In this document: positions 1 to 64,000 of the stretch, piece by piece
How positions within the stretch are numbered: the stretch's first letter is position 1
Layout of the letters: every line of letters begins with the position of its first letter
NCBI GenBank assembly: GCA_012845835.1
Contig: JABAKD010000019.1
Span: forward strand, 8,977,584-9,041,583
DNA: 64,000 nt
DNA from: Undaria pinnatifida
Taxonomy: Eukaryota > Sar > Phaeophyceae > Laminariales > Alariaceae
Reading direction: 5' to 3'
Translations under genes and position numbers: made by a program
Notes under the pieces: generated by a model
The model's input: the letters and a program-made list of their open reading frames with translations, nothing else
What the model was told of the DNA's origin: nothing
Database searches by the model: none

Positions 1-1215
1 ACCAAGCACGTGATCATTTTCGTTCCCGTTATGTTAGAGCTGTTGTAGTTGTCGGGGGATTTCTGAACCGGGGATGGGACTCTATCTTCATCGTGTGCGA
101 CGGAACTGCCCCCCGTTGGCGGGCCTCCATCCTCCTAGGGCCGTTCTGCATTTTGGAGCTCAAATTAATCCACTATTAGTCGACGAGACTTGGGTTTCCA
201 CACCGTGCAGTGTTGACCGGGAAGAACTCGGTTTTATTCCCCGGGTGGCGCTGGCTCTTCATACGAGTCCCAGTCAATCAGCGATCGGTGGGTAAACTTG
301 GGATTTCCACACCGTGCCGCGCGGAGGTATCATTCCACGGGTGATGTCCGTTTTATTCCCCGGGCTGTCGGAGTTGTATATGTATGGATGGATTATGATC
401 CTTGGATGGGGCCCTATCGTCTCCGGGGGGGGGCATATTTTATGTACGAATCACAGCCAATTGGCGATCAGTCAAATAAGCCATGTGTTTGTTTTCGTCT
501 AAAGTTCGAGCATGAAACTCTTAACTGCCAAAATATCAAGTAATGTCTCGTGTTGTACCTACAAGAAGTGAGTGATCTATCACTGCAGCAGCAAGCAGCA
601 GCATGGTAATAGCATCCGAGGAGTTGGATAACGAAAGCAATAGACCGTGCCTTGCGCCTTGAACACCGTAAGGACGTCTCTCGGCGATCAGACTACACAC
701 AGACAGTCGGTCTGCGAGGCTAAGATATAGAGACTACTACCACCATTGGTAAAACATAAAAGTTGGTATTTAGGATAGCATTCGCTCAGCGCCCGCCTCC
801 CAGTGCCTACGTAGGGAACATGCAGCAGACATAGACAAGTAGTCACCTTGCTGGCCCAGGATACTTGATTGAGTCAAACATAAAATGAGACAACATGTCC
901 TGTCGTGGCCAAACTAGAGGATCAGTCGGCGTGGGCCCGGCTCGATCGCAATCTGATGGCGCTCGGAATCGGTTTCGCATAAGAAATGGCTGTAAGCAGT
1001 TCACTACTACTGGCCTTTGTCGAACTCTTGGCAATTCTCTACGTACTTTGTACGCGTAGACTATGTTTGTGGTAACAGTATTTACTCTTTTGAATATTTA
1101 ATCGAACAAGTCGAAGTGCCGCCCTGCCATACCCGTACCATGGGCGCCCGCGAATGGCGAATGCCGGAGGACAAGATGGGCCCTCGCCTGTGTTATAAAC
1201 CCACGTGAAGTAATT
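1..1215 (+). repeat. Dispersed repeat R-D, copy 1 (partial)
   Basis: This stretch aligns along its length, with divergence, to 9,600-11,150. It aligns in reverse to 34,250-35,430. Landmarks are the phrases around 'accggggatggga', 'ccacaccgtg' and 'cggaggtatc' in the first 400 bases, and the 'tcgaacaagtcgaagtgc' block near 1,105. No long open frame is shared between copies, so the short ORFs here are not genes. The left end runs off the window. Confidence 0.75.
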
Positions 1216-1964
1216 TATATATAGTTGGCAAGCAATGATCCCACTTGGCGGAACCCTCGCTTTTCCTCAACTTGATGAACCGCACACTTTTGTCGCTTAC
1301 CCATGGCGCGCATACTAGTGCACGGAGCAACTCCGGGCATTATTACGCCGCGGCAAAGACCTGCTCGTTGTACATGTAATTTGGCATATTAATATCCTAC
1401 TGAGACTGTTTTATGTACAAAATATCAGTTGTCAAGCCGTTGTGTTTTTCTTTTCAAGACTTCAGAAATGTCGTATGCCATGTGCGACCTATACCGCGCA
1501 AACGTCAAATTAGATATACCCTCACAGGGAAATATCGGTCGTCAGCACTCTGGTGGTGTTTGGTCGTTTTCCCTGTCCAGGAGTCCGACGCCACGGCTTT
1601 GCCAGGAGAATGTTCACCCCTCTCTCCATCGATCTCCACCACCGCTTGTCGTCTTGGCCGGTCCGATGATGGCAAAAATAGACCGCACGCTACCGTCGAG
1701 CTTGCCTGGTGCAAAAGGCACCACTCCATGTACGCACCACAAGCCTTGCCATATGCATCCGTATCCCCTGCTTAAAGTGGCCGGCATGGACAGGAGTGCA
1801 AACGCTGCCCGCAGCTTGCCGCCAATGGCCATTGCCAGAATACCAGAGGCCAGCGGCTCAGGCTTCTGAAACCATGGTTTTGTTGTAGACCTGTCTATAT
1901 ATTGAACAAGTGCGTCTTTTATATGGGGTAAAAAGCAAAAAGTTGCGCTATTAATGTTGTCTGT
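1216..1964. other. Stretch with no recognised gene
   Basis: Several overlapping ORFs of 60-146 codons lie on both strands around 1,413-1,967. None shows a recognisable domain, and they shadow one another. I see no repeat match elsewhere in the window for this stretch. Confidence 0.4.
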
Positions 1965-2290
1965 CATCGGGGTGGTGCAGTGAGTAAAGGCGGTCGCCCC
2001 AGAGGCGTATCACGTTATCCTCGAGCCTGGCATAGGTCAGTTTCGTGAGTTGGAGCCCCGCCGAGTGCATACTCGTATAAATTCGTTGGGACTTTTTCTT
2101 GTGCACAACTTGACTTGCGGAAAGCGCGAAAGCGTGAGTTAGCAACAGCACTCGATGAAAAATCAACAAGCAGTGGGATTGCTGAACCCAATGCGCGATA
2201 AAAATTGAAGGCAAGAACCGGGGGGAAGAAGGGACGACACCTGTGACCACGGCATGTCCAGAAGCTGGAAAGTAAATGTGTAATAAAAGA
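1965..2290 (+). mobile_element. tRNA-derived SINE, family 1, copy A
   Basis: The head has a tRNA-like A box (TGGTGCAGTGAG at about 1,972) and a B-box-like GTGAGTTGGAGCCCC near 2,045. The body then matches 29,705-30,030 over about 300 bases, including 'gcgcgataaaaattgaaggc' and 'ctgtgacca'. In copy B the B box is nearly canonical (GAGTTCGAATCC). The 3' part holds TGTGACCAC followed by TAAATGTG and an A-rich tail. That resembles the LINE 3' ends in this window, which fits a SINE mobilised by a partner LINE. Confidence 0.7.
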
Positions 2291-2551
2291 AGGAAGAAAA
2301 AAATAAAATAGGTGTCGCTTGGTGTTGGTGGGGACTGGAAACACGGACTCGTAGACACCGCACGGCAGAGCAGCGCTGGGTACAGACTGCTGTGTTTCAC
2401 GGTGCGTGAATCACCCGACTTTTTTTTTGTGTGGCTATAGGTTATGTGCTGACTTGTCGAAGGAGAAGTAAACGTGACGACCAATACAAAATAGCTTGAC
2501 CTCGCGTATGGGGGTATTCAAAAACATTTAAAAATACGCTTCATTCAGCTG

Positions 2552-3838
2552 TGTGAGTTGTCTTCATATTAAACCATTATTTCTACCCAACGACATCATC
2601 AGTACACCCAGAGTTCCGTGCTGATTCTTCATCCTAGAGAAAGATACAAATTCTGTGGTCACAGACTGCTGTGAAAAGAGTAAACCCGACAGTCGCAATT
2701 CATCAAGGTAAAACAAGTCAAGTGTTAGCGCACGGGGTACGAGAACACAACAAAATCAGGCAAACCATGAAAAAAGTGAGGCAAAGGAAAGAATACAAAG
2801 CAGAACAAACGACAGGTAGGTGTTGTGAAGAATATGACGCAAGAAGATCGGAAAGGAAAGGAAAGGTTGCAATTGCCTGCCAGAGGAGCACCATACGTGC
2901 TGAAGAAGAACTGATACGACCTTTTGCACGGACAAAAAAACACAAAGAAGATAACTGCTGTTGCGCGGAAAAAACAAGGCGGAGAAGATAACTGCTGTTT
3001 CACGCGGACGGAAACCATAACACGAGGAGGAAGATACCGGCATGAGGCCGGTGGGCAGGGACGTAAGGGAGCAAACAAAAAAGAAAAAAAAGAAAAAGAA
3101 AACGACAGCAAGTCATTGCTGTCGCTTTCGCGCTCCCCCCATTGAACTCAACAATAACGATCAAACAAAGCAGACACTACCACTCGCTGTATAGAGTTCA
3201 AGGCTATTGTTGTAGCAGCACGCCCTCCACTAAATTAGTTAGTCGACCTGGTACCTTCCCACACTATCTTCCATTTCGTTTCTACATTCATCTACAGCTG
3301 TATCAGTACGGCTGCTTCTCCCCCCCCGTGCCCCCACGGTTTTCCTTGGTTGCTGCTTTTCGCATCTTCTGCTATGAGGCGTTGCCAGCTCTTCTCCGCC
3401 TCGCCTCTGTCCCACCTCGTCATGAAGCGGTCCGCCGCGTCGACGATCCCCCGATGTCAGGTCCCCCGCTTCTTAGCCGCCCTCGGCCATAGCACAGTCT
3501 CTACTCCGAACAGCAGAGGGGAGCTATCCGTGGACCTCTCGGTTGCTTCGAAAACCCTGATGCCGTCTACCAGAGACTGGGCCCAGTTCTTTTCTGGTCG
3601 GCCTCATGCGTTCACCCCACCCGACATCATGCGTTCACCCCACCCGACATCGTCCCGAACATGACGCGATGGGTCAGTCGCTCATTGCTCGTCGGTTGTA
3701 CGGCTCCCGCAAAGAGGAGGCGTCGTTTGCGGATGGTCGTCTCAACGCTCTTACATTGTTCCTTCTTGAGAGACTTGGCGTACGACATGCGGTGGTCGGC
3801 GCGCTGTCAGCGCTGACAGCCAATGACCCTTTTACTTA
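2552..3838 (-). mobile_element. Degraded 5'-truncated LINE (older subfamily) with its 3' end
   Basis: Read on the minus strand, 3,838 to 3,240 is homologous to the C-terminal coding part of the LINE at 13,203-16,136. Both have the same 'TTIRKRR' and 'FAGA' peptide words, and the same ending, VGRYQVD here against VARYQAD there. Several stops and frame breaks are present, so it is not functional. An A/G-rich UTR follows. The terminal ~115 bases (2,555-2,672) are the diverged counterpart of the young LINE's 3' end. A 23-bp tandem duplication at about 3,604-3,649 lies in the coding remnant. Confidence 0.75.
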
Positions 3839-3867
3839 GGAGGAGGTTGTGGTGTGCCGTTCGGAAT

Positions 3868-4085
3868 TTAGAGCTGTGAGATCGACCAAAAAAGAATTTG
3901 TGATAAATACTCAGCTTTGCAAGCTACGTGTGATACTTCGATCGCGCGTGTTTCGGGGTGTGTATACCCTCGTGAAGGATACAGATCGGTGATTCCCCTT
4001 CTAATGCCAGAGTCAACAGGACTAAGACGTCCAGCCTTGTTCTGCGCACGGGAACTGTACAACCCGCGTTGAGGGGGACACAACC
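3868..4085 (+). repeat. Family B repeat, diverged copy
   Basis: It follows the family B order: 'gctgtgagatcga', 'ctttgcaagct', 'gtgtgatact.cgatcgcgcg', a 'gtcaacagg' block and 'gagggggaca'. Identity is clearly lower than in the copies at 16.3, 31.6 and 37.7 kb. Confidence 0.65.
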
Positions 4086-4244
4086 AGAGACATATTGTGG
4101 AGTGCGGTGGGGATGTTGTGATGTCAGAAGAAGGAGCCGGCGCTCCCCCGGTGTCCCATAGTAGACCCCGTAGCTATTGAGGTCGAATCAGAAGGTCTAA
4201 AAGACGCGTGCCATTAATACTTAGTACGATGGAGGTCTTTTTTT

Positions 4245-6120
4245 CAATGTTCAGGTCGGGACGGGTTTTATTGTCGAGGCGCAACGGGATGGGAATACAA
4301 TGTGCCGCGATACTTTGGCCGGTTTGCCGCGACTCAAGTTTTTTGCCGGTACCGCCTTCGCGGTATCCGGGACAATCTAAATATGCTGGTACATTTTCGC
4401 CGGGAACGCAACATGCCGTGACCGCCTTCAGCGGTACCCGGTACAGCGAAATGTGCCGGTACTTTTTCGCCGGGAATGCAATATGCCGGAAATTGATGCG
4501 AATGAAGTAAACCAGCTATTAGTAGCTAGCCTAACCGGTAGAATGGTTGGCTTTGCAAGATCAGAGGGGGACGGTTGCACCCGAACCAGGCACAGACACC
4601 TCGGCCGACGCGGCCCCTGCACTACTTTCAGCACTGGGGTTCCCATCCGAAGCGCTCATTGTTCTGCTGGACCGCACACGCTAAAAGGTGTGGGCAGGTG
4701 GCTGGTGTTGGTCTGCACGGCTGCCGTCCACCCAACCAATAAAAAATTGGTCTGCCCAAAAATAACCTGCCTCGAACCAAAAAAAAAAAAAAAAATGGAA
4801 CTCACAGCACCGAAACAAAAAACTTGGGCAGAATGAATGGAATGTGTGTGTGTGTGTGTTCTTCACATTAAACCGTTCTTCCACTCGTCGACATCCAGCA
4901 CACCCAGTGTCCGTACTGATTCTTCACCCTAGAAAGATCAGCTCTGTGGTCACAAGCTACGACACAGAGATAATGCATCGTAATGCATTCGACAACGCAA
5001 TGTCATGCCCTAGTACTGGGTACGACAGGCACAACATACATACGTCAGCAACAGAAATACATTGGAAGAGAGAAATACGAAATAAACAAAAACAAAAACA
5101 AAAACAAAAAACAAAAACAAAATGAGAAAACAAATAAAACAAAGATAAAAAGAAACAAAAAATGAAACAAACAAAATGAAGGGGAAATCGAAGAAACAAC
5201 CCAACCGGAAAGGAGAGCCAAAGCTCGGAAAAGAAACATACCAGGTAATAAAATGAAAAAAAATAAAGTAAAGTAAAACCAAAATAAGATAATCCAAACA
5301 CGAGCCAAAAACCTGGACACGCAAGGAGGGAACAAAGGGGAAAAAAATACCCCAGAAAAAGACGAAAAGTGCTATGTACCTACTAGTCGGCCTGGTACCT
5401 TGCTACCCTGTCTGCCATCTCCTTCCTGCCTTCGTCCACCGCGGTCTCCCTTCTATTCCTCCTGTTGCCCCCCCGGCCCCCATTCCCTTGGACGGCTTTC
5501 CTTCTACTCCTCCTGTTTCCCCCCCGCCCCCCTTTGTGTTCTTCTCATTAAACCAAAATACCTGAGCAAAAAACTTGGTATCCAGCTGCACTAAATCTCG
5601 TGTTGCCGGGCCGTCGAGTTTCCTGCAGGCCAATGAAGTCACAGCCGGAATAAAAACGGTCGAAAGAATGAAAAAAAAATGTTTGGAAGGAAACGAACCC
5701 CGCTCTTAGATCTTATTATAGAGTTACATATCATCTCCCAGACCACTCGGCCAGTGAAGAAGTGCACGAAATCTCGGCAATCCATTATTATACCGGTACT
5801 TTTTTGCCGGGATTTCAATATGCCGGTACTTTTTGGGCGGTATCCGGTACTCTGAAATGAGCCGGTACTTTTTTGTCGGGATTGCAATATGCCGGTACCC
5901 GTTGGGCGGTATCCGGGACTCGAAAATCACGTGGGTTCATCCGGGCCCTAGTGCCATTTGTCGGGATATTTTAAACGGTTACCGGGACTGCGTTTTTTGC
6001 CTGTACCGCCTTCGTCGGTATCCGAGACCACCTAAATATGCCGGGACATGCCGGTATCTCGGATCCCGCTTACCCGAGGGTGGGATTTTGACGTCGGGAT
6101 TTATCCCGACCTGAACCCTG
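4245..6120. mobile_element. hAT-like MITE 1, interrupted by a LINE tail
   Basis: The left terminus CAATGTTCAGGTCGGGA (4,245-4,261) pairs with the reverse complement of the right terminus, CAGGGTTCAGGTCGGGA (6,104-6,120), over 17 bases with two differences. The flanking 8-mers are similar but not identical (CTTTTTTT and CATTTTTC), as expected for an old 8-bp duplication. Both halves are packed with copies of a degenerate motif built on GCCGGTACTTTTT, GCGGTATCCGG and GCAATATGCCGG. Subterminal repeats of this kind are typical of hAT elements. There is no transposase frame. Without the LINE insertion at 4,843-5,566 the element is about 1.15 kb. Confidence 0.6.
4843..5566 (-). mobile_element. 5'-truncated LINE copy (3' end only), nested in MITE 1
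   Basis: On the minus strand this matches the terminal ~720 bases of the LINE at 12,115-16,136. It ends in TTTAATGTGAAGAACACACAC, seen on the plus strand as a TG microsatellite followed by TTCTTCACATTAAA. The 5' break lies just past the junction between the two 3' modules. A 12-bp direct repeat CAAAAAACTTGG occurs at 4,816-4,827 and 5,567-5,578. The right copy abuts the element, but about 15 extra bases separate the left copy from the CA tail. Confidence 0.85.
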
Positions 6121-6479
6121 CATTTTTCTGCATATATATACGTGTACTGTTTTCTGAATCACGGGGCGCAACAAAGTCATCAGTCATTCTTGTTTTATCA
6201 TCATCACCATCGGGTTGCGCTTTCAGTTTGCTCAAAATCACTTTTTTTTCGGTTGAGGTGTGGAGCCCATAAAGTGACCACACCGTCAGAAAACCAATGG
6301 GGCGCAACTCTTATGTACAGCAGTATCCTCGGTTCAGAGTCACAAGGGACTCTTTCTTACAATTCACCGGCCGAAATCACGAAAGCGTAAGTCAGCGAAA
6401 TTCGATGCATATCGACGAGCGCACAATGTGATGGCGTGATACGCTGAAAAGTGAGAAAATACGCTGATCCCTTTTCATT

Positions 6480-7172
6480 TTTGTGCGTCATCCCATTTCA
6501 TCCCATTTATTATCCTCGCACTACCCTTTCTTGCCCTCCCTCCTGCCTAGTAGAAACTCAGAACCGGGGTCAAATAGCGGGCCCTGTTTCTCTCACCCCA
6601 CCAGATTGCGATTGGTGCCTTCCCGTGCCACCTCTCTACCCCTATGCTCCCACCGACGTCTTCTCCCTACTGCTACTGCTGTTGCTGTCGCTGCTGCGTG
6701 GGCGCTACTCTCTTTTTCCTCTACCGGTTGTTGTGTCCGATACTCGCTGCTGGTGTGCTGCTGGTGTGCTACGTTGTTGCTGCTGAGGTCCTCCTATTTC
6801 CCGCTATTCCTTCCCCTGGAACCACCCCGCCCCCCCTATGCTACCCGGTTCTCCGATATTTCCTCTTCGTTCCGCCAAACTCCAGACTGTTCCGACATTC
6901 TTACATTTCTCTCACCCCACCACGGTACGTGCCTTCATTTTTATCGCGAGAAGAGTTTCAGCATTTTCTTCCCTCGTCGACTAGAGAAGAATTGTACCTG
7001 CCCACGCCGCTGCTATTGATAGGCGCTCTCAGCAGTTGACCCTTTTCGGTGCGTTTTTGCAAAAATATTCAAAATCTCACCACGGTGCGGGAATGGAACT
7101 CAACTCAGGGACCAACAATATCTAGTAGTATTCGAGGGTAACCGCTAGACCACCGGGGCGACCGGATTTCTA
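6480..7172 (-). mobile_element. tRNA-derived SINE, family 2, copy 1
   Basis: Read on the minus strand from 7,172, the element starts with GGTCGCCCCGGTGGTCTAG, which contains an A box (TGGTCTAGCGG). A weak B-box-like GAGTTCCATTCCC lies about 55 bases further on. The body has 'ctcttctcgcgataaaaatg', 'gggcccgcta' and 'ggataataaatggga' blocks, shared with 23,307-24,480, 36,280-36,661 and 43,255-43,810. The strings of small ORFs on the opposite strand (6,451-7,039) are shadows of this repeat. Confidence 0.7.
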
Positions 7173-7195
7173 TTACGTGTGTGTTGGCTTCGCAC

Positions 7196-7300
7196 TATTA
7201 ATAAACCGTTATTTCTATTCTGTGTACCCAACGACATCATCATCAATCAGTACACCGTGCTGATTCTTCATCCTAAACAGATGCAAATTCTGTCGTCACC
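7196..7300 (-). repeat. LINE 3'-end fragment (older subfamily)
   Basis: About 105 bases match the terminal block of the degraded LINE at 2,555-2,672. They have 'aataaaccgttattt', 'cccaacgacatcatcat', 'gtgctgattcttcatcct' and 'attctg.cgtcac'. A short SINE-1-like 3' piece ('gaagaaggga', 'ctgtgaccac') follows at about 7,325-7,372. From there to 7,865 I see nothing recognisable. Confidence 0.65.
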
Positions 7301-7867
7301 TATCTATCCGCGATGAAAATGAACGGAAAAGCACCGGGGGAAGAAGGGAAAGGGAAGACCCTGTGACCACGATGGTTTGTGTGCAAATGGTCGCTGAGGG
7401 TAAATAATCATCTTACGACTTCAGCTGGAGAATAACCGGTAAACCTCAGAATATTACCAAACAAAGTTGGTGAGAGACGCCCGTATATGAGGACTCTGGT
7501 GCCCCGACGTACTGTATCGTCCGTCAAAAGAGGCAACATAATGTACTTCGCCTTCTTGCATGTTTTGGTCATCCCTTTGAAATCTCTCATCTATCTTTTA
7601 GCTGTCAATCGTTACTCTTTTATTCAGTCGGGCAGATATTGAGAAAGTACCGTGAGGTCGGAGGAAACAGAAAAGAAGGCATGTGAATGAAGACCATTTA
7701 TTTATCAATTATCTACTAATAACGCAAAAATTATTGGATCCCTAATTTCAAGGGGTTTATCTCGAAACCGTAGGTAGGTGTGACCCTAAAGTGGCTAAAC
7801 ACCTACCTGATAATATAACAACGCCTTTGGCTCCATGGAAAATACAGGGCGTACAAAATCGTATAGT

Positions 7868-8150
7868 GTGTGTGTGTGTGTGTTCTTCACATTAAACCGT
7901 TCTTCTACTCGTCGACATCCAGCACACCCAGTGTCCGTACTGATTCTTCACCCTAGAAAGATCAGCTCTGTGGTCACAAGCCACGACACAGAGAGAATGC
8001 ATCGTAATGCATTCGACAACGCAATGTCATGCCCTAGTACTGGGTACGACAGGCACAACATACATACGTCAGCAACAGAAATACATTGGAAGAGAGAAAT
8101 ACGAAATAAACAAAAACAAAAACAAAAACAAAAACAAAAACAAAAAATAG
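7868..8150 (-). mobile_element. Short 5'-truncated LINE tail
   Basis: About 280 bases are nearly identical to the last part of the young LINE, from the TG/CA microsatellite through the CAAAAA-repeat tract, where the copy breaks off. The flanks show no convincing duplication. Confidence 0.85.
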
Positions 8151-8309
8151 TACCTAATGTACACAGGAACTGCACACGCAGAAACAACAAAAATGTGTAG
8201 ACACAACCAACTGTGTGTGGTACTGTTGTAGTACTTGGGGTGCTACCTGCGTACAGTCTTAATGATCGTCTCAATCAATGCACGCCGAACTAGGTGATGT
8301 AATAGCTGA

Positions 8310-9005
8310 GCAAGCAAAAGTGTTTTATAAAAAATATAGAAATACACTCCATCCAGCTGTGAGATCGAAGATTTTGTCGAAACCCATCTTTGCGAGCTGT
8401 GTGTGATACTCCGATCGCGCGTTTTACGGGTTGTGTGTCTGCATTAGGGTTATAGGTCGGCGACTCCCCTTGCAACTATAGTGCCGCTTTCAGGGTCAAC
8501 AGGGTGATGATGGTAGTCAGTCTGTACACGGAAACTACAAAACCCGTTTTTAAGGGGGACAAAATTTGACAAAAATCTGTGGAAGGAAATGCATCAGTTT
8601 ATCAAGTGTATCCTGTAAGTCGTATAACCGGTGAGGGGAGGGCGTGGGGGGCTGGGTTTGAACAAGAGCGAGCGTGTTGGGGGGGGGGGGGGACTCAATC
8701 TGTGCGTGGACACTATACATCTTTAAGGGGATACATCTGACGGTTTTGGAAGGAAAGCACCAGTTTGTCATGTATGTATATCCTGTAACGTACAACCAGT
8801 GAGGAGTGGGCGGAGTGTTCAAGGGGGTGGGGGGGCGAGGGGGTTGGGGCAAGAAGGATTATTACAGCTTTAGGTCTCATAGATGTAGAGGTTTGCTGTA
8901 CGCGTGGTGCTAGGTCTAGGCAATGGTGCGGGTGGTGGGGAAGGAGGGGGCGTTGGAGTGTGATGGGAAAACCCATGCTCAGGGTCGGCTTGCTCGCGTG
9001 GCCCA
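8310..9005 (+). repeat. Family B repeat, long G-rich copy
   Basis: It begins with the AT-rich 'atacactcc.agctgtgagatcgaa' head. It continues through 'ctttgcgagctgtgtgtgatactccgatcgcgcg', then two related submodules with 'ggaaactata' and 'caccagtttgtcat'. G-runs of 10 or more separate them, the longest near 8,679. The last block carries 'cgcgtggtgctaggtctagg'. Confidence 0.75.
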
Positions 9006-9019
9006 TTTTCAGCGATTGT

Positions 9020-11700
9020 TTTTAGTGCCACATAAGGGACAACAAATAAGAGGTGATTATTCGGGCAGCAAGTATTCCATGATCATTCGGCCTTTAGTCT
9101 ATGCTTGTGAGTCGAATAAAACACGCACTGTTTGGGCCTGAAATAATATCGGGCTTTTTTCCACGGTTGGTTGGTTATGCTCGATCGAGTCGTGCCAGTC
9201 TTAGTTCCACATATCACTATGTCGTTTTTCTTTGAACATCCCATTTTTGTTTGAAATCCATTGCGTTTATAAACCGGGGGCCCAGAATCCTGCATACAAA
9301 TGGCTCTAATTTGTCCATTTATATTGCGTTTGGTGGCTGTTCAAGCAGTGTTTCTCGTCCTCATCTTGAGCGTACTTGCTCGGCACGCCCACCTGATATA
9401 CGCTCAAAGTCGCAATTTTTGTGCGACCTATCATGCAAAAAACCTATTGAACTGCGCTCGCATTGCAAATGTTTGCCGTTTGCGAGAAGTGTGCGAGGAA
9501 AACCAAGTCGGTCAAAATGATTGTGCGATTACTGGGTCAAAGACTGCCAGCCAATCACGAGAAATAAGCCAATGAAGTAGGGATTGACACGCCGTGCGGG
9601 GAGGTGTATCGACCAGGGAGATCATCATTATGGTTCCCGTGTTGTTGGAGCTGTAAAGATTCGGAGGATTTCTGAACCGGCGATGGGGACCCATTTCCCC
9701 CGTGTGCGACGGAACTGCCCTCCATTGGTTGGTGAGCCTCTGCCATCCTCCTACTAGGGTGGGGGGCCGCTGTGGAGCTCAAACCAATCAGCGATTCTAG
9801 CCAATGGAACTGGGGTTTCCACACCGTGGGGGGTGGTGTCGACCCGAGATAACCCGGTTTTCTTCCCCCGTTTGTCTAATTTTTAGATATCTGAAATGGT
9901 CCCTGGACCGGGAATGGGACCCTATCGTCCCCGGGTGGAGCTGGTTCAATAATTTACGAACCCCAGCCAACAAGAGATCGGCCGGTCGGTGGCATTGGGG
10001 ATTTCCACACTGTGCGGGGAGGTATCAATCCTTTGACAATCCTTGTGATATATCCGTGTTCGTTCCCGCGGGTTGTCGGAGTTGTATATATATATATATA
10101 TATATATGTGGATGGATTGTGATTCTTGGAATGGACCCTATCGTCCCCAGATGACGGTTACTTTACGTACGATCTCCGGCCAATGAGCGACCAACAATCA
10201 GACAAAAAGGCTATAATACCAGGTATTATAAAGATCAAAATACACTCCAGCTGTGAGATCGAATATTTTGTCGAAACATATATTTGCAAGCTGTGCGTGA
10301 TACTCCAATCGCGCGTATTACGGGTTGTGTGTCCTCATTAAGGAGTAGGTCTTGTATGTCTTTATTTTCGTCTCAAACTCGACCGAACCTGAAGTTCTTA
10401 ACTACCAAATCCTTAGCTCAATGCTATCGCGTACGACTACGACGTACTAATATTTTATCGACCAGGCGAGAGTGGTCTACAGCAACAACAAGTAGCAGCA
10501 GCATGACAATAATCTCATTCGAGGAACTGAATGACGAAGGCAGCGACACCGTGTTTCACGCCTAAAAACCCGTCAGCAAGTCTCTCCATCACGATCACTA
10601 TATAGTCTACACACAAGAGACACAGCAGTCGCCGTCTGCGAGCCTCGGATCTAGATATTATGGTGCCATGCATGTACTACCAGAAGCTGGCTCAGTGCGC
10701 GCCTGTTAGTTGCTAGGTAAAAAAAAAAGCAGCACACACTCGGCCATCCCTCTGCAGGCTGGATGTTTGTCGAGACGGCGTCGAAACGTCAAGAAACGCA
10801 CTCAAAACGTCTCTTCGTGCCCAGACTAGAGGATGAGCCTGCGTGGGCTCGGACTTACCCGATCGAAATTTACACTATATGAAGCTCGGAATCGGATTCA
10901 CGCAAGAAACAGAGAAACGGAGGAAATGACTGAAGAAGTAAGTAGTCCACTGTTAATCCATATCAATATCTCGACAATAGTTTACTCTACAAGCGCAGGC
11001 TATGCGTTGAACAAGTGTGGTAACGGGTTTTACACTCTATCGAATCGAACAAGTCGAAGTGCTGCCCTGCCCTACCCGGAGCATGGGTACCGGCGAATGA
11101 CGGCACCCATGCGGAGCCCTTGTGCAATAAACAAAGATTAAGATAGGAGGCCTGTGTGTCATGGATTGAATATTTTCCCCCTCGTGTCCAAGGCAGGCGA
11201 CATCGCATGATAAACTATCACCTTGCTTTATTTACGCTGCGTATCTGTGTCTCCTGGTTTGTTACTTCACAGGTCATTGCTGTTGCTCTATTCATCGTTG
11301 TTGTTGTCGTTGTTGTTGTTCTCGAACATTAACTCGCATAATCAAGTCCGTGGTCACAGGCCAGGCTTTAGTCACTCTGGAGCTGAGGAATACCCCAGCG
11401 AAAAGACACAAACAAATCAAAGGTGGTACACGCATCTAGACTATGTCACAGCTGACGCAATTCATGCTTCCACCAGAAACATATAAAAAGTGAAATCGGG
11501 AGTCAGCCTACGATGTGCCAGGTCTGTACTGTGGTGCATACGTCTCACAACTCGCGCCTGGAAAAACCGACTAGATATACCGCTTGCCACCCAAGAAAGA
11601 CTACCGTGTACATATTGCACGTATTACCTATCTATCGCTACGCATACGCACGACAGACGCAAGTCGATTGGAAAAAAAAAAACAAAAGAAAAGATAAGAT
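9020..11700 (+). repeat. Dispersed repeat R-D, longest plus-strand copy
   Basis: This ~2.7-kb stretch aligns in reverse to 33,250-35,950 along its whole length. Parts also align to 1-1,215 (same strand) and to 39,186-39,707 plus 42,406-42,950 (reverse). The far right end, with 'cgcatacgcacgacagacgcaagtcgattgg' split over 11,640-11,670, recurs in reverse at 31,540-31,600. A TA microsatellite lies at 10,084-10,107, and a partial family B copy sits at 10,215-10,345. No frame is conserved between copies. Confidence 0.8.
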
Positions 11701-11864
11701 AAGTTATAGGAGGCATCGGCACGACACCAGTCTGGTCGTGCTGGATGTATGTATACAGAAGGGTGCAAATATCGGTTTAATGTCAACAACACACACCCGT
11801 TTGATATCGCTGATATAATAGCTCCTATTTGGCGCGCAATTCTCAATATTTATTTATGGAAGTA

Positions 11865-12114
11865 TGAAATATAGCGGAACACCAACTATTCGGCAAGCTT
11901 CCAAAACAAGTAGTAACTACAGTACAAGTTGTATTCATGTTGGGCAAGATGCGGTGTCGAATGTTCTATCCTACGGTTGTGGTTGTCGAACTACTCTATC
12001 CCTGCAAGCTAACACGCCGTACGCGTATGTACACGACCTCTCCAAGTTATCATGTTATTCTATGAATTTGCTCATCACATCGACAACCAATAATATAGTT
12101 GTTCGATTACACAT
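11865..12114 (+). repeat. Dispersed repeat R-I, left half (split by the LINE)
   Basis: The last ~120 bases match 21,805-21,925, with 'gttctat.ctacggtt' and 'ctat.cgatccctg'-type words. The right half of the same repeat resumes at 16,152, on the other side of the LINE, and matches 21,925-22,110. The bases TGTTCGATTACACAT at 12,100-12,114 are the left copy of the LINE target-site duplication. Confidence 0.65.
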
Positions 12115-15100
12115 ATGTGTGTGTGTGTTCTTCACATTAAACCGTTCTTCTACTCGTCGACATCCAGCACACCCAGTGTCCGTACTGATTCTTCACCCTA
12201 GAAAGATCAGCTCTGTGGTCACAAGCCACGACACAGAGATAATGCATCGTAATGCATTCGACAACGCAATGTCATGCCCTAGTACTGGGTACGACAGGCA
12301 CAACATACATACGTCAGCAACAGAAATACATTGGAAGAGAGAAATACGAAATAAACAAAAACAAAAACAAAAACAAAAAACAAAAACAAAATAAGAAAAC
12401 AAATAAAAACAAAGATAAAAATAAAACAAAAAATGAAACAAACAAAACGAAGGGGAAATCGAAGAAACAACCCAACCGGAGAGGAGAGCCAAAGCTCGGA
12501 AAAGAAACACAATAAAATGAAATAAAATAAATTAAAGTAAAACCAAAATAAGATAATCCGAACACGAGCCAAAAACCTGGACACGCAAGGAGGGAACAAA
12601 GGGGAAAAAAATACCCCAGAAAAAGACGAAAAGTGCTATGTACCTACTAGTCGGCCTGGTACCTTGCTACCCTGTCTGCCATCTCCTTCCTGCCTTCGTC
12701 CACCGCGGTCTCCCTTCTATTCCTCCTGTTGCCCCCCCTGCCCCCATTCCCTTGGACGGCTTTCCTTCTACTCCTCCTGTTTCCCCCCCTCCCCCCTTTG
12801 TGTTCTTCTCATTAAACCAAAATACCTTGTAAAAGAGAGAAACAACGAAAGAAACCAAGACAAAATATATAAATAAATAAATAAAAAGGGGAGCCAAAGC
12901 ACGGGAGATAGAAACATACCCCGAGCATGAGCCAAAATGGACATGCAAGGGGGAAAGAAAGGAAAAAATACCCCGGAAAAAAGAAACAAGTAAAAGAAGG
13001 AAGACTGGGAGGGCCAAATAAAACAGGCTCGTCACCTACCCGCCATGCAAGACTCCCTTCATAAGGATAAGAAGGGGAAAGAAAAAAAAGAAGAAGAAGA
13101 AAAAAAATAAATTCACGGAAAAATCAAAGTACCAAGACATCACATTCCGAGCAGCCGCAGCAGTTGGCGGTACGAGTGGCATAGATAGAAAGGTTCCACC
13201 TACTAGTCGGCCTGGTACCTTGCTACCCTGTCTGCGGTCTCCTTCCTACTTTCATCTACCGCGGTTTCCCTTCTACTCCTCCTGTCCCCCCCCCTGCCCC
13301 CATACCCTTGTGCGGTGTTCCTTCTACCCCTCCTGCTGCCCCCCCTCCCCCCGTTCCCTTCGACACCACCCACGGCGGATGCGCGGCGCTGTCTACTTAG
13401 CTTTGCCTCATCCTCGTGCCACCTGCCCATGAACCGTTCAGCTGCTTCGAGGACCCCCCGGTACCACTTGCCCACCTTTTTGGCTGCAGTGGGCCACAGC
13501 GCGGTCCCAACTCCAAAAACTAAGGGGGAGTGTTCCGTTGATCCCTCGTTGGCTTTGAACACCCTAAGGTCCTCAGCTATGGCTCTAGGCCAAGTCTTGA
13601 GTTGTCCGCCTGGTTTCGGGTTCTCCCCACCAGCGATCGCCCCGAACATCAACCGACGGGGCAGTCGCCCCTTGTGTTGTCGCACCAGGGCCCCGGCAAA
13701 GAAGAGCCGCCGTTTACGGATGGTCGTTTCGATGCTCTCGCATCGTGTCATCCTGAGGGCCTTCGCGTACGAGAGGGTGGTGTGGTCGGTGCGTAATCGG
13801 CGCTGGAAGCCAATGACTCGCAAAAGGACTTCGTGGTGGGCTGATCGGAGCTTGGCGAAGTGGTCCGCATTGAGGGTCCACGTCACACACCCGTACAGCA
13901 GGGTCTCAATGACCTCGGCCTTCAGCATGCGGACTTTCAGACTAAGCGGGGCGGTCGTCCTGTCATACAATTCCGGGCCAAACCGTTTGAGGCATGCCCG
14001 CATGAGACGGATCCGTCGTTCGATTTCGAGCGAGAGGTCAGCGCTTTCGTGGATAATGCCGCCTAGGTATAAAAACTGGGTCGTCTGTTTATACCTCTGG
14101 CCTGATGCTTCGATCGCGAGCGGTGGGGCGAGGGCTGTCTGGTCCGGTGTTCGTAGCAGCATCGTTTCTGTCTTCTTTTCCGATACCGTGAGGCCTGCTG
14201 CTTCGAAGACAGTCACGATGACTGTCATCATTTTAGCAAGGCCTTCCGCCGACTTCGAAACAATTCCTGCGTCATCTGCGTACAACATGCCCCACACAGC
14301 CCTTTGCACGCATGCCAACGGTTCCTCTTTTCCGACTGCACTGCCCTCTTCGAGGTGAACCAAATCCCTCACGATGCTTTCGTCTTTGCTGAAGCGTACC
14401 AGCACGACGTGTATCGCAGCAGCGAAGAACACGTTGAACAGTAACGGTGATAGCACGCAGCCTTGCCGCAGCCCCTGGGTGACATTAAACCAATCCGAGT
14501 GCTCGCCGTCATCCGCACGCACGCGAGCCCGCATGCCTTCGTGGAAGTTGCGGATAACTGTAAGCATCTTGGTTGGTACGCCAAGGCGTGTGAGTACCTC
14601 CCACAACAGTTCCCGGTCGACAGAGTCGTACGCTTTCTGCAGATCGATGAAGCACATGTACAGGGGGATTTTCCTCTGTCGTCCGAGCTCTTGCAACCGG
14701 CGCACGACAAACAGCATGTCGACCGTCGACCGTGCGGGACGGAAGCCGCACTGTTCTTCAGGAAGTATTTCCTCGGTCTCGCAGTAGTTGCTAAGGCGGG
14801 ATGCAACGATTTTCAACAATATTTTGCCTGCGTGGGCAACAAGCGAGATCCCTCTGTAATTGTTGCAATCAGTTCGATCCTTTTTTTTGTGAAGGGTCTT
14901 GATGATAGCATATTTCCATTGCTGGGGGACTTCGCCCGTTACCCACACGTTGACGAGGATATTGTAAAAACACTGGACGAAAGCGGGGTGGTCAAGTTTT
15001 AGTAGTTCGACCGGGAGACCGTCTGGTCCAACGGCTTTCCAATTTGACATGCCCTTAATCGCATCCATCATCTCGTCCATGGATGGTTCATCTCCAAGCG

Positions 15101-16136
15101 ATAGTTTAAGCGGTCGCGGTGGCAAGAGGTCGATGATCGTGGGATCGAGTTTCAGCGATTTCGTGTTCAAGAGTTTGTGGTAGTGCCCCGCCCATCGTTC
15201 ACGAATTCGCGCTTGATCCCGCAACAACGTGCCATCCTCGTCCATAATAAACTGCTCGCTCCTCGCTTTTGTACCTTGCAATCCCACCGTACTCTTCAGG
15301 TGCTTGTAGAACCCTCGTTGATCGTTACTCGCTAGGAGTCTCTCGGTTTCGGCGAGGTACTCTTCAAAGTACGCTTGTACTCCTGCGGCAACCACTTCCT
15401 GCAGATTCGCACACGCAGATCTCAATTTCTTCCACGCTACACTATCTCGGGGGTTGGCACGCAAGAACTGTCTCGCATCCTCCCTCGCTGTCCATGCTAC
15501 TCTGAAAGCGGCCGAAGTTTCGGCAGGCTCGCACCAACCATGCCGGCGGTGGCGACGTGGTGGAGGTGGCACCTCTTTCTCTACAGCATCGATGATAGTC
15601 GTGGTGAAAAACTCAACCATGCCAGACGTGTTACGGGGCTGGATAGGTTGGTTGAGAGTGGAAACAACCCTCGCGATTACTCGTTGGCGACGCTTTCCGT
15701 CGGATAAAAAAAGCTGCCTGTCGAATTCTCGGCGTTTTGGGAGTTTCAGCATTTTTCGGTTGGACGAAAAGTGACCACTAAGTCGGACCTTGATGTACAC
15801 AATGTTGTGGTCTGAATCGGCCTTAGCTGGTGGCGGAGGCTGTGGGATGACTTTAACATCATGTACTCTAGGTCGATGGGCTTGGCGGGTTAGGATGTAG
15901 TCTATCCTCTTACGGTCATTCGGGCTGGTGCCGTTGTACGTATGCGATATCCCACCCTTGCGCGTGCTGAAAAATGTGTTGGTGAGAGCTAGCTTGCAAT
16001 TGGTAGCGAACGACAAAAGTCGTTTGCCATTATCGCTACGAGCATCTCGTCCGTATGCTCCAAGCACCCTACTTTCATCATCACCGCACCCTTCCATCCT
16101 CTGCCCAGTTCGCGCGTTAGCATGGTCAGGCATGGC
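12115..16136 (-). mobile_element. Young non-LTR retrotransposon (LINE), 5'-truncated, with 15-bp TSD
   Basis: The element is read on the minus strand. Its 3' end is a CA microsatellite (plus-strand TG repeat from about 12,116), and its 5' end lies at about 16,136. The flanks are a perfect 15-bp direct repeat, TGTTCGATTACACAT, at 12,100-12,114 and 16,137-16,151. This is the expected product of target-primed reverse transcription. It has a reverse-transcriptase frame with no stop, then a ~1.1-kb 3' region made of two related modules in tandem (about 13,270-12,800 and 12,800-12,116). Related tails lie at 4.8, 7.9, 27.9, 29.0 and 53 kb. The 5' truncation lies inside the endonuclease domain. Confidence 0.93.
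12116..13275 (-). repeat. Tandem 3' modules of the LINE
   Basis: Module 1 runs on the minus strand from about 13,275 to 12,797 and module 2 from about 12,800 to 12,116. Each has, in order: a G-rich 'aggagtagaagg' coding-tail segment, 'gcagacagggtagcaaggtacc' with 'ggccgactagtaggt', 'ggggtatttttt', 'cttgc.tgtcca', 'ttttggctc', a T-rich tract, and a terminal TTTAATGNGAAGAACACA. Module 1 therefore ends with a fossil 3' terminus (12,797-12,818), and module 2 repeats the end of the coding frame. Confidence 0.8.
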
Positions 16137-16208
16137 TGTTCGATTACACATGTAGACGTATTCCACATGTACACATAATAACCAGGCTAAGGGCACCCAA
16201 AACGCCAA
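13203..16208 (-). CDS. LINE polyprotein: partial APE-type endonuclease plus reverse transcriptase
   Basis: The frame has 1,001 codons without a stop. Residues 1-24 come from flanking DNA and the target-site duplication, so the start codon does not belong to the element. Residues ~25-145 are the C-terminal half of an apurinic-type endonuclease (RIDYIL at 101-106, SDHN at 132-135), and the N-terminal catalytic half is missing. The reverse transcriptase follows: NYRGISL near 450, CGFRPARST near 487, [12 protein letters not shown] at 520-531 (motif A), [10 protein letters not shown] at 579-588 (motif B), YADD at 643-646 (catalytic) and FLYLGG near 712. The tail is rich in GG, RR and RR-N words and ends in VARYQAD. 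It would copy element RNA at nicked target DNA. Endonuclease and RT words look closest to the RTE clade. This copy cannot be autonomous, because the 5' part is lost. Confidence 0.93.
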
Positions 16209-16270
16209 GGTCCTCGACGGTTGGAGTTGTCTTGTAGATCAGGTGACACCATCGTTCATTCATCTAGACA
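16152..16270 (+). repeat. Dispersed repeat R-I, right half
   Basis: It shares 'gccaaggtc', 'gatcaggtgacaccatcgt' and 'attcat' with 22,045-22,105. Its left half lies before the LINE at 11,865-12,114. Confidence 0.65.
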
Positions 16271-16286
16271 ATCTGCGATCAATTTA

Positions 16287-17440
16287 TACCATTGTATATA
16301 TTATAAAATAAAATAAAATACACTCCAAATGTGAGATCAAAGATTTTGTCGAAACTCATCTTTGCAAGCTGTGTGCGATACTCCGATCGCGCGTATTACG
16401 GGCTGTGTGTCCTCAATAAGGATATAGGTCGGCGACTCCCATTGCAACTACAGCGTAGCTATCAGGGTCAACAGGGTGATATTAAGTTAGTCTGGCACGG
16501 AAACAATAAAAAAAATCGTTTTTCGAAGGGGGCAAAATGTGACAGCTGTGGAAGGAAATGCATCACAAGCGAATCTTGATAAGTTTATCAAGCGAATCCT
16601 GTAAGTCGTATATACAACCGTTGTGGGGAGGGTGGAGTTTTCAAGGACGTGAGGGCCTGGGTTTGAGAAACAGGGGCCGGGGGGGTTGGCGGGGGGGGGG
16701 GGTAGCTCAATCTGTGCGTGGAAACTATAAATCCTTTAAAGGGATAAATCTGACGGTGTTGGATAGAATGCACCAGTTTATCATGTATATTCTGTAAGTC
16801 GTACACCATAGAATATACCTGTATATAGTAAACTGGTAATACGCGCGATCGGAATATCACACAAAAGCTTGCAAAGATGAGTTTCGAATACATCTTCGAT
16901 CTTTCAGCTGGAGATAATTTTGATCTTATATGTGACCTAAACCTCTTGAAAACTATTTCCCCCCGAACCCCCCCCCCCCCCCCCCCCCGCGCTATCTTTT
17001 TTCTCATTTTCTTTTCCCGCTCCCTCATGCTCAAACGCCCCATATAACATCGTAATCTGCCAGAGTAATAAACACTTCCAAGCGCTTGATGTCACCTCAT
17101 TATCTTTCTAGACAGAGCCATCAATGCCGCTGCTGCATTTCACCCCCCCCCCCCCCCCCCCTCTCTCCCCTGCCAACGCCCTCTCCTTCCCTACTACTCG
17201 CACCATCGCCTAGACAAACCCCTACATATATGCGACCTAAACATGTTTTAAACACCCTTTCGCCCCCCCCCCCACTCCTCCCCCCGCCCCCCCCAACCCA
17301 TCCCCCTCGAACGCACCGCCTTCTCCTCACTGGTTGTACGACTTACAGGATATACATGATAAACTGGTGCATTTTTTCCAAAACCGTCAGATTTATCCCC
17401 TTGAATGATTTATAGTTTTCACGCACAGATTGAGCTGCCC
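16287..17440. repeat. Three family B copies, one direct and two inverted
   Basis: 16,287-16,800 is a plus-strand copy with the full order of head, 'gtcaacagggtgat', 'ggaaatgcatca' and 'tgcaccagtttatcatgta'. From 16,805 to 17,045 a minus-strand copy follows, and 17,060-17,440 is another minus-strand piece. The copies are separated by C or G homopolymer runs (16,970-16,988; 17,141-17,160; 17,265-17,290). Head-to-head placement makes 16.3-17.4 kb strongly fold-back. Confidence 0.7.
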
Positions 17441-17497
17441 CGCGTCGCGCAGCATCTAGCGAACATGTTCGTTCCCTCGTCTCCCTGACCACGCGAT

Positions 17498-17945
17498 GGC
17501 AGCTTCTTGCGAGTTTTCGCCATGAGCGAAAAGGCCACGAGGCCAGAAACCGTGGGTTTGGACTGGCATCGTGCTCTCGAGGCTTGGTGTTCCCGGTGCG
17601 GGACAATACAGCCTCAACGTTCCGAGGCCTGGTATTCTCGGACGGAGACATTGCAGGCCGAAACTCCCAACGCGGCTTCCTATAGGTTAACACCGTCGGT
17701 TTTAGACCCCTTTCCAGCTAGAACAGTTTCTTGCGAATTTTCGCCAAAGAGTGTAGAGCACACGAGTTGTAAAGCCGCGGGTTCAGGCTCGCATCGCGCT
17801 CCCGAGACCTGATGTTCCCAGAAGGGAACACTATAGGCCCAAAGTGCCAAGGCCTGGTGTTTCCGAACGGCGATATTTGCAGACCCAAAGTCCCAGAACG
17901 GCTTACGACGGGTTGGCCCCGCTAGCTTTTAACCCTTCTCACGAA
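17498..17945 (+). repeat. Two-unit tandem repeat with internal short repeats
   Basis: Unit 1 (17,498-17,722) and unit 2 (17,723-17,945) align from 'cttgcgagttttcgcca' against 'cttgcgaattttcgcca'. Each contains 'gaggc.tggt.ttc.cgga.ggaga.attgcag', a motif that is itself repeated within each unit. ORFs of about 100 codons cross the units but look incidental. Confidence 0.6.
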
Positions 17946-18056
17946 TACTCCACAGGCAAAGTGGAGTTATTCTTGCAGCCCCCGTCCTGTTTTTCGTCGT
18001 GGTCCCCCTCGTGGTTTATCGTAGACGACTTGTCACATTTTCGCGCAGAGTAGTGT

Positions 18057-18777
18057 ATGATGGCGAAAAAGGCCAGGCTTTGTAAGGACTATCGGGCAGT
18101 GGAGCTCATCGTGTCATCGCCCGACCCCATCACACACAAACAAATCGGTTGGGGCGTGCGCAACTCTAGCTCTGTTGTTTGGGACAGAGAGAAGGAAACG
18201 TCCGGTGCAATATGCCTCCTACGCCAAATCACGCAGAAACTAGCGGTAAAACATGACCATGTTAGCACTTGCAACAAGATTTTGGCTGGGGTCAGCCCTC
18301 TGAAGCCAGTTCCAGGTGCGGGGCATTTGTCTCCGGCCGAATGATCCCAGAGCCAACGACCCATGCGGGTGGAGAGGGAAATATTTGCTCGGTGAAGCAC
18401 TTTCTGCTGTTCGCGAAGCAATTCGCGACAGTGATACAGGGTCGGCACACCCGGCCTCCTCTCGTCGGTTCCGCCCTCCGACCGGGAATGCAGGGATTCA
18501 CGAAATTTTGTCAGCGCCGCGGTCGGGCCCGTCGACCGTGGCCAATGCGCGCAAAGGTCCACGTTCGGAGTTTCCGACCTTCTTCTCGGACGCGCCGGTG
18601 GACCAAAGCCGCAAAGTTTTGGAGATGATAGCGTCTGACGTCGGCCCTGGCCTTGCGCTGTCAGAACACGGCCCCTGCCTCGTCGGGAGCACTGTGACGC
18701 TAGACGACGTATTCGTTCACTACCAAAAGTCGCAGTACATGGGGGAGGGGCCGCCTTCGCGCCCTACAGATACGTGA
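18057..18777 (+). pseudogene. Possible decayed coding region, family unknown
   Basis: Two overlapping plus-strand frames look protein-like and would need one frameshift near 18,330. The first, 18,057-18,344, starts MMAKKARLCKDYRAVEL. The second, 18,316-18,777, contains DQSRKVLEMIASDVGPG and TLDDVFVHY. The composition is more GC-rich than the flanks. I recognise no domain. It may be a chance pair of ORFs in GC-rich DNA. An overlapping minus-strand ORF (18,089-18,562) is the main competitor. Confidence 0.25.
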
Positions 18778-20404
18778 CGCTCCTCGGTACTATTTTCCCC
18801 CAAACCTCCATCCGACACGATGTGTTGGACCGTGTGCGCTTTTGGAGGGCGCCGCCTCGGCGGCGTGCGAGTGGCCTTGCAGCCCTCGTTCATGGGGTGG
18901 TTTTGGCGAGTTTTCCCTTGTGCAAACCTCGACCAGCATTCGCCCGAGCGTCCAATTTTGCCGCATCAATAAGCCGACGAGTTCCTTCGCAGTGTGCGGG
19001 CCTGTGTAGTTCCTCCTTCGGTCATGCCGCATGCTGTATTGCAGGGTCACGATGATTGGGCGCGTGGTAATACACCCGTTCGTATATCGCTTTGCCCCCT
19101 CGACCTCGAGATTCGCGGATTTTCGGCGAGCTGACATTAGCCCACCACGGGACTGTGGGTTGTTCGTTTTCGTTCAATTTCTACTTTGCCGATGCTATTC
19201 TCAGCCCCGAGTCGGGAGGCGGTCGGAGTTATCTGTGTACTCATAACCTGGCTCATGTTTGTTATTTTGTTTTTTTGGCCTTGTGCTACATTTTCAGCTT
19301 GAAGACCCTTCTCCCCCTCGCGGGGCTGTAGGTAGTGTCACCTTCCTGTTTCGTGTATTTGTCGCTTTCCCTACCCCCCCCCCAGCCCTGCTGGCGGTCC
19401 GTGAAGGGGGGTTTGGCTTGGTTTCCCTTGTCATGTCGCCTATGATCGTGTTTTCTTCAATTGCAATCAATTATTGGCGTTTTTCCGGCTGCAGAGCCTG
19501 TCCGTTCAGAGGTGTGGAACTGGATTTTGAGTGGGTTTTGAGAAGCCGCATCTTCGACTATTGTTCTTATTCGTGAAACCGGAGATTGTCCGAATTTCCC
19601 CCATTTCTGCATTTGCGGCTCATCAGGGTGAGCTAGTCCTTTGGTACGGCCTTAGAACGGAAGACAATTACTCCTAACTCCTAAAATGGTTAATTGGTCT
19701 GTTTTTGTACTGTTAGGATGGCGTTTTGTGCTCGGGACAATCATGAGATGGGACGAACGAAAGCCCGCCCCGTTCAGAAGTCAATAACGATTCGGGCATA
19801 ACATCGAGCTGCTTCTCTTCTACTTCTTTTGGGCTTAAGAAAGTGAGTAACACCGAGAACATGCTCACTTGGCAGGCTCGTAAGGATATTCTGTGTCCCA
19901 TCACCCCCACACTTATCAGTAGCGGGCCTCTGATATGCCCTAGCCTCCGTCTCTCTCGGTAGACTTTAGATATCGTAAAAAATGGCATTTTTTGGGCCTG
20001 ACGCGTATTCAGAAAGTGCTTTTGATACCATAGGAGTACAATAGCTCTTGAAAGTTGCTCGTGAGGAGCCATCCCACGCTATATAGGGGTGCAGCAGAAG
20101 AAAATTGTGAGCTCTCCTATCATGGTGAGGAGCTACAATAGCTCAACATCTCATCACCCGAAGCATGACTTCGACGGGATTTCTTCGCACAGCACGACCA
20201 ACGTTTCTATGCGCTGTGGTACCATACACTACCATACACATACACTATCTTACACTTACTCCTCAAGTAACTAGGCTCACTCGTAAAATTATCATGCTGC
20301 CCAATAGTGCCACAGTAACAGTAGTTGAGGACCTCAACTGGTTACCCAACAAGAAGTGCGGCACCTACGGTGGGATGACTCTGGTGTCATATGGACCGTG
20401 TGTG
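18778..20404. other. Stretch with no secure gene
   Basis: The only mildly protein-like frame is on the minus strand at 19,713-20,072 (119 codons). It has IVLLWYQKHFLNTRQ and ISKVYRERRRLG, which might be a helix-turn-helix-like fragment. No motif is firm. No repeat match inside the window was found. Confidence 0.3.
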
Positions 20405-20522
20405 CCGTCTTCACTTTGAACCGCTGTTTCTACCCAACAACATCAATGGTGATTTAGTACACACCCAGAATCCGTGCTGATTCTTCATCCTAGAGAGATA
20501 CAAATTCTGTGGTCACGGGTCC
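20405..20522 (-). repeat. LINE 3'-end fragment (older subfamily)
   Basis: It matches 2,555-2,672 base for base in blocks: 'cttcactttgaaccg', 'tttctacccaacaacatca', 'gtgctgattcttcatcctagag' and 'aattctgtggtcac'. No adjoining LINE coding sequence is present, so it is a very short 5'-truncated insertion. Confidence 0.7.
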
Positions 20523-21794
20523 AAGCAGAATGTACCCTGCAAACATTCCCCAGCACCAATCAGTGCAATGTGCACGTTGCTCACGGTAGGAGGGGTGTGT
20601 GATCTGACCTCTCCCCGCGGTTTGTGTCTACAGAGCTAATCTCCAAGCGGTCACCCGTGACTTGTTTGACTTTCGTTTCGAGGGTTGTTTGCATTTTTAT
20701 CGTCAATAGCCGGAAGACAGCCTAATTCCCTTGTTTCTGGAGCATACTTTTCGCAACAAACTGGATTACGACGACGCATTGGGGGAACTTTGGGGGGTTC
20801 CAATGTCGGCATTTATTTCTTCCGATCATAATATATCATCATTATTATGCACCCTTCGAAGTACGAGTATGTAATGACAAGAGATATCGGCATTGAACAG
20901 AGTCATTGAAGTAATGGCACTACTGTTGGTACCGTTATCTGAGATGCTACTTCACGACATATTATAGTGAACAAAAAGAGAGCGGGAAGCGATTCCTTTA
21001 GTCTTGCTCCAGGTCAAACCAAGTGTTGGGTTTGTTGCAGGAAAACCAAACTTGGCGATGTTTTCAGATTTTCATCTTTTTGTCCATATTATTTCGATAT
21101 TGTTTTTGGTCATTGCAGCCAGATATTTGGAGGTCTTTTTGGTGAGCGACACTTCATGACTTGCCCTTAGTTCAAGGATGTGCTCTTGTTCTTGGCGGTA
21201 TTCGATTTCGTTAGCCTTGGTGATGACGACCAAGGTCCTTCTATTTTTTCATCCGACGTATTTCAAACGTCATTATTAGGCGAAAACAAAGTAACAAATT
21301 GTCCAGCGCGGTATATTATAAAAATTAAAATACACCTTAGCTGTGAGATCGAAGCGGTATATATCATTATCGAAGACCACTGATAGGGACAGCTTACGCT
21401 ATACCTACAATGGGACCCGAAGGGTGCGCCAGCTAGCGTTGGGCTGCGAAAGCAACGGAGTTAAATCGACACTCGACGCGTATGAAAATACGTGGAAGTG
21501 TGGTGAGCTCGTAATGCTTTTTTTTTCCCCATCCGCCGGAGGATCAAAAAAAAAAAAAAAAAAAAAAAAAAAGATAATGCTTGTACAGTTTACACGTCAT
21601 ATGTATGTGGTTCACCAATAATTTCTGTCCGTAGCAGCTGAGGGCTAAAGAGTTTGATTCAGCTCAGCTACCTTCTGGACACACGACAAGCTGTTACTAG
21701 AACAACAGGTCACAGGCGTCTTAGACTGCCTAGCCGCATTGCACGTCGTCGGATTGTATGCGACATCGGGTCCAGCGTTCTCGCGGATGTACGA
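20523..21794. other. Stretch with no recognised gene; family B fragment and poly-A
   Basis: A ~50-base family B head lies at 21,308-21,360. A poly-A run of about 27 bases spans 21,546-21,572. Nothing else in this stretch is recognisable to me. Confidence 0.45.
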
Positions 21795-22110
21795 GTGGCT
21801 TCAGCTACAAGAGCATGTATTGATATATACCATGTATGTATGAATGTTTGGAGTGTTCTATATTACGGTTATGTCCAACTATTCGATCCCTGTATTCTGG
21901 TAACACATCCACTCGTAGAACAATAACATAATATACACGACATCAGGTCCAAATGGTTGTCTTCTATTCATATATATGCTTGTCACAGAAAGAAGCAGCC
22001 ATGCTCCTTCAATTGTACGGCAAGAGTTAGCACTGCGAGGTACCCAAATGCCCAAGGTCCCCAATGGTTGTCTATAGCTCAGGTGACACCATCGTGTATT
22101 CATACGGCCT
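21795..22110 (+). repeat. Dispersed repeat R-I, uninterrupted copy
   Basis: It matches both halves of the copy split by the LINE (11,995-12,114 and 16,152-16,265), in the same order. It therefore serves as an approximate empty site for that LINE insertion. The match is diverged, and the region around the insertion point is the weakest part. Confidence 0.6.
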
Positions 22111-22159
22111 TGAATGAATCCACACCACGATGGTAGGGTATATTATAGGGTATACAAGG

Positions 22160-22827
22160 CCTCCGCTTCGCGGGCAGCTGACGCCGCCCGCTACGCTCGC
22201 GCAAGGCAAGGAAGAATGCAAGTAAAACCATATGTTAATGGGGCAGAAAGAAGAGGCCCATAATTTGGTGCGAACAGCGATTTGACAATGCCAAGAGCTG
22301 CTTGTGAAGAGCGAATTGCCATGTTGTGCTCAGCTGTGCTGTGTGCTTTTGTTACCGGTGTTACGTTCTGATCGGCAGTATGGGGGTAAATTGCGTGGGG
22401 GAAAAAACAGGGGGCCGTGAAAGATCAAATACGTGCAGAAAAAGAAAAAAAGAGGAAAAAAAGTACTACGTACACAACAACACGCATTATACCCGGCGCT
22501 GCTCTATGTTCAAAAGAAAGCACACAGCGCAGCGACACAGCACCGCAGCGAAGGGCACGGCACCGCACGGCGCTACGCTGCGCTGCTGGGCTATATATAG
22601 CCGAACTGATCTGAGCTGGGCGTGCATGTGATCCAACAGCGTCGTATCTGATGATGGTATGTACAAACCTGATGTAGTAGTACCGGCATGTACCAATGGC
22701 GTTTCGTATTTCGAACGAAGCTGGAAAGCAAAGAAAAGCCGGAAAGGTTCCGCAAGTAATATGGACGTTGGAGCTCTGAGAGGCCAGAGATGGGCAATCC
22801 CTGAGAAAAACAAAATTTAGTAAGTCT
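22160..22827 (-). mobile_element. Hairpin-ended element (family F), inverted copy
   Basis: In reverse orientation this matches 47,361-48,849, with internal deletions. Shared parts are the left end CTTACTAA, 'attacttgcggaac', the 'gctatatatagc' palindrome next to 'cagcagcgcagcg' words, the polypurine/AT block, and the terminal hairpin followed by CTTG. The ACAT microsatellite begins just beyond its left end. There is no coding capacity. Confidence 0.65.
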
Positions 22828-22841
22828 ATAAAGCATATAGT

Positions 22842-22843
<2 letters not shown>

Positions 22844-22873
<30 letters not shown>

Positions 22874-23271
22874 CATACATACATACATACATACATACAT
22901 ACATACATGCATACATACATACATACATACATACATACATACATACATACATACATACATACATACATACATACATACATACATACATACATACATACAT
23001 ACATACATACATACATACATACATACATACATACATACATACATACATACATACATACATACATACATACATACATACATACATACATACATACATACAT
23101 ACATACATACATACATACATACATACATACATACATACATACATACATACATACATACATACATACATACATACATACATACATACATACATACATACAT
23201 ACATACATACATACATACATACATACATACATACATACATACATACATACATACATACATACATACCTACC

Positions 23272-23306
<35 letters not shown>
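22844..23306. repeat. ACAT microsatellite passing into TTAC repeats
   Basis: About 105 copies of a 4-base unit (TACA/ACAT) run to 23,265, with one interruption near 22,908. They are followed by 'acctacct' and about ten TTAC/CTTA units. The long MYVC and HTYI repeat ORFs here are artefacts of the 4-base period. Confidence 0.97.
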
Positions 23307-24480
23307 CCTCGAATACTACTATTAATAGCGTTGGTCCTTGAGTTCGATTACCACCGCGGTGAGATTTTGATTTGGTCGCCAAAATGCAAAAAAAGGGCCA
23401 ACTACTTCTGAGAGCGCCTGGCAGCGTGGGTAGGTACAATCCGACGCGAGTTGACGAGAGGGAAGAAAATGCTAAACTCTTCTCGCGATAAAAATCAGGG
23501 TAGTCCTCGGGAAAATTCCCGAGGTAATTTACCCGTGCTGTACGTCGGTCCCGGTACTTGGCGGAATACCGTCATATTTGGGCAAACCGTGTACCGCCGA
23601 AGGCGGTACCGTCAAAAATCGAAAAACCGCCAACCGTTTAAAAAGTACCGTCATTTTGCAGCACCGCCGTAAAAGTACCGTCAAATAAGCGAAGTGCCGT
23701 TTCCCGTTTAGAAAAACCGTCATATTCAGAACCGTCAAAGATTGTAGGGTGATGGTTTTCATGGAATGTTTTCATGTTTCAGGTTTTATTGTTTTATTGT
23801 TTACAGTAGTGGTATTGTTTTATTGTCTTATTTTGGTGCTAAATGTCTAAATGTTGTTTCGCGTGAGGCTGGTGAGTTTGTCAGCTTGACGGTTCGACGA
23901 TTAGTCTAGCCTCCATTCGTCCGTTCTGTATAGGTATGCGGGAACATCAGCGGGGTGGTGCCGGCATGCTTGATCGCCGCCCGGCAGGTACTGTCAAGTA
24001 TTTCGTCATTCGTAATTCTGTATTTCTCAGTGGCGGAACCGTCATATTTCAGTACCCTCAAAAAAGTACCGTCAAATTTGGCAGTACCGGGACCGGTACC
24101 GTCGTTTTGCAGTACCGCCAAAAAAGTACCGTCAAATATCGAAAAACCGTCTACCGTCTAGAAAATACCGTCACTTTTCGATACCGCCAAAAAAGTACCG
24201 TCAAATTCGGCGATACCGTGTACCGCCAAAAGTGGTACCGTGAGAAATCGGAATACCGTCAACCGTTTGAAAAGTACCGTCATTTCGCAATACCGTCCGA
24301 TCTGGTACCGTAAAAAAAAACGGTACCGAGGACTGCCCTGACAAAAATGAAGGCACGTACCGTCGTGGGGAGGGGAAAGAGGGCCCGCTATGTGGCCCGG
24401 GATCCGAGTTTTTACTGGAAGGGAGGAAGGGCGAGAGCTGTGCGAGGATAATACATGGATGGGATTCAAACATATAATAA
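23307..24480 (+). mobile_element. SINE family 2, copy 2, split by hAT-like MITE 2
   Basis: The head remnant 'ccctcgaatactact' and a B-box-like GAGTTCGATTACC (about 23,340) are followed by the family body up to 23,495. The body resumes at 24,349 with 'gaaggcacgtaccg' and ends near 24,475 with 'gcgaggataatac'. The A-box portion is missing, and TTAC repeats stand in its place. At 6,920-6,975 (reverse) the two halves are contiguous. Confidence 0.75.
23496..24340. mobile_element. hAT-like MITE 2 with TSD and paralogous empty site
   Basis: Terminal inverted repeats CAGGGTAGTCCTCGG (23,496-23,510) and, reversed, CAGGGCAGTCCTCGG (24,326-24,340) differ at one base. The 8-bp flanks are ATAAAAAT (23,488-23,495) and ACAAAAAT (24,341-24,348), 7 of 8 matching. 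The SINE copy at 6,920-6,975 shows the uninterrupted target. Inside, dozens of GTACCGTCA- and AGTACCGCCA-type words are scattered, with no transposase frame. A perfect 18-base hairpin, CTCGGGAAAATTCCCGAG, lies just inside the left terminus (23,507-23,524). Confidence 0.85.
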
Positions 24481-24764
24481 TAATGATAAATAGGTACCAG
24501 AGCGTAAAATAGATGGTGACATGTTGCGCTGACGCGCTTTTTTGTCGTGAAATGCCGATGCCGCACCACGCTTTCCCTGTGTCGCACCTTTTTTCGCCGT
24601 AGGCGACAAACATTGTGCGGGTCCGTTCTCGCCGCAAGCCAAAAACAAAAATGGGTCTGCTTCGCCCCAACCGAAAAACAAATTGCGGTTTTGTTTGCAT
24701 TGATTTCGTCTTTTCATAGACGCACATTTTGGGTATATTGACGCTTATATCATATATATGATGA
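24481..24764. other. Short stretch with no recognised feature
   Basis: Overlapping ORFs exist on both strands (24,158-24,741) but show no domain. No repeat partner was noticed in the window. Confidence 0.35.
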
Positions 24765-25815
24765 GCAAATACGGCGCTCCGGGGGTGGCTTGCCAGAATA
24801 GTATTACGAGTCAGTTAAAGAACTCGAGACTTTTTGCAGAGTCGTAAAAACGACTGGTTCGTTGTCGGGCCTCTAATAATATTGATCGTAGGATGAATAA
24901 TCGCCGTTAGAAGAGTTTGTCTCAGGCGAGACGCGAGTGAAAATGGCGAGGCCGCCTCGAAGCGAACGCTACAAGAGGCAGAGTGGGCATTGTGTTTTTG
25001 TTGAAGAGCTACTTAGGGTTGACACACAGCCCCCTCCCATAGATCTCGTCGGCACGAAGTACGAGCCGCACCTGACACCCCAAAATCAGGGCTGGCCCAC
25101 CTGTCCAGGTTTTTTTTGGTATGGAGTATTAGTATAGAGAGCTAAATATCGATGCTGTCAAATACGTCCATTCTTTATCCAAGTCACTTGTGGCAAGATT
25201 TTTCTTCTCCCACGGAGCATTTCAAGAAAAGAAGCAAGAGGCTTGCTGCAATCTAGTTTCCGGTCGGCCGACACCTCTTCTTGTGCTCTTTGGTCGAGGA
25301 GGCTATACCTCGTGCTATCGTTGGGCTATCGGGGGCGCTGCTGTAAAGGTACGAGACGCTCCGCAGTTTAGGCATTGTTCGGCTGCTGGTGCAACTGCTT
25401 GGGTAACAAATAATGTCAACACTGTTCTTGCAGGTGTGCATCGAGATCTGCCCTCAAATTAATTGCCTCTGATTTTTTAGGTGCCAGAGGTATGGCTCCC
25501 ACATCGTGCCGACGGGATCTACAGGAGCGTGCTGTGTGTCAATCCTAAGTAGCTCGCCAACAAAAACACAGTGCACACTCTGCCTCTTGTAGCGTTTGCT
25601 TTGAGGCGGCCGTTTGCTTTGAGGCGGCCGTCGCCCTTTTACTCCCGTCCCGTCAGAGACAAACTCTTCTCACGGCGGTTATTCATCCCACAAATTTTAT
25701 TATTTGAGGCCCGAAAACAAAGCACTCTTTTTACGACTCTGCAAAAGGTCTCGAGTTCTGTAACAAACCCGTATTCCGGCAAAAGCAGCCGCCGATTCAG
25801 CCCATATTTTCGCTA
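24765..25815. repeat. Large inverted repeat, arms about 310 bp
   Basis: The left arm 24,765-25,075 and right arm about 25,490-25,815 are imperfect reverse complements around an axis near 25,289. Anchors are 'aactcgagac' at 24,821 against 'gtctcgagtt' at 25,748, 'gctacaagaggcagagtg', and 'gacacacagc'. The right arm has an extra 20-base tandem copy of 'gtttgctttgaggcggcc'. The ~415-base centre has no clear gene. Confidence 0.75.
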
Positions 25816-27400
25816 GAAGCGTGCGTTGGGCACAGCCCACGCTTGTGGTGCGATGCCCGCCCGCGCCGCGCTCACTCGCGATCACGGGCAAGTGTGTAGG
25901 GTTTCGATCTGGGGTGATAAATCTGCAAGTAGCGGTTTGTGCGGAGGAATTCGCAATTCATCACACATATATACTCCGGAGTACTTATTTGTGGAGTCAC
26001 GACAACAAAAGCACTACTACTATTGCTGTTTGTACGGCAAGCACAAATGTCTCGAGCCTTTAACAGCCTCAGCACTGGGCAGGCAGCCACCGCTTCAGCC
26101 CATTTTTCGCTAGCAGCGTGGGGTGGGCATAGCCCACGCTGGTGATGCAGCGCACTCTCTCGCGATCGCGGGGAGGTGGCAATTGTTCCGATCTGGAGTG
26201 ATAAATCTGCAACGAACTGTTCGTCCGCGGAATTCGGGATTCATCCCACATAAATAGAGGCCCCACTTAAAAAAACACTTGTCCCGTCGACTCTGTAAAA
26301 ATTGTCTCCAGTTATTTAACAAACTCGTATTCCGGCATGCAGCAACCGATTCAGCCCATTTTTGCGCCAGCATCATGAGGTGGGCACAGCCCACGCTGGT
26401 GGCGCGGGGTCCGCCCGCGGCGCGCTCTTTCGCAATAACGGAGGAATGTGTAGTGTTTCCATCTCCTCTGCTGCAATTCACCCCCCCCCCCCCCCCCGAC
26501 GCCCCCGCCTTCCCCACCACCCGCGCCATCGCCTAGACCTAGCACCACGCGTATAGCAAACCCCTACATCTATACCACCTAAAGATGTTTGAAAAACCCT
26601 TTCGTCCCCCCCTCCCCCCCCCACCCCCACCCCCACCCCCGCCCCCTCGAACGCTCCGCCCTCTACGACTTACAGGATGGGATTTATAGTTTCCACGCAC
26701 AAATTGACCTGCCCCGCTCGTCCCCACCCCCCTCGCTCCCGTTTGATCAAACCCACGCCCTCACATCCTTCAAAACTCCGCCCCCCCCTCACCGGTTATT
26801 CGACCTACAGAATTCACTTTATAAAATTATGCATTTCCTTCCACAGCTGTCACATTTTGTCCCCCTCAAAAAACGGGTTTTGTTGTTTCCGCGCACTGAC
26901 TGGCTAACATCACCCTGTTGACCCTGAAAGCTACACTGTAGTTGCAAGGGAAGTCGCCGACCTATATCCTTAATAATGAGGACACACAACCCGCTTAATA
27001 CGCGCGATCGGAGTATCACACACAGCTTGCAAAGATGAGTTTCGACAAAATATTCGGTCTCACATCTGGAGTGTATTTTTATTTTTATACCATACTTAAT
27101 AGAGGCACGACAACAAAAGCACCAATATTGCTGTTTGTACGGCTCGCAAAACATGTCTCGAGTCTTTAACGGCCCCGTTACTGGGCAGGCAGCCACCGAT
27201 TCGTCGCATTTTTTCGCTAGCAGCGTGGGGTGGGCACAGCCCACGCTTGTCGTGCGGCGCCGACCCGCGGCGCACTCTCTCGCGATCGCGGGGGATGGCA
27301 AGCGTTTCGACTCGAGTGGTCTTTTACAACAAATGGTTTGTCTTGCGTACTTCGGAATTTATTCGGCATTCTCTTCTTAATTTAGGCACGACAGAAGCAC
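25810..27400 (+). repeat. Four palindrome-bearing repeat units, split by family B
   Basis: The block around GCGTGGGGTGGGCACAGCCC, which reads on into ACGC, recurs at about 25,820, 26,115, 26,375 and 27,220. Each is preceded by 'gattcagcccatttt.cgcta' and followed by 'cgctc.ctcgcgat' words. Unit spacing is about 295 and 260 bases, then about 845, because family B sequence (26,450-27,090) lies inside the third unit. The block can fold on itself through GGGC and GCCC arms. Confidence 0.7.
26450..27090 (-). repeat. Family B repeat, inverted long copy
   Basis: It reads in reverse through the blocks seen at 31,610-32,220: C-run, 'cctagacctagcaccacgcg', C-runs, 'gtttccacgcac', 'tttgtccccctcaaaaa', 'gttgaccctgaaagctacactgtag', 'gatcggagtatcacacacagcttgcaaagatgagtttcgac' in pieces, then the AT-rich head. 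It interrupts the 25.8-27.4 kb repeat series. Confidence 0.75.
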
Positions 27401-27619
27401 GAGAGAAGAAGCACCCTTCCCAACCAGCGTCTTGCAGAGGCTCTGACGAAGTGCCGACTAAGCCCAACGCCCACATGATGACTGCGCTGTTGACTCGATG
27501 CCGACGGCATCGTGGCCTGTACCAGAGGAATTAAAAGAATTTTAACCATGAACGGGTATTAGAAGGAAATATCAGATGCTTGCCAGGGTGTCAGCTGTTT
27601 CTTGTCTACATACAAAACC

Positions 27620-27901
27620 TTAATCTCCATATATTTTCGTTTGTGTGCCAGTTTTTGCCCATCCGCAAAACGCAGACTTGGTGTTGACCTCGCTCCTTCG
27701 GATTAGACTAGTCAACACCTTGGACTTGCCGGCTTTCTTCGGCCGAGCCTCATAAGGTTCGCTTAAGAAGGTGAGATGGCCACCCAGGAATCGACAGCTT
27801 TTTTTGCTCTGTATGTAGTATTTGGCCTGGCTGAGTAGTGCGGGATTTGCCTGCGCCAGGTACATTTCTGATGCCTTCGACGGTGGGTCTCCACCTGCCA
27901 T
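27620..27901 (-). CDS. Hypothetical protein fragment, 93 codons
   Basis: The ATG is at 27,901 (a GTG upstream at 27,916 is less likely), with the TAA stop at 27,620. The frame looks genuinely protein-like: MAGGDPPSKASEMYLAQAN, YYIQSKKSCRFLGGHLTFL, then a basic KKAGKSKVLTSLIRRSEV stretch. I recognise no domain and no membrane segment. A LINE tail begins about 35 bases upstream of its start (27,938), so the 5' part of a longer gene could have been separated or lost. It could equally be the remnant of a mobile-element ORF. No second copy was seen in the window. Confidence 0.4.
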   Translation of the reverse strand: MAGGDPPSKASEMYLAQANPALLSQAKYYIQSKKSCRFLGGHLTFLSEPYEARPKKAGKSKVLTSLIRRSEVNTKSAFCGWAKTGTQTKIYGD

Positions 27902-27937
27902 TAGAAAAAGGCGCACCCGCTAAACGAACCCGTTTGC

Positions 27938-28618
27938 CTTACTAGGGGGGGAAACAGGAGGAGTAGAAGGAAAGCCGTCCAAGGGAATGGGGGCAGGGGG
28001 GGCAACAGGAGGAATAGAAGGGAGACCGCGGTGGACGAAGGCAGGAAGGAGATGGCAGACAGGGTAGCAAGGTACCAGGCCGACTAGTAGGTACATAGCA
28101 CTTTTCGTCTTCTTCTGGGGTATTTTTTTTCCCCTTTGTTCCCTCCTTGCGTGTCCAGGTTTTTGGCTCGTGTTCGGATTATCTTATTTTGGTTTTACTT
28201 TAATTTATTTTATTTCATTTTATTGTGTTTCTTTTCCGAGCTTTGGCTCTCCTCTCCGGTTGGGTTGTTTCTTCGATTTCCCCTTCGTTTTGTTTGTTTC
28301 ATTTTTTGTTTTATTTTTATCTTTGTTTTTATTTGTTTTCTTATTTTGTTTTTGTTTTTTGTTTTTGTTTTTGTTTTTGTTTATTTCGTATTTCTCTCTT
28401 CCAATGTATTTCTGTTGCTGACGTATGTATGTTGTGCCTGTCGTACCCAGTACTAGGGCATGACATTGCGTTGTCGAATGCATTACGATGCATTATCTCT
28501 GTGTCGTGGCTTGTGACCACAGAGCTGATCTTTCTAGGGTGAAGAATCAGTACGGACAATGGGTGTGCTGGATGTCGACGAGTAGAAAAACGGTTTAATG
28601 TGAAGAACACACACACAC
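27938..28618 (+). mobile_element. 5'-truncated LINE tail, plus strand
   Basis: It matches module 2 of the young LINE from 'gggggaaacaggagg' through the CA microsatellite at 28,606-28,620. The 5' break is in the G-run at the module junction. ACTAGGG occurs on both sides (about 27,933-27,942 and 28,620-28,626), a possible short target-site duplication. Confidence 0.85.
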
Positions 28619-28961
28619 ACACTAGGGTCACACTCAGGCTGTGCCTCACCTCTCCAACTCAGCTTCTCCAAGACTTCAGGGTCGTGTCGTCACTTACACC
28701 ATTGTACCAAATAAAAAGTTTTGCCTCTCCCCATTGTCTACAGCAAAACGAGGTTCCAAGCAGATCATCGATGTTACCAGATTTTTCCTATATTTATACC
28801 AGGTAACTCTTCAATAAACAATGCAAAGCAGTTATACCAGGAATTCAACAATTCAGGACCCCTCCAGCCGTCTGTTGTCGTATACCAGGTACATATTATC
28901 TTGGTTTTTTTCTTTGTGTCGTGTGTCTTCGCTATTCTACAGCCGTCTGTTGTATACCAGG

Positions 28962-29222
28962 TGTGTGTGTGTGTTCTTCACATTAAACCGTTCTTCTACT
29001 CGTCGACATGCAGCACACCCAGTGTCCGTACTGATTCTTCACCCTAGAAAGATCAGCTCTGTGGTCACAAGCCACGACACAGAGATAATGCATCGTAATG
29101 CATTCGACAACGCAATGTCATGCCCTAGTACTGGGTACGACAGGCACAACATACATACGTCAGCAACAGAAATACATTGGAAGAGAGAAATACGAAATAA
29201 ACAAAAACAAAAAACAAAAAAC
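28962..29222 (-). mobile_element. Short 5'-truncated LINE tail
   Basis: It is nearly identical to 7,868-8,130, from the TG repeat to the CAAAAA tract. Truncation again occurs within the CAAAAA tract. Between 28,620 and 28,960 there is no recognisable gene. Confidence 0.85.
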
Positions 29223-29304
29223 AACAGGTACGGTATTATGGAGAGAGGTGATACATGATACTACGATGAAACTCAACCTACAAGAAAAATCGTTTTTCTG
29301 CCCA

Positions 29305-29400
29305 CTGAAATCAGTACACCCGTTGTCCGTGCTGATTCTTCATCTTATTTATAGAGAGATAGATACCAGCCACAAATTATGTGGTTTCAGACTGCTGTGA
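29305..29400 (-). repeat. LINE 3'-end fragment (older subfamily)
   Basis: 'cagtacacccgttgtccgtg' and 'ctgattcttcatct' followed by 'aaattatgtggtttcagactgctgtgag' match 2,600-2,675. The terminal AACCG block is absent, so the outermost end is lost. Confidence 0.6.
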
Positions 29401-29704
29401 GACAGTCAGGGTAAAACGATGTGTTCATAGTTTCGGTGCATGCCTTCGTTTCCAATAGCTGCTTCAGCCGTCGCAGCCCACAGCCCATTCCAACCTCGAC
29501 CCTCTCATCCTCGCTGCCGTGGTGTTTGCTTACCCACGCGATGCCCCGCCTCTCCTCTCCCCACTCTACACCTATTACGCTCTCCGCAGAGGCGATGCTG
29601 CTACTCCTTTCCTTGGCGAGCAATAAAACCGCTTTCCCCACCAGCACCGGCCCATGACAAGCCCTGGTTTATTTGTTGTTTTGCAATGTAATGTTCTTGT
29701 TTTT

Positions 29705-30030
29705 ATAACTCTATAGAAGAGGTGCCGGTCGCCCCCGCGGCGTATCAGGTTATCGTCGAGCCTGGCATAGGTAGATAGGTCGGTTTCGTGAGTTCGAATC
29801 CCCCCGAGTGCAGACTAGTATAAATTCGTGGGGACTTTTTCCTGTGCACAACTTGACTTGCGGAAAGCGCGAGAGCGTGAGTCAGCAAAAACACTCGATG
29901 AAAAATCGACGAACAGTGGGATTGCTGAACCCTATGCGCGATAAAAATTGAAGGCAAGAACCGGGGGGGAAGAAGGGACGACACCTGTGACCATGGCTTG
30001 TCCAGAAGCTGGAAAGTATAAGTGTGAGAA
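29705..30030 (+). mobile_element. tRNA-derived SINE, family 1, copy B
   Basis: It is the better preserved of two copies. The B box is nearly canonical (GTGAGTTCGAATCC at about 29,788), and the body matches 1,985-2,280. The 3' part has 'ctgtgaccatggc' and an A-rich tail (30,028-30,040). A LINE coding fragment follows 45 bases downstream. Confidence 0.75.
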
Positions 30031-30074
30031 AAAAAAAAACTATAAATGGACTATATATACGAGGATATATAGGT

Positions 30075-30312
30075 TGAAGGTGTGGTTGCTGAAAGCCGAG
30101 GTGGTCAAGACACTACTTTACGGTTGCATGACGTGGAGCCCGAACAAGCTGGTCTATGACAGTCTACGACAAGTTCACCACTCCATGCTCCTCTGATGCC
30201 TCGGATGGCGGAAACGGAAACGCGACGACCACACCCTATCGTACGCCGACGCGCTTGCCAAGACAGCTTCCGAGAGCGTAGAGGCGATAGTGCGCAAACG
30301 GAGGATCTTTTA
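30075..30312 (+). pseudogene. LINE reverse-transcriptase C-terminal fragment
   Basis: The translation LKVWLLKAEVVKTLLYGC then TWSPN, one stop, then DDHTLSYADALAK and IVRKRRIFY aligns to the intact LINE ([39 protein letters not shown]). The stop at 30,194-30,196 is TGA where the intact LINE has arginine, consistent with CGA mutated to TGA. The neighbouring DNA on either side is unrelated to the LINE, so it is an isolated internal fragment. Confidence 0.85.
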
Positions 30313-30317
30313 TAAAA

Positions 30318-30665
30318 AAAAATCCAAGGACGTCAGCCGTGAGTTTGACGAATTTCAAGCCAATACTCATCTTTGCAAGCTGCGTTGTTGGTACTTGTAA
30401 TAAACTATATGGGTGACTTTCTATTGTTGGGAGGTTTCCTATTTTCTGTCCACTATAATGGTAAATGTTGGTATTTTTACTTTCATGTGGGCAATTTTGA
30501 GGTAGATCTAATATCACACCTATTTCATAAATTTAAATTTACTACTGAAGTTTCCACTATACTGCCATCATATATTATAAAAATTAAAATACACTCCAGC
30601 TGTGAGATCGAAGATTTCGTCGAAACTCATCTTTGCAAGCTGTGTGTGATACTCCGATCGCTGTG
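30318..30665 (+). repeat. Repeat R-J plus a short family B head
   Basis: 30,318-30,505 matches 54,415-54,590 in reverse ('ccactataatggtaa.tgttggtatttttact', 'gacgtcagccgtgagtttgacgaattt.a' in pieces). A ~95-base family B head follows at 30,565-30,665. The same head also lies beside the 54.5-kb copy. Confidence 0.7.
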
Positions 30666-30759
30666 AGATCGAATATTTTGTCGAAATGTATGGTAGGCGG
30701 TTTATTTTGTTTTTTCTCTTTTTTCTCCACCCCCGGCTTTACTAGTTATCTTATATATC

Positions 30760-31429
30760 ACTCTTAATACAGCATTCGAGAATGAAAGTCGGCTACTCCC
30801 CCCCCCCCAAAAAAAAAAAAAAAAAAAAAACTTTGTGGGACACGGTTGTTTGCCAAGTTTGTAGAACGCATGGGGGGGGGGGCGTCTGCCACAGAGGGTG
30901 ATGCTTGGGGAGCTCGTTGGGGGTAAGGGCTACTCAAGAGGGCAAGAGAAGGACTGACTGGCTGATCTGAAGGAGGATATGTCGGTTTTCGGAATGAAAT
31001 TCGACGGGTGGCGAAAGGCTTCTCAGAAGGCTGGCAGATGGTTTCGACGAGTAGAGGAAGGAGCCGAGTTGTTATGCGGGAATGGCATGAGACGGAGAGA
31101 TGCAAAGTTGCAGAGCGACGCGTAAAGGCTGCGGCGGCGCCATCCACGGTCGACGTCTCTAAGCGGCCGGGGGAAGAGGGGGCGGGGGGGGAAAAGAGGG
31201 CGTCCTGCCCAAGAGACTGAAGTCTGGGTCTGGTCATCATCGTCTTGAAATTTGTGAGCCTTCCAATGGCCGTCGCAAGATAGCGTAAGACCGTCCTGAT
31301 AGCGTAGGACCGCCCTGACTTCTTCGCCTTGTCGCGTTCTCTCCCTAGTGCCATTGATGATGCACGTACACTATCTATGAGCCCAATGCCGTATTTAGTC
31401 AGTTCCTAGGGTCTGCTAGTATGACATTT
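30760..31429. other. G-rich stretch with no recognised gene
   Basis: Poly-C/poly-A runs lie at 30,798-30,830 and several G-runs occur later. A 196-codon minus-strand ORF (30,764-31,354) is low-complexity in part, with no domain. There is no repeat match in the window. Confidence 0.35.
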
Positions 31430-31606
31430 TTTTCTTCTTCCTCCCTTTGCTTCTTCTTTCCTCGTCTTTTCTTTCCTTTCCTTTTTCGTTTTTCCCATTA
31501 TTCTTGTCTTTTCTTTCTTTTTTGTTATTTTCTTTTCTTGGTTTATTTTGTTCCAATTGACTTGCGTCTGTCGTACGTATGCGTAATGGTGGGTACTACG
31601 TGCAAT
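31430..31606 (-). repeat. Terminal fragment of repeat R-D
   Basis: 'gacttgcgtctgtcgtacgtatgcgtaatggtgg' in pieces, together with the T/C-rich tract before it, is the reverse of 11,610-11,700. Confidence 0.6.
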
Positions 31607-31607
31607 A

Positions 31608-32910
31608 TACATAATAAAAATAAAAATACACTCCAGCTGTGAGGTCAAATACTTTTTCGAAACTCATATTCGCAAGCTGTGTGGGATACTCCGATCGCGC
31701 GTATTACGGGTTGTGTGTCCTCATTAAGGATATTGGTCGGCGACTCCCCTTGCAACTACTGTGTAGCTGTCAGGGTCAACAGGGTGATGTTAGACAGTCT
31801 GTGCGCGGAAACTATAAAACCCGTTCCTGAGGAGGACAAAATGTGACTGCTGTGGAAGGAAATGCATCAGTTTATCAAGGGAATCCTGTAAGTCGAATAT
31901 CCGGTGAGGGGAGGGCGGAGTATTTAAGGACGTGGGGGCCTGATTTTGATCAAAAGGGGGGCGGGAGGGGGGGGAAGGGCACGGATGGGGCAGGTCTATT
32001 TGTGCGTGGAAACTATAAATATTTCTTGTGGGGGAGGGGGAATGTGGCGGGGGGGGGACCGGGGCCGGGGGGGGAGGGCTTTAGGTCGCATACATGTAGG
32101 GGTTTGCTATACGCGTGGTGCTAGGTCTAGGCGATGGTGCGGGTGGTGGGGAAGGAGGGGGCGTTGGGGGCGGGGGGGGGTGGGAATTGCCGCAGCGGCA
32201 TGGACGGCTCTGAAACGATAACGAGGCGATATCCAGGGCGTGGAAGTGTTTATTACTCTGTCTGGCGGATTTTGATAGTAGGTGGGGCGTTTAAGCAAGA
32301 GGAAGCGAGGGGAAAAAAAAAAAAGGCGGGGGGGGGGGGGAGGGGGGAGGGTTTTTAAGAGGTTTAGGTCACATGTAACATTAAAATCACGGATTTGGTC
32401 AACACTGATGTTCGCAACATTGTGTGTGATCCTCCGATCGCGCGTATTAATGATATATGTAGGGGCTTGCTATACACGCGGTGCTGGGTCTAGGCGATCG
32501 TGCGGGGTGTGGGGAAGGAGGGTGCGTTGGAGGGGGGGAGGGGGGATTAATGAAAGCTACGTCATGGATGGCTAGAAAGATAATAACGTGATATTAATTG
32601 TTTAGAAGTGTTTTTTACTCTGGCCGATTTCGATTGTAAGTGGGGCGTTTGAACGAACTGGGCGGGGAACAAAGGGGGGGGGGGGCGGGCGGAGATGAGT
32701 TGGAGCTACGGCATGGATGGCTAGATGGATAATGAGATGATATCAGCTGGCTGGTAGTGTTTACTACTCTGGCAGATTTTGATTTCAGGTGGTGCGTTTC
32801 AACAAGAGGGATCGGGGGGGGGGGGGGGGGCGGGGGGGCGAGCATTTCAATATGTGCGCGGAAACTATAAACCCTTGAAGGGGATGAATCTGACGGTTGC
32901 AGCAAGAAGG
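31608..32910 (+). repeat. Family B, longest copy with several G-rich modules
   Basis: The head at 31,615-31,700 is followed by 'gtcagggtcaacagggtgatgt', 'ggaaactataaaacc', 'ggaaatgcatcagtttatcaa' and then at least four G-rich modules. These have runs of 7-14 G (near 31,962, 32,048, 32,170, 32,325, 32,675, 32,815). A second, diverged head appears at 32,385-32,455. Repeated words are 'cgcgtggtgctaggtctagg' and 'ggtggtggggaaggaggg'. Confidence 0.75.
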
Positions 32911-33239
32911 TACCCCTTCATATCACCCGCCTGGTAATGTTTGTTTTTCTAGAAGGTTTGATGTCACATGTAGTATGCAACCCAGTTCTTAGGTGTAGTA
33001 AACAACGTGTTAAAAGCTTCATAATTTATTTTTGTACATGGATCGAAAGATATAATATTTCAATCGATAGGTACAATCATGTAGATACCATTATTTTCTG
33101 ATATCGCTAATTATAAGAAAGAGATGCATATTGCCAAATACAACAGGCGAGGTGATGAGGTCATGCAATGTCACCGCCATTGAGAACGACAGGGAGAGAT
33201 GCGAATCGTTTTTGTTTTGAAAGGAACGCTTAGTGTACA
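32911..33239. other. AT-rich stretch with no feature seen
   Basis: No ORF of note and no match to other parts of the window were recognised. Confidence 0.4.
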
Positions 33240-36200
33240 CGCGCTCAATTACGTTACTTCGTTAGTCATACTTCGCTTGGCATAGGTTGGGAGGCGATCA
33301 TGCAGACGGTATGTACGGAATACCTTATATATGTGGTAAGTCTTTATCTCGGGTGGCAAGCCGTGTACGTGGTTTTCCCAGGCGCGAGTAGTGAGACGTA
33401 TGCACCAGTAGGGACCTGGCACATCGTGGGCTGACACACGGTTTCATGTTTTGTATGTTTCTGGTGGAGGCATGAATTACGTTAGCCGTGATACATGCGT
33501 GTACCACCTTTGGTTTGTTCGTGCTTTTTCCGTGGGGTATTCCTCAGCTCCAGAGTGACTGGAGCCTGTTCTGTGACCACGGACTTGATTATGCGAGTTA
33601 ATGTGAGAACAACAACAATTGTCGTCAAGTTGCACTTGAAGTTCACAAAAAATCGTGTCTTGGGGCGAGCAGTAGTATTTAAAGTAAGCTCAAGTGAGAA
33701 ACCTCAGAAAAAACGTTGAATACATACTTTAGCACATATACATGTGACTCCTCTGCCAAGAAACTAGCCGGTACAAATACCGTTCGTATTTTAGCGGGAT
33801 TTTCGTGGAGTTATAAAAATTAAAAATCGCGCTGCTTCGCTTTCGTTTGTTGTTCGATGTCAGCGTTCGAGGGTGTGATATATACAGTATGTAATTTCTC
33901 CGAAATCTTGGATCTCACAGCTAGCTGGAGTGTATGTTTATTTTTATGTTTATGTTTAGTCTATGTACTCGTATGCTCCTTGAGTCAGGAAGAGCCTTAC
34001 TCAGAAAATTTCAAGCACCCGTACCGTAGCATGTGTTTGAGAACCTTGCCCTGTGCGTCATCCATACACAGGCCCTTGACGCGGCAGCGATACGCGCAGT
34101 AGTAGTCGCCCCGTGTCGCGTTGTCCTCGTAGTGAGATCGCGCTGTATCAGCAGAATAGTTGGCTCCTCCTGCCTCAACCGCCTTGTGCCGAAGACATCG
34201 AAAGCGAGGGGGCCGCCTTCTCCGATAGGGGTAATGCTGGCAAGATTGGCAAGATTACCCTGTACTACGATCAACTTCCCACCATACAAAGGCTCCGCAT
34301 GGGTGCCGGCTTTCTCCGGCACCGATGCTCCGGGTAGGGCAGGATGGCAATTCGACTTGTTCGATTCAAAAATATCCGATAGAGAAAAAACCGGTACTAC
34401 GGAACACATAGTAGTGTACGCACGTAGAAGGCAAGGTAATGCCACAAGGGATCGATAAAGACTAACAGTGGACTAGTTTTTTGTGCCTATTCTTGCGTGA
34501 ATCCGATTCTGAGCTTCATAATATTTCGATAGGATAAATCCGAGCCCGCAGACTGACCCTCTAGTCTGGCCACGAAGAGACGGTTCGAGTGCGTTTCTGG
34601 TGTTTTGCCTCAACCAAGCATGCAGGGCCAGCAAGGGGGTGGCCATGTATGCTGCATGTTCTCTACGTGGCCACTGAGAGGCGCGCACTGAACCAGCTTC
34701 TGCTATACACCATGCATGATCGTATCTACATCCCGAGGCTCGCAGACCGACTTTCTGTGTGTATAGTCTGATCGTGGAGAGACTTGCTGACGGTATTCTA
34801 CGCGTGAAACACGGTGTCGCTGCCTTCGTCATGCAATTCCTCGAATGCTATTTTAATGTTGTACATGTTGCCATCTGGGGACGATCGGGTCCCATCCCAG
34901 GATCGTAATCAATCCTCACATACACATACAACTCCGACACAACCCGGAAACAAACACGGATGGATATCACCAGGATTGATATCTCCCCGCACAGTGTGGA
35001 AATCCCCAACCCCACCAACCGGCCGATTTCTGGTTGGCTGGGGGTCGTATATTATAAAGCCAGCTCCACCCTGGGACGATATGGTCCCATCCTCGGTCCA
35101 GAGGTCATTCTATTATCTAAAAGTAAGACAAACCGGGGAATAAAACTATTTATCTCGGGTCGTCACCGCCCCTAACGGTGTGGAAGCCCCAACGCCGTTG
35201 GCTAAAATCGGTGATTGGTTCGAGCTCCAAAGCGCCGCCCCACCCTAGGAGGATAATAGAGGCTCACCAACCAATGGGGGGCAATTCCGTCGCACACGGG
35301 GGAGATAGGGTCCCATCCCCGTTTCAGCGAACCTCCGAATCTCCGCAGCTTCAACAACGCGGGAACTATAACAATGATCTCCCGAGTCAATACCTCCCCG
35401 CACTGCGTGTCAACCGCGACCCCAATGGCTTGTTCGTGATTTGCTGGTAGGCTTTGACCCAATAAGCTCACAATTATTTCGACCCACCTGGGTTTTTTCT
35501 CTCGTACGTTTCGGTATTCGGCAAACGTTTGCAATGCAAGCGCAATTCGACCAGCTATTTGCATGATGGGTCGCAAAAAAAATGCGATTTTAAGCCCATA
35601 TCAGGTTCAACGTGGGCGTGCCGAGCAAGCACGTCAAAAAATAAGGGTGAGAAACACTTTAACAGCAACAAATCAGCACCAAAGGCAACATATATCAACG
35701 AATTAGAGCGATTTGTATCCAGGATTCAGGCCCCCCCGGTTTTAAACACAATTCCAAACCCAAAAAAGTGGGGTGTTCGAAGCAACACGACATAGTAAAC
35801 AGAACTAACACTGGCAACTGGCGCAACACGAGCGTAATAACCGTGGTAAATGCCTGAAATGAGGCCAAAACAGTGCGTAATTAACCCGCGTAATAATGGC
35901 CAAACAGTCATGATGTACTAAAATCACCTCTTTGCCGCTTATGCGACACCGAAAGAAAATGCTGGAAATCCCGATTTCATTCGCTTATCCTAAACACCTA
36001 AGCTCCCTCATATATTTTCCCCGAGTTCTTAGCATATTACTCGAGTATGGCAAAAAAATCGCCATGCGACACCGCAATTCTTGCAAAACGCTCGACTTTA
36101 GGATGAATCTATACAGTTGGTACCCAGAGCGTCGAAGATGAAGCCATGCGGGACATAAGAGCGGTCAAATCGCCATGTGTCTCGGCAAACTGGACGCCAT

Positions 36201-37700
36201 ATATTGTCCGCAACAGATAAGAGCAATGAGCGCCTGCTTCGGCTTGTCACAGGGGGACATTGAATCGCAATACCACCACTGTGTACTTCTGCTGTAAAAT
36301 CTTGTTGCTGTCGCTTTGTCTGAAAAGCCGTTCTCGTATTGTATCAGTTTTATTTTCGTATCCCATCTATTATCCTTTAACACTACTCTCGCCCTCTTAC
36401 TCCCAGTAGTAGTAGAACTCAGATCAGGGGTCACATAGCAGGCCCTCCTGCCCCCTCCCCACTACGGTACATGGCTTAATTTTTATCCCTCGTCGATTCA
36501 CGTCGAATTGTACCTACCGACGCTGCTAGGCGTTCTCAGCAGTTGATTCTATGTTTTTGCATTTCTGCAAATATAATCATATCTCACAACGATGGGAATC
36601 AAACTCAAGGACCAACGCTAGTATTCGAAGTTAACCACTAGATAGACCACCGGGGCGACCGGCTGTATATAATTCATTGGAGATTATAATCAGCAATCAG
36701 CAGCAAAGAGTACGTCAAGTAGGGAGCAACACAACTATTCGCAGTTACGTACCAATAAGACCGCTCTTTTTCCAGTCGACCGCGGCAAACGACCAGAACA
36801 GCAACGGAGGCAGAGGAACCACAGCAACAACAAAGAACGCCTCCCACATCATCTATACTTGTCCATAAAGTATTCTCGGGGAAAAGAACCACCCGCCGAT
36901 GCGATACCGGGACGAATGCATGTCACTGGTTTGTTCCGTGGATACCGTCGTCTATACTACTTACTATACGACCTTCGCGTGGCGCAGCTTAACAGAAAAA
37001 TTTGTTCCCTGATTTTTGGTACACCTCCCCCTTGCTATAAGTCAGACAAATCGTGTGTGTAATGGAGCGCATCGGTGTGTGTGCTCTTACTCGTATCTAT
37101 ATTACTTGTACAAGTACAAACTATGTCAATGTGCCCGAACTACCACACCCTCGAGGCCGTGGACGCAGCCCCTCGTAATGCTGCTGTGTGGCGTTTTCTG
37201 GCGCAATAATCGTAGTCACTACCTCCTGGTTTTAGTCATGCGTGCGCCTACCATGTCTATCCATGTACGTACGTACCTACCGATATTCAATAATAAAATG
37301 CACTACTACTATGATGTCGTACCTACTGCGGTACCATGTGAAATTTCAGTAAATATTGTTTGTTTTGGGACTAACATAACGCCAAAATGGAAATAATGTC
37401 TTGCCAAGTTGAATGTTATCACCCTCTCCATACACATGTACATCAAGATCCGAAGAATAACTGGAGAGTACCGTTCCAAATACACTTGTTTGCGCGCTTC
37501 TCGCTTGTCGCGCTCAGCATCCATCCGCGTTCACGTCGAGGTGCGGGACGGACAGCGCAGGGCGAGGGGCGTCGGAGCCGTCCCCCGAAGACGGCGCTGG
37601 AACGAAGCGATTTGACCGAGAAATTCCAGTTCCGAGAATCCCATACTGAGGCCGAGACGAGAGAAACTCCCGACCAAATCCCTGAAAAAAGAATCATCAT
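33240..37700 (-). repeat. Long composite repeat, copy 1 (R-D plus distal part)
   Basis: 33,250-35,950 is the reverse of 9,020-11,650. From 35,430 to 37,690 it aligns directly with 42,406-44,870, including a SINE-2 copy (36,280-36,661) at the same place. Divergence is substantial throughout, and no frame is conserved clearly enough to call a gene. The copy stops at 37,700, where the satellite begins. 33,630-33,960 is not matched elsewhere, except for a diverged family B head near 33,895-33,950 (reverse). Confidence 0.75.
36280..36661 (-). mobile_element. SINE family 2, copy 3
   Basis: Minus-strand head at 36,661 ('ggtcgccccggtggtcta') and body as in copy 1, ending near 36,290. It occupies the same position as copy 4 in the second long composite repeat, so it was present before those copies separated. 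Confidence 0.7.
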
Positions 37701-37704
37701 ATAT

Positions 37705-39178
37705 GTTGACCCTGATAGCTACACTGTAGTTGTAAGGGGAGTCGCCGACCTATATCCTTAATGAGGACACACAACTCGTAATGCGCGCGATCGGAGTATC
37801 ACACACAGCTTGCAAAGATGAGTTTCGACGAAATCTTCGATCTCACAGCTGGAAGTGTATTTTCATTTTTTATAATATATGCATATATATGGCCCCTTCC
37901 CACCCCCCCCCTCCAAACCTGCTCGCTTTTGATCAAAACCAGGCCCCCTTTCCCTTCACAGCTGTCAGATTTTGTCCCCCTCAAAAACGGGTTTTATTGT
38001 TTCCGCGCACAGACTGACTAAAATCATCCTGTTGACCCTGATAGCTACACTGTAGTTGTAAGGGGAGTCGCCGACCTATATCCTTAATGAGGACACACAA
38101 CTCGTAATGCGCGCGATCGGAGTATCACACACAGCTTGCAAAGATGAGTTTCGACGAAATCTTCGATCTCACAGCTGGAAGTGTATTTTCATTTTTTATA
38201 ATATATGCATATATATGGCCCCTTCCCACCCCCCCCCTCCAAACCTGCTCGCTTTTGATCAAAACCAGGCCCCCTTTCCCTTCACAGCTGTCAGATTTTA
38301 TCCCCCTCAAAAACGGGTTTTATTGTTTCCGCGCACAGACTGACTAAAATCATCCTGTTGACCCTGATAGCTACACTGTAGTTGTAAGGGGAGTCGCCGA
38401 CCTATATCCTTAATGAGGACACACAACTCGTAATGCGCGCGATCGGAGTATCACACACAGCTTGCAAAGATGAGTTTCGACGAAATCTTCGATCTCACAG
38501 CTGGAGTGTATTTTAATTTTTATAATATATATATTACCCCGCCCCCCTCCAAACCCGCTCGCTTTTGATCAAAACCAGGCCCCCTTTCTCTTCACAACTG
38601 TCAGATTTTGTCCCCCTCAGAAACGGGTTTTATAGTTTCCGCGCACAGACTGACTAAAATCATCTTGTTGACCCTGATAGCTACACTGTAGTTGTAAGGG
38701 GAGTCGCCGACCTATATCCTTAATGAGGACACACAACTCGTAATGCGCGCGATCGGAGTATCACACACAGCTTGCAAAGATGAGTTTCGACGAAATCTTC
38801 GATCTCACAGCTGGAGTGTATTTTCATTTTTTATAATATATGCATATATATGGCCCCTTCCCCCCCCCCCCCTCCAAACCCGCTCGCTTTTGATCAAAAC
38901 CAGGCCCCCTTTCCCTTCGCAGCTGTCAGATTTTGTCCCCCTCAGAAACGGGTTTCATAGTTTCCGCGCACAGACTGACTAAAATCATCCTGTTGACCCT
39001 GATAGTTGCACTGTAGTCGTAAGGGGAGTCCTCGACCTATATCCTTAATGAGGACACACAACTCGTAATGCGCGCGATCGGAGTATCATACACAGCTTGC
39101 AAAGATGAGTTTCGACGAAAGCTTCGATCTCACAGCTGGAGTGTATTTTCATTTTTTATAATATATTACCTGGTATGG
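37705..39178 (-). repeat. Satellite of family B units, about 325 bp each
   Basis: Unit starts at GTTGACCCTGATAG fall at 37,705, 38,031, 38,357, 38,667 and 38,992, giving lengths of 326, 326, 310 and 325, then a partial fifth unit. Units 1 and 2 are nearly identical. Unit 3 lacks about 16 bases around 'atatatggcccc'. Each unit is one family B monomer in reverse: AT-rich head, C-rich spacer and 'tttccgcgcacagactgactaaaatcat' in pieces. Confidence 0.93.
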
Positions 39179-39707
39179 CCATTTTGCCTGATCGTGGTCG
39201 CTCATTGGCCGGAGATCGTACATGAAGTAATCGTCATCTGCGGACGATAGGGGCCCATCCCACGATCATAATCCATCCACACATACATATACGACTCGGA
39301 CAACCCGGGAACGAACACGGATATCAGCAGACCTGAGGCCGCGCAGGGGGCAAATGATCCCCAACCCCACCGACCGGCCGACCTCTGATTGGCTGGGGGT
39401 CGTACAGAGCAGCTCCACCCAGGAACGATAGGGTCCGATCCCCGGTCCGGAGGTCATTCTATATCTCTAGAAGTTAGACAAACGGGGATTAAAACCGATC
39501 TCTCCCGGGTCGTCACCGCCCCTCACGGTGGGGAAACTCCAACTCCATTGGCTAAAGGGTCACCAACCAATGGGGGGCAGCTCCGTCGCGCACGGGGGAG
39601 ATAGGGTCCCATCCCCGGTTCAGAAATCCTCCGAACCTCTACAGCTCCAACAACGCGGGAACTTTAACGATGATCTCCCGGGTTGATACCTCCCCGCACG
39701 GTGTGTC

Positions 39708-42405
39708 TATTGGAGTACCTCGTACCCGGGGTTGCCTAGATCATCATGTGGTAGAGCATGTCAAGGTGGGAGCCGTCGATGGGCCCTCGGAAGCAGTCGT
39801 AAAACAGGTACTAGTATATATATTATTGTTGTCTCCGCCGAAGAAGGAAGGGTCACTCTGAACATGCACACCCGAAGACAACTACAATAGCATAATAATA
39901 CACTGAGCCAAAGGGGGCTCAACTCGAACATATCGACGACTGGGACCGCCAATTATATCGATTGTTTTACTCTACTATGTCCGTAGATTTTATGCAGTCA
40001 TACACATCATACATCAGACTTGTGCGCGGGTATAAACCAACATTCCCTCTGCCTGTGTGCCCGTAATGATAACGTTCAACCGAAGCGCACCATACGGAAC
40101 CTTGCTAGTTCAAGCAAGGTACAGCCTCAAATATCCGATGTCAATTTCGAACCAATACTGCCTCTGCTCCAAAAACTTGAATATTGATACCCCACGCCGT
40201 AGCTAGCGGAATCGAACCGCAGTCATTGTAACGGAAATCGCTGATAAGAAGATGGGCGATCAATAGTGCAGTAGGATTAATCCGTGTAAAACCAGAAAGA
40301 AAAACTTTCGATCGTTGTTCAATAAATCAAGCCAAAAATAACCCCAAAACCTAACAATGTTGTTCCCCGAAATTGGTATACCTCCAAATCTTCAATCAAG
40401 CAATGTTCTGGGGGTAGATACTCTCGTCCTCCACATTCTTCCGGCAAATGAAAAAATACTATAACAATTAGTATCAACGCAGACCTGAGTTTGATTCTCG
40501 GACGTTGATACGAGCACATAGTGAATCCTACATCCCTCCTGCTCGTGACTGTCATGATAATGCTCATTCCGTCCTAGATTAATGCAAACTCCAAAATACC
40601 ATCTAAACCCGAAAAAATACAGTATAAGAGTATCGCCTTGAATTAATATTTAATGACCAAAAAAATGAGCTTACATATAACTCCTCCAATCCGGAGGTAA
40701 ACTCCCCCATTCCGGAGTCAAGCCACATTTTGTCGAACCAGCTCCGCTCTGGTTTAGTCCATACCAAGCTCTCAACACGCGTCGGTATTACAGGACCCTT
40801 TGTTTCGGACATGTGCTTTTTCGACTATGGAAGCCAGCATTCATCATATCTACCTACTCTACCTGTTCAAAGAAATCAAGCATCCTGCCAGCTCGACCTC
40901 CAACTATTAAATAATATCACAAACAGTCCCCTTACACCTTATACATGAATCCCGTACCAACATATGGAACTCCCTGATATAAGATGGATCATAACCGTCA
41001 TGCTCATGAGAACAATCAACACGTAAACCGCCACTACCACGTACCAGGTACCAGCCATATAGGATAGACCGCTATTAATAGTACATCAATCAAAACCGTG
41101 ATTTTGTTTTCGACTAAGATCCAAAGTCGTATTTTCGGCAGCAACAATTTTTCCTCAACTCTTTAAAACTGAGGGAAAATGGTTAATTGGAAAGGAACCA
41201 AAGTGCCAACTCGTATTATATACTACAGAAAAATTCAGTTTTCTGCAGTTCACTGACCATATCATCAGGCAATCAAGCATCGCATCTTCTATCGTATCAT
41301 ATAAAAAAAGAAACGACTTGATCTCTTCAGGTACTAATGACTCTACTGAACTGTATGTACCACCTGTTACGCACACAACAACAACACATCAATCAACTCC
41401 ATAGAGAAATATGGAACAACGTAAAACATCTAGGGGAACGAATACGCGCCTTTTGTGAGCCGAAGTTCGTGCTGCCGCGGAAGGGGCGGTCCCCTCTTCC
41501 CTTGATTTGTCCTGCTCGCTTCCTACCCAGACCTTACCCTAATCCCCCTCGGTGCACATGCATGCTGCTGCTCCACGCTCTTCCCATTAGCTTCGCTGGC
41601 TGTCCTTCAACTGCCATCCCCCCTTTCCCAATCATCGTCGCGCAGAATTGCTCGTAACTGCAGCTCAAAAATCAGCCCTGAAATCGCTCGCTCAATGCAA
41701 GCACGTACAAGGAGGTCTGCCTAGCAGGTGAAGGACCGTGGCTCTTCTGGCTCACGCTTTCCGTCCCTGACTGCTCCGCCTCTTCCTGTATCTGGTTGTC
41801 TTAGGCTGCGTCTCGATGGTCTTGCTCTCTGTTGCTGCTGGTGTACGTGCGGGTTCCGTCACTGTCGTGTAGGGTGGAGGTCGACGACGAAGAACAGTCG
41901 CTCCTAAAGCATCCCGGGAAAAAAGTGTCTTGAGTCAGCCCCGGTCCAGCGCTTTCATCTCCCCGAGCTCGGTTCCAATATAATGGCCATCGTTCCCACT
42001 AGTATGAACTAGTGTAAAGGCTTCCTCGCAATACGATTTCCTGTGACGTCACCACGCTAGCGTATTGGAGTACCTCGTACATGGTGTTGCCCAGGGAATC
42101 ATGTGGTAGAGCATGTCAAGGTGGGAGCCGTCGATGGGCCCTCGGAAGCAGTCGTGAAACAGGTACAAGTACTGGTATATATTATCGCTGTCTCCGCCGA
42201 CGAAGGAAGGGCACTCTGAACATGCACGCACACCCGAAGACAACTACAACAGCAGTAATAACATACTGAGCCAAAGGGGGTTCAACTCGAACATATCGAA
42301 GGTTGGGACCGCCAATCATATCAATAGTTCTACTCTACCATTTCCGTAGATTATTTGCAGTCATACACATCGTACATCAGACTTGTGCGCAGGCATACAA
42401 CAACA
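39708..42405 (-). mobile_element. Non-coding LTR-type retroelement
   Basis: Two direct repeats, 39,708-40,042 and 42,063-42,405, are about 90% identical by eye and flank 2.0 kb of unrelated DNA. On the minus strand the repeat starts with TGTTG. It is preceded by a purine-rich GGCAGAGGGAA (40,043-40,053), as expected for a polypurine tract. A TGGTGACGTCACAGG follows the other repeat closely (around 42,055-42,041), a possible primer-binding site. The flanks GTGTC and ACGTC fit a 5-bp duplication, and 35,418 shows the uninterrupted GTGTCAACC. No gag/pol frame exists, so it would depend on an autonomous relative. Confidence 0.75.
40043..42062. other. Internal region of the LTR-type element, no genes seen
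   Basis: ORFs are at most about 105 codons and have no retroelement motifs (no YADD or YMDD, no protease DSG or DTG in context, no zinc knuckle). The sequence is unlike the rest of the window. Confidence 0.5.
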
Positions 42406-43254
42406 ACGTCAACCCTGACCCCATTGGCTTATTCGTAATGGCTGGTAGGCTTTGACCCGATAAGCTACATATATTTCGACCGGCTCAGGTTTTCTCGCAT
42501 ACTTTTCCGTATACGGCAAACATTTGCAATGCGAACGCAATTCGACCAGCTATTTGCATTATAGGTCGCACAAAAAGTTATAATAAACCTTTAATACCTG
42601 GTATCAGGTTGGCGTGCCGAGCAAGCACGATTAAAGTGAGGATAAGAGAAACACTTGAACCGCAACAGCACAGCACCATACGCAGTGTAAATGGACGAAT
42701 TTGAGCGATTTGTAACAAGGATTCAGGGCCCCCCCTGTTTTAAGCACAATTTCAAATATAAAATGAAGCGTTCAAAGCAAACTACATAATGTATTATTAA
42801 TGGAACTAAAAGACTAGCACAACTCGAGAAAAATAACCGTGGAAAAATGCCTGAAATGAGGTCAAAACAGTGCGTATTTGACTCCCTTGATGGCCGAGTC
42901 ATGGAATACTATAATCACCTATTTGTCGCGTATGCGACACCGAAACAAATTGCTGATGATCCCGTTTTCGTTCTCTTACTGGGTAAAAACATGAGCTCGC
43001 TCAAATTTTCGCGGGCTTTCTTGCATGCTACCTGGTACTCGAGTATATAGGGCAAAAAATCGCCATGCACCGGAATTCGTACCAAACGCTCGGCCACAGG
43101 ATGAATCTATACACAGTTGGTACCCAGAGCGTCAAAGATTAAGCCATTCGGGACATAAGAGCGGTAAAATCGCCATGTCCCGGCTTACTAACGATCATAT
43201 ATTGCCCACAACAGATAAGAGCAATGAGCGCCTGCTTCCGCCTGTCACGGGGTG

Positions 43255-43810
43255 ATCTGTGCTGCCGTAATCAATTGCTTGTTGGTGTAGCTTGTTTGAA
43301 AAGCTGTTCTCGATTTTGTACCAGTTTTTTTTCCCATCCCATTACTTATTCTGCCCCTCCTCTCGCCCTCCCTCCCAGTGGTAGTATAACACAGGTCAGG
43401 GGTCACATAGCAGGCCTTCTTGTTGGTGAAGCTTGTTTCAAAAGTTGTTATCGATCTTGTATCAGTTTTTTTTTCCATCCCACTAATTATCCTTGCACTC
43501 TTCTCGCCCTCTCTCCAAGTTGTAGTACAACACAGATCAGGGGTCACATAGCAGGCCCTCCTACCTCCTCCCCACTACGGTACATACCTTAATTTTTATC
43601 GCGAGAGAATTCAGCATTTTCTTCCCTAGTCGATCCGCGTCGAATTGTACCTACCCACGCTGCTAGGGGTTCTAAGCAGGTAGTTGATCCTATTTTTGTA
43701 ATTCTGCAAACATAGTAAAAAATCTCGCAACGAACGGTGGTAACTGAATTCAAGGACCAACGTTAGTAGTATTCGAAGGTAACCACTAGATAGACCCCCA
43801 GGGCGACCGG
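43255..43810 (-). mobile_element. SINE family 2, copy 4, with internal duplication
   Basis: It has the same head and body as the other copies. It contains a 141-bp tandem duplication with unit starts at 43,278 and 43,419 ('cttgttggtg.agcttgttt'), about 85% identical by eye. Confidence 0.75.
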
Positions 43811-44872
43811 CTCTATATAACTCGCTAGTGATGATTAATCAGCAATCAGCCGCAAGGAACACGTCATCGAGTAAGAAGCAAAACAAAAATATTTGTCAGT
43901 TACGTACAACACGATCGCTTTCTTTCCAGATCACCGCGGCAAACGACCAAAACGACGACGGAGACGTGCATCACAGCAACAACAACGCACGCCTTCCACT
44001 CCGACTACACTTCTCCATAGAGCCTTCTAGGGGAAGAAAACCACCCGAAGATGCGATACCGGGACGAATGCATGCCACTGGTTTCCTGCGTCGATACCGT
44101 CTATGCTACAACTACGACCTTCGCGTGGCGCAGTTTAGCAACAGGAACGACTTTTCCCTTGTTTTTTATGTCGAAAAATTATTCCTTACGTTTGGGTACA
44201 CCCTCCCCATCCATCAAATCAGATAAAAAGCGTGTGTGAAATAGAACATGAATCAGCGTGTGTGTTCTTACTCGTACCTATATTACTTGCACAAGTACAA
44301 ACTATGTCTATGTGCACCCTCGAAGCCGTGGACGCAGCCACTCGTAATGCTGCTGTGTGGCTTTTTCTGGCGCAGTAATCGTGATTCACTGCCTTCTCGT
44401 TTTAGTCATGATGCGTGCGCATTTGCCACACGTCTACATCCATGTACGTACGTGTACCTACCAAAATTCAATAAATAAATGCACTCCACTATAATACCTA
44501 CCGCGGAACCATGGGAATATTTTTTACAAAAAATATTAATTGTTTTGGGAAAAAACTGACGCCAATTTGGAAATACTGTCTTGCCAAGTTTTATTTTATT
44601 AACCTCTCCATACGTCAAGAGCCGAAGAATAATTCGAGAGTACCGTTCAAGATTTTTTTTCACGCTTCTTGCTTATCACGCTCAGCTTCCATCCGCGCTC
44701 ACGTCGAGGTGCGGAACGGAGAAGGCCGGGTGAGGGGCGTTGGAGCCGCCCCCTGAAGACGGCGCTCGAACGAAGCGATCTGACCAAAATATTCCAGTTC
44801 CGAGCATTCCTTACTGAGTCCGAGACGAAAAAAACTCCTGGCCAAATCCAAAAAAAAGAGAAAACATATATA

Positions 44873-44891
44873 CGGAGTATATAATACTCCG
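44873..44891. other. Perfect short hairpin
   Basis: CGGAGTAT, a 3-base loop, then ATACTCCG. It lies at the end of the long composite repeat. Confidence 0.7.
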
Positions 44892-44899
44892 AATATATG

Positions 44900-46100
44900 T
44901 AAGTATCAGAAAAACGTTACAGTTAACATTACCTATAAAGTTTCAAGGGCGTTGAATCATAACGTTGCAGTGAACAGGATGGGCTGCCGCCGTAGAGTAC
45001 ACCTGCCCGCATAGCTTGGGCATAGTCCCGAGATCAGGTGAAGGCACCCCCCCACGTCGATCACTCCTTTCACTTCTCTCCTCATTTCCTCCTATTCTTA
45101 TTTTCATGTTTTGACTACGTAAGCTCCACATTCCAAACCATTTTATTTTTTCCTTCTTCACCACAAGTGATGCTAACAGACACTTCGGTGATGCCACACC
45201 GCTGCAGCTCATACCACAGGTTCAGAGCCTCGACACACAACAATGCTGCCCACAGCCCTTTTTAGCTAAAGTGTTTTCTGAAGGACGGAGCTCCTTAACC
45301 CATGCATAATAGCGATACAACGAATAAACGAAATGTGGTCATTGTCATATCATGAGTGTACACACGATAGTACATGCTACGCGTGTGACGTGCAACTATT
45401 TGCGTCGGAGTCCCACACTGCATCCATCACCCCTTGAGCTAGCAGCCCGTGAAGCTTCGCGTGGCTGATCCTGCAATCGTCCGTTTTATTCGTCAAAGTT
45501 TCCTCTGAAGTCCCAAGGCGGTTGACTTAAAATCGCCGTCGGGTCATCTTGTTTGGCACTACAGCGGTAGGATTCCTGTATACCTGTTAATGGGCCGCGG
45601 CGTCATGGGATTTTTTGTGGGGCGTTGAATTTTCGTATGTCTCAAAAGTCAGATTTTGGGTGTGGTATACATATATAGGTTTTATAGAGCTCCTTAATTC
45701 GGGAACCTCCGAAAAAGAAGAACTAGACGAGCACATCTAGACCGTACTAATAGTAGTAAAACCGTTATTTTTTCAACCGCACTCGTATCAACGCTATGTA
45801 TAGGTTCAGGCCAGGCCGAACGCGTGGATGAGGTAGAACCTTTGTATACTGCTAATTCTGTACTGTAACGAGGTGCCGGACGCGTGCCACGCACGGTAGG
45901 GGCTGCTCGGTTGGAAATGTGTATACGTTACCCAAGCGCTGATATCTCGGAGCAAGTAAACGTGTAACTCGATCAAGGATCCCAGATGGCTCTCAGATTA
46001 AGTCCTCAACAGAAAACATTGTACACACAAGTGATATTCTAACCACACATCGGGGAGCTTTTCAGGTAATGATATGCTAAGGATATGCTAAATAATAAGC
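44900..46100. other. Stretch with no recognised gene
   Basis: Several ORFs of 60-90 codons on both strands show no motif. This region is the upstream neighbourhood of the 46,173 gene and may hold its promoter, but I see no convincing element. Confidence 0.35.
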
Positions 46101-46172
46101 CCAAAACATGCTGCCTACCGTGGCGCGCGTCACCCGCTATCTGTTGTTTCACGTCGCAGGTATCCTGTTCCG

Positions 46173-46907
46173 GTGCAAACCTCCACCGAAAAAAGGATGA
46201 GGTCCTCACCCTCCCAGATAGTTTGGGTACTTGCCCTTGGATGCCTTTCCACGCAAGTGCTTGTCATCAAGGGGCGCCCACCAAGTGTTAGTGTGGAGGA
46301 GGTGTGCGCTGACTTTGCGGATGGCAAGTCCGCATGGACGATGGCCGACTGCACCGAGGTGTGGACCCAATTCACCGACTCGGCCCCAGAGAGCCTGCGC
46401 AGGCCTAAGCGATTGGTACTAGTAGATGCTTTGAAGGAGCCCGCGGCGGAGTTAAGGCGCGCGGGGACACCGTGCCTCGCGGCGTCGAACCCGCATGGTG
46501 ACGGCGTTGGAAGCACGACCGTACGACTTATTGCTTCGTGGTTGTTGTCGAAGGAAATGGGCTGTGATTGGGTGACGCCTGACTGGGGGAAACCCTTTGT
46601 ACCCGGAGCTAATGGAACCGTGCGGTACTGCCACCGGGCTGTGGATAAATCGAAGATGGACCTTCTAAACCAGACGATAACGGAGCAAACGGCGCTGGAA
46701 CACTGTTGGGTGGTGGACTGGCTTTCCTACTTCCAGTTTGGCGCGTCGTCCGTCCACCTGCCCGAAGGGGCCAACATCAAAGAAATTGAGGCGAGCATGT
46801 CCGTATTCTATCGTTCTGAGCCGCAGGCTGTTAAGAGCTACCATATATTCCAAATAATGGAAGCCCCATCCCGCATGAATAGGCGCTGTTGTCTTTCATT
46901 GGACTAA
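46173..46907 (+). CDS. Membrane-anchored or secreted protein, possibly glycosyltransferase-like
   Basis: The frame is a single 244-codon ORF. The second ATG (46,197) gives an N-terminus MRSSPSQIVWVLALGCLSTQ, a classic signal peptide or signal anchor, and is the better start. The body has a glycine-rich SNPHGDGVGSTTVRLIASWL followed by GCDWVTPDWGKPF, then two N-glycosylation sequons (NGT, NQT). It is conspicuously more protein-like than any other host ORF in the window. A G-x-G-x-x-x followed by a hydrophobic helix and a W/DWG turn recalls Golgi glycosyltransferases such as the fucosyltransferase fold. That is only an impression, and no catalytic motif is identified. At 244 residues it would be short for such an enzyme, and the C-terminus (NRRCCLSLD) may reflect truncation or an unrecognised intron. 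Confidence 0.65.
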   Translation: MQTSTEKRMRSSPSQIVWVLALGCLSTQVLVIKGRPPSVSVEEVCADFADGKSAWTMADCTEVWTQFTDSAPESLRRPKRLVLVDALKEPAAELRRAGTPCLAASNPHGDGVGSTTVRLIASWLLSKEMGCDWVTPDWGKPFVPGANGTVRYCHRAVDKSKMDLLNQTITEQTALEHCWVVDWLSYFQFGASSVHLPEGANIKEIEASMSVFYRSEPQAVKSYHIFQIMEAPSRMNRRCCLSLD

Positions 46908-47254
46908 AAACGGCCTCATTAAACTCTCAATATTATTAGTCGGGGTATTCGTGCTGTCTCTCTGTGAGCCGCCTGCTACAAGTATTGCATACTTCACCTG
47001 CGGTTTTTGCTACAAATAGCACATATACCGGGCGCGCTGGGTATCGATGAGTGGAAATATCGACTTGATGAAAGAACACAAGCGCATATAGACTATACTC
47101 TACATTATTGCAACGAAAATATGGCAACCAAATCTCGGAGTCTACCAGCCCGACACGGCACAGGACTGCCAGCAGACAACAACCTTGTTCCCGCGCGACT
47201 CGGCCTATATCTGCTTGTTGAGCGCATGTTTGTTTTTGCGTTATTTTGTCAAGG

Positions 47255-47360
47255 TTCGTTTGTTGATCCCTACGAAGCGTGGAGGGCTCACCCGTTGAGC
47301 GAACAGTAGTGGGGTAGTGAAGTCACCGGTATGAAGACAGGTAAAATACGTATATGAATA
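47255..47360 (+). repeat. Dispersed repeat R-G, left part
   Basis: 'gttgatccctacgaagcgt.gagggct.acccgtt' in pieces, continuing to 'gtgaagtcaccggtatgaagaca', matches 58,838-58,925 at high identity. The right part resumes at 48,850. Confidence 0.75.
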
Positions 47361-48849
47361 TACTTACTAACTTCTTTCTGCTGAAAGTGATTGGTTGGTG
47401 CATCCCTGGCATTTCCGGGGTCGGACTACTTGCGGAACGGTCCAGCTTTTCTTTGGTTTCTTGATCGGCCTTTATTGTTTTTGTTTCTGCTCGTTTTGCC
47501 AGTTGTTTCTTGCCCTGTCAGCTGCTTCCTGCAAATTTGGTTTTCTGCCAACACGAGTTTGAACCTTTTTTCGCGTTTATTTCTCCCTTTTGTTTCAGTA
47601 AAAGTGAAACTTCCTACCATTTGACGCTTATTTGCCGCCTGTGCATTACTTGCGGAACGGTCATTCTTTAGCTTTTCTTTGCTACAATGTGTTTTGTACA
47701 TGGTACGAAGTTGCATCAGATGAGATATCGCCCAGCACCCCACCGCAACGCTATAGCTCAGCAGCGCAGCGCCGTGCAGTGCCGTGCCCTCGATGCCCTG
47801 CCGTGCCCTGCAGCTCAGCTCTGTAGCACACCGCAGCGCTAGCTCAGCAGAGCGTAGCGCCGTGTGCTTTGCCGTGCTTCGCCATGCTGCGTGCTTTGCT
47901 GTACTTTTACTAGTTCGTACATACAAGCCAGTAACATTCGAAGTATCATACAACAAAAATGTACATAAACCAGGTTTGTACATATTACGTTGTTGGATCA
48001 TGAACAATGCACCTCAGCGCAGGTCAGCCCGGCTATATATAGCTCAGCAGCGCAGCGCAGTGCGGTGCCGTGCGGTGCCGTGCCTTGCCCTTCGTTTTGC
48101 GGTGCTGTGTTGTGCGGCGCTGTGCGTTCTTTTGAACATATAGCTGTAGTAGTAGTACCAGGTATGATACAGGAACCAGGTTTATGTACGCATTGTGTAG
48201 TCGTCTTTTGGCTTTCTTCAGTTGATTGTCCTCTCGCGGTCCCCATGCCCCCCCCCCCCCTCCCCCGCAAATAGTATACGTACTGCCGTTCAGAACGTGA
48301 CATGAACAGGCACACAGCACAGCGCAGGACAGTTAGCTCTGCACAAGCACCTCTTGGCATTATTATCAATTTGATGTTCGCACCAAAGAATCGCGGGCCT
48401 CTTCCTGCCCCCTTTACATGTGTGTCAGTTGCATTCTTTCATGCGCGAGCGTAGCGGGCGGCGTCAGCCGCCCGCGGAGTCCTGTGCTTTTTTTAGAACC
48501 ACACAGAGTACCACCAGGTATTAGGCGAAGTACCAGGTACCAGGTGCCGGTAGTGCGTGCGTGTACTCGTCTTTTTGCTTTCGTCGTTGATTTTGTTCTC
48601 CATGTCTGTTCTCTTCGCAATGTTCCCTCGCAAATTACATCCGTACTTCTGCCGATCAGAACGTGACATGGCCGACAAACAGCACAGCACTGACAGGGCA
48701 ATCAGCTCCGCACAAGTAGCTCTTGGCATTATCAAATCGCTAGTTGCACTGAATCATGGGCCTCTTTTTTCTGCCCCCTTCACATTTAGTTGGAATCTTC
48801 CTTGCGCGAGCGTAGCGGGCGGCGTCGGCCGCCCGCGGAGCGGAGCGCT
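47361..48849 (+). mobile_element. Hairpin-ended element (family F) inserted in repeat R-G
   Basis: Its left end is CTTACTAA and its right end GCGCTTG, with TATA on both sides. The ends are not inverted repeats. Eleven bases before the right terminus is a 9-bp-stem hairpin, GCGGGCGGC with a 4-base loop and GCCGCCCGC (48,818-48,839; the loop and first stem base vary between copies). A second such hairpin lies at 48,456-48,477. Internal features are a CTATATATAG palindrome (about 48,029) beside CAGCAGCGCAGCG words and a duplicated 'cttgcggaacggtc'. A terminal hairpin without inverted repeats suggests a Helitron-like element, but the CTTG end is not the usual CTRR. No coding region. Confidence 0.6.
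48115..48845 (+). repeat. Two-unit tandem duplication inside element F
   Basis: Units of about 365 bases (48,115-48,480 and 48,481-48,845) share 'accaggt.', 'gatcagaacgtgacatg' (variant 'gttcagaacgtgacatg'), 'gcacaag.a.ctcttggcatta' and the closing hairpin. Confidence 0.7.
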
Positions 48850-49190
48850 TGTATATATTACGTTGATCCTAGCCAAGGCACCTCGTGGAGAGAAGACTCA
48901 CTCGGTAGAAGAACAACGAGGAGTGACGGCGAAATAGCCAGAGTAATTCCGCCGTCCCGAAATCCCGCTACCATGTAACCAACATATCACTGGAAACCCC
49001 AACTATACTCAACCGTCATCATATCCAAGCATGCAATCAACAGTCTCCCTGCTTCGTAAATGATACGGCATGATGCTATATTATCATATTATCAGGGCAA
49101 AACGATTCAATGAAAAGTATGGTTAATCAATATCCTCCATGTGACAAGAAAATAATATTACAGCATGATAATCCTTGAAAAACACTGCAT
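48850..49190 (+). repeat. Dispersed repeat R-G, right part
   Basis: It matches 58,955-59,165: 'ctagccaaggcac.tcgtgg', 'agaagactcactcggtag', 'cgaggagtgacggcg' and 'ccgctaccatgtaacca'. At 58.9 kb the two parts are adjacent. Confidence 0.75.
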
Positions 49191-49267
49191 AAATCTAGAG
49201 AGAAAATTTAGGGACAGTATCCAACATCAATCTTCGCGAACCAAAGATCTAAGTTGTAAAATCCTAA

Positions 49268-49968
49268 GGGCCGTTCTTATCGGAGGCCTTCTTGTGTCTT
49301 AAATTTCGTAAATCTCCTAAATCTCCTAAATTTCCATATTTTTGTGAAATGTGTTTTAAAATACGGAGACGCTCTGTCATAATTTGTGAAATTCTTCAGC
49401 CCCAAAAAATATGGAAGAGTTAACAATCACAAATTAGGAAATCCTGTCGTTGATTTCCATATTTCGAAGGCAGTGCTCCGACAAGCGCCGTGGCTCAACG
49501 CTGGGACCATCGGGTAGCTTTAAACGTTGACCAGGGTGGTCCAACATTATGACCGATGGAAGGAAACGGCCCGGGCCTCTGGAAGACTCATCCTCGAGTC
49601 TGACAAAACAACGATTCAGCCTTCCCAATTATCCAGACACGAGGCGCAGAAACATGAAGAAGGCTCTCGCTGGTGCCCTCGTCGTGCTCGGCATGATCCT
49701 GACACCAGGGGCTGCTGTCGCCGGATTGCACGAATCTACTTGGCCTGGGTGCTTCGGTTTTCCGGTATGTTCGCGTATGCTTGCTGTGTGACGACGCACG
49801 TGACTGCTGGTGTGGGTGGTGGCGGTCTTGCTTTATGGCTCGGCTTTCAAAAATCAGGGGGGGGAAAGCAAACAACCCCGCGTTCGATAGTATGGCAGAC
49901 GTTTTTCATGAAAATCCTGGAAAAAAAAAGGAAATTTAGGAAATTCACATCTCCGAAAAGAACGGCCC
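49268..49968. mobile_element. Harbinger-like MITE with TAA target duplication
   Basis: The terminal repeat GGGCCGTTCTTATCGGAG at 49,268-49,285 pairs with the reverse of 49,951-49,968 (GGGCCGTTCTTTTCGGAG), 17 of 18 matching. TAA lies immediately outside both ends (49,265-49,267 and 49,969-49,971). A 3-bp TAA/TWA duplication with GG-starting termini is characteristic of PIF/Harbinger elements. Both subterminal zones carry AAATTTCC/CCTAAAT words. No transposase. It contains a signal-peptide exon. Confidence 0.85.
49654..49764 (+). CDS. Captured first exon encoding a signal peptide
   Basis: Inside the MITE, the ATG at 49,654 opens 37 codons beginning MKKALAGALVVLGMILTPGA. This is a textbook signal peptide: a KK n-region, a hydrophobic core, and an AVAG cleavage context. 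A short mature start follows (LHESTWPGCFGFP). The last codon is followed directly by GTATGT (49,765-49,770), a consensus 5' splice site, in phase 0. If unspliced, the frame stops after 8 further codons. It may be a fragment of a host secretory gene captured by the element. The remaining exons are not in the window. Confidence 0.45.
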
Positions 49969-49989
49969 TAAGTCCAAGAACAAAAACTC

Positions 49990-52950
49990 AAATCCGACAT
50001 CCATAGATCGAAAACTCAAATCTGAAATCCAAATTCGAAAACCCGAAAACTCAAACATCGGCTCCATAATCAGCACTCAGCCTTCCTTATTAAACGGCTG
50101 TCAGCTCCATTGAATAGGGCTGCCAACAACTGTGACCGGACAGCAGTCTCAAAACTCGCTTTCAAATTAGGCAAATGCCTCCCGGGTGGGTACGTACTAA
50201 AAATCCATTCAGATTTCAAATGCTGAAATGCAGAGAAAAATAATGTCATACTATTAATAGACAACGCAATCGTGAAAAAGTATTATTTCAAAAGTCAAGA
50301 AACAGTTACTTGCCTCCCTAAATACCATGCACTCTCTTGAAAGTACCAAATCCAGCTAATATATGCAGAATACTCCGTCAAAAGCAATTTAAACCAGCTC
50401 GCGAAAAAGTTAGTCGCCCTCAGGTTCACACGCATCAAACTAGGTTGAGACCTTTTTCCTACTTGACGAGCCTTAATCCTCTTAAGTGGTCAAGCCAATC
50501 CTACCCGGCACAAGCGCTAACAGGTGGGCGTGACCCCTCCTCGCAGAATAAAAACCAAACGATTTGGCTCGGCCTGGTCTCTTTACGGGGCTAGGTGAGA
50601 AAACCATAGACTGATTACGCAGAAATGACGCCGGGTAGTTTACCAAAACCGTCGCCGCCCCCAACTCCCGCAATTCTCATACTTCCTATAACAAAATACC
50701 TGGTACTCCGTATCACGCATCATCGTCGATTCAATACTGGAATGATAACGGAAAATCTATAATGTCATTATCGAACTGTAGAAATAACGAACCTAGCGTA
50801 CTAAATCATGAGATATTCCACCATTCTCCAAAGTCACATGTTCCATCATAAAATCCCGGTGAAGGGAAAGTACCATCTACAGTCTTCCAGTGTACCTTCC
50901 TCGGTAAATTCGTGTACCTAGCCACCGCTCTCATTGCGTTCGCAATGTCCGGACGTGCTGGTTAGCAAGCCACATCAGGCATCCGACCAGCTCACGGAAA
51001 GGCCAGTCGCCCTCGGGTTCAGTCTCATCGAACTCGTCGAGTTTGAGACCTTCCTCGGGCGGGTTTCTCCTACCCGAACAAAAGCATATATCACCATTCA
51101 CCGCAAACCCGGCAAAAATAAATCACTATATTTCAGAGTTGGCATCGAAACCTGTTTGTTCCCGGTATAGTACGAATTCAACCGCGTGTTTCTTTCTATT
51201 TGAGAATACCGATAAATCAGAGCGCAACGCCTCGCTACAGGTGACGACGTTGTTATATCGAGGGTCAAGTTATACCGCATGTTCCTTCCCGGAAGAGCGA
51301 CACGCAGTATCACCGTGCTGCAAGAGTGATAGTCCATGCTGCTACTTGATAAGTTACCGCGATAAAGAAATATCGGCCCTTTAAAGTGTTTGGAAGCCTT
51401 GACTCAAACGCGGATATGGAATACGGTATCAGGTAAACTCCAGCAGTATCTTCGCGCCTGTTCTTCCTCCGGTATAGTGTGGATCGAAACAATGGCATCA
51501 CCTCCCGCGGCGGGCAGTGTTGGCATCCCGTCGCGAATAGGACTGTTTTAGCGTCCTGTATATCCTGTGTTGCTTGTTGCGCCGACACTCGAACTGGACT
51601 ATAACGACGGCAAAGAAGAATAAGGCGTCTAGATACTCTGTAGACTGACCCTTCGTGATTGAGTGGGTGGTGACTTGGTCGAGTTCCCCATTATTTTGTC
51701 TCTTTCGTGGGGAATTTCGGGTTTTTAGTAGTGAGCTTCGGAGGGGTGAACTCGACTAGATGTTGCTTCTTAGGCGTCACAGGGGTGACGTCACTCTGAG
51801 ATCATTCCTATCCCTGTTTCGGATAGTCCAGCAGTATCTTCGCGCCTGTTCTTGCTCCGGTATAGTGTGGCTCGACACAATGGCATTTCCACCCGCGGCC
51901 GGTGTTGCCAACCCTCCCTTGCTTTCTGCAACTGCTTCCCTGGTGCGAGGCCCTTAGTGCATATTTTAGGCCTTTGGCTGGGAAATGGGCGCCTTTATTG
52001 TTTCTCCCATACTCATTTGATACAATTCGTGTCACCCGTCTGCCTCAATACAAAGTTCTGCCCCTTGAGGTCTTGCTCAAGTCTTTGATTGTTTGCGAAA
52101 GCCGCCCTTGACCTACTCTAATCGTTTAGGGGGATTCATTGAATTCCCTCTACCCTGACATCTCCATCCCTACCCGGGCAGACTAACTCCCTTCGACGCA
52201 TGTACGTTGATAAGTTACCGCGATAAAGAAATATCGACTCTTTAAACTGTTTGGGAACCTTGACTAAAACGCGGATATAAAACATACGGTATCAGGTAAA
52301 CTCCATAACAAACGCAGGAATATTGGTAATTTTCTTCTGTATACTCGAAATGCTCGTACCTGATACACTACGTACATGAAACGTTTTAGCACCTGTGGAC
52401 TATAAAACCTTATAATCTACCCCATTCCCCCTGCTCATCATTTTTGGTCCAGCATGCAAGTACCGCTTACCATAACACTCTGCACACGCGCATGATAAGG
52501 GCGGGGGGAGTTGATGGGGCGATCTAACAAAAGGGGGCTAGAACATAATCAAAATCTTATTACCAATCATTGTCATGATAATCATGTCAGACTACAACAA
52601 TATCATATTCATACTTCAGTAGGCATGAAAGGCACAAGATTAGGGTGGAATATTCAATTTAACGAGAAGAGCACATCTCGATATTCCCACCACATATTGC
52701 CTTATAACACGTGAGTAATACTATATTTCCTCACTATCGGTTTCTTCATTTCGTGTACCGCACTATGCTAGATCGCTGTTAAGGTTGACAACCAGCTATT
52801 CTGGAAGTAGCCCGCATTGTATAAGACAACCAAACTGCAAAATACCATGTAGTATGTGGCATCGTCTCTAGTGCCTAAATATCATACTATTATTGTCACT
52901 AACCATACCCCTACAGCCGTCAACCGTCACCAAATTATTTGTAAAACAGG
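49990..52950. other. AT-rich intergenic region with diverged direct repeats
   Basis: No convincing gene. A ~95-bp repeat ('gataagttaccgcgataaagaaatatcg', read in pieces) occurs at 51,344-51,437 and 52,208-52,304. Between them, 'agcagtatcttcgcgcctgttctt' (in pieces) occurs at 51,437-51,500 and 51,829-51,892, the first adjacent to the first outer repeat. Another diverged pair lies at 50,390-50,470 and 50,983-51,060 (the 'agtcgccctc.ggttca' block). The ORFs here are short and motif-free. Confidence 0.5.
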
Positions 52951-52956
52951 ATGACG

Positions 52957-53876
52957 TATATTTGGCCCTCCCAGTCTTCCTTCTTTTACTTGTTTCTTTT
53001 TTCCGGGGTATTTTTTCCCTTTCTTTCCCCCTTGCATGTCCATTTTGGCTCATGCTCGGGGTATGTTTCTATCTCCCGTGCTTTGGCTCCCCTTTTTATT
53101 TATTTATTTATTTATTTATTTATTTTGTCTTGGTTTCTTTCGTTGTTTCTCTCTTTTACAAGGTATTTTGGTTTAATGAGAAGAACACAAAGGGGGGAGG
53201 GGGGGAAACAGGAGGAGTAGAAGGAAAGCCGTCCAAGGGAATGGGGGCAGGGGGGGCAACAGGAGGAATAGAAGGGAGACCGCGGTGGACGAAGGCAGGA
53301 AGGAGATGGCAGACAGGGTAGCAAGGTACCAGGCCGACTAGTAGGTACATAGCACTTTTCGTCTTTTTCTGGGGTATTTTTTTCCCCTTTGTTCCCTCCT
53401 TGCGTGTCCAGGTTTTTGGCTCGTGTTCGGATTATCTTATTTTGGTTTTACTTTACTTTATTTTATTTCATTTTATTATGTTTCTTTTCCGAGCTTTGGC
53501 TCTCCTCTCCGGTTGGGTTGTTTCTTCGATTTCCCCTTCGTTTTGTTTGTTTCATTTTTTGTTTTATTTTTATCTTTTTCTTTTTTTTTATTGTTTTCTT
53601 ATTTTGTTTTACTTTTTTGTTTCTGTTTTCGTTTTTGTTTATTTCGTATTTCTCTCTTCCAATGTATTTCTGTTGCTGACGTATGTATGTTGTGCCTGTC
53701 GTACCCAGTACTAGGGCATGACATTGCGTTGTCGAATGCATTACGATGCATTATCTCTGTGTCGTGGCTTGTGACCACAGAGCTGATCTTTCTAGGGTGA
53801 AGAATCAGTACGGACACTGGGTGTGCTGGATGTCGACGAGTAGAAGAACGGTTTAATGTGAAGAACACACACACAC
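52957..53876 (+). mobile_element. 5'-truncated LINE copy containing both 3' modules
   Basis: It is the reverse of 12,116-13,015, starting at 'atttggccctcccag' in module 1 and ending in the CA microsatellite (53,864-53,876). It includes the internal fossil terminus TTTAATGAGAAGAACACA at 53,172-53,189. The two-module arrangement is therefore inherited and not a private event in the 12-kb copy. No clear target-site duplication was found. Confidence 0.88.
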
Positions 53877-54263
53877 ATATCGTACGAGGTATTTTACTAG
53901 GAAAATACACGACACACAACTACGTCAAACCTTATGTTTCGGGGATGGCGAATTCATGCTCAATTATTTCCCTCGTGGGTGCGTAAGGGGAAATAGTTGA
54001 TTGAAAATGAACCAAAGCACCAAACTGCTGTTGTACATACGACAGACAGAAAATACGGCTGTCGCAAGCAAGCGCTAGCTACTGCTGACATACTCGATTC
54101 CCAACCCGTCAAGCGTCCTGCATCCTGTGCTAGTAACCGGTTAATCAGCAGAGCAATCATACCACGAGCAATCACAGTTAGTTGCTGGTGGTCGGGGCAA
54201 GAGGGGCTGGGGACAACAGGCACGAGCATTTATCCTGCCCGTCCCTCTGAACCAAGCTACTCT

Positions 54264-54395
54264 GTCCTTTGCAATGATGTAATGCGAAAAACAAAGTCTT
54301 GACCGTGAAGAATGCGAAAGAAAATGATCGTCCTTTGCAATGATGTAATGCGAAAAACAAAGTATTGACCGTGAAGAATGCGAAAGAAAATGATC
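54264..54395 (+). repeat. 66-bp tandem duplication
   Basis: Units 54,264-54,329 and 54,330-54,395 differ at one base (c/a in 'aaagt.ttgaccgtg'), so the duplication is recent. Confidence 0.95.
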
Positions 54396-54414
54396 GTCTC
54401 AGACGCAAAGAATA

Positions 54415-54710
54415 ACATGAAGTAAAAATACCAACACTTACCATTATAGTGGACCAAAAATACGACCCTCCAAATAAAAACTCATCTATATTGTATATTA
54501 CAAGTACCAACAACGCAGCTTGCAAAGTTGAGTATTGACCTGAAATTCGTCAAACTCACGGCTGACGTCCTTAAAATTTGTTTATAAAATAACATGTCAT
54601 CGCCACGTCAGTCAAATATTATAAAAATTAAAATACACTCTAGCTGTGAGATCGAATATTTTGTCGAAACTCATCTTTGCAAGCTGTGTGTGATACTCCG
54701 ATCGCGCTCA
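54415..54710. repeat. Repeat R-J (reverse) and a family B head
   Basis: 54,415-54,590 is the reverse of 30,318-30,505. 54,608-54,708 is a ~100-base family B head in the plus orientation, cut at 'ccgatcgcgc'. Confidence 0.7.
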
Positions 54711-55137
54711 AATATTGTGCTAGACTATATAGTTAGCAGTATCATATCGCGACAGCAGTTCATATGATGTATTTCCACACAGCAAAAGTCCACTACCTGC
54801 TGTATCACTCTAGAATCAAGACGAAACTCACACAGAAACAATTGTTCATGACATGACCTGTGATTGTTGCCTTAGTCTGGAGCAAAGGGTGGGAAGGATT
54901 CTCCACCTGGGTGTCCGTGCCTCCCACACCCAGCGTCCTCCACCGCTACCAGCCACCTTGTGCCGACCCCAACCCGGGCCCACACATCAACGGGCTCAGC
55001 AGACAGCGCTCCCACGGGGGACAACAGATACTGCTCGTAATTTAGTTTCACAACCAAATCTTCGGGCCATCCCTTCTCCCCCGTCTCAAACTCCACCATA
55101 TTTTTCACGCCCTGTACAAATACATTATTTGCTATTT

Positions 55138-55558
55138 GTCTGGCAGGCAAATATTCTCTGGAAAACCTGCGCAAATATTTGTCTGGAAGCAAATACTTTT
55201 TTGAGAAGCTGCGCAAATATTTGTCTGGAAGCAAATACTTTCTTGAGAAGCTGCGCAAATATTTGTCTGCAGGCAAATACTTTTTTGAGAACCTGTGCAA
55301 ATATTTGTCTGGCAGGCAAAAAATCTCTGGAAAACCTGCGCAAATATTTGTCTGGAAGCAAACTCTTTTTTGAGAAGCTGCGCGAATATTTGTCTGCGGG
55401 CAAATACTTTTTCAAGAACCTGCGCAAATATTTGTCTGCAGGCAAGTACTCGCTCGAGAAGCTGCGCAAATATTTGTCTGCAGGCAAATACTCTCTTGAG
55501 AACCTGCGCAAATATTTGTCTGGCAGGCAAATACTGCCCTGGAGAACATGCGCAAATA
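55138..55558 (+). repeat. 42-bp palindrome-bearing array, left (10 units)
   Basis: The unit is 42 bp: GAAGCTGCGCAAATATTTG, then TCTGSMRGCAAATACT, then a T-rich link. Each unit contains the near-palindrome TATTTGYCTGSMRGCAAATA. The unit length is divisible by 3 and lacks stops in most frames, so long KYLSGSKYFLEK-type and CANICLEANTF-type ORFs appear on both strands. These are artefacts. Confidence 0.93.
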
Positions 55559-56075
55559 GTATTGTATTTGTCCTGACAACTATTCTGAAAAAACAGCTGT
55601 TACTGCAGGGAGGTCGGAGGGAGAGATTAGCCGTATCATATGTCATGCGATGAGGGATTGGTGTCGGAAATACAAAAGCAAACCCCTGAAGCGTGCATCT
55701 GAAATATCTTTTGATCGGAGTGGAAAAACACAGCATCAGCCAAACCGAGAAAAAATGAAAATCTATCGACTACCTATGAGTCATATTATATACTTGAAAG
55801 AAAGTATTTTTAATATGCAAATGCCATCCCCGTCGACCATTGCCATTTACTTCTTCTGCCATCTACAACAGTCGAAGCCGCCTCACCCCGTACGGAACGC
55901 AAACAAACACAAACACGCCGACGCCACCAAACCCCTCCACCATCTTACTCATTCCGTATCATGAGATGAGTCAACTCCTGTGGCAAAGTACAACAAACAC
56001 CAAGGATCCACAAACACCACAAAGACGTTGCTACTCGTTCTCGCTGCGGGCCTGATCGCCATCAAGCTACTTCTA

Positions 56076-56381
56076 CTATTCCATGCTGTTTAAACGTCCA
56101 CCTCCCCCGACTCCCCGGCGGTGAGGTCCTCCGGGGCAAATGCGCCGTCGAGCTCCTTCAGCCCTTCCACAGGGTCCACCAGTCGCCCGGGGATCTTGCT
56201 TCGCGCCAGCTTCGGTCAGCTTAGGGATGTCCTGAGGGATGAGGTCCAGGTTTCCGTGCACGAACAGGATCATCTCCACGTACTTGCTGTCCGTGGTGCT
56301 CCTGGAGGACGTCATCATACGCCCAGCAGCGCTGAAGTCACGCTCAAGCACTGCCGCCGACGCAGGAGCCCCGAAAATCAC
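56076..56381 (-). pseudogene. hAT transposase C-terminal (dimerisation) fragment
   Basis: The frame reads VIFGAPASAAVLERDFSAAG followed by RMMTSSRS and a hydrophobic EMILFVHGNLDL. This matches the signature of hAT C-terminal domains (small residues, S-A-x-x-E-R-x-F-S-x-A-G, later an L-x-x-x-N). The upstream frame is broken, and no RNase-H-like or BED zinc-finger part is evident, so the protein is defunct. After the domain the sequence becomes GC-rich and low in complexity. Confidence 0.8.
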
Positions 56382-56689
56382 TCCAGCCCAGCTGCGTTGG
56401 CGTCGACAATAACTGGAGCTGCTGCCGACGCGCCAGCTCCGTCGCCAGGTGGCGTACCATCACCATTGCCATTTGCTTCTTCGGTACTGACAGCTGGCAT
56501 GTTGACATGCACAGCCCGCGGTAGTTGCTCGTGCCGTGATGTGGAGCTGGTTTGGTTGTATGCAGGACCACTGATATTCGCGGCGGCAAATACACCGGGC
56601 TCAACTGCCGTATTGATGCATTACGTATGTACCCCATATAATGTACGTACTTGTACGCCGAAGAGGTCAATATCTCCGCATCCGCAATA

Positions 56690-57060
56690 CATTGTTTGCA
56701 GGCAAATAGTTTATTTAGAACCTGCACAAATATTTGCCTGCAGACAAGTACTTTCTTGAGAAGCTGCGCAAATATTTGTCTGGAAGCAAATACTTTCTTG
56801 AGAAGCTGCGCAAATATTTGTCTGCAGGCAAATACTTTTTTGAGAACCTGTGCAAATATTTGTCTGGCAGGCAAATACTCTCTGGGGAACCTGCACAAAT
56901 ATTTGTCTGGCAGGCAAATACTTTTTTGAGAACCTGTGCAAATATTTGTCTGCAGGCAAATACTCTCTTGAGAACATGTGCAAATATTTGTCTGGCAGGC
57001 AAATACTCGCTTGAGAAGCTGCGCAAATATTTGCCTGGAGGCAAATACTGCCCTGGGACA
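56690..57060 (+). repeat. 42-bp palindrome-bearing array, right (about 9 units)
   Basis: It is the same unit in the same orientation as the left array, and it also ends in 'gcaaatactgccctgg'. It occupies the other subterminal zone of the hAT element. Confidence 0.93.
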
Positions 57061-57800
57061 AATACACGCAACTATTGTTTGTATTTGTTATGGATATTTG
57101 TACAGGGTGTGATATTTTTGCCTGCATCAACCATGCCTTGTCCCTTCGTCTCAAACTGCTGCTGCTGCTCCTGCGGCTGCTGCTGTGCAGTGCTCTCGCT
57201 CACAGTCTCAAGTAGCGGGATCACGAGCTGTGACTTCCAAACAGGGGATGGTGCCGCCGGAGGTTGCAGCTGCTGCTGCTGCTTCGGTGGCAGCTGCAAG
57301 TGCTCCTCCTGCTCTTCCCCCCTGATTTCTAATTCCACCATATCTCTGCACGCTTCAACCACCAAAACCATCCGATTTTCCTCCGACTCGAATTGCTGAT
57401 GCTGCGGCTGCGGCTGTGCAGTGCTCTCGATCCCAGTCTCAAGTAGTGGGATTACGAGCTGTGACTCTGACCTGGCCACGCCCGCTCCCCTCTTTTGTAT
57501 GTGACTTTGCTGCAAAATCTCTCGCATTTGCTCCTCTTGTCGTGAAGAGAAGCTGGAGAGCTCCAGGAGTAGTTGCGAGTTCTCGCGAATGATGAAATCG
57601 TTTTCATAAATTCGACCTTCGACTCGGTAGAACGCATCCCGTCCGGCAGAAATCTGGTAGACGGTCCGAAAACCGTAATAAGAAGCACCCTCGATTTATT
57701 TCTCGAGTTGGTCTCTTCTTACGAGCAGTTATTCCAGCCCCCGCATCTTGGCTTTTCGAGGGCTCCCCGCTCTCTCTGCCAACGCTTTCACGTCCACAAC

Positions 57801-58647
57801 TGTAGTGCGTTAGGGGACCGCCGCGTGACGGAACCGCCAGAGCGTTTTTGGGCAACGGGACCGCCGAGCGAGGGGACCGCCAACGGGTTTTGAGCAGCGG
57901 GACCACCGAGAGAGGGGACCGCTAAGAGGTTTTGGGTAGCGGGACCGCCGAGTGAGGGGACCGCCAAAGGCGGTAACGCAGCAGGACAACCGATTTGACT
58001 TGATACTAAAACGTACAGATCTATTTTTAGTACAGATTTTCCTCATGAAATCTACGAAGCATCCGGGCCGAGTTTATACTAAAACGTAGAGATTTTCCCT
58101 ATTAATTTGAAATCCCTATTAAAATTATTGATGAATTTATACTAAAACGTACAGATTTTCCCTATTAAATTTTGATTCGCTATTATATTTACAAGGTATC
58201 CGGACCGAGTTTATCAGATTTTCCCTATTAAATTACAAAAAATATACAGGGAAAATCTGTACGTTTTAGTATATATTTGATAGGGAAAATCTGTACCAGG
58301 TACGTTTTAGTATAAATTTATATGGGGAAATCTGTACCTGGTACGTTTTATTTCAAACTCGGTCCGGATACCTCGTTATCCGAACGCGCATTAAACTTTT
58401 AGTCTAAACGGTATAGAAAAATGAGAAATCTGTACGTTGTAGTATGAAGTCAAATCGGTTGTCCCGCTGCCTTGAAGCCTTTGGCGGTCCCCTCACTAGG
58501 CGGTCCCGCTACCCAAAACCTCTTAGTGGTACCCTCTCTCGGTGGTCCCGCTGCTCAAAACCCGTTGGCGGTCCCCTCGCTCGGCGGTCCCGCTGCCCAA
58601 AAACGCTCTGGCGGTTCCCTCACGCGGCGGTCCCCTAACGCACCACA
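57801..58647. mobile_element. Giant foldback element, almost wholly palindromic
   Basis: The termini TGTAGTGCGTTAGGGG (57,801-57,816) and, reversed, TGTGGTGCGTTAGGGG (58,632-58,647) continue into arms of about 200 bases. The arms are built from 42-bp units (CGGGACCGCC, GAGGGGACCGC and GGTTTTG words). Within the arms, the central ~430 bases are also self-complementary: three ACGTACAGATTTTCCCTATTA-type motifs on the left face their complements on the right. The axis is near 58,224. Flanks are a 6-bp duplication CACAAC (57,795-57,800 and 58,648-58,653). No coding capacity. The superfamily is undetermined. Confidence 0.85.
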
Positions 58648-58837
58648 CACAACGCCTACGTTGACCTCGCCCTCAGGCATGGTTCAAATAAGACACCCAG
58701 CGTGCTCCCTTTCACAGGGAGCGATGTTTGCGTGATATCTCCAGCTAGCTCTCTTCCGCGCAGAAGAGCCTACGTCACTCAACACCCTTTGCTTCGAACA
58801 GGGATAGTTCAGCATACGGTACGCTATAATTTTCGCG

Positions 58838-59175
58838 TGTGTTGATCCCTACGAAGCGTAGAGGGCTTACCCGTTAAGCGAACAGTAGTGGGGTAGTGAA
58901 GTCACCGGTATGAAGACATGGAAAATACGTATGTATATAGACTATGGACTATATATTACGTTGCTACTAGCCAAGGCACATCGTGGAGAGAAGACTCACT
59001 CGGTAGACGAAGAAAAACGAGGAGTGACGGCGAAATAGCCAGAGAATAGTCTCACCATCCCGGCATCCCGCTACCATGTAACCAATATATCACTGGAAAC
59101 CCCTACTATACTCAACCGTCGTCATATCCGTATCATATCCAAGCATACAATCAACAAGTTTCCATTGTCAGATTT
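58838..59175 (+). repeat. Dispersed repeat R-G, uninterrupted copy
   Basis: It carries both parts seen at 47,255-47,360 and 48,850-49,190 without the 1.49-kb insertion, so it serves as an empty site for element F. 58,681-58,837 upstream shows nothing recognisable. Confidence 0.8.
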
Positions 59176-59588
59176 TCATTCTCTAAATTACTTCGCCACC
59201 AACCGCCTAACAAATATTTGCGCAAGGCTCCCCTTTGGGATGGGGTTATCTTGATATTCCGGGGACGTCGCAAGTCAAAAAGGGGGAACACACAGCCTTT
59301 TCAGTGGTGTGTACAAGGATCGTTCCTAACAAAAACAAGAAAAGTCAGGAATCGTGACAAAAAATTGGTCTACTGCTGCTGTTGCTACTGCTGCATGCTT
59401 CGTGTACCTGGCACTATGCGGTCCAACCATGTGTGTTTTATTGTTGCATTGGACATGAAACTGTTGTTGTCGTGACTCGATCTCCTGCCGTGCACCAACA
59501 ACACACACCTTGACAACTGAAACAAAGGCAAGAGTTTGAAACACGCCTCCTGCAGCTGTACTGCTTGATGCTGCTTTCATTCCTCTTC
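59176..59588. other. Stretch with no recognised gene
   Basis: Overlapping ORFs of 74-101 codons on both strands lack motifs. No repeat partner was noticed. Confidence 0.35.
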
Positions 59589-59918
59589 TCATGTACAATG
59601 CTGTTTTTTTGACGGCACAGACGCCGCGCAAGCATACGGATAAAACACATATTTAGCACCATTTTTTTTCATGTCTTTAGGCGTAGCACCGCGGCACTGT
59701 CCACGAAACTCCACGGCAGGGGCCGCGGTAGCTCCCGCCGCAGCCGACGCAACTGATTGGGCGAGGGCTTGTTGCGCCCTCTTCGCAACCAGGGACGCCT
59801 CCCGCGCAGCGGTCTTCGCCTGCTCGATATCTTCGTCAAACCGACGTCGGCGTGCTATCGTCTGGTTGGCGTCGTCGAGCGCCCGCTGGGTCAGCGCCGC
59901 CGCGTATGTCAAGTCCAA
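59589..59918 (-). CDS. Hypothetical alanine-rich, coiled-coil-like protein
   Basis: The frame has 109 codons from the ATG at 59,918: MDLTYAAALTQRALDDANQ, a basic RRRR patch, then EDIEQAKTAAREASLVAKRA and QQALAQSVASAAAGA. The heptad-like spacing of A, L and V residues suggests a helical coiled coil. The C-terminus (KNGAKYVFYPYACAASV) differs in character. GC content is high, and opposite-strand ORFs overlap it fully (59,671-60,129; 59,757-60,395). It may be the last exon of a longer gene. A proline-rich minus-strand frame upstream (59,909-60,367) could be an earlier exon in another frame. Family unknown. Confidence 0.4.
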   Translation of the reverse strand: MDLTYAAALTQRALDDANQTIARRRRFDEDIEQAKTAAREASLVAKRAQQALAQSVASAAAGATAAPAVEFRGQCRGATPKDMKKNGAKYVFYPYACAASVPSKKQHCT

Positions 59919-60229
59919 GGGGGCGGCATGGGCGCCCCGATCCCGGGAGCTCTGGGGGTGGCGCTCTGTCGAGCGCGGAGAGCCCAGGTGGCGGCGGTGG
60001 TGCCCTGTCGAGCGCGGGGGGGGGGCAGCTGGTGGCGCTCCCCCGGGGCTGGCGAGAGCTGGCGTCGAGACGCCCCCGAGTCCGGTGGGGGTTGGTCCGT
60101 CTTCTTCTCAGCGCGAACCGGCGAATTGACCCTCTTGGTTGGTTGGAACGGGTGGAGGTATGGTGCTCCGTCTTCTGTCTCGTCACCGGAACCCGCCACC
60201 GGTGGTTCCCCCCGTCTCGAGTCGCGGCA

Positions 60230-61050
60230 TCTCGAGAGATTCCACGGCCGTACAATATCCACGGTAATCTCCACTGCAGCACCGACGGCAAAGCCGCGGT
60301 CACCCACGAAAACATCCACTGAAGCACCCACGGCAACGCCCGCGGACACACCCACAGACTTGTCCACGCAAACGTCCGCGGACGCCTACGGATAGGTCCA
60401 CGGAAACACCCACGGCAAGATCCACGGCCACGCCCGCGGACATGCACGGCAAGACTCACGGGTGCGGACGGCCGCGGATGCCCGTGGAAATTGCTGCGGT
60501 TGAACGTCCGCGGAAACTGCCATGGGGACTGCCGCTGAGTTCCGCGGACTTCGGGTGTCTTTCATTATTGTGTTTTTCAAATAAATGGAACTAACCCTAA
60601 CCCCAACTCATACGGACTTCGCCACGGCAGTTTCCGTTGCCACGGACTTCCTTTGGCATGGTTGGTACGACGGAGTTTGCCACGGACAGGAACGCGGTAC
60701 GTTCTATGGTAATTGCCGCGGACGTCCGTGCCCATCACCGCGTATCGGAGAGTTGCCGTGGCAATGGCCGCGGATGGCCGTTGATATTTCTTCGGTCATA
60801 CGTCCGCAGAAGCTGCCGTGGCAATTGCCGCGGACTTCCGTGGTGGTTGCCGCGTTGCTGTGACAAATGGCGCTGACTTCCGTGGGTTGCCATGGCTGGC
60901 ACGACGGAGTTTGCCACGGACAGAACCGCGGCACGTGCCGTGGCAAGTGCCATGAGCCATGGCACTTGCTGTGGAAACCCGCGGCTTTCCACGGTAGCCC
61001 GTGGCAAAACTCACGGAAGTCCACGGAATTTCGGCAGTCATTGCCGCGAA
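60230..61050. repeat. Short-period CCACGG/CCGCGG repeat region
   Basis: From 60,230 to 60,560, CCACGGCAA, CCGCGGAC and TCCACGG words recur with a period of about 12 bases. From about 60,610 to 61,050 the complementary words (TTGCCACGGA, TTGCCGCGGAC, GTCCGTGG) dominate at longer, irregular spacing. The two halves are thus loosely inverted. The long V-, G- and W-rich ORFs across the region reflect the 12-base period. A short CTAACCCTAACCCC lies between the halves (60,591-60,604). Confidence 0.75.
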
Positions 61051-61059
61051 CCTCCGTCA

Positions 61060-61720
61060 AAAGTCACCTAATGCGCATCCGTGATATTTTTCAAGATACC
61101 GCCTTATTGAGAGGCCCCTTTGCATTGTCATGGAGTATACACCGTCGTCATTTCGTTGCCTGCATCGCTATTCGTTGTTACTACAGCAGTACTGCCGATC
61201 TTGTACAGTAGCTCTCCCTGTTTTTTGTGCATGCTTGTCCACTGCAGTACCTTTCAACTGGCTGATAGTTTTCTGCACCGGATGACAGCCCTCGCTCGCA
61301 TGGGTGGCTACCCTTTTTGTCTCTCATCCGTTTTTTTTTACATGCGGAGCCAGTCGTGCGGATGGCCTAAACTAGGTGGTGACTAAGGGGGACAGCCCCC
61401 CTAGCGTAGCCGTGGTCCGCGGTGTTAATAGTAGTTTATACTTTGTGCCAGCATTTTCACATATCGGACAGGTCACGCACGTCCTTGTCAGTTGGTGTCT
61501 TTCCGCGAGGACTGATCCATGGTCTTGTGATCTCCACTCGCAACGGATAACGCTGGCGTGTGGAAGCTGGGTGATTTGGGTGATCAAAAGCACGTGTTTC
61601 CTGAGTTGGATCTGTACTACACGTATCCTGCAAAACATGCCCGACGACAGGTATAGCACCTAGATCATATATAGGTCATGATATGTCCGACGCGTGTAAA
61701 GAAGGTCTAAACTAACCAGA
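61060..61720. other. Stretch with no recognised gene
   Basis: Overlapping ORFs up to 115 codons, for example 60,867-61,211 and 61,372-61,663 on both strands, with no motif. Confidence 0.35.
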
Positions 61721-61727
61721 TGTGAGT

Positions 61728-62260
61728 ATGTACCCCCCTCCCCCCCCCCCCGACTTCCGAATTGCCGCCCATATCGCCATCAATCGTACACGAATGCAGA
61801 TTGGCTTCCATGATTCTGCCAACGTCGACCTCGTGGCAGCGTCGATGAGAGAGGGAGAATTCGCAAAACAAGGATTTGATCGTGTGCTGTTCAAATTCGA
61901 CTTGGTGTATCCGGCGCGGAATTTTTTGGCGGTCGGAAACTGGGACGAGAACAGACGGCAGTATATGCGAAGCATTATCGGGGAGGCTCGAGAAAACTTC
62001 CATGTGCACCCGCGACCATGGTGAGCAAGCATTCCAAAGATACGACCATGACAATAAACAGAAATTTGGGGATATCAGACGCTCTGATTTTCAGGATCCA
62101 GGCGGGGGGGGATACTAAAGCCAAATATAACCAAATCGGAGAAAGCGTGTTGTATGTTTGTTCGTACGAAAAATCCCAACCCAGGAACAACAAAATAATG
62201 TTTTCCAACATGGTGGCGACTGTGGTGTCATTTTCTGTTGCTGCTGCCGTATGCCCCTAA
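61728..62260 (+). CDS. Candidate two-exon gene, family unknown
   Basis: Exon 1 runs from an ATG at 61,728, or from an upstream acceptor in the C-run, to 62,021. It looks like real protein: FRIAAHIAINRTRMQIGFHD, SMREGEFAKQGFDRVLFKFD and NWDENRRQYMRSIIGEAREN. It is followed by GTGAGC. At 62,089-62,095 TTTTCAG precedes a frame that continues IQAGGDTKAKYNQIGE and YEKSQPRNNKIMF to a stop at 62,258-62,260. Joining 62,021 to 62,096 preserves phase (TG|G = Trp). The intron would be 74 bases. No domain is recognised. The poly-proline start is doubtful and probably marks a polypyrimidine tract. Confidence 0.5.
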
Positions 62261-62482
62261 ATCAGGTGCTGCTCTACTGCAGTACCGCTTGGATTGGTTT
62301 TCTCGGTGCCCCGTGTGGCGCAGATGGCTTGATCTACGTATGAAGGGAATAGCGTGCTCTCACTTCGCATCCCGCGGTGTCCCTTGGGACTTCCCATGAG
62401 AATCCACCCAAAAGCTCGATGATGTAAAGCGCTAAATATGTTATGGAAATGTTAGCAAATACGTAGCCATTATGAGTCATGT

Positions 62483-62839
62483 TCAGTAGCAGTGCTCTTG
62501 TGTATCGTAGATCTCATTGTATGTGTCGCTTCGAGTGTAACGTACGTATGTGTGCGGAGGAAATACTTCCGTAGGATTCTCCGCTTGACATCCAGGTAGC
62601 TCACTCTCTCGTGTGGCACTCTCTTGTACATCTTTCCGGATCATAGCTGTCCTGGTCACCTCTGGGAAGCAGCCGTCGTCTGGGCTCCTGCAACTCTTCG
62701 GTTTATATCTGTGTGTATTGGCCAAATTAAGCGCCACCGTTGTACTATTCAGCATCTTCTCTACATCTCGGAAGCACTTCGTCTTCCAGGCTATCCCCTC
62801 GCACCATGCCACCACGTCGACGTTAAACGTCGACGGCAC
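62483..62839 (-). CDS. Hypothetical protein or exon, 118 codons
   Basis: The minus-strand frame has protein-like stretches: STFNVDVVAWCEGIAWKTK, FRDVEKMLNSTTVALNLAN and YVRYTRSDTYNEIYDTQEH. The nominal start may not be real, because the frame is open for a few codons upstream (EAV before the ATG-equivalent). An exon boundary near 62,850 is possible. No known family. A competing plus-strand ORF (62,613-62,891) is less protein-like. Confidence 0.4.
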   Translation of the reverse strand: MPSTFNVDVVAWCEGIAWKTKCFRDVEKMLNSTTVALNLANTHRYKPKSCRSPDDGCFPEVTRTAMIRKDVQESATRESELPGCQAENPTEVFPPHTYVRYTRSDTYNEIYDTQEHCY

Positions 62840-62915
62840 AGCCTCTCAAACCACCGTGCCAGGGTATCACACATTGTCAATGACAAAATAGCTGGCTTCG
62901 CATCTCGCAGTATCC

Positions 62916-62931
62916 CGTGGGACGTCCCACG
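62916..62931. other. Perfect 16-bp palindrome
   Basis: CGTGGGACGTCCCACG. A related but broken version ('cttgggacttcccatg') lies at about 62,383-62,398 in otherwise similar sequence, so the two sites are diverged copies. Confidence 0.6.
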
Positions 62932-63109
62932 AAAAATCCGTCCCAAAACAACACTGCAAATCTTTGGATAGTGGTCGCAGTACAGTGCCGGTAACATTCT
63001 TGAAGGCGAACACAAAATCGACAGCACGCGTAAGATAGCCCGACGTTTAAGACCGACAAGATTATATCTGCGGGCACCATGACAGTCGCGCAAAACACGC
63101 CCACGATCA

Positions 63110-63940
63110 GGTGACTGCTCGCGTATCGTCCCCCGCGTTTCCCGGCTTTGTTTGCGTAATGTTTGTGGTCATTTTCGCCTGCACGTTGCTCTCCAACTCA
63201 TTCACTCATATGAGGTGTTAGCCCTCAGCGACCGTCCGGACAAGCCGTACCTAGTCACCCACCTTGACATGGCTCGAGCAAATGGTTCAGCATTTTCCCG
63301 ATGCCCGTGGATTTTTTCATCGAATTTCGCAAACCGGCGCGTTCGCGCTTGCGGCCTGTCTGTGTCTGTATAGTTTTCAAGGGTTAATGTATTCCCAAAT
63401 ATGTTGATAGTATAGGCTTAACAGTTTAACACACGACGCGTGCCAAGATAGAGGCGCACCAACCATTGTTGTTTTTTTTCTGAGGTTTCCCAATGTAGGA
63501 GCTTAAGACCTCTCCCAAAAACTGGCTTGGAGAAAAATAAAAGTGATACCGGATGAGAAATCCCATGTGGGGCCTCGATATACAACGAGAATCACCATAC
63601 AAAAAATGTCGCATCTCCGACGATTTTGGATTAAGGAGCCCCGTCGTTCAGGAACCGTTTCAGACGAAAAGTTATCTGCCTCTATCGTAGCACGCGTCTC
63701 ATTGCGAATAAGTCTCTGTTCCATGGCCCTACTTAAGCGCCATGGCCTGCTGGGCGCTGAAGGCACATGTGTTCGTCGGTTGATTGCTTTCCGGGATACA
63801 GGTCAGCGCACGGTACCTTTTGCTTTGGCTGGTGGGACGCGCAGCACATTTGTCTTTCCGGGAGTCGCATAGATTTTGTTGGTGTGGGTGGAGATTCGGG
63901 TGCTTGCTGTGTTCTTCTGAATTTTTTAGAAAAAAAAATG
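63110..63940. other. Stretch with no secure gene
   Basis: ORFs at 63,152-63,373 and 63,543-63,872 (plus) and 63,503-63,766 (minus) have no recognised domain. No repeat match was noticed. Confidence 0.3.
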
Positions 63941-63949
63941 AAAAAACGC

Positions 63950-64000
63950 CAGCTGTGAGTACCACCGGTGGGTGGTTGAAACTCAACTTTGCAAGCTGCG
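63950..64000 (+). repeat. Family B head, cut by the window end
   Basis: 'gccagctgtgag' followed by 'gaaactcaactttgcaagctgcg' has the family B head words with an intervening change. Confidence 0.5.

Follow-up and report, generated by a model that had tools for sequence, protein, structure and literature searches.

Does the reading frame at positions 54872–58680 of this Undaria pinnatifida locus belong to a host gene or to a mobile element? A preliminary description of the window, the whole 64,000-nucleotide stretch analysed here (C25:8977584-9041583), had read this minus-strand frame as one host gene that was split by a foldback element and a hAT transposon and was exactly restored at the empty sites. 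We searched the genome (511,146,479 bases in 68 contigs) with the parts of this locus and arrived at another reading, of which we are highly confident: the 'gene' is a frame, ORF290, that belongs to an old copy of a non-autonomous LTR retrotransposon of the Copia type; this copy was later hit by the foldback and hAT elements.

The joined frame consists of a first piece with the ATG (58648–58680), which aligns with the beginning of ORF290 in other copies, a middle piece (57112–57800) and a last piece with the stop (54872–55105), all on the minus strand. Its limits, with the ATG at 58680–58678 and the TAA at 54874–54872, are those of the preliminary description and are supported by the other copies, in which ORF290 has identical limits. 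As had been claimed, the lengths of the three segments sum to 942 bases, or 314 codons, but the joined frame is not open. Two in-frame TAA triplets lie in the middle piece, at codon 33 (57729–57731, minus strand) and codon 44 (57696–57698, minus strand), and the frame is open from codon 45 to the final stop. The restoration of the frame is therefore arithmetic only, and the window copy is a dead one. An altered genetic code, in which TAA would specify an amino acid, was rejected because other copies have sense codons at both sites and themselves end with TAA. The duplicated protein unit that had been described at the second joint is present; it corresponds to a 73-base unit repeated at 90%, of which the second is interrupted by the hAT element.

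The two elements that divide the frame are both ordinary in kind. The foldback element (57801–58647, no strand assigned) has arms that match at 207 of 220 positions and, as previously reported, is bordered by CACAAC on both sides (left copy 57795–57800, right copy 58648–58653). It displays the features of its class, namely long inverted repeats, little else and repetition in the genome, and the matches to this repeat family often stop at query position 1 or 847 (best 40 of 112 candidates). The hAT-like element (55106–57111, no strand assigned), which carries subterminal repeats of ~42 bases, lies between two copies of ATATTTTT (left 55098–55105, right 57112–57119), and here too the preliminary description was correct. 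It resembles hAT transposons in its 8-base target duplication, in its short terminal inverted repeats, which are alike at 16 of 20 positions over the first 20 bases of each end, and in a remnant of the C-terminal dimerisation domain at 56247–56381 on the minus strand (PF05699, E 5e-6, 26.6 bits with a cut-off of 21.4), the match covering profile positions 40–84 of 84, the end of the domain only. It differs from them in that no complete transposase frame was found in this copy. Its middle part occurs at no fewer than 40 places including itself, mostly at 92–98% identity, and two relatives are only 76–78% identical (best 40 of 66 candidates).

The same sequence occurs elsewhere in the genome without the two insertions. 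Fifteen other copies with long flanks were retrieved together with the window's own locus for comparison of the segments, and in these 15 the left, middle and right segments are contiguous and lack the foldback and hAT elements, several of them with small gaps or indels. For the empty-site test, the inner 70 bases of each flank were placed separately in 36 distinct other copies, which were chosen as the best matches to the left and middle segments rather than at random. In 35 of the 36 copies, the flanks of the foldback site share exactly 6 bases, as many as the duplication is long; in L030 the overlap is 0. The hAT site is clean in only 14 copies, with an overlap of exactly 8 bases in 13 and of 7 bases in one; four of these 14 (L015, L031, L035 and L036) form a row with a spacing of ~25 kb and probably do not count as independent cases. 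Among the 22 copies in which the hAT site is not clean, 18 have an overlap of 56–64 bases, which fits copies that miss ~48 bases there, such as L050, and the remaining four have overlaps of 225, 241, 1963 and −160, so that the site is not cleanly present. These empty sites bear out the proposal of two independent precise insertions. The preliminary description had also held that its reading would fail if no homologue ran continuously across the joints; such homologues exist, and they uphold the joints but count against a host gene.

The left segment, which is the last piece of the frame, and the middle segment were each found at a minimum of 39 places besides the window (best 40 of 239 and best 40 of 260 candidates, respectively), most of those of the left segment at 91–94%; the claim of one gene does not hold. 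In the window, the frame is part of an old LTR retrotransposon copy on the minus strand that spans 47258–59156, as delimited by piecewise BLAST of the copy L050, and that was broken by later sequence; its flanking 5-mers, AAACT and AACCT, are alike at four of five positions. The 5′ LTR (58837–59156, minus strand) starts with TGTTGATT as in other copies and recurs directly oriented in other loci and, within the window, at 48852–49042 and 47257–47364. In other copies, homology tends to stop at 59156 on its right-hand side, and the terminal piece recurs in direct orientation several kilobases off in a number of loci. The 3′ LTR, also on the minus strand, is split by a 1.5-kb break (47365–48851) into a first part at 48852–49042 (K2P to the 5′ LTR of 0.077 over 191 sites) and a second part at 47258–47364 (K2P of 0.099 over 108 sites), and its end is CG instead of CA. 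The order within the copy is LTR, ORF290, spacer, pol remnant and LTR; the remnant, the end of a Copia pol (50827–51122, minus strand; RNase H by eye), was matched by tblastn of the L050 frame in two pieces with 52% and 41% identity. A further insert, which ends in inverted repeats and is flanked on either side by CTAAG, occupies 49269–49966 (no strand assigned), and extra sequence, not all of it verified as insertions, lies around 54420–54727, 52962–53876 and 51443–52206.

Young copies of the element allow its structure to be described. L050 and L053 have two direct LTRs with TG...CA ends, and the LTR pairs are 100% identical over 288 bases and 99.65% identical over 287 bases, respectively. 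The K2P divergence of 0.077–0.099 between the LTRs in the window, compared with 0–0.35% in L050 and L053, shows that the window copy is old, and it is much interrupted. Target duplications of 5 bases flank L050 (CGTGT), L053 (CATCT) and L039 (CAATG); a clear one was not evident in L048 or L041. Once bases that coincide by chance with the duplication are removed, the LTR measures ~286 bp and the L050 element ~4.77 kb. TGG, as the start of a primer binding site complementary to the 3′ end of a tRNA, was not seen directly behind the 5′ LTR in the copy edges inspected by eye. In both L050 and L053, the 5′ LTR is followed by a short leader and then by an open frame of 290 codons that begins and stops where the joined window frame does. 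A genome search with ORF290 gave at least 155 matches (135 of 2014 candidates scored), and ORF290 is complete (residues 1–290) and stop-free in 30 of the 155 matches listed.

The preliminary description had suggested that dN/dS be computed on the segments, and we compared the observed values with a simulation that used the observed transition share and allowed no stops. Pairs of intact copies gave a dN/dS of 0.29–0.82, two of nine falling below the 5% line, and four close pairs gave 2.11 (1 silent and 7 replacement changes). For the part of the window's middle piece that follows the second TAA, comparisons with five intact copies gave 0.44–0.60 (8, 0, 3, 5 and 62 of 500 simulations), and four of these five comparisons, which are not independent because the window sequence is common to all, fell below the 5% line. 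The last piece, by contrast, gave 0.56–1.05 and showed no sign of selection. The signs of selection are thus mixed and partial; past constraint on the middle part of ORF290 is probable, which is not proof.

A single-copy host gene disrupted twice could draw on this low dN/dS of the middle piece, on the exact frame boundaries and on the precise joints. Against it stand the 39 or more other places of each tested segment, the position of the sequence directly behind an LTR and between two LTRs, and the two TAA in the joined frame. We consider this reading highly improbable and reject it on the grounds of copy number and LTRs. What had been described as a host gene is the reading frame at the 5′ side of an LTR retrotransposon present in many copies, and this corrects a likely mis-annotation, in which a frame mended across two transposons resembled a new host gene.

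The protein encoded by ORF290 consists of an N-terminal part that is coiled-coil-like by eye, glutamine-rich repeats, among them the duplicated unit, and a C-terminal part that is conserved. A comparison with Pfam gave no match above the cut-off (KBP_C only, with E 0.05) and no gag model, and a comparison with the PDB gave a best E of 0.96 with the single protein and of 0.018 with a profile, neither of which is meaningful. The single match in NCBIfam (E 0.03) is a chance one, and no relative was found in the viral contigs searched (599 pattern matches). At the level of titles and the beginnings of abstracts, the Undaria literature contained no description of this element, and nothing was found on the Undaria assembly together with 'Copia'; we do not claim that the element is unpublished.

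The relation to Copia emerges from the second frame of L050 and from one genomic neighbourhood. The second frame, of 157 codons, was named Copia-type RNase H (RH) by eye; Pfam and PDB searches with it gave no matches. Its residues 44–148 match many genome frames of ~471 aa, one of which lies at C38:5247455. Approximately 4 kb upstream of this position is an open frame of at least 733 codons (L058) with Retrotran_gag_2, zf-CCHC, Pol_BBD and rve, and farther upstream (L059) is an LTR that, in this one Copia element on which the comparison rests, is 96.9% identical over 290 bases to the L050 LTR, with LTR and leader together 95.7% alike over 392 bases. ORF290 does not follow the leader at C38, where only ~430 bases, 209 of them unread, lie between the shared leader and L058. 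Because its LTR and leader are near-identical to those of a Copia element that does not carry ORF290, the ORF290 element looks like a non-autonomous Copia passenger. The series Gag-PR-INT-RT-RH is not complete in ORF290 elements such as L050. Support for the assignment to Copia comes from the C38 domains (Gag, CCHC, Pol_BBD and rve) and from the position of rve before RVT_2 in L044.

Element ends were also compared across the genome. An 18-base junction, made up of the internal end and the start of the 3′ LTR, occurs 202 times in the genome, and its reversed control 0 times. On contigs C1–C28, 13 of 16 RH remnants of the L050 type and 13 of 21 Copia-like RH frames at least 400 aa long have this junction no more than 3 kb downstream; the strand-flipped control gave 0 in both cases. 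Of 48 RH remnants, 36 have ORF290 no more than 7 kb upstream, compared with 1 of 39 long frames, counted among the ORF290 matches listed with the weakest rows left out, and its rarity upstream of long Copia frames in this set is only suggestive. The two element types do not separate cleanly, since two loci carry ORF290 followed by gag or gag-pol. L004 (440–3221) has an intact ORF290; its sequence follows L050 as far as element base 1655 (96.8%) and from there on follows L058, which it joins within gag (95.3%). In the older L044 (4168–9900), ORF290 is broken, and gag-pol sequence containing zf-CCHC, Pol_BBD, rve and RVT_2 comes after it. Neither L004 nor L044 was found to contain the N-terminal region of Gag that is seen in L059. 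Template switching between helper and passenger RNAs may explain these chimeras.

The nested transposons are ordinary. For ORF290, we give slightly less than an even chance to the reading that it represents a Gag, or the N-terminal portion of a Gag, that has diverged very far, and that the element is an ordinary gag-only passenger. ORF290 occupies the position at which gag should begin, and it replaces the N-terminal part of Gag in L044 and L004. However, tblastn against the C38 Gag gave E 3.6 (2.9 with the upstream piece), a profile comparison aligned 17 glutamine-rich columns only, with a probability of 41%, and no Pfam gag model matched. It is possible, if rather unlikely, that the retrotransposon captured a host gene or part of such a gene long ago and has carried it since as ORF290. 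No donor was seen among the matches listed, though one could hide among thousands of element copies; the capture of a gene would agree with the lack of a Pfam match above the cut-off, of a PDB match below E 0.01 and of a relative in viral contigs, and with the fact that no resemblance to the partner Copia's Gag was detected. We regard as doubtful a further interpretation, in which ORF290 would be a new retroelement accessory protein, neither Gag nor Pol, that is kept under selection by a helper-dependent Copia element for packaging or copying by the helper and that was exchanged with the N-terminal part of Gag in the chimeras L004 and L044.

Known elements offer partial parallels. TR-GAG elements are defined by a recognisable GAG domain in a single ORF, and LARD elements by the absence of coding capacity. 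The ORF290 element shares with both types its dependence on a helper and LTRs like those of an autonomous family, but by these definitions it fits neither, and ORF290 showed neither a Pfam gag match nor similarity to the partner Gag. The closest parallel to a gag-only passenger comes from Ectocarpus, where Copia-N1_Ec32 and Copia-11_Ec32 are, in the description given of them, Copia families with a single ORF that is partly like gag (PMC12477816). As far as that description goes, these families and the ORF290 element are both brown-algal Copia LTR elements with one ORF behind the 5′ LTR, an incomplete pol and a need for a helper, and they are set apart by the partly gag-like ORF of the former, whereas ORF290 has no detected similarity to the one partner Gag compared. 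Maize Bs1, the model for a captured gene, is likewise an LTR element with a non-standard ORF, but its pieces are described as coming from known host genes (PMC13317346, in the account given there of Bs1), whereas ORF290 has no known donor.

For the non-autonomous Copia-type element that we favour, the history of the locus can be outlined as follows. The foldback and hAT elements inserted into ORF290 of an existing retrotransposon copy, each duplicating its own target, and further sequence broke the rest of the copy, including the 3′ LTR. ORF290 elements in general would be copied in trans by the proteins of the Copia family that has nearly the same LTR and leader and does not carry ORF290. The ORF290 protein might conceivably benefit the element, for instance by helping to package RNA or by taking the place of the N-terminal part of Gag, and such a role in retrotransposition is testable. 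The locus thereby provides a clear case of nested insertion in a kelp, with many empty sites available for comparison, and a modest novelty in the form of a repeated 290-residue frame that has no recognised domain and apparently rides on a Copia family.

Several minor observations concern the distribution of the element and the remainder of the window. Copies at C22:372307, 395418, 420266 and 445605 are spaced ~25 kb apart in a row, probably as a tandem segmental duplication. Contig C30 (27.5 of 511 Mb) holds 10 of the 30 complete stop-free ORF290 copies among the matches listed (expected 1.6, P ~2e-6) and 2 of the 40 best-scored places of the middle segment (expected 2.2); as a guess, young copies may pile up there in a low-recombination or sex-linked region. 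In L050, a direct repeat of ~125 bases (7196–7319 and 7326–7449, 86% alike) lies behind the pol remnant. Rfam and tRNA scans of the window gave no matches. A 66-base unit inside the retrotransposon is directly repeated at 98% at 54264–54395, and a stretch of ~95 bases at 54612–54710 has many copies in the window, including a series at 37782–39164 spaced ~320 bases apart. A 1001-aa open frame with a reverse transcriptase domain (PF00078, E 1e-34) occupies 13203–16208 on the minus strand.
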